DNA of 64,000 bases from Candidatus Saccharimonadota bacterium (GTDB lineage Bacteria > Patescibacteriota > Saccharimonadia > Saccharimonadales > UBA4665): the NCBI GenBank assembly GCA_028286345.1, contig JAQBRT010000001.1, positions 124,001 through 188,000 of the forward strand. Direction: 5' to 3'. Below, piece by piece: positions 1-64,000 of this stretch. The notes below the pieces were generated by a model, which saw nothing but the letters and a program-made list of their open reading frames with translations, was not told where the DNA came from and did not search any database. Each line of letters starts with the position of its first letter. Position 1 is the first letter of the stretch. The translations under genes and the position numbers were made by a program.

Positions 1-2
1 CC

Positions 3-1004
3 GGTTCCACAAACGGTAACCAGCCAAATACGGCGGTCATCCAAGCAGCCGCCAAGCAGGCATTTACCCCTGATATTATTCAGCAGAGCGTCAATACTTT
101 TATTAACAGCAACTTCGATTGGTTGGAGGGCAACACCAAAGCGCCAAACTTTAACATTGATTTGACCGCTACTAAACAGACTTTTGCATACCAAGCTGGG
201 GTGTACACCCAGCAATATCTTCAAACACTGCCGGCCTGTACTGCCGCTCAAGCCGCCCAGTACAACGCCGATACCGACCCGCTAACGTTAACCTGCTTGC
301 CATCAGCCATTAAGCCAACCCAAGCCGCCCTGAAGATTCAGGAGAAATTTGCCACCAGCCAAGACTTCCTAAGCAACCCGGTTATTACTGCCGATACTCT
401 TACCCAGCAAAACGGCGGCCAGCCATACTACGTAAAGTTCGACAAAGCACCGCAGGTATACCGCCTATCAAAGATGTTGCCGTATGTACTCATTGGGCTA
501 CTAGCCGTGCTGGCCGTGCTTATTTATTACGTCAGCCCTTGGCGCCGAAAGGGCATTCGCCGCCTTGGCTTCATATTCCTCGACGCTGGCATTCTACTGA
601 TTGCCACTAAGTTTGCCGCCGATTTTGTGCTTACAAAAGTGGAAGCCCAGGCTTTTAATAACAGCAATGTTGGTGCCCTGCAACAGTCGCTCTCAGCCTT
701 TTTTGGCCGTGCCGAAAGCGGGATCATCGGTGTTACCCTGTGGTTTGGCATTGGTTATGCCGTAATTGGGCTGGCAGTTTTGGTTGCACTGTTTGTTACC
801 CGTGGCCGCAAGCCAAAGCAACGCAAAACAACACCACTGCTCGATGAAACTCCTGAAGCTCCCGAAGTTTCTGAGCAGCCAGCACCACCAAAAGCCCCAT
901 TAGTAACCGATATTGCACCACGTCCTCGAGCCCAACCCAGTGGCCCGCCAGCGGTAAAACCAGAAGTCAAAGAACGCAAGAAGCCGCGTCTCGTACAGTT
1001 ATAA
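3..1004 (+). CDS. Membrane protein, 5'-truncated by window edge
   Basis: The reading frame is open from the first bases of the window, so the real start lies upstream; an internal TTG at 123 is only the first possible start codon and is probably not used. The visible part is 333 residues. It has about 155 soluble residues, three hydrophobic segments (roughly in-window residues 158-180, 188-210 and 239-265), then a Pro/Lys-rich tail of about 65 residues that is probably cytoplasmic. I do not recognise the family. It ends at a hairpin terminator just before a tRNA gene. A role in the cell envelope is inference from topology only. Confidence 0.75.
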   Translation, partial: GSTNGNQPNTAVIQAAAKQAFTPDIIQQSVNTFINSNFDWLEGNTKAPNFNIDLTATKQTFAYQAGVYTQQYLQTLPACTAAQAAQYNADTDPLTLTCLPSAIKPTQAALKIQEKFATSQDFLSNPVITADTLTQQNGGQPYYVKFDKAPQVYRLSKMLPYVLIGLLAVLAVLIYYVSPWRRKGIRRLGFIFLDAGILLIATKFAADFVLTKVEAQAFNNSNVGALQQSLSAFFGRAESGIIGVTLWFGIGYAVIGLAVLVALFVTRGRKPKQRKTTPLLDETPEAPEVSEQPAPPKAPLVTDIAPRPRAQPSGPPAVKPEVKERKKPRLVQL

Positions 1005-1005
1005 A

Positions 1006-1031
1006 AAAGCCCCGCTATGCAGGGCGCTTTT
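1006..1031. terminator. Bidirectional hairpin terminator
   Basis: An A-run, the stem GCCC/GGGC around CGCTATGCA, and a following GCTTTT form a short hairpin with T-tracts on both strands. It sits between the end of the upstream membrane protein gene and the 3' end of the leftward tRNA-Ser, so it can serve both. Confidence 0.6.
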
Positions 1032-1033
1032 CT

Positions 1034-1123
1034 TGGCGGAGAGGGAGGGATTCGAACCCTCGGAACCCTTGCAGGCTCACTTGTTTTCGAGACAAGCCAG
1101 TTCAACCACTCCTGCACCTCTCC
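1034..1123 (-). tRNA. tRNA-Ser(CGA)
   Basis: Read on the minus strand it starts GGAGAGG, pairing with CCTCTCC, and ends with discriminator G and an encoded CCA. The anticodon stem CTTGT/ACAAG closes the loop CTCGAAA, giving anticodon CGA (reads UCG). A long variable arm and the GGTTCGAATCC T-loop segment are typical of serine tRNA. Confidence 0.93.
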
Positions 1124-1261
1124 ATCCGGCCTATTTTAACAGGTTGGCGGCTCCTACCCTGAAATATTTGTTTTTTTTGGATGAGTGTATGAATCGCGAG
1201 TAAGTAAAGCCCCCGCTATTTTTAGATAAATTTCAAATTGTAATGATAAGGGTGAATCAGG

Positions 1262-1380
1262 GGTAGGTCGGCAGTGGATGCGAGGGGGAGAACCCACTGC
1301 CGACCTGAACCCCAGGGGTGACCTTTCGGTCGTGAACGGTGTAGCCTTGTAGGCTACTCATCTGCCCGTTCGGCAGGTGT
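1262..1380 (-). terminator. GC-rich multi-hairpin 3' region of the small secreted gene
   Basis: Downstream of the leftward secreted-protein gene are several inverted repeats. A perfect 13-bp stem pairs 1265-1277 with 1294-1306. Shorter stems are GACC/GGTC around 1320-1331, GTAGCC/GGCTAC around 1341-1357 and TGCC/GGCA around 1371-1383. No T-tract follows the 13-bp stem. Strong GC stems without U-runs are familiar as actinobacterial terminators, which fits the foreign composition of the adjacent gene. A structured non-coding RNA is the alternative. Confidence 0.5.
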
Positions 1381-1388
1381 TGGGGGAC

Positions 1389-1658
1389 CTAGTTGCAGGA
1401 CCTCACTGCGACGAACTTGTCGTTCTTGATCGCGCCTCGCACGATGATGTCCGTGGCGGTGATCTTGATGTTGCCAGGACCGAAGTCGTTGGCGTTGTTG
1501 CCGGGGGCGTTGGACGAGGGGTCGTCCGAGAGCTTCTGGCAGGTGCCGAACGTCAGGTGCTCGTCAGCGGGTGCCGCGGATGCGGTAGCGGTGCTGGTGA
1601 ACATGAAGCCACCGGTGAGGGTGAGCGATACAGCGGTGAGCTGCAGGGCTTTCTTCAT
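1389..1658 (-). CDS. Small secreted protein with actinobacterial-type codon use
   Basis: The product is 89 residues. It has a clear signal peptide (Lys-Lys at 2-3, hydrophobic core about 5-22, cleavage expected after the TASA near residue 28). The mature part is about 60 residues with two cysteines (40 and 88), which could form a disulfide. The ATG follows a GAGAGGATC ribosome site and a perfect TTGACA-N17-TATAAT promoter. By hand count only 11 of 89 codons end in A or T, unlike every neighbour. I do not recognise a family. Composition plus secretion suggest a gene taken from a high-GC actinobacterium and highly expressed; this is inference. Confidence 0.85.
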   Translation of the reverse strand: MKKALQLTAVSLTLTGGFMFTSTATASAAPADEHLTFGTCQKLSDDPSSNAPGNNANDFGPGNIKITATDIIVRGAIKNDKFVAVRSCN

Positions 1659-1710
1659 TTGTTGATCCTCTCAACTGTGTCATAACCTCTGGTGGTCTTG
1701 ACTGCGCGCT

Positions 1711-1739
1711 ATTATACTACTAATGTTAATATTTGTCAA
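1711..1739 (-). promoter_or_regulatory. Perfect consensus sigma-70 promoter
   Basis: On the minus strand, TTGACA (1734-1739) and TATAAT (1711-1716) are separated by exactly 17 bases. Transcription would start near 1704, about 45 bases before the secreted-protein ATG at 1658. Both hexamers are exact consensus, the strongest promoter match I found in the window. The surrounding DNA is AT-rich and native-looking, unlike the gene it drives. Confidence 0.88.
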
Positions 1740-1800
1740 TGTTGGGACTAGTATTATTTGCCTAGACATGCTAGAATTACCCCTGTTGCTCAAAAAATGA

Positions 1801-1877
1801 GCACCCGTAGCTCAGCTGGATAGAGCGTTGGCTTGCGGAGCCAAAGGTCGTAGGTTCGAATCCTGTCGGGTGTACCA
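1801..1877 (+). tRNA. tRNA-Arg(GCG)
   Basis: The acceptor GCACCCG pairs with CGGGTGT, followed by discriminator A and an encoded CCA. The D-arm (GCTC/GAGC), anticodon stem TTGGC/GCCAA and T-arm with TTCGAAT are all intact. The loop TTGCGGA gives anticodon GCG, reading arginine CGC and CGU. Most bacteria use a deaminated ACG tRNA here. An extended -10 (TGCTAGAAT, ending at 1777) lies just upstream. Confidence 0.9.
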
Positions 1878-1891
1878 ATTTTATTAGTGCT

Positions 1892-2779
1892 TTATGCAGC
1901 AATGTCAGCAACGATAGCCTGAGTGATACTGTATATGAGAGCGACGCGTTGCGAATAGTCGTTAAGCTCGTCGTTAGGATTTTTAGTAAAGATAACTAGT
2001 GCGAAATTATGACCCTGGTAATTCACTATCGCGGTGTCATGCAAATTTCCCCCTAGCATTCCGTACTTATGGTACACAGTGGCATCACTGGGCAACGCTG
2101 ACTTAATGAGGTTAGTGCCGTCCGCGGCATTCATATAGCTGTACATGAGCTCTTTGTGTTCGGTATTGATCAATTTTCCCTGGTAAAGTAACGACAGCAG
2201 TTTGGCCTCGTCAGCGGCAGTAATAGTATTGTATTCACCGCCCGTAAAACTAGTTAGCCCAATACTCTGTGCGTATGCTTGCTGCTTGCTGCCAAGTACG
2301 TTATTAATATCCACCCAAGCCGTATTATCACTGACTTCAAGCATTTGCTTAATAAGCTGGCGTGCGCTTGTACCGTCGATTGTTTGGTCAAGCGTTACGT
2401 TGCCTAGTTCCACTTCATGTAAGTAATCGATTACCGCTATCAACTTGGCAGTACTGGCTGCTTGAAAGACCACACCGGTCTCGCCAGCATCGTACTGTTT
2501 GCCAGTGTCCAGATCGACCAAACTAACGGCAACCTCTACGTCGCCATCAGTAGCAATGGCCTGGTTAATATCAGCCTGTACCGTAGGCTTAAATATGTCC
2601 GGTGGCTGCACCGCAGGGGGGTTAACGGCACTGGCCGGCTGTCCGGATGTATGGCTTTTTATATGCGAGGTCAGGGCCAACGATGAGTTGGCAAATAGGG
2701 GTAGGTAGTTTACCGCTAAGACGGCTGAGGCCGTCAGAATAACTAAGCTGGCAAATACGTGTTTTTTAGCTGTTTTCAC
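1892..2779 (-). CDS. Secreted beta-lactamase-fold serine hydrolase
   Basis: The 295-residue protein has an N-terminal signal anchor (about 8-25), a Pro-rich linker, then a class A beta-lactamase/transpeptidase-like domain. The motifs are visible: S109-T-A-K112 (nucleophile and general base), S150-D-N152 and K238-Y-G240. The region where class A enzymes carry the E166-x-x-L-N omega loop is short and lacks a clear equivalent glutamate, so it may not hydrolyse lactams efficiently. It would act outside the membrane, on peptidoglycan or a penicillin-like ligand. The gene stands alone, facing tRNA-Arg. Confidence 0.82.
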   Translation of the reverse strand: MKTAKKHVFASLVILTASAVLAVNYLPLFANSSLALTSHIKSHTSGQPASAVNPPAVQPPDIFKPTVQADINQAIATDGDVEVAVSLVDLDTGKQYDAGETGVVFQAASTAKLIAVIDYLHEVELGNVTLDQTIDGTSARQLIKQMLEVSDNTAWVDINNVLGSKQQAYAQSIGLTSFTGGEYNTITAADEAKLLSLLYQGKLINTEHKELMYSYMNAADGTNLIKSALPSDATVYHKYGMLGGNLHDTAIVNYQGHNFALVIFTKNPNDELNDYSQRVALIYSITQAIVADIAA

Positions 2780-2867
2780 CTCACCATCATATGGGCTGAC
2801 GCTTAGGAGAGGCTTAAAGATTCGTCAGGGGTTATTTTTTGATAGGCGGCATGGCACCGGCGCTTTT

Positions 2868-2975
2868 CTAGTGGAAACGGTCGTCCGGTGTATGTGATTG
2901 GCCGCCATCAGCCTTGCGGCGGCGTTCCCTTTCGGCCAGTTTTTGAAGCATAGACAAATACTCCTCAAGATTCAT
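2868..2975 (-). CDS. 35-residue charged microprotein
   Basis: A short minus-strand frame begins ATG AAT CTT GAG and ends TAG. A strong AAGGAG ribosome site lies 5 bases before the start. The peptide is highly charged, with a central RERRRK stretch and an acidic amphipathic N-terminus that is probably helical. No family is recognised. The ribosome site and the gap it fills between two genes argue that it is real. It could be a small RNA- or DNA-binding peptide, but that is a guess. Confidence 0.6.
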   Translation of the reverse strand: MNLEEYLSMLQKLAERERRRKADGGQSHTPDDRFH

Positions 2976-3063
2976 AGTATCTCCTTACCTGTTGCTTATG
3001 CCTTAGTCTAGCCGGGCGCGCTGCCATGGGCAGTCATATTTCTTACTCGAATAAAGCTTGTGC

Positions 3064-3069
3064 TATACT
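3064..3069 (+). promoter_or_regulatory. Extended -10 (TGCTATACT), leaderless start
   Basis: TATACT, preceded by TGC, ends eight bases before the ATG at 3078. Transcription would therefore start at or one to two bases before the start codon, and there is no Shine-Dalgarno. A weak -35 (TTCTTA) lies 18 bases upstream. Confidence 0.65.
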
Positions 3070-3077
3070 CCGAAGTA

Positions 3078-3473
3078 ATGAACGTCCCCGGTAACTGGCA
3101 CAAAGCCGCCAAAGCAAACCTCTCGATTGGTGACCGAGCAGCCGACAAAGTGCGCAATGGCATGGGCAGCTGGGCTTTCGTCATGACATTTGTCCTTTTT
3201 ATGGCTATTTGGGCGGCCCTAAACAGCTCCAGCAGTTTTCGCCACTGGGATAGGTATCCTTTCATCCTTTTAAACTTATTTTTGTCTATGTTGGCAGCCT
3301 TACAGGGAGCAATTTTGTTAATTGCCGCTAAGCGCGCCGATGCAATTAGCGCCGCTATGGCCGAAAATGACTTTCACACGAATGTGCGTGCCAAAAAAGA
3401 GATCGAAGATCTGACCGCCATCAACCGCGAACAGCTAGAACTGATCAAAGAATTGGTTGCCAAGATCAAATAG
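3078..3473 (+). CDS. DUF1003 family membrane protein
   Basis: The 131-residue protein matches DUF1003 as I know it: an N-terminal DRAADKV-type segment, a first membrane helix around GSWAFVMTFVLFMAIWAALN, the conserved WDRYPFILLNLFLSMLAALQ turn into a second helix, and a charged coiled-coil C-terminus. The function of the family is unknown. I chose the ATG at 3078 over the in-frame GTG at 3060 because the -10 box occupies 3064-3069, so the GTG would lie upstream of the transcript start. Confidence 0.88.
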   Translation: MNVPGNWHKAAKANLSIGDRAADKVRNGMGSWAFVMTFVLFMAIWAALNSSSSFRHWDRYPFILLNLFLSMLAALQGAILLIAAKRADAISAAMAENDFHTNVRAKKEIEDLTAINREQLELIKELVAKIK

Positions 3474-3532
3474 CGCCAGCTTTTGTGACAATTAGCGCAT
3501 ATGTGGTGTAAGAAAACTCATAGTTGCGTGCA

Positions 3533-3566
3533 CCCTTAGCCCTTTACCATAAGGGTAGCCTAAGGG
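3533..3566 (+). promoter_or_regulatory. Hairpin sequestering a ribosome site
   Basis: CCCTTAG (3533-3539) pairs with CTAAGGG (3560-3566), and an inner CCCTT/AAGGG stem (3540-3544 with 3551-3555) stacks on it. The 3' arm overlaps the AGGGAGG ribosome site (3563-3569) of the following microprotein, so folding would limit translation initiation. No T-tract follows, arguing against a terminator. Confidence 0.45.
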
Positions 3567-3576
3567 AGGCAACGGG

Positions 3577-3654
3577 ATGCGCGGTAAAAAGACAACGCAA
3601 CACCGCCAGTTGGTGAACAACCAAAACTGGTGGCGACAATACTTAGTTTACTAA
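3577..3654 (+). CDS. 25-residue basic microprotein
   Basis: The frame runs ATG CGC GGT AAA to TAA, with an AGGGAGG ribosome site seven bases before the ATG, among the best Shine-Dalgarno matches in the window. The peptide is basic and aromatic (MRGKKTTQHRQ, a WW pair, LVY end). It lies in the otherwise empty gap between the DUF1003 gene and the convergent YihY gene. No family is recognised. Its ribosome site is partly inside a hairpin, so expression may be conditional. Its coding status rests only on the ribosome site. Confidence 0.5.
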   Translation: MRGKKTTQHRQLVNNQNWWRQYLVY

Positions 3655-3682
3655 CCTGATACGTCAGGGTATAAGGGCGAGA

Positions 3683-4588
3683 CTACAGCGCCTGTACTTT
3701 GACGCGTTCATCAGCGACAGTGCAGTTTTTGCCGCTAAGAGACCGCGGCCAGAGTTTCTGGGCCTCCACAGTTGCCACTTCTACAGAGAAATACATAACC
3801 TGGGCCTGCAGGTAGATCCAAAACAATAGGCCAAGGGCAATCGAGAACGAGCTGTAAAGTGCGTCGAGGTTTTTTAGGACATGCGTCAGAATCAAGCCAC
3901 CACATGTTTGTACTACTACCAATAAAATCGCTGCAGTAGCTGCCCCGTAGCCAATCTGTTTAAGCCGTATATGGCCTGGTAACGACAGCTTTATTAAGAG
4001 CAAGAATACCCAGAAGAGAATAAAGACGCTTATGACACCCGACAGCAGCTTAAACTCCAGTTGTTGGTTAGCAAAGGCCGCGGCGTAGGTAGAAATAATT
4101 GAAGCGGCGCTAAAACCAATACCGCCAACAATAATAAGCGTCAGGTTTTTAACAATAGATAGCGGAAAACCAGTGCGGTGGTCTCGTGGTACGCTCCAGA
4201 TGTCATTAACACCATTCTGAAAAGCGTCGGCCACACCGCGCGTACCGTAAAACGTAAACAGCAGCCCAACGATCAGCGCCAGCCCAGCCCGGTGCAGGGT
4301 ATGGACGTGCTGTGACAACTGTGTGCCCAGGCCAGGGAAGTAGCTAGTAATGCTGTCTATAACGGTGCGTTGGAGTTCAGAATGGGAGTTAGTAATTGTC
4401 CCGAGCACAGTTGTTAGTACCAGCAGCAGCGGGAAAAGGGATAAAAATCCATAGTAGGTTAGTAGGGCAGCCTGCGTGCCGGCGCGGTCTTCGCCATATT
4501 TTTTCACAACGGCGTAGAGAAAGCTGAGGGTGAAGTGTTCACGTTGTACGCGGTCTAGTTTTTGGAGCGTTTTATCGTATGCGTTCAT
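3683..4588 (-). CDS. YihY/BrkB family membrane protein
   Basis: The protein is about 301 residues. Its N-terminal sequence (GTQAALLTYYGFLSLFPLLL) is characteristic of the YihY/UPF0761 family once misnamed RNase BN, followed by about six membrane helices. GTRGVADAFQNGVNDIWSVP is another conserved family stretch. The molecular role is unsettled. Two in-frame ATGs exist. A TAGACT -10 at 4605-4610 would place the transcript start near 4598, after the first ATG (4603), so I prefer the ATG at 4588. Starting at 4603 would add five residues. Confidence 0.85.
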   Translation of the reverse strand: MNAYDKTLQKLDRVQREHFTLSFLYAVVKKYGEDRAGTQAALLTYYGFLSLFPLLLVLTTVLGTITNSHSELQRTVIDSITSYFPGLGTQLSQHVHTLHRAGLALIVGLLFTFYGTRGVADAFQNGVNDIWSVPRDHRTGFPLSIVKNLTLIIVGGIGFSAASIISTYAAAFANQQLEFKLLSGVISVFILFWVFLLLIKLSLPGHIRLKQIGYGAATAAILLVVVQTCGGLILTHVLKNLDALYSSFSIALGLLFWIYLQAQVMYFSVEVATVEAQKLWPRSLSGKNCTVADERVKVQAL

Positions 4589-4731
4589 GGTTATCTTGCA
4601 CATTAGTCTACATTGTTTGCCGGATTTCGTCGATGAGCCCCAGGGGTACCGACTTGTGAAAATGCTTACAGCTAAGCTTAAGCTTTTATCGTAATAATGA
4701 CTGTACTAACAAAATTAAACGGAGATGGGTC

Positions 4732-4860
4732 ATGTCAATCGAAGAAGCAGAAAGCCTCATGGACGCGTTTGAAAAGTGGGATAGCCACACACAGAAACGC
4801 AATTTTATTAACCGCATGGAGCGAAAACTTCATCGTAAGGAACAACTGAACCGCAGCTAG
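4732..4860 (+). CDS. 42-residue charged microprotein
   Basis: The frame begins ATG TCA ATC GAA GAA and ends TAG. A GGAG ribosome site lies nine bases upstream and a strong hairpin terminator directly follows. The peptide is helical-looking: an acidic first half (IEEAESLMDAFEKW) and a basic second half (RMERKLHRKEQLNR). No family is recognised. Its own ribosome site and terminator make it a convincing monocistronic gene. A small regulator or nucleic-acid-associated peptide is possible. Confidence 0.68.
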   Translation: MSIEEAESLMDAFEKWDSHTQKRNFINRMERKLHRKEQLNRS

Positions 4861-4875
4861 TAACTTCACCCTGAT

Positions 4876-4910
4876 AAAAAGCACCACGCTGAACTGCTGT
4901 GGTGCTTTTT
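4876..4910. terminator. Bidirectional rho-independent terminator
   Basis: AAAAA-GCACCAC (4876-4887) pairs with GTGGTGC-TTTTT (4899-4910) around an 11-base loop. It lies between the 42-residue gene and the convergent membrane protein gene and can stop transcription from both. Confidence 0.88.
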
Positions 4911-4926
4911 ATTTGGCTTAAGAAAC

Positions 4927-5412
4927 CTAAAAACGGATGTGGCGCATGAAATTGTCGATAGGATCGCTACGAGTGTCATCGTAAGGCAAGCGCTCTTCGA
5001 GTACGTCAACAATCCGGTCTTCTTCCTCGGGCGAATAGTAAATGGAGACCGCTGGGGCAAAGCGTTTGAGCGGTATAAACATAATGCTCGAAAACGCCCC
5101 TTCTGGGACAATCGTAAACGACCGGAATTCCTGGAAGTCATGGTATTTTTCGCCCACACTTACCCCATGGACAGTGATCTGGTACTCGAGTTCGCGCGGC
5201 TCGCGGGCGGCATATACCCCAAGCAGCAGGGCAGCAAACAAGATAAAGCCAGAGGCTATTTTGTCTCTTGTTAAAAGAAATAAGATGAGGGCTACTACTA
5301 CAGCCACGCCGCCTAGCTTCAGGTACCAACTATTGGACTTTTCGTGGGCAATAAATTCAGAGGCTGTCCAGGTAATGGAAACGTCTGTAGTGTTTGTGTC
5401 GGTCTCTGCCAT
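4927..5412 (-). CDS. Two-helix membrane protein, unknown function
   Basis: The product is 161 residues. A soluble N-terminus of about 30 residues is followed by two adjacent membrane helices (about 33-48 and 52-68). The remaining 90 residues are a cytoplasmic domain ending in an acidic PEEEDRIVDVLEERLPYDD-type helix. I do not recognise a characterised family. I chose the ATG at 5412 (MAETDT) over an upstream in-frame start because an extended -10, TGCTACAAT, ends only seven bases before it, inside the longer frame. Confidence 0.75.
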   Translation of the reverse strand: MAETDTNTTDVSITWTASEFIAHEKSNSWYLKLGGVAVVVALILFLLTRDKIASGFILFAALLLGVYAAREPRELEYQITVHGVSVGEKYHDFQEFRSFTIVPEGAFSSIMFIPLKRFAPAVSIYYSPEEEDRIVDVLEERLPYDDTRSDPIDNFMRHIRF

Positions 5413-5419
5413 AAGCGTT

Positions 5420-5425
5420 ATTGTA
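5420..5425 (-). promoter_or_regulatory. Extended -10 (TGCTACAAT), leaderless start
   Basis: On the minus strand TACAAT, preceded by TGC, ends seven bases before the ATG at 5412. No Shine-Dalgarno is present. The spacing implies a transcript starting at the start codon. Confidence 0.62.
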
Positions 5426-5487
5426 GCACGTGCACATATGAGACGCAGTGCCGTTGGCGGTACTGCATGCGCGGTGTGTGATAGAAA

Positions 5488-5512
5488 CAAAAACACCGCG
5501 CGGACGCGGTGC
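5488..5512 (-). terminator. Terminator of the tRNA-Ser pair
   Basis: CACCGCG (5494-5500) pairs with CGCGGTG (5505-5511). On the minus strand the stem is followed by a five-base T-run, downstream of tRNA-Ser(GCT). It also separates the tRNAs from the next leftward promoter. Confidence 0.75.
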
Positions 5513-5519
5513 TCTTGTT

Positions 5520-5612
5520 TGGCGGAGAGAGAGGGATTCGAACCCTCGCGGGGACTCGCGCCCCCCTAATGATTTAGCAAACCATCCCCTTCAGCCACTT
5601 GGGTACCTCTCC
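5520..5612 (-). tRNA. tRNA-Ser(GCT)
   Basis: On the minus strand it begins GGAGAGG and ends TCTCTCC, G, CCA (encoded). The anticodon stem ATGGT/ATCAT closes the loop TTGCTAA, giving GCT (reads AGC and AGU). The long GC-rich variable arm confirms a serine tRNA. Confidence 0.93.
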
Positions 5613-5669
5613 AGGTTTTGGCTTGGCCGTCAGTAGATTGTATCATCTACGGCCGGCAGCTTTAAAATC

Positions 5670-5759
5670 TGGCGGAAGGGGAGGGATTCGAACCCTCGGT
5701 ACCGTTTCCGGCACGCTGGTTTTCAAGACCAGTTCCTTCAACCACTCGGACACCCTTCC
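5670..5759 (-). tRNA. tRNA-Ser(TGA)
   Basis: On the minus strand it begins GGAAGGG, pairs with CCCTTCC, and ends G plus an encoded CCA. The anticodon stem CTGGT/ACCAG closes the loop CTTGAAA, giving TGA (reads UCN, mainly UCA). It has a long variable arm. It lies 57 bases upstream of tRNA-Ser(GCT), likely in one transcript. Confidence 0.93.
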
Positions 5760-5790
5760 AGACTTTGCAACAGGGGTCATTGTACCAGGT

Positions 5791-6393
5791 TTAAGGAACT
5801 CGTGCAAAAACAACCGCATCGGTGCGCCCGGCACCGGCCGCGATCAGTTCTTGGGCAGCGCGCTCTAGCGTGGCGCCGGTGGTGGAGACGTCGTCTATCA
5901 GTACAATGTGTGATCCGGCGAGCTGCGCCAGGTTGGTAACCCGAAAAGCAGTGGCCAACTGCTTCATCCGCTGGGCACGGGTCGCACCAACCTGCCGCGA
6001 CTGGCTCAGCCGTACCAGATGCTGGCGGTATGGTAGGCCGTGCCGCCGGGCATAGGCCCGGGCAATCAATACGGCCTGGTCATAGCCTCGCTGGCGCGTC
6101 CGGCTGGTGGCGGTTGGCACTGGCACAATTATACCTGCCTCTACTTCTGGCAACAGGGCAGCAATCTCTTTGGCTGCCGCTCGTGCCGAATCGGCCTTGA
6201 GACGCCAGACCAGGGCTTTAGCAAGCGGGTTATAGGTTGTCCGGGCCATTATGGTGCCACCGGTAAGCAACCGCGCATTGGGTACGGCAGGCAATCCGTC
6301 TGCGCATGGCTCACATAAAAGCACGCCCTCACTAGAGCAGTGGAGGCATTCATGGGGAGCAAACAGCCCGAGGAACGTATCAAGAAAGTTCAT
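5791..6393 (-). CDS. comF: ComF family phosphoribosyltransferase-like protein
   Basis: The 200-residue protein has an N-terminal four-cysteine zinc motif (C16xxC19, C27xxC30) and a C-terminal phosphoribosyltransferase fold with the PRPP-binding loop VLIDDVSTTGATL at about 164-176. That is the domain order of ComF. In naturally competent bacteria ComF is needed for uptake or processing of transforming DNA; its substrate is not established. The gene lies alone between tRNA-Ser and the divergent hsp20. No clear ribosome site precedes the ATG. Confidence 0.9.
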   Translation of the reverse strand: MNFLDTFLGLFAPHECLHCSSEGVLLCEPCADGLPAVPNARLLTGGTIMARTTYNPLAKALVWRLKADSARAAAKEIAALLPEVEAGIIVPVPTATSRTRQRGYDQAVLIARAYARRHGLPYRQHLVRLSQSRQVGATRAQRMKQLATAFRVTNLAQLAGSHIVLIDDVSTTGATLERAAQELIAAGAGRTDAVVFARVP

Positions 6394-6430
6394 GTTGTAT
6401 TTAATGTGTTGTAAATATAGACCCTAGAAG

Positions 6431-6460
6431 TTGCACTCTGTTTGTTACCTAAGCTATACT
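6431..6460 (+). promoter_or_regulatory. Sigma-70-type promoter of hsp20
   Basis: TTGCAC (6431-6436) and TATACT (6455-6460) are separated by 18 bases. Transcription would begin near 6467, leaving a leader of about 64 bases before the ATG at 6531. No CIRCE inverted repeat was seen. Confidence 0.7.
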
Positions 6461-6530
6461 GCCATTAAGACAAAAACGCAATATCTCTTAATTATTGTTT
6501 AAGATTTAATCCATTTGGAGGGTAACAACT

Positions 6531-7016
6531 ATGGCGCGACGGAATCGCGATGATGATCTTCTTTTAGAGGAAGACGAACTAACCGCCGCCTTTTTAGGTG
6601 ATGATGATCTGGGCGCTCCAGTAGAGCCAGTAGCTCCTACGGTAGCCGCCACCCCATCTGTTGAAGATGAGTGGGACGAGGACGATAGTGTTCCCGGCCA
6701 GCTCGCTGTTGACGTTTATGAAACTCGCGAGAAGCTTGTTGTTAAAGCCCGCACCGCTGGCGTTAACAAGGGTGACCTCGATGTCAGCATTTCTGACAAC
6801 CAGCTAACCGTACGCGGCACTCTGAGCGCCGGTAATGAAGACGGCGTCGAGAACTACTTCTTGCAAGAATGTTACTGGGGTGAGTTTTCCCGTACCATCG
6901 CACTGCCTGTGCCTGTTAAAGAAGAAGAGATCGAAGCTGTCCTTAAGGACGGCGTCCTGACCATTAGCTTTGGCAAGGTCAAGCAAGACACCATCAAAAA
7001 GATCCAAGTTCTTTAG
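6531..7016 (+). CDS. Hsp20/alpha-crystallin small heat shock protein
   Basis: The product is 161 residues. An acidic N-terminal arm of about 55 residues is followed by an alpha-crystallin domain (about 60-155) with the LAVDVYETREKLVVKA strand, the DLDVSISDNQLTVRG segment and the late A-x-x-x-(D/N)-G-V-L motif as AVLKDGVLTISF. Such proteins bind unfolding proteins without ATP. A GGAGGG ribosome site lies nine bases before the ATG, behind a good promoter. The terminator after it is shared with the convergent pilin-like operon. Confidence 0.92.
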   Translation: MARRNRDDDLLLEEDELTAAFLGDDDLGAPVEPVAPTVAATPSVEDEWDEDDSVPGQLAVDVYETREKLVVKARTAGVNKGDLDVSISDNQLTVRGTLSAGNEDGVENYFLQECYWGEFSRTIALPVPVKEEEIEAVLKDGVLTISFGKVKQDTIKKIQVL

Positions 7017-7035
7017 AACTCCAGGTCTGCTATAT

Positions 7036-7072
7036 AAAAATAATCCCCTCGCATAGGAGGGGATTATTTTTA
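7036..7072. terminator. Bidirectional rho-independent terminator
   Basis: AAAAATAATCCCCTC pairs with GAGGGGATTATTTTT around the loop GCATAG, giving T-runs on both strands. It ends both the hsp20 gene and the leftward pilin-like array. Confidence 0.92.
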
Positions 7073-7085
7073 TATTTTGCAGTGT

Positions 7086-7502
7086 CTAGCTTGTGAGGCC
7101 GGTGCTTGCAGCAGTCGACAGGACATAGTGCACAATGAACTGTGCCAGCGCAACAATGATCAGGCCAACAATGGCGTAGACCAAGGTGTTCTTGGCGCCA
7201 GAAACGTTACCACTGTCACCACCTGAGGTGATGTACTTGAAACCACCGTAGATGATCATGATGACAGATACAATACCAACTACGACTGACAGAAGGTTAA
7301 CGATGGTTGAGGCCACGCTCTTCAGCTTGTCGTTAGGGTTGGCTGCATCACAGCTGCCGCTACCACCAGCAGCGGCAGTAACGCCAGTACATAGGTTGGT
7401 AGTAATATTGTCGGCATAGACAACGGCTGGGGCCAGGGCAGGTGCGCCCATAGTTAGTGCCATCATTGCGACGAGTACGTAGTTCTTAATTTTCTTAATC
7501 AT
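7086..7502 (-). CDS. VirB2/TrbC-like pilin-type membrane protein 1
   Basis: The 138-residue protein has a signal peptide (about 5-30), a short extracellular loop with two cysteines, then two membrane helices (about 64-88 and 108-130). Between them is a polar turn, GGFKYITSGGDSGNVSGAKN, the motif shared by all six neighbours. This topology matches VirB2/TrbC pilins of type IV secretion systems. It is last in the leftward array but has its own TTGAAG-N17-TATAAG promoter and an AAAGG ribosome site, so it may be the most abundant subunit. The pilin role is inferred. Confidence 0.75.
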   Translation of the reverse strand: MIKKIKNYVLVAMMALTMGAPALAPAVVYADNITTNLCTGVTAAAGGSGSCDAANPNDKLKSVASTIVNLLSVVVGIVSVIMIIYGGFKYITSGGDSGNVSGAKNTLVYAIVGLIIVALAQFIVHYVLSTAASTGLTS

Positions 7503-7533
7503 TATTGTTTGCCTTTCTTTAGCTTCTTTTTAA

Positions 7534-7562
7534 CTTATAGCATATTTGGTAGTGTGCTTCAA
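7534..7562 (-). promoter_or_regulatory. Internal promoter for the last pilin-like gene
   Basis: On the minus strand TTGAAG (7557-7562) and TATAAG (7534-7539) are 17 bases apart, with a 31-base segment to the ATG at 7502 that contains AAAGG. It would allow separate, higher expression of the last gene of the array. Confidence 0.72.
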
Positions 7563-7564
7563 TC

Positions 7565-7951
7565 TTACTTAGCGGCGCTCAGGGCAAAGTGTACGATTGC
7601 TTGGGCCAGGGCAGCAATGAATAAACCGACAATTGCGTAGAGCAACGTATTCTTGGCTGAGGTTACATTACTCGGGTCGCCACTTGCAAGTATATACTTG
7701 AGGCCACTGATAATCACCATTATAACGGCCACAATACCAACAATGTAGCTCAGAATAGTTACGACCGACTTAACTAAGGAGTTAATGCCACCATTACTGT
7801 TAGGACCACAGGTCTGGGCACTGTTGAGTTGCTGCAAGCCTGAGCAAGCATCGCCTTTAAGGTCTGCAAATGCAGGGGTTAGGGTAGTGGCACCAAGCAG
7901 CGCAGTAAAGCTGAGTGCCAGAGTTATAACTGCAAGTTTAAATTTCGACAT
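7565..7951 (-). CDS. VirB2/TrbC-like pilin-type membrane protein 2
   Basis: The 128-residue protein has a signal peptide (about 5-29), a two-cysteine loop, and two helices flanking GLKYILASGDPSNVTSAKN. It is the closest relative in the array to protein 1: the turn and the following LLYAIVGLFIAALAQAIVHF helix match it at most positions. It starts nine bases after the stop of protein 3 with an AAGGA ribosome site, so it is in the same transcript. It is presumably an alternative or co-assembling pilin subunit. Confidence 0.75.
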   Translation of the reverse strand: MSKFKLAVITLALSFTALLGATTLTPAFADLKGDACSGLQQLNSAQTCGPNSNGGINSLVKSVVTILSYIVGIVAVIMVIISGLKYILASGDPSNVTSAKNTLLYAIVGLFIAALAQAIVHFALSAAK

Positions 7952-7960
7952 AGTAAATCC

Positions 7961-8359
7961 TTATTTGCCTAGGTTATTAATAACAAAGATGACTATAGCT
8001 TGGGCCACAACAGCAACCACAACGCCCACGATGCAGTAAACTATGCTGCTGCGTGCGTTGGCAATGGCACTGCTATCCCCGCTCGAGAGCATCATCCGCA
8101 GGCCGGCAACAATCAGGCCAATAACAGCGGCAGCCCCGACAACATAAGACAGGATATTGATGATTGAGCCGATCAAACTGACAATTGGGTTCTGGCTTGA
8201 TTTGCTCTGAGTATTGACGGCCTGACAAACATCTGTCTGCCCCAGTGCACCGGATGAACAGCCTGGCGTCACATTAACCGCATATGCCGGCACTGTCGCA
8301 ACTACAGTTGCCGACAGGGTAGAGAACATGACCAGTAGCGAAAGGATAAATCTTTTCAT
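7961..8359 (-). CDS. VirB2/TrbC-like pilin-type membrane protein 3
   Basis: The 132-residue protein has a signal peptide (about 4-27), a loop with two cysteines, and two helices around GLRMMLSSGDSSAIANARS. The ATG lies two bases after the stop of protein 4, so translation is probably coupled. The second helix ends VIFVINNLGK. It is the same family as its neighbours but more diverged from proteins 1 and 2. A structural role in the envelope-spanning machine is inferred from the locus. Confidence 0.72.
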   Translation of the reverse strand: MKRFILSLLVMFSTLSATVVATVPAYAVNVTPGCSSGALGQTDVCQAVNTQSKSSQNPIVSLIGSIINILSYVVGAAAVIGLIVAGLRMMLSSGDSSAIANARSSIVYCIVGVVVAVVAQAIVIFVINNLGK

Positions 8360-8361
8360 AT

Positions 8362-8679
8362 TTATAGTTTACCTATAGTGAAGCCAACAATGATCTCTGC
8401 ACTTAATGATATAACCAAGCCAACGGCGGCATAAATAATCGTTTTCCGTGCTTTGGCAACTTCTTGCGGGTTACCTTGAGCAGTTATAAAGCGCAGGCCA
8501 GCTATAACAATCATCAACACAGCGGCAGCGGCAAAGCTGGCAAGCACGATTGTCAGAATCCGCTGCAACTGGCCACCGCTGGCGGCTACAACCGGCAGGC
8601 CGGGGCTACAGCCAGCGGTGCCATCACCGCAGTTAACCAGGCCTTGTGCAGCAAGAAGTTGAAGCACATGCGCAACCAT
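8362..8679 (-). CDS. VirB2/TrbC-like pilin-type membrane protein 4
   Basis: At 105 residues this is the shortest member. It lacks a recognisable long signal peptide and starts with about 35 residues containing two cysteines, then has two helices around GLRFITAQGNPQEVAKARK. The start codon shares its A with the TAA stop of protein 5, so translation must be coupled. The different N-terminus suggests it is a membrane component rather than a processed pilin; that distinction is inference. Confidence 0.7.
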   Translation of the reverse strand: MVAHVLQLLAAQGLVNCGDGTAGCSPGLPVVAASGGQLQRILTIVLASFAAAAVLMIVIAGLRFITAQGNPQEVAKARKTIIYAAVGLVISLSAEIIVGFTIGKL

Positions 8680-9044
8680 TACTTAATACTCCCGGCAATG
8701 AAGCTAACAAGCACACTGGCAAAGATAGAGATTGCTAGGCCGGCAAGTGCATTAATAATTGTCATACGTGCCTTATTGGTTTTATCTGGCTCGCCCTGGC
8801 TCGTCAGGTAGTTAAACCCACCGTAGATGACAGCAATGACTGCAATGAGCGCGCCAACGCGTAGCATGATTTCGATAATTGCAGCTACGACCAACCAAAC
8901 GTCATTAAGGCCAGTGAAAGCCGGGGTGCAGATACCGTTGGAGCCAGGAACGCTATCAAGGTATTGATACCAGTGCGGAAACGCAAAAAAGCTACCGCCG
9001 CCCGTACAAGCATCTGCAATCAGCGAAAGAGGCAACTGGATCAC
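8679..9044 (-). CDS. VirB2/TrbC-like pilin-type membrane protein 5
   Basis: The 121-residue protein starts with GTG, overlapping the TGA of protein 6 by four bases. The N-terminus is atypical, with two cysteines and an aromatic FFAFPHWYQYLD stretch and no classic signal. Helices then surround the family turn GGFNYLTSQGEPDKTNKARM. It shares the family fold but is diverged. The four-base overlap shows tight translational coupling within the array. Confidence 0.7.
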   Translation of the reverse strand: MIQLPLSLIADACTGGGSFFAFPHWYQYLDSVPGSNGICTPAFTGLNDVWLVVAAIIEIMLRVGALIAVIAVIYGGFNYLTSQGEPDKTNKARMTIINALAGLAISIFASVLVSFIAGSIK

Positions 9045-9445
9045 TTGAGTATCCCCGCTGGCAGAATGTAATTAAGGAAAGCAAAACCAAAAATATAGAT
9101 AAGCAGGGCTATAACGCTACTTTGGATACGGTTAATTGCCGCTGCCGTTGCCTGTGGATCCCCACGGGAAGCAGAATACTGGATACCTGCAAAGACAATT
9201 GACCCAATAACAATTAGCCCAACCCCAGCGCTCAAGAAGCGAAGAATGCCAAATGAAGCATCGAGAATAGGGTTTCCTTTGCCACGGCAACCGATATCAA
9301 TGCTTGGAGTATATACCTGGTCCGTATTCTTAGGGTCACCGCAGGGTGTCACCGCCGAAGCCACAGCAGGGGTAACCGAGAAAACAAACACCACAAATAG
9401 TGCCAGGACCATACTAAAACGTTTCATTTTTTGTATACGGTTCAT
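9041..9445 (-). CDS. VirB2/TrbC-like pilin-type membrane protein 6 (first gene)
   Basis: The 134-residue protein is first in the leftward operon. It has a signal peptide (about 8-31), two cysteines in the extracellular loop, and two helices around GIQYSASRGDPQATAAAIN. It is the most diverged in the second helix. A near-consensus promoter (TTGCAC-N17-TATAGT) ends eight bases before the ATG, and there is no ribosome site, so the mRNA should be leaderless. It faces away from the secretion operon that starts at 9510. Confidence 0.72.
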   Translation of the reverse strand: MNRIQKMKRFSMVLALFVVFVFSVTPAVASAVTPCGDPKNTDQVYTPSIDIGCRGKGNPILDASFGILRFLSAGVGLIVIGSIVFAGIQYSASRGDPQATAAAINRIQSSVIALLIYIFGFAFLNYILPAGILK

Positions 9446-9453
9446 TTTTTATA

Positions 9454-9482
9454 ACTATACCGCTATTTTGCAACTGGTGCAA
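9454..9482 (-). promoter_or_regulatory. Promoter of the pilin-like operon, leaderless
   Basis: On the minus strand TTGCAC (9477-9482) and TATAGT (9454-9459) are 17 bases apart, and the -10 ends eight bases before the ATG at 9445. With normal start-site spacing the RNA begins at or next to the start codon. Confidence 0.8.
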
Positions 9483-9509
9483 TTGTGAAGATTGCGCCAT
9501 AATATGGTC

Positions 9510-9920
9510 ATGCGCAAAAAGCTTATGGTGGTTTTTTTGAGTTTTCTCGCAATAATTTTCGGGATCATACTCATCCAATTATTTATTAATCATTCACATA
9601 ATAATGCCGCCAAGTCTGTTAGCGGGCAGTTTGTGAGCGATGTATTAAACGGTGACAGCAAGGATTCATACGCCCTATTCAGCTCCCAAGCGCAACAGGG
9701 GACAGCTACCGGTGACTGGGCCGACACTGTGACAACCCTAGGTAACTTTTTTGCGGGTCGTAATGCATCTTATGCTTCGATGAGCAGCGACAAAGCCTCC
9801 AAAACCAAAACTGTCCTTTACAAAATCCCAGGTAACGATGGCAACTACATATTAAAGGTACTCCTTACTAGCCAAAGCAATACCTGGTATGTGGAGTCAT
9901 TTAGTAGTACGCGGCAATAA
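9510..9920 (+). CDS. Small membrane-anchored protein, secretion locus
   Basis: The 136-residue protein has an N-terminal membrane helix (about 5-25) and an extracellular domain of about 105 residues resembling small NTF2-like or DUF4878-type folds (a VSGQFVSDVLNGDSKDSYAL helix, strands ending NTWYVESF). That resemblance is tentative. I chose the ATG at 9510 because a CATAAT -10 (9498-9503) ends six bases before it and there is no ribosome site; the ATG at 9504 would abut the -10. It leads the rightward secretion operon. Confidence 0.65.
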   Translation: MRKKLMVVFLSFLAIIFGIILIQLFINHSHNNAAKSVSGQFVSDVLNGDSKDSYALFSSQAQQGTATGDWADTVTTLGNFFAGRNASYASMSSDKASKTKTVLYKIPGNDGNYILKVLLTSQSNTWYVESFSSTRQ

Positions 9921-9991
9921 TAATGTACAGGTACTTCTTTTTTTGGGGCTATCCTGAGATAATAGGTATGTAAATACAAAATGAGCGCTCT

Positions 9992-12900
9992 GTGATAATA
10001 AAAAATAAGTTGCGGCAAATTTCTAATGCTGGCCTTGCGGTCAGTTTTTTGGCGTTTAGCCTCCTTAGCACTTTGACTTTATTGCTGCCACATGCCAGCG
10101 CGGTGACCACCAGCTCTATATCAACTGTTTACGGTGACCCGGCAATCAAATGTGCACCTTCGATAACTGCGCTTGGTGGTTTTCCCTATTCGATACCTGT
10201 ATTTAAGGCCGCTGGGCAATCAAATGTGCCAAGTGAATTAAGTCGTTTAGCTGCCGGTTCTGTGAGCGGTGTAGGCAACACGGCAGCATCAAAAGCCGTC
10301 TTTAAAGACCTCTCTGATCTTAAAGCCATCCCTATGATCACCTTTAAAGCCGCTAATGGTGCCACAAATAATAATGATCTCTGTGCGGGTTCATTAGTTT
10401 TCTTCCGCCAGCTTGAAGCAAGTGATCAAAATACCTTTTATGGAATCTGGAGCTGTCCAGCGGCCTTTAATAACACGCCGCTATGTGCAAGGGCAGGCGG
10501 GGGTGTGCCTACTTACCGCGTGGTTACGGGAACGGTTGACCCAAAGGCTAAAACACTGACTTTTGGTTTACCCGATGGCACAAGTGGGACTGTATTGCTC
10601 GCACAAACAGATAACGCGCTTACCAATCCGAATATTTTTACCCAAGGAAGTACTACTGGTGCAGGCAATGCGGGAGGCGGAGTTGACCTGGCAACATGTA
10701 TCGTTGCAAACTCTCATAGCGGCATTCAAAAGCCTTGCCTTGACCCTCGTTCGAATGCTAGTTTTACTGACTGGGGTCATATTTCATACGATGGTAATGT
10801 TTATGTCGCCGGCCAGTGGGGTGGCGGTGATCATATGTATTACACGCTTGTGGCAACAAGCAAGAATGCCAAGCTAGCATCCCTGTCACCACGATTTGAC
10901 ATTAATACGCATGCGGATCAAACGGACTTTAACATAGACGATGCCAAAGACCCTCAGCAGCTTTCTCAGCTTAAAGATGCACTAAATCGAACCGGCGGTA
11001 AGAGACAAACAATCGATATCACCTTTCAGGCTGATGGCACCTCAGGCAATGTGACTACTAATATGAGCGGCGTACATGCTGTAGCAGATTACTATCCCGA
11101 TAGTAAGGATGCGAGTAAGGATTACATCGAGCTAGTCTTTACTAGTGCGGGTGGGAACGAAAGCCACTTTCTTGGAAAGTACACACGAGCAGACGATAAG
11201 AGCACTACTTTCACCCTTGCGGGTGCGGGTTATAGCGGTTGTGGCACAACGCTTCAGCCCCGCTTTGTCTTAGGTTCAAACCCCCGAACCAAGGGAGCAA
11301 TCGCACCAGCAAATTGGTCTTTGCAGGCTAACTCAACACCGTGTCAGGAGCTGGCAATTCCGGTTACGGTACATGTTCAGGCAATGGATGCCGTACCGCC
11401 AACAGCACCAACAAAATCCGTAAATACAGATAACGCAGCAAGCGGTCCATCTTGTGAAGCCCACGGTACCAACCTGTCATGGATTTTGTGCCCAATTATC
11501 GATATTGCATCGCATGCAATTCAGTCTATTTACAACAATATGATCCAGCCATTGCTCGTAACCAAAGCTATTGATATCACTAATAACCCAGCCGATCCTA
11601 CGCACACGTTCCAGATTTGGTCTAACTTTAGGCTTATTGGTGACATCTTCTTGGTTGCTGCGTTAATTATTGTTGTATATGCGCAGTCAATCGGTGGAGG
11701 GATGCTAGACGCTTATACTGCTAAAAAAATGCTGCCACGTTTGTTGATTGCCGGCATACTCATCAATACATCGATCTATCTAGTGGCATTAGCTGTAGAT
11801 ATTAGTAACGTGGTAGGCAATGGCATTGCAGCGCTCTTGGAGGCACCGTTTAAATCTACCCCGGGCGGATTTAAGATACAGCTGTCTGGTCTAGGTTCTG
11901 ATGTGGGTATGGGTGCAATTATTGCGGGTGGTGTTTACGCCTGGTTTGCCGGCGCTGCTCTAATCGAATTCATGCTTGTATTTATGTTAGTGCCAGGGTT
12001 CTTAATTTTTATCGCCATCTTGGCAACTGTAGTGCTCAGGCGAGGGTTAATTCTATTGCTTATTGTCTTGGCGCCAGTTGCATTTGCACTGTATTGCCTG
12101 CCAAACACCGAAAAATACTTCAGACAATGGTGGGATACGCTCTTTAAAACACTCCTGGTATACCCGATTATTGCGGTACTTTTCGCTCTCGGCAACATCA
12201 TGTCCGTGACAATTAATCTTGCTGTCAAATCGGGTGATGGTGGCGCATCGGCAGCCGTTGCAGACCTACTTTCCATTGCCGCTCTTTTTGTTCCATTGTT
12301 CTTGATACCATTTAGTTTTAAGCTGGCTGGCGGTATCTTGGGCCGTGCGCATGATGCCCTTCAGACTGCCGGTAAGCGTGGCAGCGAGTTCTGGAAAGGC
12401 AACCAGAACGATCCTTTCAGCCGACGTAATCAAGCACGTTACAAGTTAGGTGATCGTAACACCCTGATGCGCGAGCGAGCCGTAGATCGTGGCTCTGCCG
12501 AGGGTGCCGGTATTGGTAGGCGCACAATTGGGCGTGCAGCTAACTGGGGAAACCTGCAAGCGAAGCGCTCTATGTACAACAAGCAGCGTTCCGAAATGCT
12601 TCAAGGCCAAATCAACACTGGTGATGATAGCAACATCCGTGACCTATTTATTGCCTGGGATTCCACTGGCGGTAAAGATGGTAGCGGTGCTTGGTACCGG
12701 CGCATGGACATGGAAAATGGTCATAGAGTCGCTGGAGCCAGTGCCGTCTATGAGGGGACAAACGCTCGCCAGCGTGGTCAGATCGCCAAGAACAAATCCA
12801 TGAGCCTCTACAAGGGTGATAAGTCTGCTGTTCAGGATGCCTTGTACTATGAATGGAAAAAGACTAGCTTTGAGCCATCGCAAATGGGCCGCATTGGCCA

Positions 12901-13477
12901 TCAATATGGTGAAATATTAGCTGAGCACGGATTTAATGAGGGCGAAGGCGCCGGCATGATGAAAGGCGTTACCTTTAGACACCAAGGCCAGTCGTTGGCC
13001 GGCAAGCACTCAACCTACAAGAAGCAAGACGACGGTAGTTGGGGTTGGAAAACCGACCACATGTCTCTTACTAAAGAGGGAAGCCTCAACATTGGTACCT
13101 ATGGTTGGAGCAACCAGGACGTCTCCACTTTCGATGAACTATCTTCAGGGTATAACGGCATGAGCCAAGTGCTTGGTGCAGAGGGCATCGAATCCAAAGC
13201 TGGATTTGGTGACCAAACCGTTATTAGAGACACCGGAACCGAGTACGATGGCAAAACTCGCGACCAAGTTGCCAATGCCCGCAAGCAGCTGATTGCTATG
13301 GCCGAAACGCTTAACCCATCCCGAGGTTCGAGTGCTCAGGGTAGGGTCGATACTGTGGGCGAAGATGGCCCTCAAATCACTGGCATGGGTGGCGTCAGTG
13401 GTGCCCCAGTACGTGTTCAGGAAGCCGCCCGCAACTTCCACAGAACAGTATTTGGTGGAACTGATGGTGATGGTTAG
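9992..13477 (+). CDS. VirB6/TrbL-like secretion channel protein with large extra domains
   Basis: The 1161-residue protein starts at GTG with a signal peptide (about 8-38). An extracellular domain of about 500 residues containing several cysteines follows. About six membrane helices (roughly 545-790) include the RRGLILLLIVLAPVAFALYC segment typical of VirB6/TrbL-like polytopic proteins, then a polar cytoplasmic tail of about 370 residues rich in Gly, Arg and Lys. VirB6 forms the inner-membrane channel of type IV systems. Family members usually have about 300-450 residues, so the outer domain and tail are lineage-specific additions. Position before PrgI and VirB4 supports the call. Confidence 0.82.
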   Translation: MIIKNKLRQISNAGLAVSFLAFSLLSTLTLLLPHASAVTTSSISTVYGDPAIKCAPSITALGGFPYSIPVFKAAGQSNVPSELSRLAAGSVSGVGNTAASKAVFKDLSDLKAIPMITFKAANGATNNNDLCAGSLVFFRQLEASDQNTFYGIWSCPAAFNNTPLCARAGGGVPTYRVVTGTVDPKAKTLTFGLPDGTSGTVLLAQTDNALTNPNIFTQGSTTGAGNAGGGVDLATCIVANSHSGIQKPCLDPRSNASFTDWGHISYDGNVYVAGQWGGGDHMYYTLVATSKNAKLASLSPRFDINTHADQTDFNIDDAKDPQQLSQLKDALNRTGGKRQTIDITFQADGTSGNVTTNMSGVHAVADYYPDSKDASKDYIELVFTSAGGNESHFLGKYTRADDKSTTFTLAGAGYSGCGTTLQPRFVLGSNPRTKGAIAPANWSLQANSTPCQELAIPVTVHVQAMDAVPPTAPTKSVNTDNAASGPSCEAHGTNLSWILCPIIDIASHAIQSIYNNMIQPLLVTKAIDITNNPADPTHTFQIWSNFRLIGDIFLVAALIIVVYAQSIGGGMLDAYTAKKMLPRLLIAGILINTSIYLVALAVDISNVVGNGIAALLEAPFKSTPGGFKIQLSGLGSDVGMGAIIAGGVYAWFAGAALIEFMLVFMLVPGFLIFIAILATVVLRRGLILLLIVLAPVAFALYCLPNTEKYFRQWWDTLFKTLLVYPIIAVLFALGNIMSVTINLAVKSGDGGASAAVADLLSIAALFVPLFLIPFSFKLAGGILGRAHDALQTAGKRGSEFWKGNQNDPFSRRNQARYKLGDRNTLMRERAVDRGSAEGAGIGRRTIGRAANWGNLQAKRSMYNKQRSEMLQGQINTGDDSNIRDLFIAWDSTGGKDGSGAWYRRMDMENGHRVAGASAVYEGTNARQRGQIAKNKSMSLYKGDKSAVQDALYYEWKKTSFEPSQMGRIGHQYGEILAEHGFNEGEGAGMMKGVTFRHQGQSLAGKHSTYKKQDDGSWGWKTDHMSLTKEGSLNIGTYGWSNQDVSTFDELSSGYNGMSQVLGAEGIESKAGFGDQTVIRDTGTEYDGKTRDQVANARKQLIAMAETLNPSRGSSAQGRVDTVGEDGPQITGMGGVSGAPVRVQEAARNFHRTVFGGTDGDG

Positions 13478-13488
13478 AGGGCTAATAC

Positions 13489-14544
13489 GTGGCAACATAT
13501 AAAGTAATCCAAGACATCGAAGCAGAGGACAAGCTCCTTGGCCCGTTGACCCTGCGCCAGTTTATCTATGGCTTGGTGAGCGCTTTCTTCCTGTACATCT
13601 GTTTTATTGTGGTCACCAGGGGTGCACCGGTGCTGCTGATCGCATTCTTCCCGCCAGCTGCCTTTTGTGGCTTCTTTGCGTTTCCGTTCATGCAAGACCA
13701 GCCAACTGAAGTGTGGGCACTGGCTAAGATCCGCTTTTTGTTTATGCCGCGCCGCCGTATCTGGAACCAGAGCGGGGTAAAGCAGCTGGTTACTATAACT
13801 GTGCCAAAGAAGATTGAACGGGTCCTGACCGACGGGCTGTCACAAAATGAAGTACGCAGCCGGCTCTCGGCACTAGCCAACACGCTGGATAGCCGCGGAT
13901 GGGCCGTCAAAAATGTTAACGTTAACTTATATAACCAGATGGCCATCACGTCGGCTACGGTTTCGTCTGACCGCTTGATCGATATGAACAGCATCCCACA
14001 GCAAGTCCCGAGCTACGACATCCAGGCTGCTGATGACATCCTTGATGAGCACAACAACCCGGTTGCCCAACAGTTTGAGCAAATGATCAATGCTTCGGCC
14101 CAGGCTCACCGCCAACAGCTCATAAATACACTCAATAGCCCGGCCGTACCAACACCGGTACAAACCACAACCGACAAGCCGGCCGACTATTGGTTTATGC
14201 AGCAGCCTGGTAGTGCCGCAGCTGGGCCGGTTATGCCAATGGCAATGCCCGTAGCCCAAGATGAAACACCAGAAGAAGAATCATTGATTGCCCAGATTAA
14301 AAGCCATCGCGACGAACAGGACAGCGTCATGAACTCGCACCTGCGCACACTCCAACCGATTGACGAACAGGCCGCAAACGCGCCAAAACCAGCCCCAACG
14401 CCTAGCCCAGTAACCCCTGACCCTGCTATACTATCGTTAGCAAATAACAACGACCTAAACGTGGCGACATTGGCACGTGAAGCCAATAAGTCAAAGGGTT
14501 CAGACGAACCGGGCAATGGGGAAGTTGTCGTTTCACTCCGCTAA
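13489..14544 (+). CDS. PrgI family type IV secretion protein
   Basis: The 351-residue protein starts at GTG with TAGAGGG upstream. The first 110 residues match PrgI: a short N-terminal strand region (DIEAEDKLLGPLTLRQF), two membrane helices (about 26-45 and 47-66), then the FPFMQDQPTEVWALAKIRF and MPRRRIWN segments. PrgI is known from Gram-positive conjugation systems as a membrane partner of the VirB4 ATPase. The remaining 240 residues are soluble, Pro- and Gln-rich and probably disordered. The position 11 bases after the VirB6-like gene and before the VirB4 pair is the usual PrgI context. Confidence 0.88.
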   Translation: MATYKVIQDIEAEDKLLGPLTLRQFIYGLVSAFFLYICFIVVTRGAPVLLIAFFPPAAFCGFFAFPFMQDQPTEVWALAKIRFLFMPRRRIWNQSGVKQLVTITVPKKIERVLTDGLSQNEVRSRLSALANTLDSRGWAVKNVNVNLYNQMAITSATVSSDRLIDMNSIPQQVPSYDIQAADDILDEHNNPVAQQFEQMINASAQAHRQQLINTLNSPAVPTPVQTTTDKPADYWFMQQPGSAAAGPVMPMAMPVAQDETPEEESLIAQIKSHRDEQDSVMNSHLRTLQPIDEQAANAPKPAPTPSPVTPDPAILSLANNNDLNVATLAREANKSKGSDEPGNGEVVVSLR

Positions 14545-14582
14545 GGCGCGAGGGTTTGTAAACAAAGGTGGGTGAGTAGCTA

Positions 14583-15620
14583 ATGAATCCGGCAGATGCC
14601 AACAACCAAACGCCAGCTCCAGAGCAAGCTGTGCCGACTCCAAACGCCGTCTCACCAGCCGGCGGATTTCCTATACCAACCCAAAACCAGACCATTGCAC
14701 CCCAATTTGTTCCTCAAGCACAACCGCAAGTAGTTGCGCCCATCCCCCTGCCACCGCCACCAGCCCAGCCTGTAGTTGCGCAGCCAGCACCAGTCTATGC
14801 AGCGCCACCACAACAACCTCAGCCACAACCGCAAGCCCAAGTCCGGACTTCTCCAGTGCCTGGCCCCCAACAGCAGCCTGTAGCGCCAAGGGCTAAGCCT
14901 AACAGCACCCAGAACACGCTCCAGATTGCCGAGATCCGCGACGGCATCGTCATTATGAGCGACGGCTCGTACCGCTCGGTTATTATGGCTAAAAGCATTA
15001 ACTTTGACCTCATGAGCTCACAGGAGCAAGAGGCGGTTGAGTACAGCTACCAAGGATTCTTAAACTCGCTGTATTTCCCGGTACAAATCTTCGTGCGCTC
15101 CAGCAAAGTCGACCTTGGCCCGTACATCGATAAGCTCGATAAAATCCGCACCGAGCATGACAACATGCTCCTAGCACTACTGATGGACGACTACATTACC
15201 TATATCGATAACCTGTCTTCACAGACCAATATTATGGACAAGCGGTTCTACCTAGTCATTCCATACTTTCCGGTTGCCGACGTTCAAAAGGCCCTAACCC
15301 AGAGTAAGAACTTCTTTAGTGGCATCACAGCACTAATTAACCCTAAAGAAGCCCACGTGGTTATTAACGAAGCCGACCTTGAGAGCGCCAAAACCGAGCT
15401 GCGTAACCGGGTGCAGTCAGTAATGAGCGGCCTGCTGCAGTGTGGCATCCAGGGCCTGCCACTAGACACCCAGGAGCTAATCGAACTCTACTACGACGCC
15501 TACAACCCAGACACAGCCACCCGCCAGCAGCTCAAGAACTTTGACGAACTATCGGCCGATATTATTACTAAAGGGCAGGGCGTTGCCTCACAAGCCCACC
15601 TTCAGCGGGAGCTACAGTAA
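14583..15620 (+). CDS. VirB4/TraC N-terminal domain protein (split VirB4)
   Basis: The 345-residue protein has an extremely Pro/Gln/Ala-rich N-terminal 105 residues. A folded domain follows (about 115-335) resembling the N-terminal, non-ATPase part of TraC/VirB4 proteins: EIRDGIVIMSDGSYRSVI, a helix with EAVEYSYQGFLNSL, then KRFYLVIPYFP. There is no Walker motif. Its stop overlaps the ATG of the VirB4 ATPase by one base, so the two are made together and presumably form one functional VirB4. A GGGTGAG ribosome site precedes the ATG. Confidence 0.82.
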   Translation: MNPADANNQTPAPEQAVPTPNAVSPAGGFPIPTQNQTIAPQFVPQAQPQVVAPIPLPPPPAQPVVAQPAPVYAAPPQQPQPQPQAQVRTSPVPGPQQQPVAPRAKPNSTQNTLQIAEIRDGIVIMSDGSYRSVIMAKSINFDLMSSQEQEAVEYSYQGFLNSLYFPVQIFVRSSKVDLGPYIDKLDKIRTEHDNMLLALLMDDYITYIDNLSSQTNIMDKRFYLVIPYFPVADVQKALTQSKNFFSGITALINPKEAHVVINEADLESAKTELRNRVQSVMSGLLQCGIQGLPLDTQELIELYYDAYNPDTATRQQLKNFDELSADIITKGQGVASQAHLQRELQ

Positions 15621-17536
15621 TGGCCAAGAAACAACAGCTTGACCCGGTTGCACTGGCCCAAGCGCAGCGCGCCCGCGAAGAGCAAGAAGTTAACACCGCT
15701 TTCCAGAAAGGTATCACCGCCCTTCGTGACTTTATTGCGCCAAGTTCCATTGAGTTCCAAGCTTCGCACTTCCAAATTGGTACTCGCTACGCCCGCAGCT
15801 ACTATGTCTATGGCTATCCGCGCCAAATCTACACCGGTTGGCTCAGCAGTATGGTTAACATCGACGAAGTTGTTGACCTCAGCATGTACATCTATCCGGT
15901 CGAGAGCCAAGTAGTACTAGAAAACTTGCGCAAAAAGGTAACCCAAATTGAGGCCGGCCTACAGATTGACAGCGAAAAGGGCAGGGTCCGCGACCCAGCC
16001 AAACAAGCCGCCATCCTCGACGCCGAAGAAATGCGCGACAAGCTGCAGGTCGGCGAAGAGCGTTTCTTCCGTTTTGGCTTATACTTTACGATCTACGCCG
16101 GCTCGCTCGATGAACTCGAGTTTGTCAGCCACAAAGTCGAATCAATGCTTGGCCAGCAGCTAATTTACTCCAAGCCAGCCACCAGCCAGCAAGAGCAGGG
16201 GCTTAACAGCACCATCCCTCAGCTGACCGACCAGCTCGAGATCCGCCGTAACATGAGCACCGGCGCCCTTAGTACCAGCTTCCCATTCACCAGCGCCGAG
16301 CTGTCACAGGATAATGGCATTTTGTACGGCATCAACATGCACAACTCCGGCCTGGTTATTTTTGACCGCTTCTCGCTCGAGAACGGCAACTCAGTAGTCT
16401 TTGCCAAGTCTGGTGCTGGTAAGTCGTTTACCGTTAAGCTCGAAGCATTACGTAGCATGATGTTTGGCACCGAGATCTTCATTGTCGACCCAGAAAACGA
16501 ATACCAACGTATGTGTGAAGCCGTTGGCGGTGCATACGTCCGCTTGAGCCTCAACTCTGCAACCCGTATTAACCCTTTCGACCTACCTAAAGTCGTTGAT
16601 AGCGAAGAGGCCGACAATGCCCTGCGCTCCAACCTAATTACCCTGCATGGCCTGCTCCGCCTCATGATGGGCGGCGCCCAGGCACAGATGACCGGCGGTG
16701 GTGCAGCCCTGGCACCAGCCCTGGCACCAAGCGAAGAGGCCGACCTTGATGCTGCACTTATCGAAACCTATGCCAAAGCTGGCATAACCAACGACCCGCT
16801 AACGCACACCAGTATTCCGCCAACTATTGCTGATTTGTACGACACGCTACTGCACATGGGCGGCACCGGTCCGCAGTTGGCCCAGCGCCTGCGCAAGTAC
16901 ACCACCGGTACTTTTGCCGGCATCTTTAGCCAGCAAAGCAACATCAACATCAACAACCCAATGGTCGTATTTAATATCCGCGACCTAGAGGACGAACTGC
17001 GCCCAGTTGCCATGTACATTGTCCTAAATTACATCTGGAACAAGACTAAAGCCGACCAGAAACGCCGAATCCTAGTTGTTGATGAAGCCTGGCAGCTTAT
17101 GAAGTACGAGGACTCGGCCAACTTCTTGTTTAGCCTTGCCAAGCGCGCCCGTAAGTATAATTTGGGCATTACCACCATCACCCAAGACGTCGAAGACTTT
17201 ATGGGCTCCCGCATGGGCAGGGCGATTGTTGCCAATGCTTCAATGCAAATCCTACTCAAGCAATCCTCCAGCGCCGTTGACGTTTTGAGCGATGTCTTTA
17301 AGCTCACTAGCGAAGAGAAGAAACGCCTCAGCCAGTTTCCGGTTGGGCAGGGCTTGTTCTTTGCTGGCCAAAACCACGTCCACATCCAAATCGCCGCCAG
17401 TCCAACCGAAACCGGCCTAATTACTACCAACCCAGAGCAAGTTCAACAGATGAATGACGCTGCAGCTCAAGGCGATTTTAGCCAGCCAGCCGGCACCATC
17501 GACTTGAACAACCGCCTCTATCCCGGCAGTGTATAA
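15620..17536 (+). CDS. virB4: VirB4-like secretion ATPase
   Basis: The 638-residue protein carries the VirB4/TraC ATPase core: Walker A KSGAGKS at 263-269, the following EIFIVDPENEY strand, Walker B RRILVVDEAW (D488-E489), and the GITTITQDVEDFM sensor region. VirB4 powers assembly and substrate transfer at the inner membrane. The N-terminal 250 residues retain the FRFGLYFTIYAGSLDELEF part of the TraC-like domain, while another portion is in the preceding gene. Translation is coupled through a one-base stop/start overlap. Confidence 0.94.
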   Translation: MAKKQQLDPVALAQAQRAREEQEVNTAFQKGITALRDFIAPSSIEFQASHFQIGTRYARSYYVYGYPRQIYTGWLSSMVNIDEVVDLSMYIYPVESQVVLENLRKKVTQIEAGLQIDSEKGRVRDPAKQAAILDAEEMRDKLQVGEERFFRFGLYFTIYAGSLDELEFVSHKVESMLGQQLIYSKPATSQQEQGLNSTIPQLTDQLEIRRNMSTGALSTSFPFTSAELSQDNGILYGINMHNSGLVIFDRFSLENGNSVVFAKSGAGKSFTVKLEALRSMMFGTEIFIVDPENEYQRMCEAVGGAYVRLSLNSATRINPFDLPKVVDSEEADNALRSNLITLHGLLRLMMGGAQAQMTGGGAALAPALAPSEEADLDAALIETYAKAGITNDPLTHTSIPPTIADLYDTLLHMGGTGPQLAQRLRKYTTGTFAGIFSQQSNININNPMVVFNIRDLEDELRPVAMYIVLNYIWNKTKADQKRRILVVDEAWQLMKYEDSANFLFSLAKRARKYNLGITTITQDVEDFMGSRMGRAIVANASMQILLKQSSSAVDVLSDVFKLTSEEKKRLSQFPVGQGLFFAGQNHVHIQIAASPTETGLITTNPEQVQQMNDAAAQGDFSQPAGTIDLNNRLYPGSV

Positions 17537-17552
17537 TTAGGCCTGAGTACTT

Positions 17553-20525
17553 ATGACAACAGAAACCCTAGAAAAACCGGACACTGATGGGGGTAGCGAC
17601 GCTGTTAACCCCGGTGAACAACACCAGGCTGACCTAGTCAGTGGCTCCAAGCGTGGCGCGACTGGTGGTAGCGAAGGCGCAGGCCAAGCTGCTGAAAGTG
17701 GTGGTGTTGCCGGCGTAGCCGCTGGCCTCAGTGACACATTAAATAAGGGTTATACCGGCCCTATGGGTCTTGCCGGGCCAGCTGGCATGGGCGTGGGTAT
17801 AGCTTCGCGATTGATTGGCCTGCGTAACCGTAAAGGCGCTGCAGGCGGTGTTGCGGGCTTAATTATCACCGTAATGGTCATCTTGGGTGGCATTGGTGCC
17901 GGACCGCTTGAATTTGTTCACCTGTCACACCTGTTGCACGACGCCCATCTCGGGAGCCAAGAGAATGCTGGTGATAGCCGTGTGGGCAAAATCTTCCGTT
18001 TTTCGCGAACTGGCCGCCCTGGCGAGACTAGGCTTGGCCTACTAGGCAGCAAGTACCATGCAAAAATTATCAGCGACCTAGAAAGTATTGGCATCACACC
18101 AGAGTATAAAGGCGCCGACTTTTATAAGGGTATGTCTTACGACATCAATAACCCAAGCAGCCCGTACCACGGCATGACGGCGGAGGATGCAGCTGCCGCT
18201 ATTGAGCAAAAAACCGGCCTCAAGCCAACAATTAACGGCAATAAGCTCACGGTCGATGCTGATAAGTTCTGGACCCAACGCAAGTCTCTTAGTGGTGCGC
18301 TTGGTGACCTAAAGCTCAGTAAGGTGACTACTGTTATCCGAGGAAGGGTTTTAGCAAAATTTGGGCTGGTATCTTTCCACCCCATGAAAGCTGCAGACAA
18401 AGCTTTATATGAAAAAGCCACTGATCCATTCAAGAAATGGAAAGCCGCGCGTGACGACCGTATAAGAAACGGGCAGCCGGCAAACCCCGTTGACCCATCA
18501 AAGGCTACCGAGGCAAAAGAGACGGTAGATTCAAAAGGCAACAAGGTAATTACTCAGCAGCCGCTCCCTGATAATAGCCCGGCCTTTACCCCAGCTGTAG
18601 AACCAAGCCAGAGTGCCCTACAGCAAATTGCTAACAGTAAAAGCCTTAAAATTACTGGTGGCCTAGCTGCTGGGGTTGGTCTTGTCTGTCTTATTAGACA
18701 AGTCGACGACAACGTTGCCCATATTCGCTTTGTCCAAGTTATTACACCCCTGATTCGCTTAGGCGGGGAAGCTCTTGCTACGGGTGCACAAATTGAAGCC
18801 CACACCGATGAAAATATTCAGGTGATGGGCTTTATGAAACAGCTCTTAAACAGTCCGGCCACAAAAACCCAGCCAGCAAGTAACTACAACTCGGGTACCG
18901 CCTACGCTGTTTCCGCTGCTAAAGAAAGCCCTAACGGAACGACCGACATCGACAAGAACACTAAAGACATGATCACAAAGCAGAGGATCGATTCCCTTGA
19001 CTGGACACAGAAGCCAGCCATGCAAGATCTTTGCAGTACGTACGGTCAGGTTGCAGTTGGTGCTGTGAGTGTGGTTGTTAGTGTGATTAGTGGCGGCATT
19101 ATTAGTAATGTTGTTGGTTTTGTTACCCAGAGCCTGCTGCTGGGCCATGTTATTGATTTCATTAGCAATATGCTGGCAGGCAATGCCATTGACCTTGCCA
19201 AAGCCGGCGCCCAATACGGCAACTACATCGACTACGGCGTCACCCTGATGGCCAACTCTAGCTCGGTGGTATTTGGCGCTATTGGTCTTTCACCAAAACA
19301 AGCCGCCGAGGTTAACAACGCCACTTACCAGGCGCAGCAAGAGCAGTTTGCATCACGCAGCGTCTTTGACCGGATGTTTGATATCCACGATTATCATTCG
19401 TTCTCATCCCATGTTATTGATGGTGTGAATGGTAACTCTAATGTAGCGTCGATACTGACACGGTTTAGCAGCCTGGGGTCAACATTGTTCCGCCTGCCAG
19501 CAATGCTGTTTGGCGCCCAGGTACATGCTGCCCCTACGGCAACTTACGACTACGGTTTCCCGCAATATGGATTTAGTGAGGCAGACCTAAATAGCCCTCT
19601 CGTCAGTGACCCGTACGCCAACGCCGATGCAGCAGCGGCCATTCTCGATGCAGATACCTCTGGTACTTACAAAAACCGGGCGATGGAATGTTTTGGCATT
19701 AAGCTCGACAAGGCCAACGGGATGTGGGACGCGATTCCTGACCATACTGTCGATATGTACGACCCAGCGACCTATGACCCAACCAAATGTGCCAGCACCG
19801 GCGACCAAAACTGGCTGCGGATCCGCTTCTTTATCTTTGACACTGGTATCATGGCTGGCTACGCCTGTTACACCGACGGGGACCAAGAATCCTGCGCCCA
19901 GTCCGGTATTGGATCGTCTGGTAGTAGCTCGGCCGCTGGTACTGGCCAATCGAGCTCACAGCCAGTCGGCAACATTGGCGACCCATCGGCCGACGTGCTA
20001 TGCGCGCCGAATACCAAAGATCTAGGCGTGACGACAAGCGGTTATACTGGAGACCTCACGCAACAAAAAGGCACACTGCAAATCCGCTTGTGCCAGCTCT
20101 CGAGCATCACTGGTGCCGGGCAAGATACTAAGGGTAACCGCACCTCAGACGGAGCTGTTGTAAACTCCCGTGTTTCTGGGGCTTGGCAGGCACTTGGTGA
20201 GGCCGCCAAGACTAGTGGCGTAAGTTTGTCAGCCAACAGCTCTTTCCGGCTTGGTGACTCATGCGGTGGAAGTGGTAATGGCAAATCCTGCGCTACACCT
20301 GGTGGCTCAATGCACCAATTAGGAGCCGCCATCGACTTTAACCTGCCACACATTATTGATGAAAACGCTCAAACCTGTGCAGTTCGCAAGCGGGCACCAG
20401 GCGATCCAAGCTGGGACTGGCTCAACAACCATGCCGCTCAGTTTGGGTTTAAGCAATATAGCGCCGAGGCCTGGCACTGGGATAACTCACCACTGCCTAA
20501 CCGCTGTGGAGGGGACGGCAGCTAA
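17553..20525 (+). CDS. Large membrane protein with C-terminal M15 (VanY-like) peptidase domain
   Basis: The 990-residue protein has a Gly/Ser-rich N-terminus, a helix near 98-115, hydrophobic segments near 368-385 and 500-550, then a secreted portion. The last 150 residues look like a D-Ala-D-Ala carboxypeptidase of family M15: GGSMHQLGAAIDFNLP carries the SxHxxGxAxD zinc motif (about 918-927) and EAWHWD near 971 supplies the last zinc ligand. That would trim peptidoglycan stem peptides. It lies 17 bases after virB4 and one base into the next hydrolase gene, so it belongs to the secretion machine. The rest of the protein is unrecognised. Confidence 0.82.
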   Translation: MTTETLEKPDTDGGSDAVNPGEQHQADLVSGSKRGATGGSEGAGQAAESGGVAGVAAGLSDTLNKGYTGPMGLAGPAGMGVGIASRLIGLRNRKGAAGGVAGLIITVMVILGGIGAGPLEFVHLSHLLHDAHLGSQENAGDSRVGKIFRFSRTGRPGETRLGLLGSKYHAKIISDLESIGITPEYKGADFYKGMSYDINNPSSPYHGMTAEDAAAAIEQKTGLKPTINGNKLTVDADKFWTQRKSLSGALGDLKLSKVTTVIRGRVLAKFGLVSFHPMKAADKALYEKATDPFKKWKAARDDRIRNGQPANPVDPSKATEAKETVDSKGNKVITQQPLPDNSPAFTPAVEPSQSALQQIANSKSLKITGGLAAGVGLVCLIRQVDDNVAHIRFVQVITPLIRLGGEALATGAQIEAHTDENIQVMGFMKQLLNSPATKTQPASNYNSGTAYAVSAAKESPNGTTDIDKNTKDMITKQRIDSLDWTQKPAMQDLCSTYGQVAVGAVSVVVSVISGGIISNVVGFVTQSLLLGHVIDFISNMLAGNAIDLAKAGAQYGNYIDYGVTLMANSSSVVFGAIGLSPKQAAEVNNATYQAQQEQFASRSVFDRMFDIHDYHSFSSHVIDGVNGNSNVASILTRFSSLGSTLFRLPAMLFGAQVHAAPTATYDYGFPQYGFSEADLNSPLVSDPYANADAAAAILDADTSGTYKNRAMECFGIKLDKANGMWDAIPDHTVDMYDPATYDPTKCASTGDQNWLRIRFFIFDTGIMAGYACYTDGDQESCAQSGIGSSGSSSAAGTGQSSSQPVGNIGDPSADVLCAPNTKDLGVTTSGYTGDLTQQKGTLQIRLCQLSSITGAGQDTKGNRTSDGAVVNSRVSGAWQALGEAAKTSGVSLSANSSFRLGDSCGGSGNGKSCATPGGSMHQLGAAIDFNLPHIIDENAQTCAVRKRAPGDPSWDWLNNHAAQFGFKQYSAEAWHWDNSPLPNRCGGDGS

Positions 20526-21748
20526 TGAAGCAGCGATTGGTCCCGATTATCCTTAGCCTGACACTCCTGTTCTCGCAAGCCACGGTTTTTGCTACCGGCA
20601 GCCTATCTGATGACCAAAAGAAAGTCTTCCAGCAAGGAATTTGGGAGTTTGACGTCAATGATAACTCTAGTTGTAGTTCCGGAACCGGAACGTTGGTTGC
20701 TCTGGCTGGTAATGATAACGAAGAAAAGATTTACAACTTCTTTATCTCCAAAACCCTGACACCCATACAAGCTGCAGCAATTGATGGTAACTTTGGCCAG
20801 GAGTCAACCTGGAACCCAAATGATGGTGGTGGTTACCTGGCGCAGTGGGGCGGTGGTCGCTTAACCAACCTTGAGAAGTTCGCCGCAGCCGCAGGCAAGC
20901 CAGTTACTGATCTGCAAACTCAATTGGAGTTTGTTTGGCACGAATTAACGACCGAGCCAGTCTACGAAAAGGTCCTAGCTAATCTGAAGGCTGCAACGAC
21001 CATTGAGGATGCCACCAACCAGTTTATGGGTCCAGATATTCTTTCAGACGGACATAGCAGGGGTGGTGGCTATGAAAACCCAGGCAACCCAGAACTTCAA
21101 AAGCGTATTAACTATGCCAAAAGTGCCCTAGCAAAATATGGTGGCGGTGCTGCCGCTAGTGCTGGTCCAGTCCTGGCAGCCATTACCGGCGGTAGCTGCT
21201 CTGGGATCACCGGTGATGGGCAGAACACTAAGTTCATTGACGGCTTTACTTTCTTTAGCCAGTGCGACCCGTCGTGGGGCAAGAACAACTATGGCGATGC
21301 AACCATCTGTGCTGCTGGTTGTGGCCCGAGTTCTATGGCCATGATCGTTACTAACCTCACTGGCCAGGTAGTTACCCCGGCAACTATTGCTGCTTATGCC
21401 GACAGCCATAGCTTGTACTACTATGATGCCGCCGGTAATGGCCAGGGGAGTAAGTGGGAAATTGCCCCGGCAATTGCCCAACAATATAGCCTTAAGTCGG
21501 TGGCTGTTGGCGCTGACATAGCTAAGATTTCAGCTATCCTCAAGGCTGGTGGTCTGGTGGCAGCGCCAGGCGATGGCGCAGACCCATACACAACTTCGGG
21601 GCATTATATTGTCATCCGGGCCGTGACTGCTGATGGTAAATGGAAAGTTGCTGATCCATTCCATGACGATGCCAACACCAAAGAATGGGATCCGCAGCAA
21701 CTAGTCCAGCAAATGCATGGAGGTGGGGTATATGGAATCACTAAATAA
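20525..21748 (+). CDS. Secreted phage-type lysozyme plus C39-like peptidase
   Basis: The 407-residue protein has a signal peptide (about 3-23). A domain resembling the phage tail lysozyme family (about 60-200) follows, with helix IYNFFISKTLTPIQAAAIDG and the FGQESTWNP segment supplying a candidate catalytic Glu. A C-terminal C39-like cysteine peptidase domain (about 240-400) has CAAGCGPSSMAMI (catalytic Cys near 265), GHYIVIR (His near 359) and VADPF (Asp near 376). It would cut both glycan and peptide bonds in cell wall. It starts overlapping the M15 gene by one base. Confidence 0.84.
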   Translation: MKQRLVPIILSLTLLFSQATVFATGSLSDDQKKVFQQGIWEFDVNDNSSCSSGTGTLVALAGNDNEEKIYNFFISKTLTPIQAAAIDGNFGQESTWNPNDGGGYLAQWGGGRLTNLEKFAAAAGKPVTDLQTQLEFVWHELTTEPVYEKVLANLKAATTIEDATNQFMGPDILSDGHSRGGGYENPGNPELQKRINYAKSALAKYGGGAAASAGPVLAAITGGSCSGITGDGQNTKFIDGFTFFSQCDPSWGKNNYGDATICAAGCGPSSMAMIVTNLTGQVVTPATIAAYADSHSLYYYDAAGNGQGSKWEIAPAIAQQYSLKSVAVGADIAKISAILKAGGLVAAPGDGADPYTTSGHYIVIRAVTADGKWKVADPFHDDANTKEWDPQQLVQQMHGGGVYGITK

Positions 21749-22280
21749 GTTATCGGCACGATCAAAAGCCCTTATTGCTTTGGTACTATTTGTGGGTTTA
21801 ATAATTATGGTTGTTGGCTTGTCGCATTCAGGCAATAAAAATAAACCGGCCGTTGATCCTAAATCGGGGCTTTACTACGATAAAAACTCCGGTGAAACCG
21901 TCTCCAATCCAAGCGGTAAAACACCCGATACCTACGGGACTACCCCGACAGCTTTAACTTATCTGGGCTTTAGCCGCCTTCTCGACTACGGCCTCGGTAG
22001 CGACCAGCTCACAAACGTAAAGTATGCTTTTCAGGACTTTTCCACCAAACAAAACCTTAGGCTCACTGAGCTAAGCGTTGGTAAAGATTCTGTGACAGCT
22101 GGCCGGACTAGTAGTGATGATAGCTATCTGGACTTTACCGTTCTGGCCAACCGCAAAACAACTTATCTCGCCCGTATCCTTTATGCCGATGACCAGAGCA
22201 TAACCCTAACTATTAGCGACACAAACCACAAAACGGTCTACACATCCGATACTTTGGCGCCGTTTAGTGATGGCGAATAG
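21732..22280 (+). CDS. Small membrane-anchored protein ending the secretion operon
   Basis: The product is 182 residues. An N-terminal helix (about 12-32) is followed by a Lys/Pro/Gly linker and an extracellular domain of about 120 residues. I chose the ATG at 21732 over one at 21717 because GGAGG sits eight bases before it. The gene overlaps the end of the lysozyme-peptidase gene by 17 bases. The domain plan (anchor plus small domain) parallels the first gene of the operon at 9510. No family is recognised. Its stop directly abuts the recF stop on the other strand. Confidence 0.7.
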   Translation: MESLNKLSARSKALIALVLFVGLIIMVVGLSHSGNKNKPAVDPKSGLYYDKNSGETVSNPSGKTPDTYGTTPTALTYLGFSRLLDYGLGSDQLTNVKYAFQDFSTKQNLRLTELSVGKDSVTAGRTSSDDSYLDFTVLANRKTTYLARILYADDQSITLTISDTNHKTVYTSDTLAPFSDGE

Positions 22281-23330
22281 TTAGCTAAGCGCAATAATAG
22301 TACAGGTCTCGGTAAAATGTTGGACGACTACGTCAGCATCGGTTGTCGTAATAAACGTTTGGTAGTTTTTGAGGTGTTCGGTTAGGGCCTTGCGGCGAAC
22401 ACCGTCGAGCTCACTAAAAACATCGTCTAGAAGAAGCAGGGGAGTGATGCCGCGGGCTTCGGCCAGCAGTTCCAGCTCAATAACTTTGAGCGCCAATACC
22501 GTAGTGCGGGCTTCGCCGCGCGAGGCCGTTTCTGAGGCCGGGTGGCCATCAAATGTAATAACCAGGTCTTCACGGTGCGGGCCAGTGGCAGTAAAGCCCC
22601 GTTGTTGGTCGAGCTCGAGTGAATCCTGTAGTTTTTTGAGCATCCGGCTTTCGTATGAACCAGTTGGCAGCTGGCTGGCGTAAGCAATGTCAACTTCGGT
22701 CTTGGTCTGCGATAGGTTCTTATAAAGGTCCGGTAAGCGTTCGCCCATGGTATGGACAAGCTCGGCGCGCGCCCGGACAATTTGTCCGGCTAACTGGCTG
22801 AGGCGGACATCCCATGGGAAAAATTGGCTGGCCGGACTCTGTTTTTTAAGCAGGGCGTTTCGCTGCGCCAAGGTGCGTTTATAATTGCGGCGCAAAGTGC
22901 CGTACCCAGCAGCGGTTTGCTCAAGCAGGTCGTCCAAGTAACTGCGCCGGCCGTCTGGAGATCCGTGGAGCATCTGTAGGTGGTTTGGCTCGAACAGGAC
23001 TACCGGTACGGTGTTTTGTAGGCCAAGGCGCTTGTAGGCCCTTCCCTCGATCTCATAGGTCTTTGCCGGCACCGGCTCAAGCACTAGTTTTACCGTCCGT
23101 TCAATACCGCTGGCCATGTGGCTATCAAGCCTGGCCCAGGGTTCGTTAAAACTAATAAGTTCACCGTCACGAGCCCGGTACGAACCGCCGCGGCAAATAA
23201 CCAGTACCGCCTCAAGCAGGTTGGTTTTACCACTGGCGTTGGGGCCGACAATAATATTAACCCCTTCGCCAAACTCAAATGAATCGTCGGTATACGAACG
23301 GAAGTGCTGCAGGCGCAGGTCGGTAAGCAT
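22281..23330 (-). CDS. recF: DNA recombination/repair ATPase RecF
   Basis: The 349-residue protein matches RecF: an N-terminal LQHFRSY motif, Walker A GPNASGKT (about 30-37), the RRSYLDDLL segment, and a C-terminal signature and Walker B as SRGEARTTVLALK and PLLLLDDVFSELD. RecF loads RecA at gaps in replicating DNA. It follows dnaN in the conserved dnaA-dnaN-recF order. Its own TACAAT -10 ends six bases before the ATG, within the dnaN-recF gap, so it can also be transcribed as a leaderless mRNA. No gyrB follows; the secretion locus does. Confidence 0.95.
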   Translation of the reverse strand: MLTDLRLQHFRSYTDDSFEFGEGVNIIVGPNASGKTNLLEAVLVICRGGSYRARDGELISFNEPWARLDSHMASGIERTVKLVLEPVPAKTYEIEGRAYKRLGLQNTVPVVLFEPNHLQMLHGSPDGRRSYLDDLLEQTAAGYGTLRRNYKRTLAQRNALLKKQSPASQFFPWDVRLSQLAGQIVRARAELVHTMGERLPDLYKNLSQTKTEVDIAYASQLPTGSYESRMLKKLQDSLELDQQRGFTATGPHREDLVITFDGHPASETASRGEARTTVLALKVIELELLAEARGITPLLLLDDVFSELDGVRRKALTEHLKNYQTFITTTDADVVVQHFTETCTIIALS

Positions 23331-23336
23331 AGTAGT

Positions 23337-23342
23337 ATTGTA
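23337..23342 (-). promoter_or_regulatory. -10 box of recF, leaderless start
   Basis: On the minus strand TACAAT ends six bases before the recF ATG at 23330. No Shine-Dalgarno and no good -35 are visible; the upstream region is the end of dnaN. Confidence 0.5.
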
Positions 23343-23346
23343 CCGC

Positions 23347-24438
23347 TTACGACTTCAGCGGCATGATGATGTGGCTGTAGTCTTTGCTGGCCGAATCATG
23401 AAGCAGGGTAGCTTCTAGTTTGCCGTTAAAACCAAACGTAACTTCTTCGCCACCAACTGCGTTTAAGCCATCCAGCAAATAGCGTGAGTTGAGGGTAATG
23501 CTGCCCGTGCCCTTAATATTCGCTTCGGCGGTAGCGGTGTTTTCGCCAAGCTGAGAGGCAACCGAGCGGATGCTCAGCTTGCCAGTGGCTTCATCGAGTT
23601 CGATCGTTACGCTGCCGGCACTCTCCCGGGCAAATAGGCTTGAGACCTTTGTAACATTGATGAAATCAGACCGCTTGAGTGTTGCCTGGGTAGCAAAACT
23701 ACTTGGGATAAGCTTGCGGTAGTCTGGGTATTTACCATCTACCAGGCGGGTCACTAGTTCAATATCACCAACCTGGAACAGTACTTGCTGGTCATCATGC
23801 GTAATTGTAACCATGTCATCGCTGTCACCAATAATGCGTAGCAGGTCCTGGAGGGCAGTTGCCGGTATGAGTAAATTAACATCTTCTTTGTTTTCGCCAA
23901 GCTTCTTTTCTGCCAAGCGGTAACTATCTGTAGCGGCCATACTTAACACGCCGTCTTGTGTAGTCAGGAGAACACCGGTCAAAACAGGGCGGGTCTCGTC
24001 ATTTGAAGCTGCAAATACCACCTGCTGCAGGCCTTTTTTAAGGGTAGCGCCACTTACTTTCCAGCTTTTACCACTACTAATGGCCGGCATAACAGGGAAG
24101 TCATCAGCCACGATACCGTTAACTACTGACTTGTATTGGTCGGTAGTTACTTTAAGTTTTGTGTCTTGGAGTTCCAAATTAATAACACCCTCTGGTAGGC
24201 TGCCAACAAAATCTTGCATTAGCCGGGCAGGGACGGTAATAGAGCCCTCTTCGCTTACTTTTGATCCAATATAGTGCGTGATACCAATATCTAAATTAGT
24301 AGCCGAGAGGCTTAACCGGTTATTGCTAGTCTTCATAAGTACGTTTGCCAATATCGGCAGGGTGTTTCTACTATTAGCAACTTTAGCGACAGAACCGAGA
24401 GCACGATTTAGGTTTTCCTGGGTAACTTGCAGTTTCAT
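23347..24438 (-). CDS. dnaN: DNA polymerase III beta clamp
   Basis: The 363-residue protein is the normal length for a sliding clamp and has the three-domain pattern, from MKLQVTQENLNRAL at the N-terminus through VLTGVLL and ATDSYRLAEKKL in the middle to the closing HIIMPLKS, a variant of the usual clamp C-terminus. It tethers polymerase III to DNA and binds other replication and repair proteins. A GAGGAG ribosome site lies seven bases before the ATG. It sits between dnaA and recF, transcribed away from the origin. Confidence 0.96.
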   Translation of the reverse strand: MKLQVTQENLNRALGSVAKVANSRNTLPILANVLMKTSNNRLSLSATNLDIGITHYIGSKVSEEGSITVPARLMQDFVGSLPEGVINLELQDTKLKVTTDQYKSVVNGIVADDFPVMPAISSGKSWKVSGATLKKGLQQVVFAASNDETRPVLTGVLLTTQDGVLSMAATDSYRLAEKKLGENKEDVNLLIPATALQDLLRIIGDSDDMVTITHDDQQVLFQVGDIELVTRLVDGKYPDYRKLIPSSFATQATLKRSDFINVTKVSSLFARESAGSVTIELDEATGKLSIRSVASQLGENTATAEANIKGTGSITLNSRYLLDGLNAVGGEEVTFGFNGKLEATLLHDSASKDYSHIIMPLKS

Positions 24439-24708
24439 AATGCGGCTCCTCTATAACTATGAAAAATATTTAAAATTACTTTGTTGTTATCTTTATAGGT
24501 GGTGTGGATAATGGGTATAAGTCGGGAAGTTACTTCGGTAAAATCAGTAAAAACGGAGTGGACAACCAGTTGTAAACGGCGGGTAGAAACCGGGGCCTTC
24601 TGCCGGTAGTTACGCACAACTACTAAAAACAGGAACACATTTGTTGTGTGTAAGTGGGCTTTTTCTGCACATGCAAGCACGGCGCTGACCACAGCCTGTC
24701 CACAGGTT
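24439..24708. promoter_or_regulatory. dnaA-dnaN intergenic region with DnaA boxes
   Basis: The 270-base gap has one exact DnaA box on the minus strand (TTATCCACA, 24503-24511) and near matches (CTGTCCACA at 24696-24704; TTGTCCACT on the minus strand near 24557-24565). It probably holds a dnaN promoter and may bind DnaA for autoregulation or as part of a two-part origin. No gene was seen in it. Confidence 0.65.
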
Positions 24709-26103
24709 TTACGCATACAAACGCTCCTTGATCTCGTTGATCGCCAAGCGCAGGCTCGCATCAAATTGCGACTCTTTCTCAATTTTCTCAACTGAATGAA
24801 TGGCGGTGGTGTGGTCTTTGCGGCCCAGCTCACGGGCAATCTTAGGGAAGCTTAGGTGCAGTTCGCTACGCAACATGTACATAGCAACCTGCCGTGGTAC
24901 AACAATATCCTTGTCGCGTTTTGGCCCCAGTATATCCTCCATTGGGATCTGGAAGTGCCGAGCGGTGCGCTCGATAATCTGTTTGGCGCTGAGGTGTTTT
25001 GGGCGGGTCTTGCTAACACTGAGCAGCCCGCTGGCTATACTGAGGTTGGGCTCAAGGCCGCGCATCTCACAAAAAGCCAGTAGCTGGTTGAGGGCGCCCT
25101 CAAGTTCACGGACGTTAGTGCCCGAGTTGTTAGCTAGGTACTCAACAACATCGTGGGGCAGGGTAACTTCATGGGATCCGGCTTTGGTTTGGACAATGGC
25201 GCAGCGCGTTTCAAAGTCCGGGTTTTGCATATCGATACTCATACCCCATGCAAAGCGTGATTTTAGCCGGTCTTCAAGTGTGGGTATTTCCTTTGGTGGC
25301 TTATCAGAGCTGATAATAATCTGCTTACTTGCCTGGTGTAAGACGTTAAACGTATGGAAAAACTCTTCCTGAACTTTCTCTTTACCGGCGATGAACTGGA
25401 TGTCGTCCACAATAAACACGTCAGCTGAACGATAATGGGTAGCAAAATCGTTTGCTTTGCGGAAACGCAAGGCCTCTACAAACTCTTGGGTAAACTGTTC
25501 CATAGAGATGTAAACAACTTTTGCACCCGGATTTTGTTGCAAGATTTTGTTACCAACGGCCTGCATCAAATGGGTTTTACCAATCCCAACCCCGCCGTAC
25601 AAGAAGAGGGGGTTGTACTTGGTCCCGGGGCTGTGGGATATCGCTTGGCAGGCTGCAAAGGCCAGTTCGTTGCTACCGCCGACCACGAAGTTATCAAAGG
25701 TGTAGCGTTCATTTAGCCCTTGGCGGTAAGAGTGCGATAGGCTATTTGTTGCTGTTGAGGAAGTAGGGATGTTAGTACTGCGGGGTGCGTTTGCTACTTC
25801 TGGCACGTCGCGGGTTATCAGCACGGGTTCGTCATTACGTGGTGAGGGCGTGGGGATGGAAGCAGTAACTTTGTAGGTAATCTCGGCGTCCGTAATGCCA
25901 TTTTTTGCCAGCGTTTCAGAGAAGAGGTCGTTATATTTACGCTCAAGCTGCTGCTTAATGAAGATATTTTGCACGCCAATGGTGACTTGCGAGCCTTCTT
26001 GTTTGAGCAGACAGGTGTTCTTAAACCACGTAACAAAATTGCCTCTCGAGACCGAAAGTTCTATTTCACCCAACACTGCTTGCCACAGACTGTCAGTTTG
26101 CAT
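24709..26103 (-). CDS. dnaA: Chromosomal replication initiator DnaA
   Basis: The 464-residue protein has the full DnaA plan: an N-terminal domain (1-80), a Ser/Thr/Pro linker, an AAA+ domain with Walker A GGVGIGKTHL (about 170-179) and Walker B VFIVDDIQFI (about 230-239), and a C-terminal DNA-binding helix-turn-helix with RKDHTTAIHSVEKIE. It binds DnaA boxes and opens the origin. The ATG follows an AAGGAG site. It is transcribed leftward, away from the box cluster that lies upstream of it. Confidence 0.98.
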   Translation of the reverse strand: MQTDSLWQAVLGEIELSVSRGNFVTWFKNTCLLKQEGSQVTIGVQNIFIKQQLERKYNDLFSETLAKNGITDAEITYKVTASIPTPSPRNDEPVLITRDVPEVANAPRSTNIPTSSTATNSLSHSYRQGLNERYTFDNFVVGGSNELAFAACQAISHSPGTKYNPLFLYGGVGIGKTHLMQAVGNKILQQNPGAKVVYISMEQFTQEFVEALRFRKANDFATHYRSADVFIVDDIQFIAGKEKVQEEFFHTFNVLHQASKQIIISSDKPPKEIPTLEDRLKSRFAWGMSIDMQNPDFETRCAIVQTKAGSHEVTLPHDVVEYLANNSGTNVRELEGALNQLLAFCEMRGLEPNLSIASGLLSVSKTRPKHLSAKQIIERTARHFQIPMEDILGPKRDKDIVVPRQVAMYMLRSELHLSFPKIARELGRKDHTTAIHSVEKIEKESQFDASLRLAINEIKERLYA

Positions 26104-26454
26104 TACCGCTCCTTAGTAGTCCTAAATATACGGCACTTGGTTAAAGTTTTCCACACCCTTAGGCAAAAAATAAGGTGATGTGCGTTAAATCACAGCCACT
26201 AGGAGGAAAGTTTTCCACACCCAACTTCCTTATCTGGTATCTTGTGGAAAATAGTTATGCAAACGTGGATAACTTCTTCAAAAATGCGGGTAAATATTGT
26301 CAATTTTACGTTCAGAAGTAGTTCATTTTTACAGCAGTGGCGTGGTAAATGGATATAGCCAGGCCCGCCGGGGGCCGCAACTTTACAAAACACCTTAAAT
26401 TAGCTATAGTAGTCGTAATATTCATTAGCAACTAACACCTATAAAAGGATTGTC
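26104..26454. other. Probable origin of replication (oriC)
   Basis: The 350-base gap between divergent dnaA and rpmH holds four DnaA-box-like nonamers: TTTTCCACA at 26147-26155 and 26211-26219 (plus), the same at 26243-26251 (minus), and TTATCCACG at 26264-26272 (minus). An AT-rich stretch follows (26273-26335) that could be the unwinding element. A GGCCC/GGGCC palindrome lies near 26363-26378. Genes on both sides point away from it. The dnaA and rpmH flanks are the classical bacterial origin context. Confidence 0.85.
26382..26410 (+). promoter_or_regulatory. rpmH promoter
   Basis: TTTACA (26382-26387) and TATAGT (26405-26410) are 17 bases apart, with a leader of about 38 bases to the rpmH ATG. 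It probably drives rpmH-rnpA-yidC-khpB as one operon. Confidence 0.78.
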
Positions 26455-26592
26455 ATGCCAAAACGAACCCACCAGCCAAAGAAGCGTAGCCGCGCCCGAG
26501 AACACGGATTTTTAAAGCGTATGGCCAGCCATGCTGGACGTAATGTACTCAAGCGCCGCCGCAACAAGGGCCGCGCCAGCCTCTCAGCCTAA
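26455..26592 (+). CDS. rpmH: 50S ribosomal protein L34
   Basis: The 45-residue, very basic protein starts [20 protein letters not shown] and contains the L34 core [20 protein letters not shown]34 is a late-assembling large-subunit protein. An AAAAGGAT site lies four bases before the ATG. It is the first gene of the origin-proximal rpmH-rnpA-yidC operon found in most bacteria. Confidence 0.97.
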
Positions 26593-26614
26593 ATAAAGTA
26601 GGGAACCTTCCAGC

Positions 26615-26971
26615 ATGTTAGCCCGATTGCACCGTTTTCATGGCCCCAACACCTTGACGGTGCTGTATCGCCGCGGGCAAACGGTGCGCAGCCAACACCT
26701 GACACTCAAGTATTCGGTGCGGGGCAATGCGCCTTACCGGGTAGCGGTTGTCGTGAGCAAGAAGGTCAGCAAATCGGCAGTTGTCCGCAACCGCATTCGC
26801 CGTCGTATCTTTGAGCAAGTCCGGGAACAGGCAAGCCTCATCCCAGCCGGCGCCGACCTATTATTTAGTGTCTTTAGTGACCAGCTGGCAGCAGCCGATC
26901 CGGCAGCCATACAAAAAAGTGTCGCCCAGGTGCTCGAAAAAGCCTTTTCAGGGCAGCAGCCGAGCCGCTGA
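26615..26971 (+). CDS. rnpA: Ribonuclease P protein component
   Basis: The 118-residue protein has the RnpA fold: FHGPNTLTVLYRRGQ at the start, PYRVAVVVSKKVSKSAVVRN followed by RIRRRIFEQVR, the RNR signature that contacts the RNA subunit. It matures tRNA 5' ends together with the RNA component, which is not in this window. AGGGAA upstream is the likely ribosome site. It ends with TGA, confirming TGA as a stop codon here. Confidence 0.95.
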   Translation: MLARLHRFHGPNTLTVLYRRGQTVRSQHLTLKYSVRGNAPYRVAVVVSKKVSKSAVVRNRIRRRIFEQVREQASLIPAGADLLFSVFSDQLAAADPAAIQKSVAQVLEKAFSGQQPSR

Positions 26972-27006
26972 TCTGGTATAGTAGTTCCTAAGAAGGAATT
27001 GCCCCA

Positions 27007-27942
27007 ATGTTTACGGCCCTGATCGTCAAGCCACTTTTTAACCTGTTAGTTTTCATTTATGCCATATTGCCAGGCCATAACTTTGGTTTGGCACTGATTA
27101 TCTTTACTGTCATTATCCGTATTTTGCTCTGGCCTGTACTTAAAAAGCAGCTGAGCCACTCGGCGGCCTTGCGTAAGCTCCAGCCGGAAATTAAGAAAAT
27201 TAAAGCCGCCACCAAGGGTGACCGCCAAAAAGAAATGGCTATGCTCGGGGAGCTCTACAAAGAACGCGAAGTTAACCCAGCCGGTGTTTTCCCAATCCTG
27301 ATCCTGCAACTAGTGGTGCTAATCGGCCTCTATAGCGGCCTGCGCAAAGTCATTTCCAACCCGGAAAGCCTAGTAACGTTCAGTTATCCGTTTATCCAGC
27401 ACCTAGGCTGGATGCAGGAACTCAAGCACAACATCCATATGTTTGATAACACCTTATTTGGTGTTGTTAACCTCGGCCGGGCAGCCCTTAATTCCGGTGG
27501 CGGCATCTATTGGCCAGCCATGATAATTGTTGTTGGTAGTGCCTTTACCCAGTTCCTCCAAAGCAAGCAGCTTATGCCAAAGGTCGCAAACCAGCGCAGC
27601 CTGCGCCAGATCCTCAAAGAGGCTGGCAGTGGCAAAGAGGCCGACCAGACCGAACTCAACGCTGCCGTTGGCAGCAGCACCCGCTTCTTGCTTCCGGTCA
27701 TGATCTTCTTGTTCACTGTTAATATAGCCTCAGCCCTCAGCCTTTACTGGTTGGTTGGTGGTGCCGTTGCGTACTTCCAGCAGGCCCGGGCCTTACAAAG
27801 TGACGAGCTAGCCATGGAAGCTATCGCCGACAAACCATCAAAGAACGTTAAGGCCATTCCAGAGGCCGAAGTGGTTACTAAGACTCCAAAGACCCCAAAA
27901 AAATCCTCCTCCAAAAAGTCTGCTAAAAAACGGAGGAAATGA
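27007..27942 (+). CDS. yidC: Membrane protein insertase YidC (short form)
   Basis: The 311-residue protein is the short, Gram-positive-style YidC/Oxa1 without the large periplasmic domain. About five helices are visible, the first near 12-32, the conserved RILLWPVLKKQLSHSAALRK hairpin region, a second near FPILILQLVVLIGLYSGL, and late helices near 173-193 and 226-252. The tail is extremely Lys-rich (last 25 residues), suited to ribosome docking. It inserts membrane proteins, presumably including the pilin-like and channel proteins nearby. Confidence 0.94.
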   Translation: MFTALIVKPLFNLLVFIYAILPGHNFGLALIIFTVIIRILLWPVLKKQLSHSAALRKLQPEIKKIKAATKGDRQKEMAMLGELYKEREVNPAGVFPILILQLVVLIGLYSGLRKVISNPESLVTFSYPFIQHLGWMQELKHNIHMFDNTLFGVVNLGRAALNSGGGIYWPAMIIVVGSAFTQFLQSKQLMPKVANQRSLRQILKEAGSGKEADQTELNAAVGSSTRFLLPVMIFLFTVNIASALSLYWLVGGAVAYFQQARALQSDELAMEAIADKPSKNVKAIPEAEVVTKTPKTPKKSSSKKSAKKRRK

Positions 27943-28415
27943 TGAACGATTCGATGGAAGATGCTATTCAGTACGCCAAAAAGTACCTGGAAGACATCCT
28001 CTCTTTCTTTGGGCTCAACACCGATATCCATGCCACCAGCGATGACGAAATCATCCAGCTCAGTGTCCCCAGCACCCACCTCAACGGCTTTTTGATTGGC
28101 CAGCACGGTGATACGATGCGTTCACTGCAGTACCTGGTAAGCATGGCACTCAAGAACAGCAGTTACGAACACGCCCGCGTTAACGTTGACATTGCCGACT
28201 ACAAGCGCCAGCGCGCCGAACGCCTCCGCGAAAAAGCCGAAGAATGGGTTAAGCAGGTGCAGGCCGGCGGTGAGCCAATGGAACTACAGCCAATGAATGC
28301 CGCCGACCGCCGTATCATTCACCAGTTAGCCGCCGAATATAGTATTATCAGCGAATCAGCTGGCGAGGGCCGTGAGCGCCACATTGTATTAAAAGCAGAA
28401 GCACCAAAGGAATAG
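27942..28415 (+). CDS. khpB: KhpB/Jag RNA-binding protein without the Jag-N domain
   Basis: The product is about 157 residues. It has a KH domain with the GxxG loop LIGQHGDTM (about 50-58) followed by an R3H domain (AADRRIIHQLAAEY, about 116-129). The Jag-N domain present in many Firmicutes homologues is missing. KhpB with KhpA binds many RNAs and influences cell division. I chose the ATG at 27942 because GGAGG (27932-27936) is five bases before it; an ATG at 27939 is too close. It overlaps the yidC stop. Confidence 0.9.
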   Translation: MNDSMEDAIQYAKKYLEDILSFFGLNTDIHATSDDEIIQLSVPSTHLNGFLIGQHGDTMRSLQYLVSMALKNSSYEHARVNVDIADYKRQRAERLREKAEEWVKQVQAGGEPMELQPMNAADRRIIHQLAAEYSIISESAGEGRERHIVLKAEAPKE

Positions 28416-28417
28416 CC

Positions 28418-28612
28418 ATGACGACTTTAGAGGCACCAACTAATCCCGGATCATTTACCTCATATATTAATCACCAATTTGAGCAAGGCGCGGGGCCGCT
28501 GAGCCATGACGAATTCTCACGTGCCTACGGCAACGAAGTTGCCTACTACCGTGCACAGATTGAGCAATACGTTGAACTTGTAACGATACCCGAACAGCAA
28601 ACTAGCGCGTAA
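28418..28612 (+). CDS. 64-residue protein of unknown function
   Basis: The frame begins two bases after the khpB stop, so it is probably co-translated. The peptide is acidic and helical, with FTSYINHQFEQGAGPLSHDE and YRAQIEQYVELV segments, and has no membrane helix. No family is recognised. Its 3' end overlaps the convergent glycosyltransferase gene by 11 bases. The operon position is the main support. Confidence 0.6.
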   Translation: MTTLEAPTNPGSFTSYINHQFEQGAGPLSHDEFSRAYGNEVAYYRAQIEQYVELVTIPEQQTSA

Positions 28613-29693
28613 GAGCCCTGTTATAGACTTCGAGCGTTTGCTCGGCCATGCGCTGCCATGAAAACTCTTTTACGTGCTGTAATCCGCGGGCAACCATGGT
28701 TTTGCGCAGGTTTTCATCGGTTAATACTTCATTAATGGCGTCGCTTATAGCCTGGACGTCGAGCGGATCAAAGTAGTGGGCTGCTTCGCCGTATACCTCG
28801 GGCAAGCAGGTAGCGTTGCTAGAAACAACTGGGGCGCCGTGTGTCATGGCTTCTAGGCCTGGTAGGCCAAAACCTTCGCTGAGGGAAGGGAAGACGTAGG
28901 CTTGGCAGTTCTCGTAGAGCCAGCGCAGCTGGCCATCGCTAATAAAATCGGTAAAGATGACGTGTGGTTTCAGTTTTTCGGGAATGCCAGCTTCGATCCG
29001 TTGGTAGTTGGAGTCTTTTTTGCCGGCCAGCACCATCACCAGATCAGGATGCTGGGCGCGGAGCAGGGAATAGGCCTCAATTAACCGGGGTAGGTTCTTG
29101 TGCGGCGTCGGCCTACCTACATACATAATAAATTGGCGATTTTGCAAATCGGGTAGGGGAGTTGCCGAGTCTGCGATAGGATCAGCAGCCTCCAGTGTCA
29201 CGGTAATTTTGGCCGGGTCAATTTTGGTAAATTTTGCAACATCGGCCTTAACATATGCAGTTGGCGTTATAATCGCCGCTGACTTCTTAGCGGCCTGCTT
29301 AATGACGTACTTATAGACCTGTTGTTTAAGCTTGAAAACCAACTGGTTTTTGGCCGGATTATCAAACCTAACAGTGGTCAGGTCATGAATTGTGGTTACC
29401 ACAGTCCCCCGGTACCAAACTGGCTGCTGCACCATGCCAAAATGCACGAGGTCAGGCTTGAGCCTATCAAGTTGTTCACGGAAGCCAATCTGTTCTCCGA
29501 ACGTAAACTCTTTGTGCGGACATGGAACGGCCGTAAAATGTTCGTTTTTAGTTCGCCATCCCGCAACGTCTTCTGGTTTGAGCAATACGCTGTACTGGTT
29601 GGTTTGGTCGAGTTCCTGGAGGTAGTTAAGCAGGCGTTCAACGTAACGGCCGGTGCTGGTGCGGAGTTCCCTGGCATCTATGGCAATATGCAT
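28602..29693 (-). CDS. GT4-type glycosyltransferase
   Basis: The 363-residue protein has a GT-B fold of family GT4: an N-terminal IDARELRTSTGRYVERLLNY, a middle FIMYVGRPTPHKNLPRLIEA, and the donor-binding PSLSEGFGLPGLEAM with the E-x7-E pair. It probably adds a hexose to the surface polysaccharide. TGCTATGAT ends six bases before the ATG, so the mRNA should be leaderless. It is divergent from gmd and is the left edge of the polysaccharide locus. Confidence 0.9.
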   Translation of the reverse strand: MHIAIDARELRTSTGRYVERLLNYLQELDQTNQYSVLLKPEDVAGWRTKNEHFTAVPCPHKEFTFGEQIGFREQLDRLKPDLVHFGMVQQPVWYRGTVVTTIHDLTTVRFDNPAKNQLVFKLKQQVYKYVIKQAAKKSAAIITPTAYVKADVAKFTKIDPAKITVTLEAADPIADSATPLPDLQNRQFIMYVGRPTPHKNLPRLIEAYSLLRAQHPDLVMVLAGKKDSNYQRIEAGIPEKLKPHVIFTDFISDGQLRWLYENCQAYVFPSLSEGFGLPGLEAMTHGAPVVSSNATCLPEVYGEAAHYFDPLDVQAISDAINEVLTDENLRKTMVARGLQHVKEFSWQRMAEQTLEVYNRALTR

Positions 29694-29699
29694 GCTCCA

Positions 29700-29705
29700 A
29701 TCATA
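29700..29705 (-). promoter_or_regulatory. Extended -10 (TGCTATGAT), leaderless start
   Basis: On the minus strand TATGAT, preceded by TGC, ends six bases before the ATG at 29693. The divergent gmd promoter (-10 TATACT, 29728-29733) lies only 22 bases away. Confidence 0.6.
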
Positions 29706-29777
29706 GCAGCACCGGTGCGCCAGATGGTATACTAGATCCTAACCAACAGATTATTTTAGTGGAGGAACGCACGCAAC

Positions 29778-30776
29778 ATGGCCAAAAAAGCACTAATCAC
29801 TGGCATTACTGGACAAGACGGCTATCACCTAGCAAACCTGTTAAACGAAAAGGGCTACGAAGTCTACGGCATCATCCGTGGCCAGCACAACCCTAAGCGT
29901 GAGCGCCTCGAAAAAGAGCAGCCCTTTGTGAAGATCATCGAAGCTGACCTGGTTGACCAAAGTTCACTGGTCCGCGCCCTGCAAACCGCTCAGCCAGACG
30001 AAGTTTACAATCTTGGTGCGATTAGTCACGTTGGTTACTCATTTAAGAATCCCCAGCTGACAGCTGACGTTACTGGTAAGGGTACGCTCAACATGCTCGA
30101 AGCTATCCGTGCTGTTGGCGGCGAAAAAACCATTCGCTTCTACCAAGCCTCAACCTCAGAGATGTTTGGCGGCCTCGACTACAACCGTCCTGGCGAAGGT
30201 TACAACGAGGATTCCCTGTTCCACCCGCGCAGCCCATATGGTGTAGCTAAGCTTTACGCCCACTGGATCACCAAGAATTACCGCGAAAGTTACGGCATTC
30301 ACGCTAGCTGTGGCATCCTGTTTAACCATGAAGGTGAACGCCGTGGGGTTGAGTTTGTCACCCGCAAGATCAGTAATGCTGTTGCCCGCATTAAGCTCGG
30401 CAAGCAGGACCATATCGAACTCGGTAACCTCGACCCTAAGCGCGACTGGGGCTACGCCGGCGATTACGTCGAAGGCATGTGGCTGATGTTGCAGCAGGAC
30501 AAGCCAGGCGACTACGTGCTTGCCACCGGCGAAACGCACACCATTGGCGAGTTCCTTGACCTAGCCTTTAAAGAAATCGGCATCGAAGACTGGAAGCCTT
30601 ACGTTAAAGAAAACCCAGACTTCATGCGCCCTGCCGAAGTTGACATCCTGCTTGGTGACCCTACAAAAGCTGAAACCGTCCTTGGCTGGAAGCGCAAAGT
30701 CGACTTCCCTAGTTTGGTTAAACTGATGGTTGCACACGACCTCGAACTTGAGGCTAGCGGCGAAGTTCTTAAGTAG
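29778..30776 (+). CDS. gmd: GDP-mannose 4,6-dehydratase
   Basis: The 332-residue short-chain dehydrogenase has the Gmd signatures TGITGQDGYHLANLL (NADP-binding), STSEMFGG (catalytic Thr/Ser-Glu region) and the YxxxK pair in SPYGVAKLYAHW. It converts GDP-mannose to GDP-4-keto-6-deoxymannose. Residues LEKEQP..KIIEADL and the GNLDPKRDWGYAGDYVE stretch are typical. A GGAGGA ribosome site and a TATACT -10 precede it. Its 3' end overlaps that of rmd, the next enzyme in the pathway, by eight bases. Confidence 0.94.
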   Translation: MAKKALITGITGQDGYHLANLLNEKGYEVYGIIRGQHNPKRERLEKEQPFVKIIEADLVDQSSLVRALQTAQPDEVYNLGAISHVGYSFKNPQLTADVTGKGTLNMLEAIRAVGGEKTIRFYQASTSEMFGGLDYNRPGEGYNEDSLFHPRSPYGVAKLYAHWITKNYRESYGIHASCGILFNHEGERRGVEFVTRKISNAVARIKLGKQDHIELGNLDPKRDWGYAGDYVEGMWLMLQQDKPGDYVLATGETHTIGEFLDLAFKEIGIEDWKPYVKENPDFMRPAEVDILLGDPTKAETVLGWKRKVDFPSLVKLMVAHDLELEASGEVLK

Positions 30777-31686
30777 ACTGACTACGCCAATCGGCGATAA
30801 CGTCTGCGAGCGTAGTATCTAAACTGATCTCAGGCTGCCAACCAGTGTCGGCAGTCAGTTTGTCGTGGCTGCCGTAAATAACCGGGTTGTCGGCCGGTCG
30901 CATCCTGCTTGGATCTTGCTCAATAGGCGCACTGCTCTCAGCAGCTTTTTGTAAGCCCTCCAGGATCTTGTGGCCACTCACTGGTGCACCGCTACAGACA
31001 TTGTAGATTTGGCCAGCTTGGCCTGCCTCAAGTAGTAAGCGGTAGGCGCGGGCAATATCTCGGACGTCAGTGTAGTCACGTTCAGAATCCAGGTTACCAA
31101 CCTTAACGGTTTCGCCGCTCACAATTTGCTGTGCCAGGTCAGGCACAATAAAACCAGGGCCTTGGCCGGGACCAATATGGTTAAACGGACGGGCAATAAT
31201 GCACTCAAAACCGCGCTGGGCGTAGTACTGGGCCATTTGCTCCTGGCCAAGCTTACTCACGGCGTATGGGGAGCTAGGGTCGACTGGCGACATTTCGGTG
31301 ATAGGAAAGGTTGTTTTAGGGTCATATAGGCTACCGCTGCTGATGATCAAAAACTTTGGTGACGCACCTTGGGCGATTGCCGCCTCGAAAAGGTTAACCT
31401 GAATGCCGATATTGATATTTATATAGCGCATTGGCTCGTCGAATGAGGGCGCCACAGCGGCTAGGCCGGCAAGATGAATGACAGCGTCAACTCCAGAAAA
31501 ATCGACTGTCTCTACGGTGCCTGAATCAGCAAGGTCAAGCGTAGTGTAGATATCAACAAATGGCGGTTGCGCAGAGGAACCAATATGACCTCCAATGCCA
31601 TGTACCCTGTACCCAGCGTTGTGGAGTTCTTTTGCGAGATGGTGGCCAACAAAGCCATTGACACCGGTTATTAGTACGCTCTTCAT
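30769..31686 (-). CDS. rmd: GDP-4-keto-6-deoxymannose reductase (Rmd-like)
   Basis: The 305-residue extended SDR has the Rossmann start ITGVNGFVGHHLAKEL, catalytic YxxxK in SSPYAVSKLGQE, and the Rmd-like RPFNHIGPGQGPGFIVPDL and GNLDSERDYTDVRD stretches. With Gmd it should make GDP-D-rhamnose; a GDP-talose or fucose-type product cannot be excluded from sequence alone. It is convergent with gmd, overlapping it by eight bases. A TAACCT -10 ends six bases before the ATG, again suggesting a leaderless start. Confidence 0.85.
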   Translation of the reverse strand: MKSVLITGVNGFVGHHLAKELHNAGYRVHGIGGHIGSSAQPPFVDIYTTLDLADSGTVETVDFSGVDAVIHLAGLAAVAPSFDEPMRYININIGIQVNLFEAAIAQGASPKFLIISSGSLYDPKTTFPITEMSPVDPSSPYAVSKLGQEQMAQYYAQRGFECIIARPFNHIGPGQGPGFIVPDLAQQIVSGETVKVGNLDSERDYTDVRDIARAYRLLLEAGQAGQIYNVCSGAPVSGHKILEGLQKAAESSAPIEQDPSRMRPADNPVIYGSHDKLTADTGWQPEISLDTTLADVIADWRSQST

Positions 31687-31726
31687 GTTTTAAGGTTACA
31701 TGACCCATTCTCTAACGCCAAGTCAT

Positions 31727-31755
31727 TTGCCACAGTGGTTGTTTGTCGATAAAAT
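31727..31755 (+). promoter_or_regulatory. Promoter of the Wzm/Wzt operon, leaderless
   Basis: TTGCCA (31727-31732) and TAAAAT (31750-31755) are 17 bases apart. The -10 ends eight bases before a GTG at 31764, with no ribosome site. The predicted transcript start would exclude the upstream TTG at 31743. Confidence 0.78.
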
Positions 31756-31763
31756 ATAAACAA

Positions 31764-32570
31764 GTGCACAATCTAGTAACCAGGTATCGTTACCCCTTAA
31801 TCCTATTAAAGCAGCTTGTTAAGACTGACTTTAAGCTTCGTTATCAGGGGTCTGTGTTGGGCTACATGTGGTCTTTGCTGAGGCCTTTGTTCCTGTTCGT
31901 GACCCTCTACTTCGTATTTGCCCGCTTTTTAAAAGTTGGCGCTTCAATACCACACTTTCCGGTGTACTTATTGCTTGGAATCGTGCTCTGGAACTACTTC
32001 TCCGAAGTTACAACAGGAAGTGTCGGGGCAATTGTTGGTCGAGGAGACCTACTTCGTAAAATTAATTTCCCAAAGTATGTCATTATTCTGGCCGGTTCTT
32101 TCTCGGCGCTCATCAACCTCTTCCTTAACTTTATTGTAATAGGCATTTTTATGGCGATAACCCACGTAGCATTAACATGGAGTGCACTACTTATAATTCC
32201 GCTTCTGGCAGAGCTTTTCATATTTTCGCTGGCCGTGGCGTTTTTCTTGAGCGCTCTATTCGTGCGCTTTCGTGACATCTCTTACATATGGGAGGTTATT
32301 ATGCAGGCAGCTTTTTATGCCACGCCCATACTCTACCCCTTAAGCAGAATACCCCACCAGTACGCCAAACTGCTTATCTTGAACCCAATGGCACAGATTA
32401 TTCAGGACGCCCGGTATGCACTAGTGACGCCACAAACCCAGACAATTAGCCAAGTATATGATGGCAACAAGCTCATTTGGGCTATTCCCTTGGGAGTAAG
32501 TGTCGTAGTTGTTGTCATGGCAGTAACTTACTTTAGAAGTCGATCGAAGTATTTCGCGGAGGAGGTTTAG
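31764..32570 (+). CDS. wzm: Polysaccharide ABC exporter permease (Wzm-like)
   Basis: The protein is about 268 residues with six membrane helices, of the ABC-2 polysaccharide exporter family: the N-terminal amphipathic LVKTDFKLRYQGSVLGYMWS, then LRPLFLFVTLYFVFARFLK, and a C-terminal FYATPILYPLSRIPHQY. With Wzt it moves a lipid-linked polysaccharide across the membrane. I place the start at GTG 31764 because the promoter -10 covers 31750-31755; the TTG at 31743 would add seven residues upstream of the transcript start. Confidence 0.9.
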   Translation: MHNLVTRYRYPLILLKQLVKTDFKLRYQGSVLGYMWSLLRPLFLFVTLYFVFARFLKVGASIPHFPVYLLLGIVLWNYFSEVTTGSVGAIVGRGDLLRKINFPKYVIILAGSFSALINLFLNFIVIGIFMAITHVALTWSALLIIPLLAELFIFSLAVAFFLSALFVRFRDISYIWEVIMQAAFYATPILYPLSRIPHQYAKLLILNPMAQIIQDARYALVTPQTQTISQVYDGNKLIWAIPLGVSVVVVVMAVTYFRSRSKYFAEEV

Positions 32571-32571
32571 T

Positions 32572-33771
32572 ATGAGCGATGAAGTCGTGATCCGTGTTAG
32601 CAATGTTTCAAAAGACTTCGTACTGCCTCATGAAAAGGTCTCATCCATCAAGAGTGCATTCACCAGCTTGGCTAAATCGAAACACCGTTCTCTAAGCGAA
32701 ACTCAGCACGCACTTAAAGATATCAATTTCGAAATAAAGAAAGGCGAATTTTTTGGCATTGTTGGGCGGAACGGCAGCGGTAAGAGTACACTTTTAAAAA
32801 TACTTGCGGGAATCTACCAACCAAATCATGGAAGTGTACAAACAGTCGGCAAGCTCGTACCATTTATTGAGCTCGGAGTTGGTTTTAACCCAGAATTAAC
32901 GGGTCGCGAAAACGTTTATCTGAATGGCGCAATGCTTGGATTTTCACAAAAGGAAGTCGCAGAAATGTATGATGGCATTGTCGAGTTCGCTGAGCTAAAG
33001 AAATTCATGGATCAAAAGCTCAAAAACTATTCGTCGGGTATGCAGGTGCGGCTTGCCTTTTCCATGGCGACACGAGCTAAAGCCGACATCCTACTGGTTG
33101 ACGAGGTTTTAGCAGTTGGTGACGCTGACTTTCAGCGCAAGTGTTTTGAATACTTCCGAAACCTTAAGAAAAACCACAAGACGGTTGTTTTTGTAACGCA
33201 TGATATGTCGGCCGTACGACAATACTGCGACAGAGGCATACTTATCAATGACAGCAAAATTATGATGCAAGGCAGTGCTGATGACATTGCTGTAGAATAC
33301 GCTCGTTTATTTTCAGAAGGCGGGAACCAAGAAAGCTTAGATGTTGGCGAAACACGTTGGGGTAATCAAAAAGCTATACTTGGCAAATCCACCATTATGC
33401 CCAAGCAAAGTAATAACAAAAAAGACAGTTTCAGCGTCACCACCGCCGTCACGGCAAACGAAGATATTGAAAATCTAGTAATAGGATTTTCTATAAAGAA
33501 TGCTACTGGAACCGGCATCGTAGGCACCAACACAAAGCTTCAAAAAATTTCCACAGGCAAGTGGCACAAGAGCCAAACCAAGGTGGTACAATGGCAAATG
33601 CCCAATGTTTTTGCAGACGGCAATTACAGCGTCAGCCTAGCCATTACTGAGCAAGACACCATTACCGTGTGTGATTGGTGGGAAGACGCACTGAAATTCG
33701 TAAGTTTTGAGGAAAATCCTGGACCATACGTTGTTAGCCCCGAAGTAATATGCAATATAAGTGAGGCGTAA
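32572..33771 (+). CDS. wzt: Polysaccharide ABC exporter ATPase with carbohydrate-binding tail (Wzt-like)
   Basis: The 399-residue protein has an ABC ATPase domain (about 1-245) with Walker A GRNGSGKST (65-73), signature YSSGMQVRLAFS (about 153-164) and Walker B ADILLVDEVLAVGD (about 172-185). A C-terminal beta-sandwich of about 140 residues resembles Wzt-C, which in other exporters reads the capped end of the glycan. That suggests chain-length termination is coupled to export here. It begins two bases after wzm. Confidence 0.93.
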   Translation: MSDEVVIRVSNVSKDFVLPHEKVSSIKSAFTSLAKSKHRSLSETQHALKDINFEIKKGEFFGIVGRNGSGKSTLLKILAGIYQPNHGSVQTVGKLVPFIELGVGFNPELTGRENVYLNGAMLGFSQKEVAEMYDGIVEFAELKKFMDQKLKNYSSGMQVRLAFSMATRAKADILLVDEVLAVGDADFQRKCFEYFRNLKKNHKTVVFVTHDMSAVRQYCDRGILINDSKIMMQGSADDIAVEYARLFSEGGNQESLDVGETRWGNQKAILGKSTIMPKQSNNKKDSFSVTTAVTANEDIENLVIGFSIKNATGTGIVGTNTKLQKISTGKWHKSQTKVVQWQMPNVFADGNYSVSLAITEQDTITVCDWWEDALKFVSFEENPGPYVVSPEVICNISEA

Positions 33772-33774
33772 ACC

Positions 33775-34767
33775 ATGAAACTTCGCAAGAAAACAACGAC
33801 ACAGCCAAGAGCTATTGATGTTTTAATATCCAGCGGCCCACTCAATATGGATGTTGAGCGTCGCTCAAAAATGACTATCTCGTGCAACGATACTGCCGAG
33901 ATACCAAAAGTTAAAAATGCTGGCAATATACTGAAGCACAAAGGGAAAAAGGTGCAGGTAATGCACAACGGCACGATGGTTCTAGCCGGTGGTTATTACG
34001 GTGAGTGGATGGAGCAAATCATCAAACAGCTCAAAGGACATCACGAACCCCAAGAAGAAAAGGCTTTCTACCACGTACTGCAGCGCCTGAACAAGAAGCA
34101 GCCAGTTATGATTGAGCTTGGCTCATTCTGGGCCTACTATTCGCTTTGGTTTAAATCCGCGTTTCCCGATGGCACAGCAGTTTGTTGCGAGCCAGACCCC
34201 ACCAACCTCCAGCTTGGGCGCGCCAACATGGCACTCAACGGCTTTAACGAATCAAAAAACTTGCTATTCGTGCAGGCGGCTGCAGGCCATGAGGATGGTA
34301 AAAAGGTGTTGCTCGAGCTTGATTCAGAAAGGGGTAAAACATTTGAAGCAGTCATTCGTTCGGTTGACTCCATTGCCCAAGAGCAATCATTCAAAACAGT
34401 CGATATTTTACACATGGATGTGCAAGGTGTAGAACTGAGTGCGCTTGAGGGTGCAAAGCAGATGATAAACTCTGGCAAAGTGCGATTCTTGGTCGTCTCA
34501 ACCCACCACTACGTATTTTCTGGCGACCCAATGACGCATCACAAATGCGAGCAGTTCATCCTTGAGCATGGCGGGCATATTATCACATCTCACAATGTCA
34601 TACAGTCATTCAGTGGCGATGGATTAATTGTGGCGTCATTTGATAAGCAGGATAAAGATTTCCATGTGGCTATTTCCGTCAACACCGGCCAGGCTTTATT
34701 CCGCCCCTATGAACTTGATATCGCTACCATGATGCAGGCCTATGAAAAAAATATTCATAGAAGCTGA
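33775..34767 (+). CDS. FkbM family methyltransferase
   Basis: The product is 330 residues. The C-terminal two thirds is a class I methyltransferase of the FkbM type: VMIELGSFWAYYSLWF (SAM loop), CCEPDPTNLQLGRANM, and ILHMDVQGVELSALEGAK. The first 95 residues are basic and unrelated. It probably methylates a sugar on the exported glycan. It lies directly after wzt, a position where cap-forming methyltransferases of Wzt-C systems are found, so terminal capping is a reasonable inference. A GAGG site precedes the ATG. Confidence 0.85.
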   Translation: MKLRKKTTTQPRAIDVLISSGPLNMDVERRSKMTISCNDTAEIPKVKNAGNILKHKGKKVQVMHNGTMVLAGGYYGEWMEQIIKQLKGHHEPQEEKAFYHVLQRLNKKQPVMIELGSFWAYYSLWFKSAFPDGTAVCCEPDPTNLQLGRANMALNGFNESKNLLFVQAAAGHEDGKKVLLELDSERGKTFEAVIRSVDSIAQEQSFKTVDILHMDVQGVELSALEGAKQMINSGKVRFLVVSTHHYVFSGDPMTHHKCEQFILEHGGHIITSHNVIQSFSGDGLIVASFDKQDKDFHVAISVNTGQALFRPYELDIATMMQAYEKNIHRS

Positions 34768-35863
34768 CGCCATCGCCTATGAAACGATGAGCGGCATTGG
34801 GCATGCCACTCTGGAGATTGTGCGGGCTTTTGACGCGGCAATCGATAACGGGCATGAGGTAACCGTGACAGTACTCATCCCTCGAGGCACAAAGCACATA
34901 GTCGATCGCTATAACTTCCGTCATGTAGCGGTTAAGACGCTGCCCTTTAGCCAAAAGTATCTGAACTATCTACTGACCAGGACCAGTGCTCCCGTGCCAG
35001 TTGATCTGTGGTTTGGACGCGGAGTGTACATTTTCCCCAATTACAAAAATTGGTACGTACCTTTCTCGATCTCGTTAACTTTTATTCACGACGTAGCATT
35101 TAAGATTTTTCCCGAATCGACTCAGCCCAAGAATTTGGCTTACTTACAGGCGAACTTTAATCGTTGGCTAAAAAGAGCAAGCAAAGTGCTAACAATCTCC
35201 GAGTCCTCGGCCAAAGATTTTAGGACATATTTCCCGCAGTTCAAGGACAAGCTAGAAGTCGTTTATTTAGGCGTTGACCCACAGTTTTATTTCCCGCAGT
35301 CTGCCGTGGCTATCAACGAGGTGCTTCAAAAATACGATCTTCCCAACCAGTACTTTTTATACGTCGGCAATATTGAGCCCCGCAAGAATCTCGACAGGCT
35401 GCTTGATGCCTATGAAGCCTATCGCACTGAGCAAGACGGCAAGCAGGCACTAGTTTTGATTGGTGGTGATGGTTGGAAAAATGAAGCAATCAAAGAAAGG
35501 GTCGCCAAGCTGCAAACACAAGGCCACCCCATTTTTTGGCCTAAGCAATATGTCCCAGATGAAGACTTACCAGCACTATACAGCGGGGCAACGGCTCTGA
35601 TACACCTTGCGCTCCATGAGGGTTTTGGCTTGCCCCCGGTCCAGGCTCAGGCTTGTGGCACCAGGATTATCGCATCAAATTTAGCCGTGTTTAAAGAGAC
35701 GCTTGACCAGGCAGCAGTAACATATGTGGATCCAGCCAATGCCTCGGCAGTCGCATTATTGATGAGCAAAGCGCCAGATAGTGGCAAGGCCAAGCCGTAT
35801 GGAACGCTAACTTGGAATGCCACAGTGTTACGTTTACTGCAAATTATTGATAAAATAGCTTAG
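34742..35863 (+). CDS. GT4-type glycosyltransferase
   Basis: The 373-residue GT-B protein has YFLYVGNIEPRKNLDRLLDA in the middle and the donor site HLALHEGFGLPPVQAQACG (here E-x7-Q rather than E-x7-E). The WFGRGVYIFPNY stretch and the general layout resemble mannosyl/rhamnosyl transferases of the MtfA/WbaZ sort. It overlaps the upstream methyltransferase gene by 26 bases, an unusually long coding overlap. The sugar and linkage cannot be told. Confidence 0.88.
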   Translation: MKKIFIEADAIAYETMSGIGHATLEIVRAFDAAIDNGHEVTVTVLIPRGTKHIVDRYNFRHVAVKTLPFSQKYLNYLLTRTSAPVPVDLWFGRGVYIFPNYKNWYVPFSISLTFIHDVAFKIFPESTQPKNLAYLQANFNRWLKRASKVLTISESSAKDFRTYFPQFKDKLEVVYLGVDPQFYFPQSAVAINEVLQKYDLPNQYFLYVGNIEPRKNLDRLLDAYEAYRTEQDGKQALVLIGGDGWKNEAIKERVAKLQTQGHPIFWPKQYVPDEDLPALYSGATALIHLALHEGFGLPPVQAQACGTRIIASNLAVFKETLDQAAVTYVDPANASAVALLMSKAPDSGKAKPYGTLTWNATVLRLLQIIDKIA

Positions 35864-35886
35864 ATTAAACCAGATAGGCGCTAATT

Positions 35887-36804
35887 ATGGACAAGGTTGA
35901 ACATTACAAAAAAAGAGTCTATTACGCGCAAAATCGTGAAGACCTGATTCTGCGCGCGTTCTTTCCTGACATTGATACAGGAGTTTATGTTGATATTGGT
36001 GCCTACGACCCTGACTTTGAATCAGTTACCAAGTATTTCTACGAGCATGGCTGGGGCGGTATGAATGTTGAGCCGCAACTGGAGAATTACAAACGCTTTG
36101 TAAGCAAGCGTCCAAAGGATATAAACGTCCGGGCCGGTGTTGCTGCCAAGAGGGGCACAATGGTGCTTCGTTCTTACGCCAATCAAGGGCTCTCGACCTT
36201 TTCCGCCAGCATGAAAAAGCAGTACCAGGAGCATCCTGATAATTCTACAGCGACGTTTGAAGACGTACCAGTTCAGGTGCTGCCACTCAAAGAGCTTCTT
36301 AAAGAAAACAATCTGACCAAGATCCACTTTATGAAAGTTGACGTAGAAGGTCTGGAATATGAAGTCCTAAATAGCAATGACTGGGAGGTGTACCGTCCTG
36401 AGGTATTGTGCATCGAATCGAATCATATCGCCCAAGATTGGCACGCATTGCTCGAGACAGTTGGGTATAAAATGGCATTTAAGGATGGCCTCAACGATTA
36501 TTACTGCGATTCAAGAACCGACCGGCAGCAGCACTTTGATTATGTGAAGAGCATTGTTCTAGAAAAAGGTGGCGGTCTAAGAATTGATGACTTTGAAAGT
36601 ATGCTTGAGCTTAAAAAGGAGCGTGACGAGCTCGCAAAATATGCTAGGCACTTGCTCGAGGAAGTAAATATACGGAATAAACGAATCATGGAGCTTGAGG
36701 CTGCCGCCGAGGCGCATGAACGAACCCGTAACAAGCTTAAAAAAGGATCAAAAAGGGTAGCGCGCAAGCTGAAGAAGCAACTATCACGAGGTGCCCATGC
36801 ATAG
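35887..36804 (+). CDS. FkbM methyltransferase with coiled-coil tail
   Basis: The product is 305 residues. An FkbM-type methyltransferase domain (about 10-210) has GVYVDIGAYDPDFESVTKYF, MNVEPQLENYKRF and IHFMKVDVEGLEYEVL. A helical tail of about 70 residues (FESMLELKKERDELAKYARH onward), rich in Glu, Arg and Lys, ends in a strongly basic stretch. The tail resembles the coiled-coil ruler or membrane-docking tails of polysaccharide-capping enzymes such as WbdD; that functional parallel is my inference. Confidence 0.82.
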   Translation: MDKVEHYKKRVYYAQNREDLILRAFFPDIDTGVYVDIGAYDPDFESVTKYFYEHGWGGMNVEPQLENYKRFVSKRPKDINVRAGVAAKRGTMVLRSYANQGLSTFSASMKKQYQEHPDNSTATFEDVPVQVLPLKELLKENNLTKIHFMKVDVEGLEYEVLNSNDWEVYRPEVLCIESNHIAQDWHALLETVGYKMAFKDGLNDYYCDSRTDRQQHFDYVKSIVLEKGGGLRIDDFESMLELKKERDELAKYARHLLEEVNIRNKRIMELEAAAEAHERTRNKLKKGSKRVARKLKKQLSRGAHA

Positions 36805-38083
36805 GTTGGTTATAGACGTTACCTACCTCGCTCATTGGCAAGGCAAGTTGACCGGTATCCCGCGGGTTATTCAGGAACTGGCCAGCCGCTATGCCGCATC
36901 AACGACCCCATGTGTTTTTGTTGTTTGGGATAACCAGGCCAGTGAGTTTATCGCTGTAGACATCGATTTGACTATGAAAAATCGAGGCTCATCACTGCAC
37001 TATCTTTCCCGCACCGGAAAAAGTAAAAATGCCCGTGGCGCCAAAGCTGCTCAGACGTCAGAAAAAGTCCTGCGAAAGTTGCGCCTCACCAACACCGCAC
37101 TCGTGCCGGATTCACTAACCGCAAGACTCTCTGAGTCCAGGATCCGGGCCTATGAGTGCATCAAGCCAGGCAAGGATGATCAGCTCTTAATGCTCATGGG
37201 TGAGTGGCACAACCAAAAGTATATCGACCGGGTCGTCGAGGCAAAGCAGAGTGGCGCGTCTCTCATACAGGTTTCTTATGACGTTTTGCCATTGGTGCAG
37301 CCGCAGTACTCGGGCCACTCTACAGACACCATGGATAACTACAATCGCACCGTTATGCCGCTTTGCGACTTAATACTGGCTATTTCGGAAAATACTAAAA
37401 ATGACTTGGCCGCGTGGTTGAAACAGCAAGAGTTACGCTGCCCGCCAGTCCGCGTCTTTCGCCTCGGTGATGACTTCCAGAGAGCTGCCAATAAAAAACC
37501 ACTTACCACAGAGTTTACTCGGGCAAAAATCTCTGGCGGTGATTACATTTTATCGGTGGGTACAATAGAGGCGCGCAAAAATCACACGCTCCTCTACTAC
37601 GTCTATAAGCTGGCGTTGCAGCGCGGTATCATACTCCCACCGCTAGTCATTGTTGGTCGCAACGGCTGGAAAGCCAGTGACTTTTTTGACATTGCACGGG
37701 CTGACCCAGAAACTAAGGATCGGATCCTCTTTCTCACAGATGCTGATGACCAAGAGCTGTCGTGGCTCTACGACAACGCCCTCTTCAGTGTCTACCCAAG
37801 CTTCTATGAAGGCTGGGGGCTGCCGATTGCCGAGAGCATTATGCGTGACGTTCCCTGTATTGCCAGCAACACAAGTAGTATGATTGAGATAGCCGGTGAC
37901 CTAATTGACTATTTCAGCCCTGCCTCAGCCGATGAATGTCTGGCAGCAATCACCCATCTACTTAATCCAAAGGGGCTGGACAATGCTAAAAAGCGCATCA
38001 AGCAGTACCAACCATACACCTGGGACAAATCATTTAAGCAAGTCGATAGTTTTATTAAGGAGCAGTATGAAAAAACCAATTAA
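36797..38083 (+). CDS. GT4-type glycosyltransferase
   Basis: The 428-residue GT-B protein begins MHRLVIDVTYLAHWQGKLTG, with a GTIEARKNHTLLYYVYKLAL core and the donor motif PSFYEGWGLPIAESIMRD. The WGLP variant is common in rhamnosyl/mannosyl GT4 enzymes of O-antigen clusters. I chose the ATG at 36797 because GAGG is five bases upstream; a GTG at 36791 is closer to the site. It overlaps the end of the FkbM gene by eight bases. Confidence 0.88.
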   Translation: MHRLVIDVTYLAHWQGKLTGIPRVIQELASRYAASTTPCVFVVWDNQASEFIAVDIDLTMKNRGSSLHYLSRTGKSKNARGAKAAQTSEKVLRKLRLTNTALVPDSLTARLSESRIRAYECIKPGKDDQLLMLMGEWHNQKYIDRVVEAKQSGASLIQVSYDVLPLVQPQYSGHSTDTMDNYNRTVMPLCDLILAISENTKNDLAAWLKQQELRCPPVRVFRLGDDFQRAANKKPLTTEFTRAKISGGDYILSVGTIEARKNHTLLYYVYKLALQRGIILPPLVIVGRNGWKASDFFDIARADPETKDRILFLTDADDQELSWLYDNALFSVYPSFYEGWGLPIAESIMRDVPCIASNTSSMIEIAGDLIDYFSPASADECLAAITHLLNPKGLDNAKKRIKQYQPYTWDKSFKQVDSFIKEQYEKTN

Positions 38084-39236
38084 AGTCTTGCACCTTAGCA
38101 CCCATTACGAAGATTGCGGTGTCGGGAAGTACCAAGAGCAATTCTTGGAACACATGGAGCACGCCAAGATCGACAGTATTGAAAACAAGTTCTTCGGGTA
38201 TTCGCCTAATAAAACGAGGCTTATGTCCAAAGATGGCTTATCAATAGTCCTTAAAGAGCTTCAACAAGAACTTGATAGTTTCGATATCTTGCACATCCAA
38301 CACGAGTTTAGTTTTTATGCGCAGGATGAATTTGTTAAGTTCTGCCAAGTTGCTGTAGAGAGTAAAAAACAGCTTATCGTTACGTACCACACCTCGCCCG
38401 CCTTCGTCATTAAAACCCCACACCTTGGTGGTTTGGGTCCGCGGAGTATTCTTCACTTCTTGCGGGCCATTCGTTATAAACGCAGAATGGTCGCCCGTCA
38501 TATTAAGCCAGCCTTTCAAGCCGATCTTGTCATTGCACATAACCAGACAACTATTGATGCACTTGTTGCTTTCGGTATTAGCCCCCAGAGAATTAAAAAA
38601 CTCCAGCTTCCCGTGCCTAAAATTAAAGAGTACGAGGACACCTCACAAGAAATCCAAGGAGCCCTTCGCACAAGCCCAAGCGACGTTATATTCTGCACCG
38701 TAGGCTTCATGCATCGTTTCAAAGGTTTATTTGATGCAGTTAAAGCCCTGCGTTATCTGCCGCCCAACTATAAGCTAGCTATCGTAGGGGGCATAAGTCC
38801 CACAAGCGACGACCATCAAATATATAACAAGATTACAGATCTGGTTGCTGATTGCGGTCTGCAAGACAGGGTCTACATAACAGGTTTCGTTAAAGACGAC
38901 GTCCGGCTCGATAAGCTGATTCAGGAATGTGACGTCTGCATATACCCTTACGATAAGACTTACTATGCTGGTGTTTCATCAGCCTCGATGAACATCGCGT
39001 TTTCTAATAAAATGCCAGTAATCGCTTACCCGGTTCAGACCTTTGTGGAAATTGAGCAGTCTTCGGGTGCTATCGAACTCACTAACGGTTTTAGCTACTA
39101 CGAACTAGCCCGCACGCTTAAGACGGCCGACCTAACAACGCTTAAGGAAAAATCGCAAGATTACGCTAAAGCCGAAAGCTACAGTGTAATTACTCACGAT
39201 CTTGTGAAAATTTACGAAGAAGTAGTCAGCAACTAG
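38067..39236 (+). CDS. GT4-type glycosyltransferase
   Basis: The 389-residue protein starts at an ATG with AAGGAG five bases upstream, overlapping the preceding gene by 17 bases; a longer frame to 37905 is only an unused extension. The N-terminus has [17 protein letters not shown], and the middle has [19 protein letters not shown]. The donor site is less canonical ([19 protein letters not shown]), giving a variant GT4. It is the last rightward gene before the convergent UDP-xylose genes. Confidence 0.85.
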
Positions 39237-40192
39237 ATTACAGACGGTGTTTCGGCCAACTCACGTTTGAAGTATTCAATAGTTTTGACAAGACCTTCAT
39301 CAAGGTCTATATGAGGTTCCCAGTCAAGTTTTTTCTTAGCAAGCTTAATGTCTGGTTGGCGTTGGCGCGGGTCATCTGAAGGTAGGTCTTTATAGATGAT
39401 TTTGCTAGTGCTTTCTGGGATCATGGCGAGCACTTTCTCTGCCAGCTCTTTGATAGTAAACTCGTTCGGGTTGCCAATGTTAACTGGACCAACAAAACCG
39501 TCTTGATTATTCATCATGCGGATCATGCCTTCTACCAAGTCGTCAACGTATTGGAAACTCCGAGTCTGTGAGCCATCGCCATAGATTGTTATATCCTGGC
39601 TTTGCAGGGCCTGAACGATGAAGTTTGAAACAACGCGGCCATCATGTTGATTCATTTGAGGACCATAAGTATTGAAGATGCGCACTACCCTGATATCAAC
39701 CTTTGATTGGCGGTAATAGTCAAAGAACAGTGTTTCTGCGCAGCGCTTACCTTCATCATAACAAGAGCGGATACCAATAGGATTTACCTTGCCCCAATAG
39801 CTTTCTGGTTGGGGATGCACATCAGGGTCGCCATAAACCTCACTTGTCGATGCTTGAAGGATAGGAATTTTCAAACGTTTGGCCAAGCCTAGCATATTGA
39901 CGGCACCAAGAACACTGGTTTTTGTGGTTTGAACCGGGTCAAATTGATAGTGAACTGGTGAAGCAGGACAGGCAAGATTATAAATTTGATCGACCTCAAC
40001 AAATAAAGGCATGGTAACGTCATGACGCAAAAGCTCAAAGTTTTTATGGCTAAGCAGGGCATGAATGTTCTTGCGCTGCCCAGTAAAAAAATTATCAACA
40101 CAAAGTACTTCATTGCCTTCATCAAGCAACCGTTTGCACAGATGTGAGCCAATAAAACCTCCTCCCCCGGTGACCAATATTCTCTTAGACAT
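39233..40192 (-). CDS. uxs: UDP-glucuronate decarboxylase (UDP-xylose synthase)
   Basis: The 319-residue extended SDR has [15 protein letters not shown], the family-specific [14 protein letters not shown], catalytic [11 protein letters not shown] and the [20 protein letters not shown] segment. This combination is specific to UXS enzymes, which convert UDP-glucuronate to UDP-xylose. The upstream neighbour, overlapping by eight bases, is UDP-glucose dehydrogenase, so both steps from UDP-glucose are encoded together. Confidence 0.93.
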
Positions 40193-41522
40193 TCGTAGGC
40201 TCCTTTATTGTTACGGCTGGACGGCCAATACTCTCGTAGTAAAACTCATGTGCTTTCATTGTATCTAAATCATAGATATTTCGACCATCAAAAATGACAG
40301 GATGCTTGAGGTTGCTACGCAGTTTTGCAAAATCAGGAGTTCGAAACTCTGACCATTCAGTTGCAATCAGCAGTGCATCACAGCCAGCCAAAGCTTCGTA
40401 AGGTCCTTCAGAGAAACTTAGTTGAGTAGTATTGGGATAACGGAGCTTAGTATTACTTACTGCCTCCGGGTCAAAAGCACAAACACTAGCCCCGGCCGAT
40501 ATCAAAGCATCGATAATCTCAAAAGCCGGCGCTTCGCGAACGTCATCAGTATCAGGCTTAAAGGCTAGGCCCCACAAACAGAATTTTTTACCAGCGAGTT
40601 GTTTATCGTAATACTTGTTTACTTTTTCTATGAGTACATGCTTTTGAAGTTTATTTACTTCAGTAACGGCCGAGAGAATCTTAAATTTGTAGCCGACTTC
40701 ATCAGATGCATACTGTAGGGCCATGACATCCTTTGGGAAACAACTTCCCCCATAGCCAATTCCAGGGAAAAGAAAACGCTTACCAATTCGCTCATCTGAA
40801 CCAATACCAAGGCGTACATCATCAACGTTGGCACCAAGTTTTTCACAGAGATTTGAGATTTCGTTCATAAAGGAGATTTTAGTCGCCAAGAACGAATTAG
40901 CGGCGTATTTTGTCATTTCAGCAGAGCGTTCATCCATGAAAAGAATGGGGTTGCCCTGCATCAAAAAAGGCTTATAAAGTCGGTTCATAACTTCTTTTGC
41001 TCGTTCAGATGATGTCCCAATGACGACACGGTCAGGTTTCATGAAATCGGCAACCGCAAAGCCTTCCCGCAGAAACTCAGGGTTGGAGACTACGTCAAAA
41101 TCGGTGCCCTGACTTTGTTTAATCGTTGTATGGACTTTTTCAGCGGTTCCTACGGGAACCGTACTTTTATCGACGATCACGGTATAGGTTTTAAGAAGTG
41201 ACCCCAGCTTTTCAGAAACATCAAGTATATAACTTAAGTCAGCAGAGCCATCTTCTCCGGGTGGTGTCGGTAGTGCTAAGAAAATTATCTCAGAACCTTC
41301 AATACCAGCAGCCAGCTCAGTTGTGAATGTTAAACGTTCTTCCTGAATGTTTCGACGGAATAGTTCCTCAAGGCCTGGTTCATAAATGGGGATTACACCC
41401 TTTTGCATACTTGCCACCTTAGAGGCGTCAATATCAATGCAGGTAACTTCATTGCCCGCCTCGGCAAAGCAAGTACCGGTCACCAAGCCTACGTACCCAG
41501 TTCCAATAACAGCTATTTTCAT
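40185..41522 (-). CDS. ugd: UDP-glucose 6-dehydrogenase
   Basis: The 445-residue protein has the NAD-binding [20 protein letters not shown], the [12 protein letters not shown] segment, the catalytic cysteine in [14 protein letters not shown], and the C-terminal [16 protein letters not shown]. It oxidises UDP-glucose to UDP-glucuronate in two steps. It feeds the adjacent UXS. GGGAGACT just before the ATG is a plausible ribosome site. Confidence 0.96.
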
Positions 41523-41541
41523 GCAGTCTCCCTAATATTAA

Positions 41542-41967
41542 CTAATCTAAGTGGTGCTTCCATATATAATACTTGCTCCAGAGAAAATTCCAGGCCAGCG
41601 CAATCACAGAGCTTATAACAAGTGCCAAGATGTAGTTAAGATGTAGTGTATGGATGCAAACACTTACTATCAATGCGCTGCCTAAAATTGCAATCCAGGA
41701 AGTGGCATGGAACTGCCAAAGGAGTTGCTTGATTGACTTCACGACGTTTTTCTTATTGTAGGTCCAATGATGGTGCAGCATGAAGTTGCTAAACAATGCG
41801 ACCTCACCACTGATCAGTTGGGCTACGAAAGCATGCAAGCCAAGGTGCTTGTATAACAAAGTAAGAAGAATGAAATTTATAGTAAAACCGCTCGCGCCAA
41901 CCAAGCAGAAACGCACAAAATCAATCTGTAGAAGATCGCCCACAAGGCTCTTGATGTATGCAACCAT
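41542..41967 (-). CDS. GtrA family flippase-like membrane protein
   Basis: The product is about 141 residues with four membrane helices and the GtrA signature RFCLVGASGFTINFILLTLLY near the start; NFMLHHHWTY is the second conserved stretch. GtrA-like proteins are linked to flipping polyprenyl-phosphate sugars. The ATG at 41967 is chosen because an extended -10 (TGCTACCAT) ends nine bases before it; in-frame ATGs at 41976 and 41994 would overlap or precede the promoter. It is divergent from a dolichyl-phosphate-mannose-synthase-like GT2, its usual partner. Confidence 0.88.
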   Translation of the reverse strand: MVAYIKSLVGDLLQIDFVRFCLVGASGFTINFILLTLLYKHLGLHAFVAQLISGEVALFSNFMLHHHWTYNKKNVVKSIKQLLWQFHATSWIAILGSALIVSVCIHTLHLNYILALVISSVIALAWNFLWSKYYIWKHHLD

Positions 41968-41981
41968 ATGCTCCATATGGT
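41963..41981. promoter_or_regulatory. Palindrome between divergent gtrA-like and GT2 genes
   Basis: ACCATATG and CATATGGT form a perfect 8-bp inverted repeat around CTC. It covers the gtrA-like start codon and overlaps its -10 box. It could be an operator for the divergent pair or a coincidental consequence of repeated ATG motifs. Confidence 0.3.
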
Positions 41982-42014
41982 AGCATACAACCATAAGTAA
42001 ATGACGAGGATCTT

Positions 42015-42731
42015 ATGGGTAAAGCCAAGCTGCTTTCTATTGTTATACCATGCTATAACGAAAAGGCAACAATTGAAGAAATATTGAGAGAGATCAAGCT
42101 CGTTGATTTGGGCGCAACTAAAAAAGAAATCCTCATTGTCGATGACGGTTCAAAAGACGGTACACGAGAAATATTGAAAAAACTTGCCGCAAAAGACAAG
42201 TCTATCAAACTGATTTTTCAAGAAACTAACCAGGGTAAAGGAGCTGCACTTAGGCGCGGTATCCTAGAATCAACCGGTGATGTTATGGTCGTGCAAGATG
42301 CTGACCTTGAATACGACCCACAAGAATACGTAAGGTTATTATATCCGATCGAACGCGGGCAGGCTGATGTCGTGTATGGCTCACGTTTTATTGGTGGCGA
42401 ACCACACCGCATTATTTATTACCGTAACCAGGTTGCTAATAAATTCCTGACAATGCTCTCCAATATTTTTACAGGGCTTAACTTAACCGATATGGAAACA
42501 TGCTACAAGATGATCAGAGGCGACCTTGCACGGAGGCTAGCAAAAGACTTGAAAGCAAAACGTTTTGGTTTTGAACCGGAGATAACTGCCCGTATCGCTA
42601 AAAGTAAAGTTGCTGTTTACGAAATAGGCATTAGCTACTATGGCCGCAGTAAAGAAGAAGGCAAGAAGATTGGCTATCGTGATGGCCTGAAAGCGATCTG
42701 GGAAATCATCCGATTCAACGTCGGTAATTAA
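42015..42731 (+). CDS. Polyprenyl-phosphate glycosyltransferase (GT2, DPM1-like)
   Basis: The 238-residue protein is a GT-A enzyme with [45 protein letters not shown], the metal-binding QDADLEYDP and the late [10 protein letters not shown] motif. It resembles dolichyl/polyprenyl-phosphate mannose synthases and would load a sugar onto a lipid carrier for use outside the membrane. The adjacent GtrA-like protein is the likely flippase and the following polytopic proteins the likely acceptor transferases. Confidence 0.9.
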
Positions 42732-42734
42732 TTG

Positions 42735-44555
42735 ATGGCAACAACCAAGCGCCAGCAGCCTAAACAAAAAACAACCCTGGCACTGGCTGACGTGGTAAAA
42801 CTCAAAGCTGCATGGATGCTGCACGCCCTCCGACGAAACTGGCTTGGGCTTTCAATAATTATTTTTGCAACCCTACTATTCTTTTGGCCACTGGTTATCC
42901 GTCTTGATTCGTATAGCCCTGGTGGTGACGCCATGTTTAATGCCTGGACACTGGCGCGCGACCAGCACTGTATTCTTCGCCAGAGTTGTCCAAACTACGT
43001 AGATGGGAATATTTATTTTCCGCATAAGCAGACCATGCTCTATTCGGAGACCCAGTTATCTGCCGGACTGCTCACATTGCCACTATATCTGATAAACCAT
43101 AATCCACTGTTTTCTTATAACCTATGGACGATTATTAGTTTCTTACTCGGAGGTCTTTTTACGTACTTCTTGGTCAAGTATTTGAGCAAGGGTAACGAAG
43201 CACTTTCGATCGCCGCTGGATTAATTTTTGAATTTGCGCCGTTTAAAATGTCTGCCATTTGGCATCTGCAAAACCTCAGCATCTTCTGCTTGCCACTGGC
43301 CCTCCTACTGGTATTAAAATATTTTGGGAGTAACTCCCGGCGCTTTCTAATCGGACTATTCGCCGTGCTCGTCTATCAGTTCTATGCATCTTGGTATCAG
43401 ATGGTGTTCTTGCTAATTGGTTTAGGTGTATTTATGCTGATGCGTGGCCTATTACGCTTAACAGAATGGAGGCAACTACTGAAAGTCGGAGCTGTTGTGA
43501 CGCTTGCAGTCTTAGCCACGCTACCATTAGCCGTACAGTACGTTAAGTTTTCAAAGACAAATCGAGCAACGTTCGGTATAGCCGACCAGGCACTGTATTC
43601 GAGCAGTGTGGCAGACTATGTATCGCCATACGACGGTACTATTGCCGGAAAACTGTACTACAAGCTCAGGCCAAGTGCCCCACACAACGCCTACAATATC
43701 GACAGTATGTCATATCACGGATTGGTACTTTACACCGTGGCCCTCCTGGTGTTGGCATCATCATTTAAAGCCCGAAAGCTTAATGCTGAACGGCTCCGTG
43801 AGTACAAGGAGATTCTTACTCTAAATGTTGTTGGTCTTGTTGGATTCATCGTATCGCTCGGGCCACTGCTCAAGCTAAAAGGTTCTTATAGCTATGCACA
43901 ACTGGCAAGCGGGGTCGGCCTGGCAATACCGTTGCCGTATATTTTAGTCGACAAGTTCTTGCCGCAGCTTTCGTTCATCCGGGCAATTGGCCGGGCGAGT
44001 GTACTGCTGCTCCTGGTACTTTGCTGCTCGCTTGCATATCTGGCAATTGCATTGCAAAGGGCTGGCTGGACCAATAGGACTAAAAGCATCATCACTGGGC
44101 TGGTATTGCTCGTTGGTTTCATAGAACTCATGCCGTTCCAGATGATTAATCTTGGCACCAACCCCAACTTTTATAATTTGCATATACCGCCGGTCTACAC
44201 CTATATCAAAGACCACAAAGAGGTCAATGACATAGTCGTTCTACAATCAACGAACTATCCAGGCACTGCAATTGAGTTTGCTCGTCCCGAAACAGTGCTA
44301 TGGGCGGGCTATGATAATAAGAATATATTTAATGGCTACAGCGGCTACACACCACCACACTACTTAGAAGACTATGCCGACTATGTGAATTTTGATACGG
44401 CAGATGTTAGCAAGTTGCAGCACAGAGGCATTCGCTACGTATTGCTCGATAAACAGTTAATGGTAACTAAACCAGGTGCAGTAAGTAATGTTTACCATTT
44501 ACTAGATAAACAGTATGAGGATACACGCTACGTTCTTTTTAGGGTAACAAAATGA
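42735..44555 (+). CDS. Polytopic membrane protein, GT-C-like
   Basis: The 606-residue protein has about eleven membrane helices and a C-terminal extracellular domain of about 110 residues. The first extracellular loop has PGGDAMFNAWTLARDQHC, whose early acidic residue suits a GT-C glycosyltransferase using lipid-linked sugar. I chose the ATG at 42735, three bases into the frame, rather than the TTG at 42732. It directly follows the polyprenyl-phosphate sugar synthase. The GT-C role is inference from topology and context. Confidence 0.72.
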   Translation: MATTKRQQPKQKTTLALADVVKLKAAWMLHALRRNWLGLSIIIFATLLFFWPLVIRLDSYSPGGDAMFNAWTLARDQHCILRQSCPNYVDGNIYFPHKQTMLYSETQLSAGLLTLPLYLINHNPLFSYNLWTIISFLLGGLFTYFLVKYLSKGNEALSIAAGLIFEFAPFKMSAIWHLQNLSIFCLPLALLLVLKYFGSNSRRFLIGLFAVLVYQFYASWYQMVFLLIGLGVFMLMRGLLRLTEWRQLLKVGAVVTLAVLATLPLAVQYVKFSKTNRATFGIADQALYSSSVADYVSPYDGTIAGKLYYKLRPSAPHNAYNIDSMSYHGLVLYTVALLVLASSFKARKLNAERLREYKEILTLNVVGLVGFIVSLGPLLKLKGSYSYAQLASGVGLAIPLPYILVDKFLPQLSFIRAIGRASVLLLLVLCCSLAYLAIALQRAGWTNRTKSIITGLVLLVGFIELMPFQMINLGTNPNFYNLHIPPVYTYIKDHKEVNDIVVLQSTNYPGTAIEFARPETVLWAGYDNKNIFNGYSGYTPPHYLEDYADYVNFDTADVSKLQHRGIRYVLLDKQLMVTKPGAVSNVYHLLDKQYEDTRYVLFRVTK

Positions 44556-46534
44556 TAGCCAAAAACTTATTGAAGAACAGTTACAAACCTAAAGTTATTG
44601 CAACGATAGCACTATCTGTCGGTGTACTACTTTATCTGGTAGGTCTTCGATTACCCCTTGTCGTTATGTCGTTGCTGGCGCTCGCTATTTTCTTGCCATT
44701 TCCTAGTGTATTCAGCAGTTGGGCTAGCCGAGTAACCGCCGCCGTTTTTTTCCTATATGCATTGATTCAAGTTGCATCAACAGTGCAGTTTCTAACGTAT
44801 CCAGGTGGAAAATTTAAATACATCGCAGTATTGCTTGGTGCTATTGTGATCGGATTTATTTGGCTCTTTGGCCGGTTTAACAGATATCGTGCTTTTCAGC
44901 TTTTTAGCTTCAAAGATGCCCTTGTAGTTATGGCATGTAGCTTTCTGATGCTATGCTTTACCCCAATTTTAAGCGGGAATAAAGCTACAGAACGAATCGC
45001 TACTATTGCTGGAACCCAGATTACGGATTCGGTCGTTCATTTTGCAAGTATTTCAGGGTACGCTACGGCACAAAATCTACACTATCATTCAGGTACTTAC
45101 TATCCTTCTGGTTTTCACATCACAACAGCTTTTATTGAGAACGCAGCTATCGGAGAGATAAATAACATTAGTTGGAAGTCCCATGTTGCTATGTATGCCG
45201 CGCAGTACGTAGTTCTGGCGCTGCTTCTTGGTTTTACGATCGTTTACTTTGGTTTCTTTTTGCTCGAGAAGTGTTTTGATGCAAGGCCCGACAAACTTGC
45301 CTACGTAACAGTAAGCCTAGTACTAGGGATGGCAATGACCCCCCTGTACTTACTCCTATTTATTAACGAAGGCTATACAAATTATTTTTATGTTTGCGGC
45401 AGTCTGCTGTTCGCGACCATGTATGTTCTTGAAAACGATGTCTTATTCAGGGTAAGGGATAAATATGCAAAGAATTGGGCTACCTATACATGGCCATTTA
45501 GTGCCTTTTTATTGCTTGGATTTGGAGCTTCCTTTAGCTGGACGCTTTTTGCATTGCCTGTTCTGATTACCGCTGGCCTGTTGTTCGTACTAAGCTTCCC
45601 TCGTACGATCAACCGTGATTTCGTACGCGCAAACTTACCAGTAGCGGCATTTGCCATTCTTAACCTAATAACACTGTACTTTCAGACTAAGTACTCAGTA
45701 ACTACTAGTCAATCGATAAATTATGGTGGTGCGATTACGAGTTATAACATCCCACTCCTTTTAGTAGGGCTGGCCGCCATGTCCTATGTGGTTATGACTA
45801 ACGTTACAGGCCTTGCCCGACGTTTTGTCATAGTTATGGCACCATATGTTCTGCTGGCAGCCAGTTTCCTAGCGTGGCAGCTGTTTACTTTAGGAGAGGC
45901 TCATTACTACTTTATTAAAAGCTCCATTGTACTTGAGATGCTTTGCTTAATCACGACAACGGTAATTGTAACTCGAGTTTTAAGTCGTTCAGATCTGCCA
46001 AGACTCTTACAGGCATTTTGGTCTTTCACAGTTATGAGTTTCTTGTTAATTGGTACCATTGCACTTATTCCCCAACCTTTTCAGGAGATTCGTGGGATGT
46101 TCCGAGATACAAGCGGTGTTGGCAAGCCACCATATTTTGTCAGCGACGTAAAACTTATTACGAATCTCGGTAGCGATAACAAGATCACAGACTTTAATGT
46201 TACAATTTTGCACTATGATGCTCAAGGGGACCGATTATTTGCACATATAGAGCCAGCATTATGGGCAAACGCTATGACAAATCACTATCAATCTACAGAT
46301 GCAACCTTGTCTTTAAATGACTCCAGGAGCTCCAGCTGTTTTAGTAAGCAGTTCAGTATTCTTGCGTATGGTATCGGTGGCCAAATTGAACAGCAGCGAC
46401 TTGTTAATGCTGTGCGTGATTGTATTGTGGTCGCAGCAAGCAAGCACATTGCTTATTATATTGTCACAGATGGAGCTTCGGCCAACTACTTGAGATCGGT
46501 ATTTGGCGATTCTCCTAAGCTTATCACTGAATAG
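44552..46534 (+). CDS. Large polytopic membrane protein, DUF6541-like
   Basis: The 660-residue protein has about 13-14 membrane helices and a C-terminal soluble part of about 125 residues. The loop YYPSGFHITTAFI recalls the FYPTGWHAL-type motif of actinobacterial DUF6541 membrane proteins, which are presumed GT-C transferases; this similarity is from memory and tentative. The start codon overlaps the upstream stop by four bases. Its DNA is visibly more AT-rich than the flanking core genes. Confidence 0.68.
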   Translation: MIAKNLLKNSYKPKVIATIALSVGVLLYLVGLRLPLVVMSLLALAIFLPFPSVFSSWASRVTAAVFFLYALIQVASTVQFLTYPGGKFKYIAVLLGAIVIGFIWLFGRFNRYRAFQLFSFKDALVVMACSFLMLCFTPILSGNKATERIATIAGTQITDSVVHFASISGYATAQNLHYHSGTYYPSGFHITTAFIENAAIGEINNISWKSHVAMYAAQYVVLALLLGFTIVYFGFFLLEKCFDARPDKLAYVTVSLVLGMAMTPLYLLLFINEGYTNYFYVCGSLLFATMYVLENDVLFRVRDKYAKNWATYTWPFSAFLLLGFGASFSWTLFALPVLITAGLLFVLSFPRTINRDFVRANLPVAAFAILNLITLYFQTKYSVTTSQSINYGGAITSYNIPLLLVGLAAMSYVVMTNVTGLARRFVIVMAPYVLLAASFLAWQLFTLGEAHYYFIKSSIVLEMLCLITTTVIVTRVLSRSDLPRLLQAFWSFTVMSFLLIGTIALIPQPFQEIRGMFRDTSGVGKPPYFVSDVKLITNLGSDNKITDFNVTILHYDAQGDRLFAHIEPALWANAMTNHYQSTDATLSLNDSRSSSCFSKQFSILAYGIGGQIEQQRLVNAVRDCIVVAASKHIAYYIVTDGASANYLRSVFGDSPKLITE

Positions 46535-46548
46535 AGGAGCGGGTATTC

Positions 46549-47718
46549 ATGGGGAAAGGTAGCTTGGCCAATAGAAAAAAGATCGGCATATTCACAGGGT
46601 ATTATCCTCCACATTTAGGAGGCGTGGAGCGCTATACCGACAAGCTATCTGGAGCCCTAGAAAAGCTCGGTTATAATATTGTGATAGTAACTTCCAATTC
46701 TAACGACCTAATAAACCATGAAAAAATCGGAAATCGTAGCTTGTACAGACTCCCAATCCATAAGTTGGCCAAGGATAGGTACCCAATGCCAAAAACTAAT
46801 GCGGAATACAAAGAACTAATCAGCCAGGTTAAGAACGAAAAAATCGACTACTATATCGTAAACACCAGGTTTCACCTTACGAGCTTTGTCGGTGCCAAGA
46901 TTGGAAAAGGGCTTGGTCGTCCGGTCATGCTCATAGAACATGGGACGAATCACTTCACAGTGAATAATCGCTGGCTTGACTACATCGGGTTGGTGTATGA
47001 GCATCTGCTGACATACCGGCTAAAACATTATGTGGATAGATTCTATGGTGTGTCAAAAAAATGTAATGTCTGGCTAGAGCATTTTTCTATTCATGCCAGC
47101 GGTGTCTTTTACAATGCTGTTGATACGGCCGACAAAAAAATAGCCAATGATTATTATGTTGATAAATATTCGGGTAACGAAGTAGTTATCACTTATGCAG
47201 GGCGTTTAATTAAAGAAAAAGGCATAATGAATCTGCTAGAAGCATTCGTGGAGATAAAGAAGAAAAACCCTAAGCTTAGGATGAAGATGGTTATCGCAGG
47301 AGACGGTGCGTTACTAGAGACCATAAAGCGAAACCACAACGACTCCTCCATTGATATTTTAGGTAAGTTAGATTTTGAGCACGTAATCTCTTTGCTTAAA
47401 CGAACCGATATATTTGTACATCCGTCACTATATCCTGAAGGTTTGCCAACATCTATCCTTGAAGCTGGCCTAATGGGATGTGCTGTGATTGCTACTCCTA
47501 GAGGAGGCACTGAAGAGGTAATTATAGATGAACGCCATGGTATAATTGTCGACGGCAGCACGGAGAGTTTACAAAAGGCTATTCAAGAGCTAATCGTAGA
47601 TTCCCGTATGAGAAAAGAACTTGCAGATAAGTTAAGACATAGAACCGAGGAGACTTTTAACTGGGATGTCGTAGCAAAAGAGGTTGATCGAGAAATTAAT
47701 AGCCTAACAATGGAATAA
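46549..47718 (+). CDS. GT4-type glycosyltransferase
   Basis: The 389-residue GT-B protein has GIFTGYYPPHLGGVERYTDK at the N-terminus, ITYAGRLIKEKGIMNLLEAF in the middle, and the donor motif HPSLYPEGLPTSILEAGLMG with E-x7-E. This is a textbook GT4 layout. AGGAG lies nine bases before the ATG. Codon use is AT-rich. The sugar is unknown; it shares an apparent operon with the sugar dehydrogenase that follows two bases later. Confidence 0.92.
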   Translation: MGKGSLANRKKIGIFTGYYPPHLGGVERYTDKLSGALEKLGYNIVIVTSNSNDLINHEKIGNRSLYRLPIHKLAKDRYPMPKTNAEYKELISQVKNEKIDYYIVNTRFHLTSFVGAKIGKGLGRPVMLIEHGTNHFTVNNRWLDYIGLVYEHLLTYRLKHYVDRFYGVSKKCNVWLEHFSIHASGVFYNAVDTADKKIANDYYVDKYSGNEVVITYAGRLIKEKGIMNLLEAFVEIKKKNPKLRMKMVIAGDGALLETIKRNHNDSSIDILGKLDFEHVISLLKRTDIFVHPSLYPEGLPTSILEAGLMGCAVIATPRGGTEEVIIDERHGIIVDGSTESLQKAIQELIVDSRMRKELADKLRHRTEETFNWDVVAKEVDREINSLTME

Positions 47719-47719
47719 A

Positions 47720-48787
47720 ATGAAGACAGTACGAGTAGCAATTATAGGCGGGGGCAACATATCTAATACCAGGCATATTCCGGCGTTAAAAAAAATTAAA
47801 AACGTTGAGATAGTAGGAGTAGTAGGGGTAAAGAGTAAGAACATAGAGCGGACGCTCAAAAAACATAACATAGCTAATTCACTACTTGTTAGTAGCGGCT
47901 CGTTTTATGAAGATCTAAAAAAATGCGACTGGTTCCAGACTGTTGACGCAGTCGCAATAGGCGCACCTCCCAGAGATCACTTTGCAATTGCTGAGGCTTC
48001 GTTGCTGAATAATAAGCATGTTCTCGTCGAGAAGCCAATGACAATGAACGAAGACGAGGCTGATAAGCTAATCGCACTTGCTGAACAAAAACAGAAGCAA
48101 TTTTGCGTCATGCATAATTTTCAATATACATCAGGTATGCAGAAGCTAGAGAAAATTATCGACAAAGGTGATATTGGTAGCCTGGTTTCTTTTTACGAGT
48201 TTCAGCTTACAAACAGAAACCGCAGACTGCCCGAGTGGTATAACGATTTGCCTCTGGGATTATTTTACGATGAAGCACCTCACTTCATGTATCTGTTAGA
48301 AAAATTTGGAGGACCTTTAAATATTGAAAGCTCTTTCGCTCACCCTGGCTCTGAAAAGAAAGATAACACCCCAACGCTATTAAGCGTTTCACTCAAAGCG
48401 GGGAAGTACCCAGCAAACATATTTCTGAATTTTGATTCGCCTATTTGTGAATGGTATTTCGTTGTGTGCGGAGAAAAGAAGATAGCGTTCTACGACCTAT
48501 TCAAGGACATACTAATAGTCCTTCCAACAGATAACGAGCATTACGCGGTAGACATATTAAAGAACTCGTGGCGGGCAACTTTTCAATATTGGGCTGGTTT
48601 TATAAAAAACGGCGTAAAGATGATGGGTGGCAATTTGTTATATGGCCATGATGTTGTTATGAAGAAATTCATCGACTCTGTGGAGAGCGGAAAAAATGTT
48701 GAAGCCAGTATCAACGGCCTGTCTGGCAAAAGAACCGTGGGTTACATGCAATCAATAGTCGATAGCGTTAAGGCGGGTAATAAATGA
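47720..48787 (+). CDS. Gfo/Idh/MocA family oxidoreductase
   Basis: The 355-residue protein has a Rossmann start VRVAIIGGGNISNTRHIPAL, the EKPMTMNEDEADKLI motif with the catalytic-region EKP, and a C-terminal beta-sheet domain with YNDLPLGLFYDEAPHFMYL. Members oxidise or reduce sugars or sugar nucleotides using NAD(P). Here it probably modifies a nucleotide sugar for the glycan. The sequence around 47.8 kb is about one-third GC by hand count, among the lowest in the window. Confidence 0.88.
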   Translation: MKTVRVAIIGGGNISNTRHIPALKKIKNVEIVGVVGVKSKNIERTLKKHNIANSLLVSSGSFYEDLKKCDWFQTVDAVAIGAPPRDHFAIAEASLLNNKHVLVEKPMTMNEDEADKLIALAEQKQKQFCVMHNFQYTSGMQKLEKIIDKGDIGSLVSFYEFQLTNRNRRLPEWYNDLPLGLFYDEAPHFMYLLEKFGGPLNIESSFAHPGSEKKDNTPTLLSVSLKAGKYPANIFLNFDSPICEWYFVVCGEKKIAFYDLFKDILIVLPTDNEHYAVDILKNSWRATFQYWAGFIKNGVKMMGGNLLYGHDVVMKKFIDSVESGKNVEASINGLSGKRTVGYMQSIVDSVKAGNK

Positions 48788-49140
48788 TCAATCTTCTTAC
48801 GTTTATAGGCTTTTTTCTCTTTACGTCTGCGGGCATGGTGCTGATAAAATTGGGGAGCCAAGCATCACACAATGCAATCCTCACGCTTCCGATCCTGGAT
48901 TTCAAACTTTCTATAGTCTCACTGCTTGGCTTTTTTCTATATGGTTTAAGCTTTCTGCTCTACGCTACCCTTTTAACTAAGTATGATTTAACCTTTTTGA
49001 ATCCTGTTACCATTGGTGTTACCTCAGTGCTAATATTTGCCTCAGGAGTCATATTTTTTAATGAGGCACTAAGCCTTATAAAAATTATCAGTTTACTCTT
49101 AATATTATCGGGCGTGCTATTAATAAACCTATTTAGGTAA
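48784..49140 (+). CDS. EamA/SMR-like four-helix membrane protein
   Basis: The 118-residue protein has four membrane helices and resembles the small multidrug-resistance/EamA half-size transporters (FTSAGMVLIKLGSQ at the first helix, LTFLNPVTIGVTSVLIFASG in the third). Such proteins also include ArnE/ArnF, which flip undecaprenyl-phosphate aminoarabinose. With the GT2 and DUF2304 genes that follow, a lipid-linked-sugar flippase is the best inference. It overlaps the preceding stop by four bases. Confidence 0.75.
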   Translation: MINLLTFIGFFLFTSAGMVLIKLGSQASHNAILTLPILDFKLSIVSLLGFFLYGLSFLLYATLLTKYDLTFLNPVTIGVTSVLIFASGVIFFNEALSLIKIISLLLILSGVLLINLFR

Positions 49141-49190
49141 TAGATAAAATAAACTGGAGTTAAGTAGATGGTTGATCACTTGGTTCCTGC

Positions 49191-49196
49191 TAGAAT
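49191..49196 (+). promoter_or_regulatory. Extended -10 (TGCTAGAAT), leaderless start
   Basis: TAGAAT, preceded by TGC, ends six bases before the ATG at 49203 in a 62-base gap. No ribosome site is present. It allows independent transcription of the GT2-DUF2304 pair. Confidence 0.6.
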
Positions 49197-49202
49197 AGAT
49201 GT

Positions 49203-49883
49203 ATGCAAACTGAGGTAGCTTTTATCATACCAGTCTATAACGAAGGCCCCGTTCTAAAGACCGTTCTAAATACAGTTCTAAATAATTTTTCGACAGTTGT
49301 TTGTATCGATGATGGTAGTCGAGACAATTCAGTAGCAGAAATTATGAAAACAGGCGCTTTGCTTGTTCGACACCCAATAAATATGGGCCAAGGGGCAGCG
49401 TTGCAGACAGGAATAGATTTTGCTCTGCAAATCCCAGGTATTAAGTACTTCGTAACTTTTGATGCCGATGGGCAGCATAGCATCAAAGATGTAGTAAAAA
49501 TGATCGAAATATTAAAAAATAACAAAGTTGACATAGTAGTTGGTTCTCGATTTTTGGGTGAGGCGGTTAACATAACGCTAGTCAAAAAACTTGTACTAAA
49601 GCTAGCAATCCAATTTACGAACCTATTTAGTGGAGTCAGACTTACTGACGCGCACAATGGTCTTCGTGTTTTTAATAGAAAATTTGCTGAAAAGATTGAT
49701 ATTAATATGCCGGGCATGGCTCATGCTTCTGAAATTGTCGATAAGATGGGTAGAGGAGACTGGAAATATATGGAGACGGCTGTAACTATCAGCTATACAG
49801 ATTATTCAAGAAGTAAAGGCCAGCCCTTACTTAACTCTGTGAATATTTTAATGGATGTTTTATTGAGCAGGACTCGACGGTGA
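49203..49883 (+). CDS. GT2 family glycosyltransferase
   Basis: The 226-residue GT-A protein has VAFIIPVYNEGPVLKTVL, CIDDGSRDNS, NMGQGAALQTGIDFAL, the metal site FDADGQHSIKDV and the late DAHNGLRVFNRK. It has no membrane helix and resembles polyprenyl-phosphate sugar synthases, the same broad group as the enzyme at 42015 but clearly a different member. It is preceded by a leaderless-type promoter and overlaps the DUF2304 start by four bases. DNA here is about 30% GC by hand count. Confidence 0.88.
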   Translation: MQTEVAFIIPVYNEGPVLKTVLNTVLNNFSTVVCIDDGSRDNSVAEIMKTGALLVRHPINMGQGAALQTGIDFALQIPGIKYFVTFDADGQHSIKDVVKMIEILKNNKVDIVVGSRFLGEAVNITLVKKLVLKLAIQFTNLFSGVRLTDAHNGLRVFNRKFAEKIDINMPGMAHASEIVDKMGRGDWKYMETAVTISYTDYSRSKGQPLLNSVNILMDVLLSRTRR

Positions 49884-50251
49884 TAATTAGAGTAATATTG
49901 ATCGCTGGGATTATTGTGCTTCTACTATGGTTTTTAAATCAGAGTACAACCACTCGTGGCCAAGCATGGAGTAAATTAGCAACGCTTTTCTTGTTACTTT
50001 TTGCTATAAGTTCCATTGCCGCACCGCAAATTATAGACAGTCTTGCGCATGCAGTGGGTGTGGGACGAGGTGCAGATTTGTTGCTCTATGGCCTGACGGT
50101 TGCTTTCTTGGCAACCTCACTGACAAACTATATGCATCGTCAAGATGAGAGTGCAAAAATAATTCGACTTGCCCGAAAGATAGCAGTCCTTGAAGCTAAA
50201 CGAGAGAAGCATAATAAAAATATTCTGGACAAAGTGAAGGGCTTAGAATAG
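49880..50251 (+). CDS. DUF2304 family membrane protein
   Basis: The 123-residue protein has three membrane helices (about 3-18, 32-50 and 66-80) and a basic C-terminal helix; RGADLLLYGLTVAFLATSL and the two-helix plan match DUF2304. DUF2304 genes typically sit beside GT2 polyprenyl-phosphate transferases, as here. The function is unknown, perhaps a membrane anchor or partner for the GT2. It starts at GTG overlapping the GT2 stop. Confidence 0.83.
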   Translation: MIIRVILIAGIIVLLLWFLNQSTTTRGQAWSKLATLFLLLFAISSIAAPQIIDSLAHAVGVGRGADLLLYGLTVAFLATSLTNYMHRQDESAKIIRLARKIAVLEAKREKHNKNILDKVKGLE

Positions 50252-50286
50252 CCAAACGAGCCGGTGCTTATATGCGAAGAGCACAC

Positions 50287-51972
50287 TTATCTAACAATAA
50301 TGCCTAGGGATTGGTTGCTGTCAGCAGTCCACGCGTAATTTTCGGCTAATGGCTTGAAGTATTCTCTGAATTGGCCAGGAGTCGAAGGGGTTTTAATATA
50401 AAAGTTAAAATGACCTGTTTGTCCAGGAGCCACGGTTGTCTCCCTGAGTGTAGCAGGGCGCCCACACCACAACCAGGTGCTATCGCATAAGGCACTTGCA
50501 TGCCCTTGGCTATTAGTGGTACCAAATCTCACAGGGGTGGCACCGCTATTAGACCATGTTGCAGATCCAGTATTAATGACAGCAATGTCAACGTAGTACC
50601 GGGTATTTGTCGTTAACTGCCCTGGATCAACATAGTAGCTACTGGTCTGATCGAGTAGTTTGTAACCATTCGTGTACCATGAATAGCTCCCCGGGTTAAC
50701 TACCTGTATTCCTAGTGACTGATCGCTGTCATTTGTCCAGACAAAATTTTCAGCCAAGGGCTTGAAGTAATCTCGATAGGATCCCGGTATGTAAGGTGCC
50801 TGGATTAGAAAGTTGAAATGACCAGTCTCGCCTGGTGATACTGTCGACTCTCTAAGTCCAGCAGGACGCGAACATGCAATCCAACTACTATCACAAAAAA
50901 CACTATTGTGACCCTGACCGTTGGTGGTTCCTAAGCGTACAGGCATGTAACCGGTATTTGACCATACTGCCGTACCGGTGTTAACTACAGCCAGGTCGAC
51001 TAAGTACTTTTCGCCAGGCTTTAGCTGCCCTGGATCAATATAATAGCTACCAGTCTGATCGAGTAGTTTGTAACCATTCGTATACCAACTATAACTTCCA
51101 AGCGTGCTACCAAACCACTTAGTGAAGTACCACCAGAAGTTACGGTTACCGTAAGCTCCGCAGCTGTCACCGGTGCCACCGGCAGACGAGTCGTTTGTAT
51201 TGGCCAGTGCTGAGGCGTTTGGCTGGTACGGAGTGTAAATATAAAGCGCCGCAGTCGCTGGATTAATAATTGTCACATTGGAGCCAGTACAGCCACTCGT
51301 TGGGCTGTATTTTATGTAGTTGTTGCCAACCCAATAATTAAAGGCATTCGGGTGATCGAGGTAATAACGGAACTGGTAAGCAGCGCTGGCAACTTGGTTA
51401 TAAAAGCCATAGTATTTACTATCGCAAGCCGCAGTATCCGGGCAGCCGTACCCCATAGCACTTTTGTATTGGACATACCATGGCCAGTCATCAGTAACCA
51501 GTCCTTGTTCTTTTTGGAGCGTAACAAGAATTACCTGTGGGTTGATAGCGTATTTTTTGGCCGCGTCATAAATGATTTGGGCGGCACTTACACCTCCTGG
51601 CACTGGCGTAGTTGGGTCTTTAAAGTTATTTTGTAGGGTGGAAGTATTCTCAACGTAATCTTTTAAACAAGTGAAAGGTGTGGGGTTACTGCTCATTGAG
51701 CCCCACTGCGCACGAGTGTAGTATCCGCCAGACCCATTAGGATGAGAAGTAGGCTGCGCACCATACGTATCACAATTTGGAACCTTACTATTGAGAAAAT
51801 TCTGAATGTCGGCTGTCGACATTGAGGAAGAATTTGTAAAGATATTATCGTCAATTATGTGGCCGGCATTAAAGTTGCCCCCTGAAATCGCTGAAGCGTG
51901 GCCAACCAACGTCCCAAACGGAGACGCTATGGTGATTGCTATTGCCAGTAGGCCGAGTAACTTCTTAAGCAT
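50287..51972 (-). CDS. Secreted protein: lysozyme-like domain plus two Ig-like repeats
   Basis: The 561-residue protein has a signal peptide (about 1-28). A domain of about 260 residues contains MSTADIQNFLNSK, INPQVILVTLQKEQGLV (E155 a candidate catalytic Glu) and MGYGCPDTAACDSKYYGF, a pattern I associate with secreted actinobacterial wall or surface proteins. Then come two near-identical 135-residue repeats (292-426 and 428-561) resembling NBR1-type Ig-like domains, with NTGxxxWSN motifs and two cysteines each. It is probably surface-exposed and acts on, or binds, cell wall or glycan. Confidence 0.75.
   Translation of the reverse strand: MLKKLLGLLAIAITIASPFGTLVGHASAISGGNFNAGHIIDDNIFTNSSSMSTADIQNFLNSKVPNCDTYGAQPTSHPNGSGGYYTRAQWGSMSSNPTPFTCLKDYVENTSTLQNNFKDPTTPVPGGVSAAQIIYDAAKKYAINPQVILVTLQKEQGLVTDDWPWYVQYKSAMGYGCPDTAACDSKYYGFYNQVASAAYQFRYYLDHPNAFNYWVGNNYIKYSPTSGCTGSNVTIINPATAALYIYTPYQPNASALANTNDSSAGGTGDSCGAYGNRNFWWYFTKWFGSTLGSYSWYTNGYKLLDQTGSYYIDPGQLKPGEKYLVDLAVVNTGTAVWSNTGYMPVRLGTTNGQGHNSVFCDSSWIACSRPAGLRESTVSPGETGHFNFLIQAPYIPGSYRDYFKPLAENFVWTNDSDQSLGIQVVNPGSYSWYTNGYKLLDQTSSYYVDPGQLTTNTRYYVDIAVINTGSATWSNSGATPVRFGTTNSQGHASALCDSTWLWCGRPATLRETTVAPGQTGHFNFYIKTPSTPGQFREYFKPLAENYAWTADSNQSLGIIVR
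50290..50691 (-). repeat. Ig-like domain repeat, second copy
   Basis: Encodes residues 428-561 of the lysozyme-like secreted protein. It is similar to the preceding copy at protein level throughout and at DNA level in places; for example, the stretch encoding YTNGYKLLDQT is nearly unchanged. This points to a fairly recent tandem duplication. Confidence 0.8.
50695..51099 (-). repeat. Ig-like domain repeat, first copy
   Basis: Encodes residues 292-426 of the same protein and begins with the same SYSWYTNGYKLLDQT motif as the second copy. Both copies keep paired cysteines and the NTG-x-W core. Confidence 0.8.
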
Positions 51973-51995
51973 AACTATATTTTAACGAATGTCCT

Positions 51996-52541
51996 TTACT
52001 GGTTAATTGTGATCGGATTCGGCCATACAGCAGTTTTTGATGATGTCGCGTTGGAGAGATTGACAGATACTGTCCAGTCACCACTAACTGGGAACTGGTC
52101 AAAGCTAACCGTGAAGTTGGGGCATACATAGGCATTGTTTTGACGTTCGACCGAATTCTCAACTACTACGTCTGCATAGCCACTGTGCTTGAATGTAAGA
52201 ATACACGTACCGCTGTCTGTGCCGCTTACAATTGTTCCAACGTACACCTTTTTTGCCTGTGAATCTGCGCTAGCTCGGGTTATAGTAATATCAAGTGAGC
52301 CTTCAGGCTTCGTTGTAGGCGTCGAAGAAGGGCTACTACTTTTCCTCTTCTCATTATCAAGGTTATCAGCTGGCGTTGCTGGGGTGTTGTCTATGAAAGC
52401 CCCGGATGTAACCTTCGGCTGGCTAGTGTGCTGGTGTTTTGCCCATATAAGCCCGACTATAACCAGCAAAGCTGCTGTCAAAAGACATAAAAACAAGACT
52501 TTGGGGAGCTTTTTAGATTGCTTTTTGTGACTCTTTTTCAT
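51996..52541 (-). CDS. Membrane-anchored extracellular protein, unknown
   Basis: The product is 181 residues. It has a Lys-rich N-terminus, one membrane helix (about 14-33), a Ser/Thr/Pro linker and a beta-rich domain of about 100 residues with two cysteines (GTCILTF, YVCPNF). The ATG at 52541 is chosen because a TTGCAC-N17-TAATCT promoter (52570-52598) overlaps the longer frame. The domain looks Ig-like. It shares orientation with the lysozyme-like gene 23 bases downstream, so they may be cotranscribed. Confidence 0.7.
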   Translation of the reverse strand: MKKSHKKQSKKLPKVLFLCLLTAALLVIVGLIWAKHQHTSQPKVTSGAFIDNTPATPADNLDNEKRKSSSPSSTPTTKPEGSLDITITRASADSQAKKVYVGTIVSGTDSGTCILTFKHSGYADVVVENSVERQNNAYVCPNFTVSFDQFPVSGDWTVSVNLSNATSSKTAVWPNPITINQ

Positions 52542-52569
52542 ATGTTTATTTTTCAATGGATCACTTACT

Positions 52570-52598
52570 AGATTACCAGAATAAGGGTATTTGTGCAA
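52570..52598 (-). promoter_or_regulatory. Promoter of the anchored-protein/lysozyme-like pair
   Basis: On the minus strand TTGCAC (52593-52598) and TAATCT (52570-52575) are 17 bases apart, giving a leader of about 20 bases to the ATG at 52541. Confidence 0.68.
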
Positions 52599-52617
52599 TA
52601 TTGCGAGCTACTATTAA

Positions 52618-53148
52618 CTAACGGCCGAAATCATCCTCAACCCGCACAATGTCCAGCTCATCAGATGGGTTGGATGGGTCGCTATGCTGCCAGATTTCGG
52701 CGACCACGCCCCAACCCTCAAGGCCGATGAGGCGGTGGTATATGCGTGGATCAAATTGTATGGTTTCACCAGCGGCCAGCTGCAAGACGATGCCTTGCTC
52801 CTGAGTTTCACTCACTATATAGCCAACGGGGCCATAAATAGCTTTCCAAAGCTCAGCACGTCGGTCATGATACTGCCAAGACAGGCGCTTTTCAGGAGCG
52901 ACAATAAGCAATTTAGGGCTGAGTTTGTTGCCATACTTGGAAATCTGGTCCCTGGGAAACTCAGGGAAATAGAGATCGATAAAAGCACCCGTCAAAGACT
53001 CATCAATAACGTAGAAACCACCCCAAGGGCGCTCGGAATCGACGGCTGTAGCCCGCAACCCCAACTCGGACATATATTGGGCAACTTCAGTAAAAACGAC
53101 TTCTTTTGAAGGCTCGGCACCAAGGTCTAGCGCTATATTATCGGCCAT
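52618..53148 (-). CDS. Cupin, mannose-6-phosphate isomerase type II-like
   Basis: The 176-residue protein has a cupin barrel resembling the C-terminal isomerase domain of bifunctional ManC/AlgA proteins: RPWGGFYVI, SPKLLIVAPEKRLSWQYHDR, and RRAELWKAIYGPVGYIV. It would interconvert fructose-6-P and mannose-6-P, supplying the divergent manC and the phosphomannomutase. A GGGAG site five bases before the ATG at 53148 fixes the start; an upstream ATG at 53175 lies inside the TATAAT box. Confidence 0.8.
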   Translation of the reverse strand: MADNIALDLGAEPSKEVVFTEVAQYMSELGLRATAVDSERPWGGFYVIDESLTGAFIDLYFPEFPRDQISKYGNKLSPKLLIVAPEKRLSWQYHDRRAELWKAIYGPVGYIVSETQEQGIVLQLAAGETIQFDPRIYHRLIGLEGWGVVAEIWQHSDPSNPSDELDIVRVEDDFGR

Positions 53149-53173
53149 AAAAACTCCCAAATTACGTCCATTC

Positions 53174-53183
53174 ATTATATACT
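53174..53183. promoter_or_regulatory. Overlapping divergent -10 boxes
   Basis: A minus-strand TATAAT (53174-53179) for the cupin gene and a plus-strand TATACT (53178-53183) for manC share two bases. Polymerase cannot occupy both at once, so expression of the two mannose genes should be mutually competitive. -35 matches are weak on both sides. Confidence 0.55.
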
Positions 53184-53206
53184 AAGCAGGAATTAGAGGG
53201 AGCGTG

Positions 53207-54244
53207 ATGATTGTAGTTATTATTGCTGGTGGCTCGGGAACCAGACTGTGGCCCCTGTCTACACCAGACTATCCAAAGCACTTATTAAAGATCAACGGCG
53301 ATGAGCGGTCCTTGCTACAAAACACCTATGACCGGGCAAAACGCATTGGCACCAAAGTGTTTGTTTTAACTGAAGCCAGCCACGCCCATCATGTTAAAGA
53401 CCAACTACCAGAACTGGACGACACGGCCTTTATTATTGAGCCCGCCCGCCGTAATACAGCCAACTGTATTGTTGCCGGCCTGGAGTACATAGCCGGCTGC
53501 TGCGACAACGACGAGCCAATCGCCTTTATGGCCGCCGACCACTACATTCGTGACGTTGCTGGATTTGAGCATTCGTTTGAAGTTGCTGGTAACATTTCCA
53601 AAGAAGAGGGCAAAATTGTACTTGTCGGGGTTGAACCAGATCACCCGGCTACCGGTTTTGGCTATATTCAAAAAGGCGAGGTGGTTAACAAAGACCAGTT
53701 TGTCTACGCCGTAACCGACTTTAAAGAAAAGCCATCGCACGATGTTGCTCAGCAGTACCTCCAAAGTGGTAATTATCTCTGGAACTGTAGCTACTTTGTG
53801 GCCACCGCCAATACCTTCCTCAAGAATATGGAACAGTTTGCGCCGGACCTGTTAGAAAACTACAACAAGCTGCAAGCTGCAGAAAACAGCGAGGCTTACG
53901 TAGAGACCTACCTAGGCTTTGAAAACATTTCTATCGACTATGCCCTGATCGAAAAAGTTAAAGATTTGCTTGTCGTTCCCGCTTCATTTGACTGGATGGA
54001 CCTTGGTTCGTTTTCTGACATTGCCAAAGCCGTTGCGACCGACGAAGTTGGCAATAGTATTCTTGGTAAAGTCGAAACAGAAGAGGTTAACAACACTTTC
54101 ATCGAAAACCACGAAGACAAGCCAATCGCGGTCATCGGCCTAGACAACTGCATCGTTATTAATACCCCTGACGGCATTCTGGTCACTCGCAAAGATATGT
54201 CACAAAAAGTCGGTGACATTAGTAAACGGCTTGCTGCTAAATAA
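53207..54244 (+). CDS. manC: Mannose-1-phosphate guanylyltransferase
   Basis: The 345-residue monofunctional enzyme has the nucleotidyltransferase start GGSGTRLWPLSTPDYPKHLL, IEPARRNTANCI, MAADHYIRD, EKPSHDVAQQYL and FDWMDLGSF. It makes GDP-mannose from mannose-1-P and GTP. The fused isomerase domain seen in many homologues is a separate cupin gene here. I chose the ATG at 53207 because GGAG is five bases upstream; a GTG at 53204 is too close. Confidence 0.95.
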   Translation: MIVVIIAGGSGTRLWPLSTPDYPKHLLKINGDERSLLQNTYDRAKRIGTKVFVLTEASHAHHVKDQLPELDDTAFIIEPARRNTANCIVAGLEYIAGCCDNDEPIAFMAADHYIRDVAGFEHSFEVAGNISKEEGKIVLVGVEPDHPATGFGYIQKGEVVNKDQFVYAVTDFKEKPSHDVAQQYLQSGNYLWNCSYFVATANTFLKNMEQFAPDLLENYNKLQAAENSEAYVETYLGFENISIDYALIEKVKDLLVVPASFDWMDLGSFSDIAKAVATDEVGNSILGKVETEEVNNTFIENHEDKPIAVIGLDNCIVINTPDGILVTRKDMSQKVGDISKRLAAK

Positions 54245-55776
54245 TGACCGTTCGCAACTCGCTAACTTACGAACCAGTTGAACTTGCCTTTGGTACCTCA
54301 GGCTTGCGCGGCCTGGTTACCGATATGACTGACCTAGAGTGTTACATTAACGCATTTGGTTTCTTAAAGTACCTGCAGAAAACAGACAGCCTAAGTGCTG
54401 GTGCAACCATCTACCTCGGTGGTGATTTGCGCCAGAGTACACCACGCATTATGGCCGTGATGGTGGCAGCGATTACCGACGCTGGCTTACAAGTTGTTAA
54501 CTGCGGCCTGCTGCCAACTCCGGCCGTCGCCTTTTACGCCCAGCAAAAGGGTGCACCTTGCATCATGGTCACCGGCAGCCATATCCCGGCTGACCGTAAC
54601 GGCATTAAGTTTTATAAGACCGCTGGCGAGTTATTAAAAACTGACGAGGCAGGCATGAAGCAGCAAGTTGCCGCGGTGCGCCAAGAAGCCTATAGCCAAG
54701 AGGCCGGCAGCAACTTTGGTGACAATGGCAGCCTCAAAGAATTACCAGCAGTTCCGGCAGTTAACCCGGAACCTGAGCAGGTTTACCTAGACCGCTACAA
54801 AAGCGTCTTTAACGACCGGCCATTTGCCAGCAAGCAAATTATTATGTACCAGCACAGCGCTGTTGGCCGCGACCTGATCGTAAAACTTTTCACGGAGCTT
54901 GGCGCCGATGTCGTGCCCGTGGAACGCTCAGATACTTTCGTATCAATCGACACCGAGAACGTTACCGACGAAGACAAAGCCCTATTTAAGCAATTTGCCA
55001 CTACCTACCCAGGCAACTTTGCAATTATTTCTACCGATGGCGACAGCGACCGCCCATTTGTGATTGATGCAGAAGGCCGGTTCCATAATGGCGATGTGCT
55101 TGGCTGTGTGGTGGCAGACTACTTGGGTGCCAAATTTGCAGCCCTGCCAATTAGCGCCAACGATGCCGCCGATACTTACTGTGCAGAAAAGGGTATTGAA
55201 CTCGTCCACACCAAAATTGGTTCGCCCTACGTTATTGCTGCCATGAACGCCGCCGATCCAGCACTAACCCCCCGTGTTTCGTGGGAAGTTAATGGCGGCT
55301 TCTTGCTCGGCACACCAGTACAGGTTAATGGCCAGACCCTTGAGGTCCTACCAACCCGCGACGCCGTCCTGCCAATCATCTGCGCCCTCTTAGCGGCCCT
55401 GCAAAGCAACCAGACGGTTGCAGAACTGTTTGCAGCCCTACCAGCCCGTTACACCAGCGCGGGGCTGGTCAACAGCACCGATGAAGCCATCCAGCCTTAC
55501 CGCGCCATTGCCAGCGACCAAGCAGCCATGCAGAGCCTAGCTGAAAGCGTTTTTGCTGGCAGCCTGCTAGGTACGCTCACCGGCCTAGACATTACCGACG
55601 GCCTACGCCTCAGTTTCTCAAGCGGCGATGTCATCCATCTGCGCCCATCCGGCAATGCGCCGCAGTTCCGGGTTTATAGCAACGCCGGCAGCCAAGACCG
55701 GGCCGACCAACTGGTTAAAGAAGCGACTGCACCCGGCGGCTATATAGAACAATTACTTAATAGACTGGCAGCTTAA
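54244..55776 (+). CDS. manB: Phosphomannomutase/phosphoglucomutase
   Basis: The 510-residue protein has all four hexose-phosphate mutase motifs: TGSHIPADRNGIKF (phosphoserine near 111), the metal loop STDGDSDRP (about 264-272), the sugar loop EVNGGFLLG and the phosphate-binding RPSGNAPQFRVY. It converts mannose-6-P to mannose-1-P for ManC, and possibly glucose-6-P as well. Its ATG shares one base with the manC stop. TGSHIP in place of the usual TASHNP is a recognised variant. Confidence 0.93.
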   Translation: MTVRNSLTYEPVELAFGTSGLRGLVTDMTDLECYINAFGFLKYLQKTDSLSAGATIYLGGDLRQSTPRIMAVMVAAITDAGLQVVNCGLLPTPAVAFYAQQKGAPCIMVTGSHIPADRNGIKFYKTAGELLKTDEAGMKQQVAAVRQEAYSQEAGSNFGDNGSLKELPAVPAVNPEPEQVYLDRYKSVFNDRPFASKQIIMYQHSAVGRDLIVKLFTELGADVVPVERSDTFVSIDTENVTDEDKALFKQFATTYPGNFAIISTDGDSDRPFVIDAEGRFHNGDVLGCVVADYLGAKFAALPISANDAADTYCAEKGIELVHTKIGSPYVIAAMNAADPALTPRVSWEVNGGFLLGTPVQVNGQTLEVLPTRDAVLPIICALLAALQSNQTVAELFAALPARYTSAGLVNSTDEAIQPYRAIASDQAAMQSLAESVFAGSLLGTLTGLDITDGLRLSFSSGDVIHLRPSGNAPQFRVYSNAGSQDRADQLVKEATAPGGYIEQLLNRLAA

Positions 55777-56292
55777 ATGGACGACCAAGATATTCAAAAC
55801 CTCGCCGACCAGCTCAAACAATTCGAGCCCGGCTTTTTGCCCTACCCAATTTTTGAGCAAGTTGCCCGGATTGTGGCGCTGCCAATTGTCGAGTTTGTGC
55901 CACTACGCAGGCAAGGTGATAGCATCCAAGTTTTACTAATTAGGCGTCCAGCTAATGACCCGATTTTTCCGGGCATGGAGCACACGCCCGGCACCGTCAT
56001 CCGCGCCACAGATGCCAGTGACGGCCAGCAAGACAGCTGGGCAGCTTTTGATCGTATCCTAAAAGACGAGCTACAGGGAACGTCTACTGGTGATCCACAT
56101 TATGTTGGCAGTATGTTCCATCACAGCAAGCGCGGTGCCGAGCAGGCACAGATTTATTGGGTTGAAGTATCTGGCGAATCAGCCGTTGGAACATTTTATG
56201 ATATCGAGCAACTCCCTACGGAACTGATGGAATCACAGCGGAAATTTATTGCCTTGGCGGCCCAGGACTTTGCCAAGCGCCGGAGCGACTAA
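55777..56292 (+). CDS. Nudix-like protein
   Basis: The 171-residue protein begins directly after the preceding stop. The central part has VLLIRRPANDPIFPGMEHTP and AFDRILKDELQGTS, which resemble the W-x-F-PGG and REUxEExGU parts of a Nudix fold, but the box is degenerate, with several of the expected glutamates missing. It may bind rather than hydrolyse a nucleotide substrate, perhaps a nucleotide sugar given the neighbours. Assignment is moderate. Confidence 0.6.
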   Translation: MDDQDIQNLADQLKQFEPGFLPYPIFEQVARIVALPIVEFVPLRRQGDSIQVLLIRRPANDPIFPGMEHTPGTVIRATDASDGQQDSWAAFDRILKDELQGTSTGDPHYVGSMFHHSKRGAEQAQIYWVEVSGESAVGTFYDIEQLPTELMESQRKFIALAAQDFAKRRSD

Positions 56293-56294
56293 TA

Positions 56295-57296
56295 ATGAGC
56301 GAACTTGAGCCAAACGTAGTCGTGGTTGGCGGTGGGACAGGCAGCTTTACGCTGCTCCAAGAACTCAAGCTGCTCACCCCCAATCTTACGGCCGTGGTCA
56401 ATATGTGCGATGACGGTGGCTCAACCGGTATGCTGCGTGATGAACTCGGTGTGCTGCCACCCGGCGATGTCCGCCAGTGCCTTGTAGCCCTCAGCGAAAC
56501 GCCAAAAATGCGCGATGTCTTTAACTACCGCTTTAGCGAGGGCAGCTTTAAAAACCAGTCGCTCGGCAACATTATACTGGCAGGACTCGAAAAGCAGCAC
56601 GGCAACTTTGCCGAAGCCGTCGAGGTTGCCAGCGAACTCCTTAATATTCACGGTCGAGTTGTACCCGTTAGCCTCGAAAACTACAAACTAGTCATGCATG
56701 ATGGTGACCAGACGCTGTCGGGCCAAAGCGTAATTGATAAGCATGCAATTACATCGGATAACCCACGGGTAGAGCTTGATCCACCGGCCCAGATATCCGA
56801 CAAAGCAAGCCAAGCTTTTATAGAAGCCGAAATGATCGTCATTGCACCAGGTAACTTGTATAGCTCACTAGTTCCTACACTCGCAGTCGGTGGCGTAGCA
56901 GAAGCCATTAAAGCCTCCAAGGCCACAAAAGTCATGGTAACCAATCTTGTTAATAAGCCAGGCCAAACCGACGGCTGGTCGGCAGCTGACTACGCGATAA
57001 CGGTCGAGCGTTATGTAGGCAAGGGCCAGCTCGATTACATTTTGTATAACAACGCCCCACCAGACGCCCTGCTGCTGGCCAAGTATGCAGCAGATGGTGA
57101 GTTTCCGCTTGAGGCCAACGAAGCAGCACTTAGCGTGCTCCGGGCGCAGGCAATTGGTGCCAGCTTGGTCGCCCAAGAGATTTTTGCCCCAGACCCAAAC
57201 GATACCATCCTGAGGCGCACATTAATCCGGCATAATGCCGTGTTGGTGCGTGAGCTACTGCAAAGCCTGCTGCCGTGGCAGCGTATTGTACCGTGA
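56295..57296 (+). CDS. YvcK/CofD-like (gluconeogenesis factor) family protein
   Basis: The 333-residue protein has VVVVGGGTGSFTLLQELK, then VNMCDDGGSTGMLRDELGVL and PPGDVRQCLVALSE, the hallmark of YvcK/CofD-like proteins. Further motifs are GNIILAGLEK and APGNLYSSLVPTLAVGG. In Bacillus YvcK binds UDP-GlcNAc-type ligands and affects cell wall growth and carbon use. The usual whiA and rapZ partners are not next to it. It starts two bases after the Nudix-like gene. Confidence 0.92.
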   Translation: MSELEPNVVVVGGGTGSFTLLQELKLLTPNLTAVVNMCDDGGSTGMLRDELGVLPPGDVRQCLVALSETPKMRDVFNYRFSEGSFKNQSLGNIILAGLEKQHGNFAEAVEVASELLNIHGRVVPVSLENYKLVMHDGDQTLSGQSVIDKHAITSDNPRVELDPPAQISDKASQAFIEAEMIVIAPGNLYSSLVPTLAVGGVAEAIKASKATKVMVTNLVNKPGQTDGWSAADYAITVERYVGKGQLDYILYNNAPPDALLLAKYAADGEFPLEANEAALSVLRAQAIGASLVAQEIFAPDPNDTILRRTLIRHNAVLVRELLQSLLPWQRIVP

Positions 57297-57314
57297 CCGT
57301 AAACACTCTAGAAT
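57286..57314 (+). promoter_or_regulatory. Promoter of the methyltransferase gene
   Basis: TTGTAC (57286-57291, inside the end of the YvcK-like gene) and TAGAAT (57309-57314) are 17 bases apart, with about 35 bases of leader to the GTG at 57356. Confidence 0.75.
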
Positions 57315-57355
57315 AAAACAAAGCATTTGATACACCCTAACAGAGAGGACAGTTT

Positions 57356-58021
57356 GTGGCCCAGACCAAGCAGCGCATCAACAAAGCAGATTTAAAGGCA
57401 ACGCCAGAAGTCGAAGACTTTGGCCATAAGTACACCGAAGAAGGTAGTGGAAAAGTTGGCGCTCGCCTGCTTGATGGTTACTTTACCTCTGTTGCTGAAT
57501 TGGTAAAAGCCTCGGGCGTCACCACCGGCAAAGCAATTGAGCTTGGCTGTGGCGAAGGCTATTCTACGCAGCGCCTACGCGCCATGCTGCCTGAGAACGT
57601 GCAGCTTCAGGCTTCTGAATATGTTAAATCTCTGGTTCCCAAAGCCCAAAAACTGAACCCCGACGTTAAAGTCACCCAAGAAAGTGTTTACGAACTAAAG
57701 CACAAAAACGGCACTTTTGACGTCGTCTTTTTGCTCGAAGTACTTGAACACCTCGACTATCCAGACCTAGCATTGGCTGAAATACAGCGCGTCCTGAAGC
57801 CGGGTGGCTACCTGATTTTAGGTGTGCCACGTGAGCCACTTTGGCGGGCACTCAACATGAGCCGTGGTAAGTACCTCAAAGACCTAGGTAACACGCCAGG
57901 CCATCTCAACCACTGGAGTAAGCTGACGCTGAAGAAGTTCATGACCAAGAACTTTACCAAACCACAGACGGTCAAAAGCCCGCTGCCATGGACCCAGGTA
58001 CTGGTTAAAAAGCCCGAATAA
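57356..58021 (+). CDS. Class I SAM-dependent methyltransferase
   Basis: The 221-residue protein starts at GTG behind a GAGAGGAC ribosome site. It has the SAM-binding AIELGCGEGYSTQRLR, the FDVVFLLEVLEHLDYPD acidic loop and VLKPGGYLILGVPRE, all typical of the Methyltransf_11 group. The substrate is unknown; the location suggests a sugar or lipid of the envelope. The C-terminal NTPGHLNHWSKLTLKKFM stretch recurs in polysaccharide-locus methyltransferases. Confidence 0.88.
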   Translation: MAQTKQRINKADLKATPEVEDFGHKYTEEGSGKVGARLLDGYFTSVAELVKASGVTTGKAIELGCGEGYSTQRLRAMLPENVQLQASEYVKSLVPKAQKLNPDVKVTQESVYELKHKNGTFDVVFLLEVLEHLDYPDLALAEIQRVLKPGGYLILGVPREPLWRALNMSRGKYLKDLGNTPGHLNHWSKLTLKKFMTKNFTKPQTVKSPLPWTQVLVKKPE

Positions 58022-58022
58022 G

Positions 58023-59135
58023 TTACTTGTTAGCTAGAGCCTGTGTAATAAACTCTTGGGTGTTGCGGCTAAACTCGGCAACCGAGAACTGTTTGGCGCT
58101 TTCAGAAATTGCGTCGTACTTGAATGACTTAGTGAGTGCAGTTTCGAGGGCGGGTACCAAACTTTTAACAGTTTGTTTATCAAAAAACAGGCCGGTTTTG
58201 CCGTCGATAATGTAATCGAGCGCGCCGCCTTTTTTATAAGCAATAACAGGGGTACCAGCAGCTAGGGCCTCGACGGCTACAATGCCAAAATCGTCAACGT
58301 TAGGAAAGATAAAACCGAGTGCAGATTGGAAGTGCTCAACAATGTCGTTGTCGTTGACGTTGGTTAGGAAAGTAATGTTGCGGCCAGCCATTTTCTCTAA
58401 GCGCTTGTGCTCTGGACCGTTGCCAATAACTACCAACGGCACCTTTAGCTCGTTGCAGGCGGCAATCGCTAGGTCGATGCGCTTGTAGGGCGTTTGGCGT
58501 CCGGCAACCACAAAGCCGTGGCGCAATACTGGCGTGCCGCGGAGCTTAAAGCGGTCGGTCTCGACAGGCGGGTAAATGACTGACGATTCACGGCGGTAGT
58601 GCTTCTTGATCATCGCCTGGGTGTGCGTGGAATTGGTAATGATGTGCGTTGGGTGTTTGGCTGCCCGGAAGTCCCAGCGCTTGAGCGGATCAATAAGTAG
58701 GCGTAATCCGAGGCGGGCCAGCCAGTTAAGGCCGATTGGGAAGCCAGGCCGGGCCATATATTCTTGGCTGCGGATCCAGTAATACTGGGTAGGTGAGTGC
58801 ATGTAGCAAACGTGGACGGTGTTTTTGCCCGTCTTAACGCCCTTAGCCTCAGCGCCGCTGCTGGAAATAACCAAATCGTAATCCGACAAATCAAGCCGGC
58901 TAAACGTCCAGGCCCGCAGTAGGGGCAGGAACTTTTTGAGGCGCTTTGGTAGACGTTGCAGCCAGGTAGTACGGATGTCGGCATCAAGGAACCAGTCGAT
59001 TTTACTAGGATCGTACTGCGAGGTAAAAATAGGAGCCTCAGGATACAATTTGTGCAATTCCAGCACTACGCGCTCAGCGCCGCCAATGCCAGTTAGCCAA
59101 TCACAAACAATCGCCACTTTTAGGTTACTAGCCAC
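58023..59135 (-). CDS. GT4 mannosyltransferase-like glycosyltransferase
   Basis: The 370-residue protein starts at GTG, sharing one base with the stop of the sugar transferase upstream. It has VAIVCDWLTGIGGAERVVLE, HSPTQYYWIRSQEYM, HGFVVAGRQTPYKRIDLAIA and FPNVDDFGIVAVEALAAG, a pattern familiar from WbaZ-type mannosyltransferases. It probably adds the second sugar after the initiating transferase, judging by the coupling of the two genes. Confidence 0.9.
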   Translation of the reverse strand: MASNLKVAIVCDWLTGIGGAERVVLELHKLYPEAPIFTSQYDPSKIDWFLDADIRTTWLQRLPKRLKKFLPLLRAWTFSRLDLSDYDLVISSSGAEAKGVKTGKNTVHVCYMHSPTQYYWIRSQEYMARPGFPIGLNWLARLGLRLLIDPLKRWDFRAAKHPTHIITNSTHTQAMIKKHYRRESSVIYPPVETDRFKLRGTPVLRHGFVVAGRQTPYKRIDLAIAACNELKVPLVVIGNGPEHKRLEKMAGRNITFLTNVNDNDIVEHFQSALGFIFPNVDDFGIVAVEALAAGTPVIAYKKGGALDYIIDGKTGLFFDKQTVKSLVPALETALTKSFKYDAISESAKQFSVAEFSRNTQEFITQALANK

Positions 59136-60568
59136 TAGATTGCGCCCCGATGGAAGAAAACAATAGAGACAGTTTTAACCAGGATGACAATATCGCCCCA
59201 GAAGCTCCAGTTCTGTACATAGTAGAGGTCGAGTTTGCGGCGTTCGTCAAAACTAATGTCGCGGCGGCCAGAGATCTGGGCCAGGCCGGTCAGGCCGGAT
59301 TTAACGCTCAGGATGAGGCTTTTTTGGGCAAACTGGTCTAGTTCGGCAGCAATCAGTGCGCGCGGCCCAACCAGGCTAATATCGCCACGTACAACGTTGA
59401 GCAGCTGTGGCAGTTCATCGAGGCTGGTTTTACGTAGCCAGCGGCCAAGTGGCGTAATGCGCGGGTCGTTTGCCAAGAAGTCGCCATTGTCGCGGTACTG
59501 TTTGATAAGTTCTGGCTTGCCCATTTTGGCAAAGGCTTCTTCTGGGTCGAGGCCATTATAGGCCATCTTATTGGAACGGAACTTAAAGATGTTTACCCGG
59601 CTGTCAAAACGGCTGAGGCGTTCTTGGCGGAAAAAGACCGGGCCGTTATCGCTGAGTTTTATGGCAAGGGCAATTAGCAACATAAACGGCGATGCAATAA
59701 CTAGCGCGATGGTCCCCAGGATAATATCAGTCAGGCGCTTAACCACCCGGCCCCAACCAATTAGTGCAGTTTGGTGTACGGCAATCACTGGGATCGACTG
59801 GAACAAATCAACTTCAATCTTGCCAACCAGTAGCTCGCTATTACCTGGCACAAAGCGGTAGGCAACATGATGCTTCTGGGCAAAACTTAAAATATCGTTG
59901 TTTTTACTGGGGTCGGTGTAGAGTTCGGTCTGGATGATGGTGTGTAGCGGGTCGTCAAACTGCCGGCCGATAGCTTCATTGAAAGTTTTGTATTGTTTAA
60001 GGCCGTCGTAGCTTTTGGAAGCCCGGGCCGCAACGACGCCTAAAATCTTGTAGCCGGTAACGCGCGTATCGCTGAGTGCCTTTACGAGTGTGGCAGTAGT
60101 ATTATTGTCGCCAATCAAGAGAACGTTATTAATACCGATCCCAAAACTAAACAACTCACGCCGGAAACCGCGGGCAGTGGTGCGGAAGAGCAAAGCAAAG
60201 AAGAAAGCCAAGCCAAAGCTGTAGACGGTGACTAAGCGGGCAGGGAAGATCGTGACATCGGCAATGTAGCTGTAGCTAATAACAAACAAGATGCCAATGA
60301 ACGAGCCTATTAGCAGGCGCCCAAACTCATTAAAACGGCGTTCATAAATACGGGAGTTGTAGAGGCCAAGCAAACCAAACAGCAGTAGCCAGAACGGAAT
60401 AAGGCTAATCAGTGCCAAAATATAGTCACTTGCCTTAACTGGGGCGCTCAGCGCCACGTGGCTGAGGCTAACACGTAAAATGTAGGCGATCGTGAAAGCC
60501 ATAACTATGGCCAAAGCGTCACCCACCAGTAAGCAAAAGTTATAGACGAGAGAGGCGTTATTTTTCAT
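59135..60568 (-). CDS. Initiating polyprenyl-phosphate sugar phosphotransferase (WbaP-like)
   Basis: The 477-residue protein has four N-terminal helices, a Rossmann-like middle domain ([19 protein letters not shown]), a fifth hydrophobic segment near 281-305, then the bacterial sugar transferase domain with [34 protein letters not shown] and the [10 protein letters not shown] segment. It transfers a sugar-1-phosphate to the polyprenyl phosphate carrier, the first step of glycan assembly. A TATAAT box about 35 bases before the ATG is the likely promoter. Confidence 0.94.
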
Positions 60569-60658
60569 GAGGCATGCTTTTTCAGTGATTGCTAATCTGT
60601 TGATTATACCACTTTTGCCCTAGAGTCGCCGTGGTCGAGGTATACTAAAGCTAAGCTC

Positions 60659-61978
60659 ATGAAACTTCCATCCATGAAGTACACGGTCTTAACCGTGGCT
60701 ACGACCCTCATCAGCATCATTATTTATGTGATGCCGTTCCATGCATTTTTAACTGTGTGGGGTTCGTCACTATTTGGCCACTACATTGCACTCCGCCTCT
60801 GGAAAGAAGTGCTATTGCTAATCTTGGCAGTCGGCGCCTGTTTCCTCTTGCTGATCGACCACAAAATCCGTACCCATACACTACCGCGCCGCCTCGTTTG
60901 GACAATCCTGACCTACTGTTTCCTGCTGACTGCCTGGGGAATCATTGCGTATTCGCGTGACCAGGTAACTACCAAAGCCTTTGGCTACGGTCTAATCACT
61001 GACCTGCGTTTCCCAGTATTCTTCTTGCTTACCTGGACCATTGCGCTGCGCACCAACCGCTTACATAAACGTTCCGAGCGGCTGATTATGGGGCCGGCAG
61101 TGTTGGTGATTATTTTTGGCTTGCTTCAAGTCTTTGCCTTGCCGCGGGACTTTCTGCGCCACTTTGGCTACTCCGAAGCAACCATCTACCCATACGAAAC
61201 TATCAATCACAACATCAACTACATCCGTGTTGCCTCAACGCTTCGCGGTGCTAACCCGCTGGGTACTTACCTCATAATTCCCATCAGTTTATTGACTGTA
61301 TTCCTGGCAGCCGGCCGGCGTAACTGGCAGCGGTTTGCCCTTTTAGCCGGTGCCTTGACCGTGCTGTTCTTTAGTTACTCGCGTGCAGCTTGGGTTGGCA
61401 CGGCCTTAAGTATTGCCGTGGTACTGGCTGTAGGGCTGCGGTCTACGCTGCTGCGCAAAGAGTTCTTGGTAGGTGGCGTGGTGCTCCTGGTGGCATTTGC
61501 CGGCCTGGCAATTACGGCCCATGGCAATGCTCGTCTAGAGAACGTCTTCTTGCACACCGAGTCCCATTCCCAGATCAAAAAAACTTCCAACGAGGGCCAC
61601 TTGAGCGCGACGATGGCTGGCCTGAAAGATGTAGCGCACCATCCGCTAGGACAGGGCGTTGGCAGTTCCGGCCCGGCCAGCGTCTACAACAAGCAGCAGC
61701 GCATCCCAGAAAATTATTACCTACAAATAGGCGAAGAAGCTGGCTGGCTTGGCTTAGGGATCTTCGTATTCATGAATGTTGGCATTGGCTATTTGCTCTG
61801 GCTGCGCCGTCACGACCCATTGGCGCTCTGCCTGTTTGCTAGCCTGATCGGCATTAGCGCCGTCAACTTGTTTTCACAGGCTTGGGGCGACGATACACTA
61901 GCTTATGTTTGGTGGGGCCTGGCTGGCGTTGCCATGGTTAATGCCCCAACCGCCGCCACTAAAACAAAGAAGAAATGA
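60659..61978 (+). CDS. O-antigen ligase family membrane protein
   Basis: The 439-residue protein has about ten to eleven membrane helices and one large loop (about 285-355) before the last helices. FFSYSRAAWVGTALSIAV carries the conserved Arg of the Wzy_C/WaaL family, and the loop contains HLSATMAGLKDVAHHPLGQGVG. It would ligate or polymerise lipid-linked glycan at the outer face. TATACT ends 12 bases before the ATG, giving a very short leader. It is divergent from the initiating transferase. Confidence 0.9.
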   Translation: MKLPSMKYTVLTVATTLISIIIYVMPFHAFLTVWGSSLFGHYIALRLWKEVLLLILAVGACFLLLIDHKIRTHTLPRRLVWTILTYCFLLTAWGIIAYSRDQVTTKAFGYGLITDLRFPVFFLLTWTIALRTNRLHKRSERLIMGPAVLVIIFGLLQVFALPRDFLRHFGYSEATIYPYETINHNINYIRVASTLRGANPLGTYLIIPISLLTVFLAAGRRNWQRFALLAGALTVLFFSYSRAAWVGTALSIAVVLAVGLRSTLLRKEFLVGGVVLLVAFAGLAITAHGNARLENVFLHTESHSQIKKTSNEGHLSATMAGLKDVAHHPLGQGVGSSGPASVYNKQQRIPENYYLQIGEEAGWLGLGIFVFMNVGIGYLLWLRRHDPLALCLFASLIGISAVNLFSQAWGDDTLAYVWWGLAGVAMVNAPTAATKTKKK

Positions 61979-62361
61979 TAATCCAGTTTGCTAAATACAT
62001 GGCTGGTGGTAGCCTGTACTTTTGGTCCGGCTATGCCATCTTTGCCCTGTGCTACTCAGTGTTTGGCTGGGGCTGGTTGCCATCAAAAGTCGTTGCCGAT
62101 GTGTTTGGCTGGTCGCTGAACTATGTTGTGCAGCGCTACTGGGCATTTAATAGTGACCATCTAAAACTCAGCGAAATGCAGCACGCGACGCGCTACATCA
62201 CCATTGAAAGTATTGGCTTTGCTATCGACTATGCAATCATCGGGATTCTAAACGCCAACGGCATCACACCATACCTCGGCTTCTTTATTTCGTCTGCCTT
62301 CTTTACTGTTTGGAGCTATCTCTGGTACAAGTACTACGTATTCCCAGAAGCTAAGAAATGA
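61975..62361 (+). CDS. GtrA family membrane protein
   Basis: The 128-residue, four-helix protein has KYMAGGSLYFWSGYAIFAL and NYVVQRYWAFNSDH, GtrA-family features. It overlaps the ligase stop by four bases and likely flips or supports a lipid-linked sugar. It is the second GtrA-like protein in the window. It ends convergent with, and overlapping, the HAD phosphatase gene by 11 bases. Confidence 0.85.
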   Translation: MIIQFAKYMAGGSLYFWSGYAIFALCYSVFGWGWLPSKVVADVFGWSLNYVVQRYWAFNSDHLKLSEMQHATRYITIESIGFAIDYAIIGILNANGITPYLGFFISSAFFTVWSYLWYKYYVFPEAKK

Positions 62362-62989
62362 TATCGGTGATATCTTGCGCGCTGCGGACAAACCCCGCAA
62401 TGGGCAGGTGATCAAACTCGGATTGGTCGTTGAGGCCGTTTAAAAAAACATAGACTTCAAGGCCGGCAGAAGTTCCGGCGCTGACACCAGAGACGCTGTC
62501 CTCGATAGCGATACAGTCTTTTGGTTCAAGACCAAGCTGCTTAGCAGCCAATATGTAAACTGCCGGATTTGGTTTGTGGGTTGTGACATGTTCTTTGCCA
62601 AGGATAAGGCTAAACCGATCTTTGAGGCCAAGATGCTCCAGCATCACATGAAGCACTTTTGTGTCATTGCCTGAGACCACCCCGAGCACCAGGTTGCCCC
62701 GATACTGTTTTATAAACTCCGTGGTGTCGCGTACGGGGGTAACGTGATCAATAATATTGTCTTTAAACTCGGCGCTGTAGTCGCGGATAATTTGTTCGGT
62801 CACTTCTGGATCAAGTGATGAAAAGTACGTGGCAAAAAAGTTTCTCGTTGTGGTGCCAACAAGCTTTTTAAAATAGTCGTCGGGTATTTCTAGGCCATTG
62901 TCGCGGGCAATGCGCTGCATGATTTTAAATCGAGGGTGTTCGCTGAGTACGATAACACCATCAAAATCAAAAAGGAGAGCTTTTGGCAT
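62351..62989 (-). CDS. HAD-superfamily sugar phosphatase/phosphoglucomutase-like
   Basis: The 212-residue protein has HAD motif I LLFDFDGVIVLSEH, motif II VVSGND, the motif III lysine in LGKEHVTTHKPNP and motif IV CIAIEDSVSGVSAG, with a helical cap domain between. This is the beta-phosphoglucomutase-like subfamily; the physiological substrate is unknown. A longer frame exists, but TATAAT ends seven bases before the ATG at 62989, fixing that as the start of a leaderless gene. Confidence 0.9.
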   Translation of the reverse strand: MPKALLFDFDGVIVLSEHPRFKIMQRIARDNGLEIPDDYFKKLVGTTTRNFFATYFSSLDPEVTEQIIRDYSAEFKDNIIDHVTPVRDTTEFIKQYRGNLVLGVVSGNDTKVLHVMLEHLGLKDRFSLILGKEHVTTHKPNPAVYILAAKQLGLEPKDCIAIEDSVSGVSAGTSAGLEVYVFLNGLNDQSEFDHLPIAGFVRSAQDITDIIS

Positions 62990-62996
62990 GGGCCTG

Positions 62997-63002
62997 ATTA
63001 TA
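62997..63002 (-). promoter_or_regulatory. Consensus -10 TATAAT, leaderless start
   Basis: On the minus strand TATAAT ends seven bases before the HAD gene ATG at 62989. A weak -35 (TTCCGA) is 17 bases upstream. No ribosome site is present. Confidence 0.68.
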
Positions 63003-63057
63003 GGGTAGAAGGACGTGTTTCGGAAACACTTGCCAGATGTGTAATAATGGTTATGGT

Positions 63058-63537
63058 ATGAACGAAAAACAAACAAACGAACAGGCTGTGGTCCGGCCCA
63101 CCAAGAAGCAGAAAGAACTTCTCAGCTTTATCGACACGTTTATTAAAGAGCACGGCTACAGCCCGAGCTACCGCGAGATTATGAACGGCCTCAATTACAC
63201 CTCAGTTGCGACCGTGGCCTTACACGTTGGCAACCTGATTAAGCGTGGGCATTTGCGCAAGCGTGACCGCTCGGCGAGGTCGCTCGAAGTTGTATCACAA
63301 GACGAAATTGAAGCCACAAAGATCACTACCAACCTAGTTGCGCCAGCAGAAGAAAAGTGGCTGGTCGAAAAGGTTGAACACGCTTTTCAACAGATGGAAA
63401 ATGTTGGTGAACTGGCCGAGGCTAGCCTCGACCACCTGTACGTCTTAATTGGCGCGCTCAAGGTTCTTGGCCTCGATGGTGCTGCCCAGAGCTTTATGCC
63501 GCGCCTGACTGCGCTCAAGCAAAAACAGACAGCATGA
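63058..63537 (+). CDS. LexA-like winged-helix regulator lacking the peptidase domain
   Basis: The product is 159 residues. The first 70 match the LexA DNA-binding domain: TKKQKELLSFIDTFIKEHGY, SPSYREIMNGLNYTSVATVA, HVGNLIKRGHLRKRD. The remaining 85 residues are a helical acidic domain with no S24 peptidase Ser/Lys motifs or Ala-Gly cleavage site, so it cannot self-cleave like LexA. TAATAAT about nine bases before the ATG suggests a leaderless start. It overlaps the next gene by four bases. Confidence 0.82.
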   Translation: MNEKQTNEQAVVRPTKKQKELLSFIDTFIKEHGYSPSYREIMNGLNYTSVATVALHVGNLIKRGHLRKRDRSARSLEVVSQDEIEATKITTNLVAPAEEKWLVEKVEHAFQQMENVGELAEASLDHLYVLIGALKVLGLDGAAQSFMPRLTALKQKQTA

Positions 63538-64000
63538 ATGACCGTTACATTATCGGCAGAAAAGGTGTAAACCGTAAAAGACGTAGCCGAACCACTGGCG
63601 TGCTACTCCTGGTATTATTGCTGATTGGCGCCGGGGTGTGGTGGACTTTTACCTATGGCCTCAAAACCAAAACCACACTAACCCAGGCTAAGCCGGTTAT
63701 CACCAAAATTAGTTTTGATAACAATAAGACCAAGCATTTTGACGAACCCAATTTTGGCATTGACCTGCCCGTAGACTATGTTGAGCAGCGCCACGACGCC
63801 AAGCCCTACAATGTCTATTCGTTCCAGGGCACCACCAAAGATTCAACGCTGCGCCTGCTCGATGTGTACGAAGACGCCATCCCCGCCACGCTACCTCTTA
63901 ACCGTGTGGTAGCCGTAGAATCCAATGGCCCAAAGATTACACTGCGCGGCGAGGCCTCAGATACCTGCGAAACCTACACCAAAGACCCGCGGACAACTAA
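63534..64000 (+). CDS. Membrane-anchored protein, truncated by the window end
   Basis: The frame begins ATG AAT GAC, overlapping the LexA-like stop by four bases, and is open to the last base (155 codons visible). A basic N-terminus (RKGVNRKRRSR) precedes one membrane helix (about 22-40), followed by an extracellular domain with LPVDYVEQRHDAKPYNVYSF. No family is recognised. Because the gene overlaps the regulator it is probably in the same operon. Confidence 0.75.
   Translation, partial: MNDRYIIGRKGVNRKRRSRTTGVLLLVLLLIGAGVWWTFTYGLKTKTTLTQAKPVITKISFDNNKTKHFDEPNFGIDLPVDYVEQRHDAKPYNVYSFQGTTKDSTLRLLDVYEDAIPATLPLNRVVAVESNGPKITLRGEASDTCETYTKDPRTT

Follow-up and report, generated by a model that had tools for sequence, protein, structure and literature searches.

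A probable exchangeable wall-lysin cassette downstream of virB4 in a Saccharibacteria type IV secretion locus

Results

Layout of the locus

The window, by which we mean the whole 64,000-nucleotide stretch of DNA analysed here, comes from a genome of Candidatus Saccharibacteria, a group that lives on other bacteria. It contains a type IV secretion system (T4SS) cluster in which virB4 is followed by three genes, here called P1, P2 and P3 (Table 1). The preliminary description had placed wall-enzyme reading frames directly after virB4, and this was confirmed: the gap between virB4 and P1 is 16 bp, and the P1 and P2 reading frames overlap as TAATG, with no strong break in base composition at P1-P2. 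The window was compared with the loci of 80 relatives (some counts were taken over 79). P1 follows virB4 in nearly all of these, and the gene order VirB6, PrgI, B4N, VirB4, P1, P2, P3, recF is likewise kept in nearly all 80 loci.

Table 1. Coordinates of the secretion genes, the three downstream genes and their domains in the window
Feature	Position	Strand	Remarks
VirB6/TrbL-like protein	9992..13477	+	PF04610 E 8.5e-4, below cut-off; position
PrgI/VirB3-like protein	13489..14544	+	PF12666 E 5e-11
VirB4 N-terminal-domain-like protein (B4N)	14583..15620	+	Weak NCBIfam matches to N-terminal parts of VirB4 models
VirB4 ATPase (CD1110 family), conserved upstream flank	15620..17536	+	NF045971 above cut-off
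P1, 990-aa membrane protein, C-terminal M15 domain	17553..20525	+	Saccharimonadia-specific family; body about residues 90-790
M15/VanY metallopeptidase domain of P1, residues 870-980	20160..20492	+	S919, H921, D928, E972, H975
P2, 407-aa predicted exported wall lysin	20525..21748	+	N-terminal hydrophobic signal-like segment; near-invariant C50, C225
Phage-tail-type lysozyme domain of P2, residues 64-205	20714..21139	+	Catalytic Glu93 at 20801-20803
C39-like cysteine peptidase domain of P2, residues 241-378	21245..21658	+	Q246, C266, H360, D377
P3, 187 aa, one N-terminal TM helix and beta-rich ectodomain	21717..22280	+	Start overlaps P2 end
recF, conserved downstream flank, then dnaN, dnaA	22281..23330	-	Identity from sequence and order

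P1 carries an M15/VanY metallopeptidase domain

P1 has predicted transmembrane (TM) helices and a body that matched no solved fold, in which Cys494 is invariant and Cys713 near-invariant. Residues 912-976 score 36.7 bits with Pfam VanY (PF02557; cut-off 25), and an M15 profile from 15 relatives matches VanY-B (5hnm, E 5e-17) as well as LdcB/DacB structures. The motifs S919-x-H921-x2-G-x-A-x-D928 and E972-x-W-H975 are both present, so that P1 has the zinc ligands (His, Asp, His), the Glu base and the SxHxxGxAxD motif of the M15B peptidases VanY and LdcB/DacB. Across 27 domains of the M15 class, the Ser, His and Asp are conserved in 27/27, the Glu in 25/27 and the second His in 26/27. The domain had previously been described as an M15 D,D-carboxypeptidase; an intact M15/VanY domain is indeed there, but the D,D label is too narrow, because the nearest solved relatives include both D,D- and L,D-carboxypeptidases, and the domain may be either of these or an endopeptidase. 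Unlike VanY and LdcB/DacB, it forms the C-terminal part of a polytopic membrane protein encoded in a T4SS operon. Profile comparison found no similarity between P1 and the VirB6-like protein, which rules out a second VirB6.

P2 combines a phage-type lysozyme with a C39-like peptidase

The prediction that the next product joins these two domains held, with both Pfam matches above cut-off (Phage_lysozyme2, E 3e-25; Peptidase_C39_2, E 2e-11). The lysozyme profile matches phi29 gp13 (3csq, E 1.5e-22), and the catalytic E93 is kept in 39/39 domains. The C39-like domain has the Gln, Cys, His and Asp set of its family, with Q246, C266 and H360 kept in 8/8 and D377 in 7/8. All three wall-cutting activities proposed earlier are represented by domains with their catalytic residues, but a wall substrate is only presumed for the C39 domain, which had no PDB match. 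P2 shares the homologous lysozyme domain with its catalytic Glu, and the two-enzyme design, with the phi29 gp13 tail lysin and tape-measure-linked lysozymes; gp13 pairs its lysozyme with M23, whereas P2 is cellular, lies in a T4SS operon and has C39 as its second enzyme. A phage remnant was ruled out, as P1 matches nothing from phages and P2 resembles tail lysins at the domain level only.

Enzyme classes change at fixed positions

Because Pfam-only labels missed divergent domains, they were supplemented by local profiles. The C-terminal class of P1 was then M15/M74 in about 37 relatives, M23 in 13, GDSL in 3, M14 in 2 and amidase in 2, with no recognised enzyme in 21/80. P2 takes at least 41 architectures among the 80 relatives, in which a lysozyme, SLT or glucosaminidase is followed by a C39, CHAP/NlpC, M23, amidase or M15 peptide cutter, and GDSL, GH3 or arabinanase-like GH43 domains may be added; the glycan cutter precedes the peptide cutter in 41/41. 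Since 23/80 P2 proteins lack a recognised glycan cutter and the P1 proteins just mentioned lack a recognised enzyme, the combination of activities differs between relatives. Conservation of the catalytic residues among relatives, by which the preliminary description proposed to judge the locus, is seen wherever the domains are present, but their presence is itself not conserved.

These swaps show little or no agreement with the VirB4 tree, with 18 label changes against 16.6 after shuffling for the P2 glycan class, 31 against 28.5 for the P2 peptide class, 33 against 39.1 for the P1 class and 28 against 27.6 for the P1 body type with the oral type removed. VirB4 has a median identity of 84% to the window among relatives. 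In close pairs the medians are 90% for VirB4, 31% for P1 and 33% for P2, and as shuffled sequence gives 28.5%, the global identities of P1, P2 and P3 are near noise level and show only very large divergence. MAG mis-binning was ruled out as the cause of the swaps, as virB4 shares a contig with P1-P2 in the loci, and genomes assembled as a single contig (those behind L067, L072, L129, L122 and L127) differ too.

Outside proteins can also change fast under phage or recognition pressure, and it is conceivable that hypervariability stems from such exposure, with the enzyme swaps a by-product of recombinational replacement between virB4 and recF. The VirB6-like protein is itself rather variable (median identity 39%), so that VirB6, P1, P2 and P3 all vary while the cytoplasmic parts do not; the window, L057 and L080 have P1, P2 and P3 types in common across family borders; and Shaiber et al. 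(PMC7739484) observed a conserved VirB4 and a variable VirB6 in oral TM7. However, P1 types combine almost freely with P2 and P3 types, which rules out a single exchanged block, and antigenic change alone would alter loops, not put SLT where a lysozyme was or M23 where C39 was. We consider exposure alone a somewhat unlikely explanation.

P3 co-varies with the C-terminal enzyme of P2

P3 type co-varies with the P2 C-terminal class (mutual information 1.32 versus 0.42 shuffled, 0/2000), and the same test found no association of P3 type with the P2 glycan class or the P1 class. One P3 type accompanies one NlpC-like class of P2 in 20/20 genomes versus 0/59 others, using an NlpC-like profile seeded from genomes of that one P3 type and searched in all 80; 10 independent contrasts were all concordant (p 0.002). 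Iterated P3 profiles were discarded owing to drift through the TM segment. A VirB8-like identity was ruled out for P3, whose AF2 model matched no solved fold. As P3 and the P2 C-terminus are adjacent in DNA, they could be co-transferred by recombination without any contact between the proteins.

Polymorphic effector-immunity pairs, such as those of T6SS wall hydrolases, likewise have a C-terminal enzyme that can be exchanged and a neighbouring gene that matches it, and Xanthomonas T4SS effectors have cognate immunity proteins (PMC10933484). The strict pairing of P2 enzyme and P3, with adjacent or overlapping genes, would suit a P2 toxin that kills competitors and a P3 immunity protein. We find this quite improbable, as P2 carries its own predicted Sec-type signal and the PEGA-like, Ig-like and propeller-like surface domains among P3 types look more like binders.

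Own-wall enzymes are stable in the same genomes

The source genome also encodes separate housekeeping VanY, S11, FtsI and PBP1A proteins. Own-wall FtsI was found in 39/39 genomes (39-65% identity) and housekeeping VanY in 28/39 (mostly 42-61%); by contrast, coverage of at least 70% was reached for P2 in 4/79 and for P1 in 16/79. These controls bear on whether P1 and P2 open only the cell's own wall for T4SS assembly, as VirB1 and PrgK do, swapping being neutral since any hydrolase suffices. A T4SS has to cross its own wall, VirB1-like enzymes beside virB4 in Gram-positive T4SS serve channel assembly, and P1 proteins without an enzyme are expected if it is dispensable. Yet the own-wall enzymes are stable in the same genomes, the arabinanase-like GH43, GH3 and GDSL additions are not needed for own peptidoglycan, and about 30 catalytic-class swaps with residues intact are not expected from neutral drift, making a purely own-wall function rather unlikely.

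Discussion

Like the VirB1-like hydrolases of Gram-positive conjugation systems (PrgK of pCF10, TraG of pIP501, Orf14 of Tn916), P1 and P2 are encoded beside virB4 in an MPF-FATA-related T4SS cluster and comprise several wall domains, glycan cutter before peptide cutter. They differ in being two proteins rather than one, in having in the window a phi29-gp13-type lysozyme and C39 instead of an SLT/muramidase homologous to VirB1/PrgK plus CHAP (SLT or CHAP does occur in some relatives' P2), in the exchange of enzyme class between relatives with addition of GDSL, GH3 and GH43, and in the Saccharimonadia-specific P1 scaffold. Known VirB1-like homologues are membrane-anchored, according to a review; P1 has predicted TM helices, and P2, with a signal-like N-terminus only, seems to be exported without a TM anchor.

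The preliminary description took three hydrolases as its case for a host rather than only an own wall. That number does not establish the point: the single protein PrgK already combines LytM, muramidase and CHAP domains (PMC12857230), so a T4SS with three wall domains has a precedent. In addition, M15 carboxypeptidases trim stems and do not cut cross-links, and a carboxypeptidase alone does not open a cross-linked wall, which also counts against the reading that we favour. The direction of the claim gains support on other grounds, namely enzyme exchange amid a stable motor and stable own-wall enzymes, with housekeeping enzymes encoded separately. As position and order are kept while the enzyme class is swapped, the substrate is most likely lineage-specific and mainly the host wall, which suggests enzymes directed against the wall of the particular host that each parasite lives on; a thick actinobacterial host wall is plausible for Saccharibacteria, the group to which this uncultured genome belongs.

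On balance we think that P1-P2-P3 probably represent a variant of the T4SS VirB1 hydrolase: an exchangeable cassette for breaching the host wall, in which P2 and P3 are a cognate pair. The three proteins would make up the outward-facing, exchangeable end of the Saccharibacteria T4SS. P1 would hold its metallopeptidase outside the cell, and P2, exported by Sec, would cut glycan with its lysozyme and then peptide with its C39 domain, so that the two could open the wall for passage of the T4SS or its pilus. P3 may be a single-pass membrane partner of the P2 C-terminal enzyme, acting as a tether to the machine or as an inhibitor. It is tempting to go further and speculate, tentatively and at less than even confidence, that this is a host-range cassette in which P1/P2 lysins are matched to host wall chemistry, P3 is the cognate tether or inhibitor and hosts are changed through virB4-recF exchange.

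That hydrolases follow virB4 and are required for epibiotic growth has already been published: in S. epibionticum they are reported to be essential for such growth (PMC12102498). The T4SS of S. epibionticum ML1 (SEML1_0006-0019; Wang 2023, Quinonero-Coronel 2025) occupies the same locus and neighbourhood, a locus that adjoins dnaA in some genomes, with peptidase and lysozyme genes after virB4, and oral TM7 has a MepM-like endopeptidase at the equivalent locus (Shaiber 2020); the accessible text of these three reports holds no description of class swapping, the P1 scaffold or P2-P3 pairing. What is new here is that the positions after virB4 are fixed and the enzyme classes change. This bears on how epibiotic Saccharibacteria breach host walls and on what sets their host range, and predicts that enzyme class tracks host wall chemistry. 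A fixed locus with exchangeable wall enzymes in an essential secretion system offers specific genes to examine, the bonds that they are predicted to cut and a matched partner protein, and it also supplies natural lysins with several domains.

The wall-enzyme position behind virB4

The window belongs to a genome of 902 kb in three contigs. Its type IV secretion system (T4SS) genes are listed below with those of P1 (a 990-aa membrane protein), P2 (a 407-aa putative exported lysin) and P3 (187 aa). Because the P1 and P2 genes overlap in TAATG, they are probably translated together.

Features of the T4SS region, in window positions
Feature	Position	Strand
Six tandem small genes (105-138 aa)	7086-9445	-
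142-aa protein	9492-9920	+
VirB6/TrbL-like	9992-13477	
PrgI	13489-14544	
VirB4 N-domain-like protein (B4N)	14583-15620	
VirB4	15620-17536	
P1	17553-20525	
P2	20525-21748	
P3	21717-22280	
recF, dnaN, dnaA	beyond P3	opposite to T4SS genes

The six small genes beside the T4SS, most of whose products have a signal-like N terminus and two hydrophobic helices, were identified by eye as a VirB2-like pilin array, as reported for S. epibionticum. The 142-aa protein (one transmembrane helix and a small domain) resembles an NTF2-type VirB8 by eye and is a candidate for it; a family search returned no significant match.

VirB4 is present in 148 of 159 genomes of the order, and the relatives with 81-90% identity to the VirB4 of the window are recorded mostly as Candidatus Saccharibacteria. 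Across the window and 80 fetched virB4 neighbourhoods, gene order is nearly constant. Only L134 has no P1 and P2 after virB4, with large opposite-strand genes there instead; it was left out of the tabulations, which cover 80 loci including the window. The P1 bodies form one family (98-100% probability between types in profile comparison), found in 26/27 sampled class members and in 0/260 remaining genomes of the phylum sample. One genome (G104:C1, near 6999 and 859120) carries extra P1-like genes away from the main position.

In published work, S. epibionticum cannot do without its T4SS (PMC10633639), and the genes for peptidase and lysozyme that follow virB4 are reported to be indispensable for epibiotic growth (PMC12102498). 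For oral TM7, Shaiber et al. reported that the T4SS operon includes a MepM-like endopeptidase, that VirB4 is conserved and that VirB6 is variable (PMC7739484). PrgK carries three wall domains (PMC12857230).

The analysis confirms the M15, phage-type lysozyme and C39-like domains of the preliminary description. At the C terminus of P1 lies an M15/VanY domain that retains the zinc ligands and the Glu base, and P2 combines Phage_lysozyme2 with Peptidase_C39_2, all above Pfam cut-offs. Profiles from relatives match the VanY-B and LdcB structures (M15) and phi29 gp13 (lysozyme). AF2 modelling of P1 (mean pLDDT 73) gave an M15 fold, matched to VanY and LdcB at probability 1.00; structure comparison of the P1 body gave no match. 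Where a domain is present, its catalytic residues are retained: lysozyme E93 in 39/39, M15 S919, H921 and D928 in 27/27, and C39 Q246, C266 and H360 in 8/8. Position is the best argument that the C39 domain would cut wall peptide, since relatives have M23, CHAP, NlpC or amidase domains there. A second C39-like protein (L022 1-2028; G000:C2 near 410992), no shorter than 675 aa and including an SLT-like region, is encoded next to uvrC outside the T4SS and is perhaps a housekeeping autolysin.

Enzyme exchange

At its C terminus P1 carries an M15 or M74-like domain in about 37 genomes, an M23 domain in 13, GDSL in three, M14 in two and amidase in two; in 21 none was recognised. P2 has at least 41 architectures across the 80 genomes, with lysozyme (39), SLT (12) or glucosaminidase-like (10) glycan cutters, and M23 (20), C39 (8), M15 (8), amidase (9) or CHAP/NlpC (20, counted before a further NlpC-like class was added) peptide cutters. 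GDSL (13), GH3 (4), beta-lactamase-like (3) and GH43 (1) domains also occur. The glycan cutter is N-terminal to the peptide cutter in all 41 P2 proteins with both kinds recognised.

Swapping is frequent: the number of enzyme-label changes on the VirB4 tree is close to that for shuffled labels (P2 glycan class, 18 versus 16.6; P2 peptide class, 31 versus 28.5; P1 class, 33 versus 39.1), these counts being approximate because the tree is a quick, single-gene one with many weak branches. Four congeneric species (L056, L057, L059, L060) all differ in P2 architecture; the L129 and L130 loci, 96% identical in VirB4, encode GDSL-GH3-lysozyme-M23 and lysozyme-Amidase_3 followed by an NlpC-like domain, respectively. 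Median identities in close pairs are 90% for VirB4, 75% for B4N, 74% for DnaN, 61% for PrgI, 58% for RecF, 39% for VirB6, 33% for P2 and 31% each for P1 and P3.

Pairing of P2 with P3

Genomes with similar P2 tend to have similar P3, more than their VirB4 relatedness accounts for (r 0.39, p 0.003); the same comparison gave no meaningful link for P1 and P3 and a very weak one for P1 and P2. P3 type varies with the enzyme that P2 has at its C terminus (mutual information 1.32 versus 0.42 shuffled, 0/2000 shuffles) and is independent of P1 (158/2000 shuffles). One partly PEGA-like P3 type accompanies one NlpC-like class in 20/20 genomes versus 0/59 others; a set of 10 independent contrasts, restricted to supported branches, was concordant throughout (p 0.002). 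P3 measures 152-199 aa with C39, 214-261 with CHAP, 202-297 with NlpC-like and mostly 400-515 with M23 enzymes. Physical adjacency can account for part of this link, but P3 type is independent of the glycan cutter of P2, encoded only a few hundred bases upstream (883/2000 shuffles). These comparisons point to P2 and P3 as a matched pair. As P3 is modelled as a single-pass membrane protein, its two natural readings are a tether for soluble P2 or an inhibitor protecting the cell's own wall. In a search of open-access main texts, neither the enzyme exchange nor this pairing turned up.

Own wall and host wall

The genome encodes its own MraY, FtsI, PBP1A, a separate 279-aa VanY and an S11 peptidase. 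FtsI is present in 39/39 and the housekeeping VanY in 28/39 tested relatives, the large majority of matches near full length; at 70% coverage, P2 was matched in 4/79 and P1 in 16/79. The own-wall enzymes are stable whereas those of the T4SS are exchanged, which favours, short of proof, a substrate that varies between lineages, i.e., the host wall. The earlier proposal that these activities would suit piercing a thick actinobacterial wall, and not just the cell's own, is partly supported, by this difference in stability. At L120 (2635-4866, minus strand), P2 carries a GH43 domain ahead of lysozyme and CHAP; the GH43 domain is nearest to endo-arabinanases and suggests attack on a non-peptidoglycan polymer of the host wall. 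On this reading the T4SS wall hydrolase would be a lysin cassette that relatives exchange, accompanied by a cognate partner.
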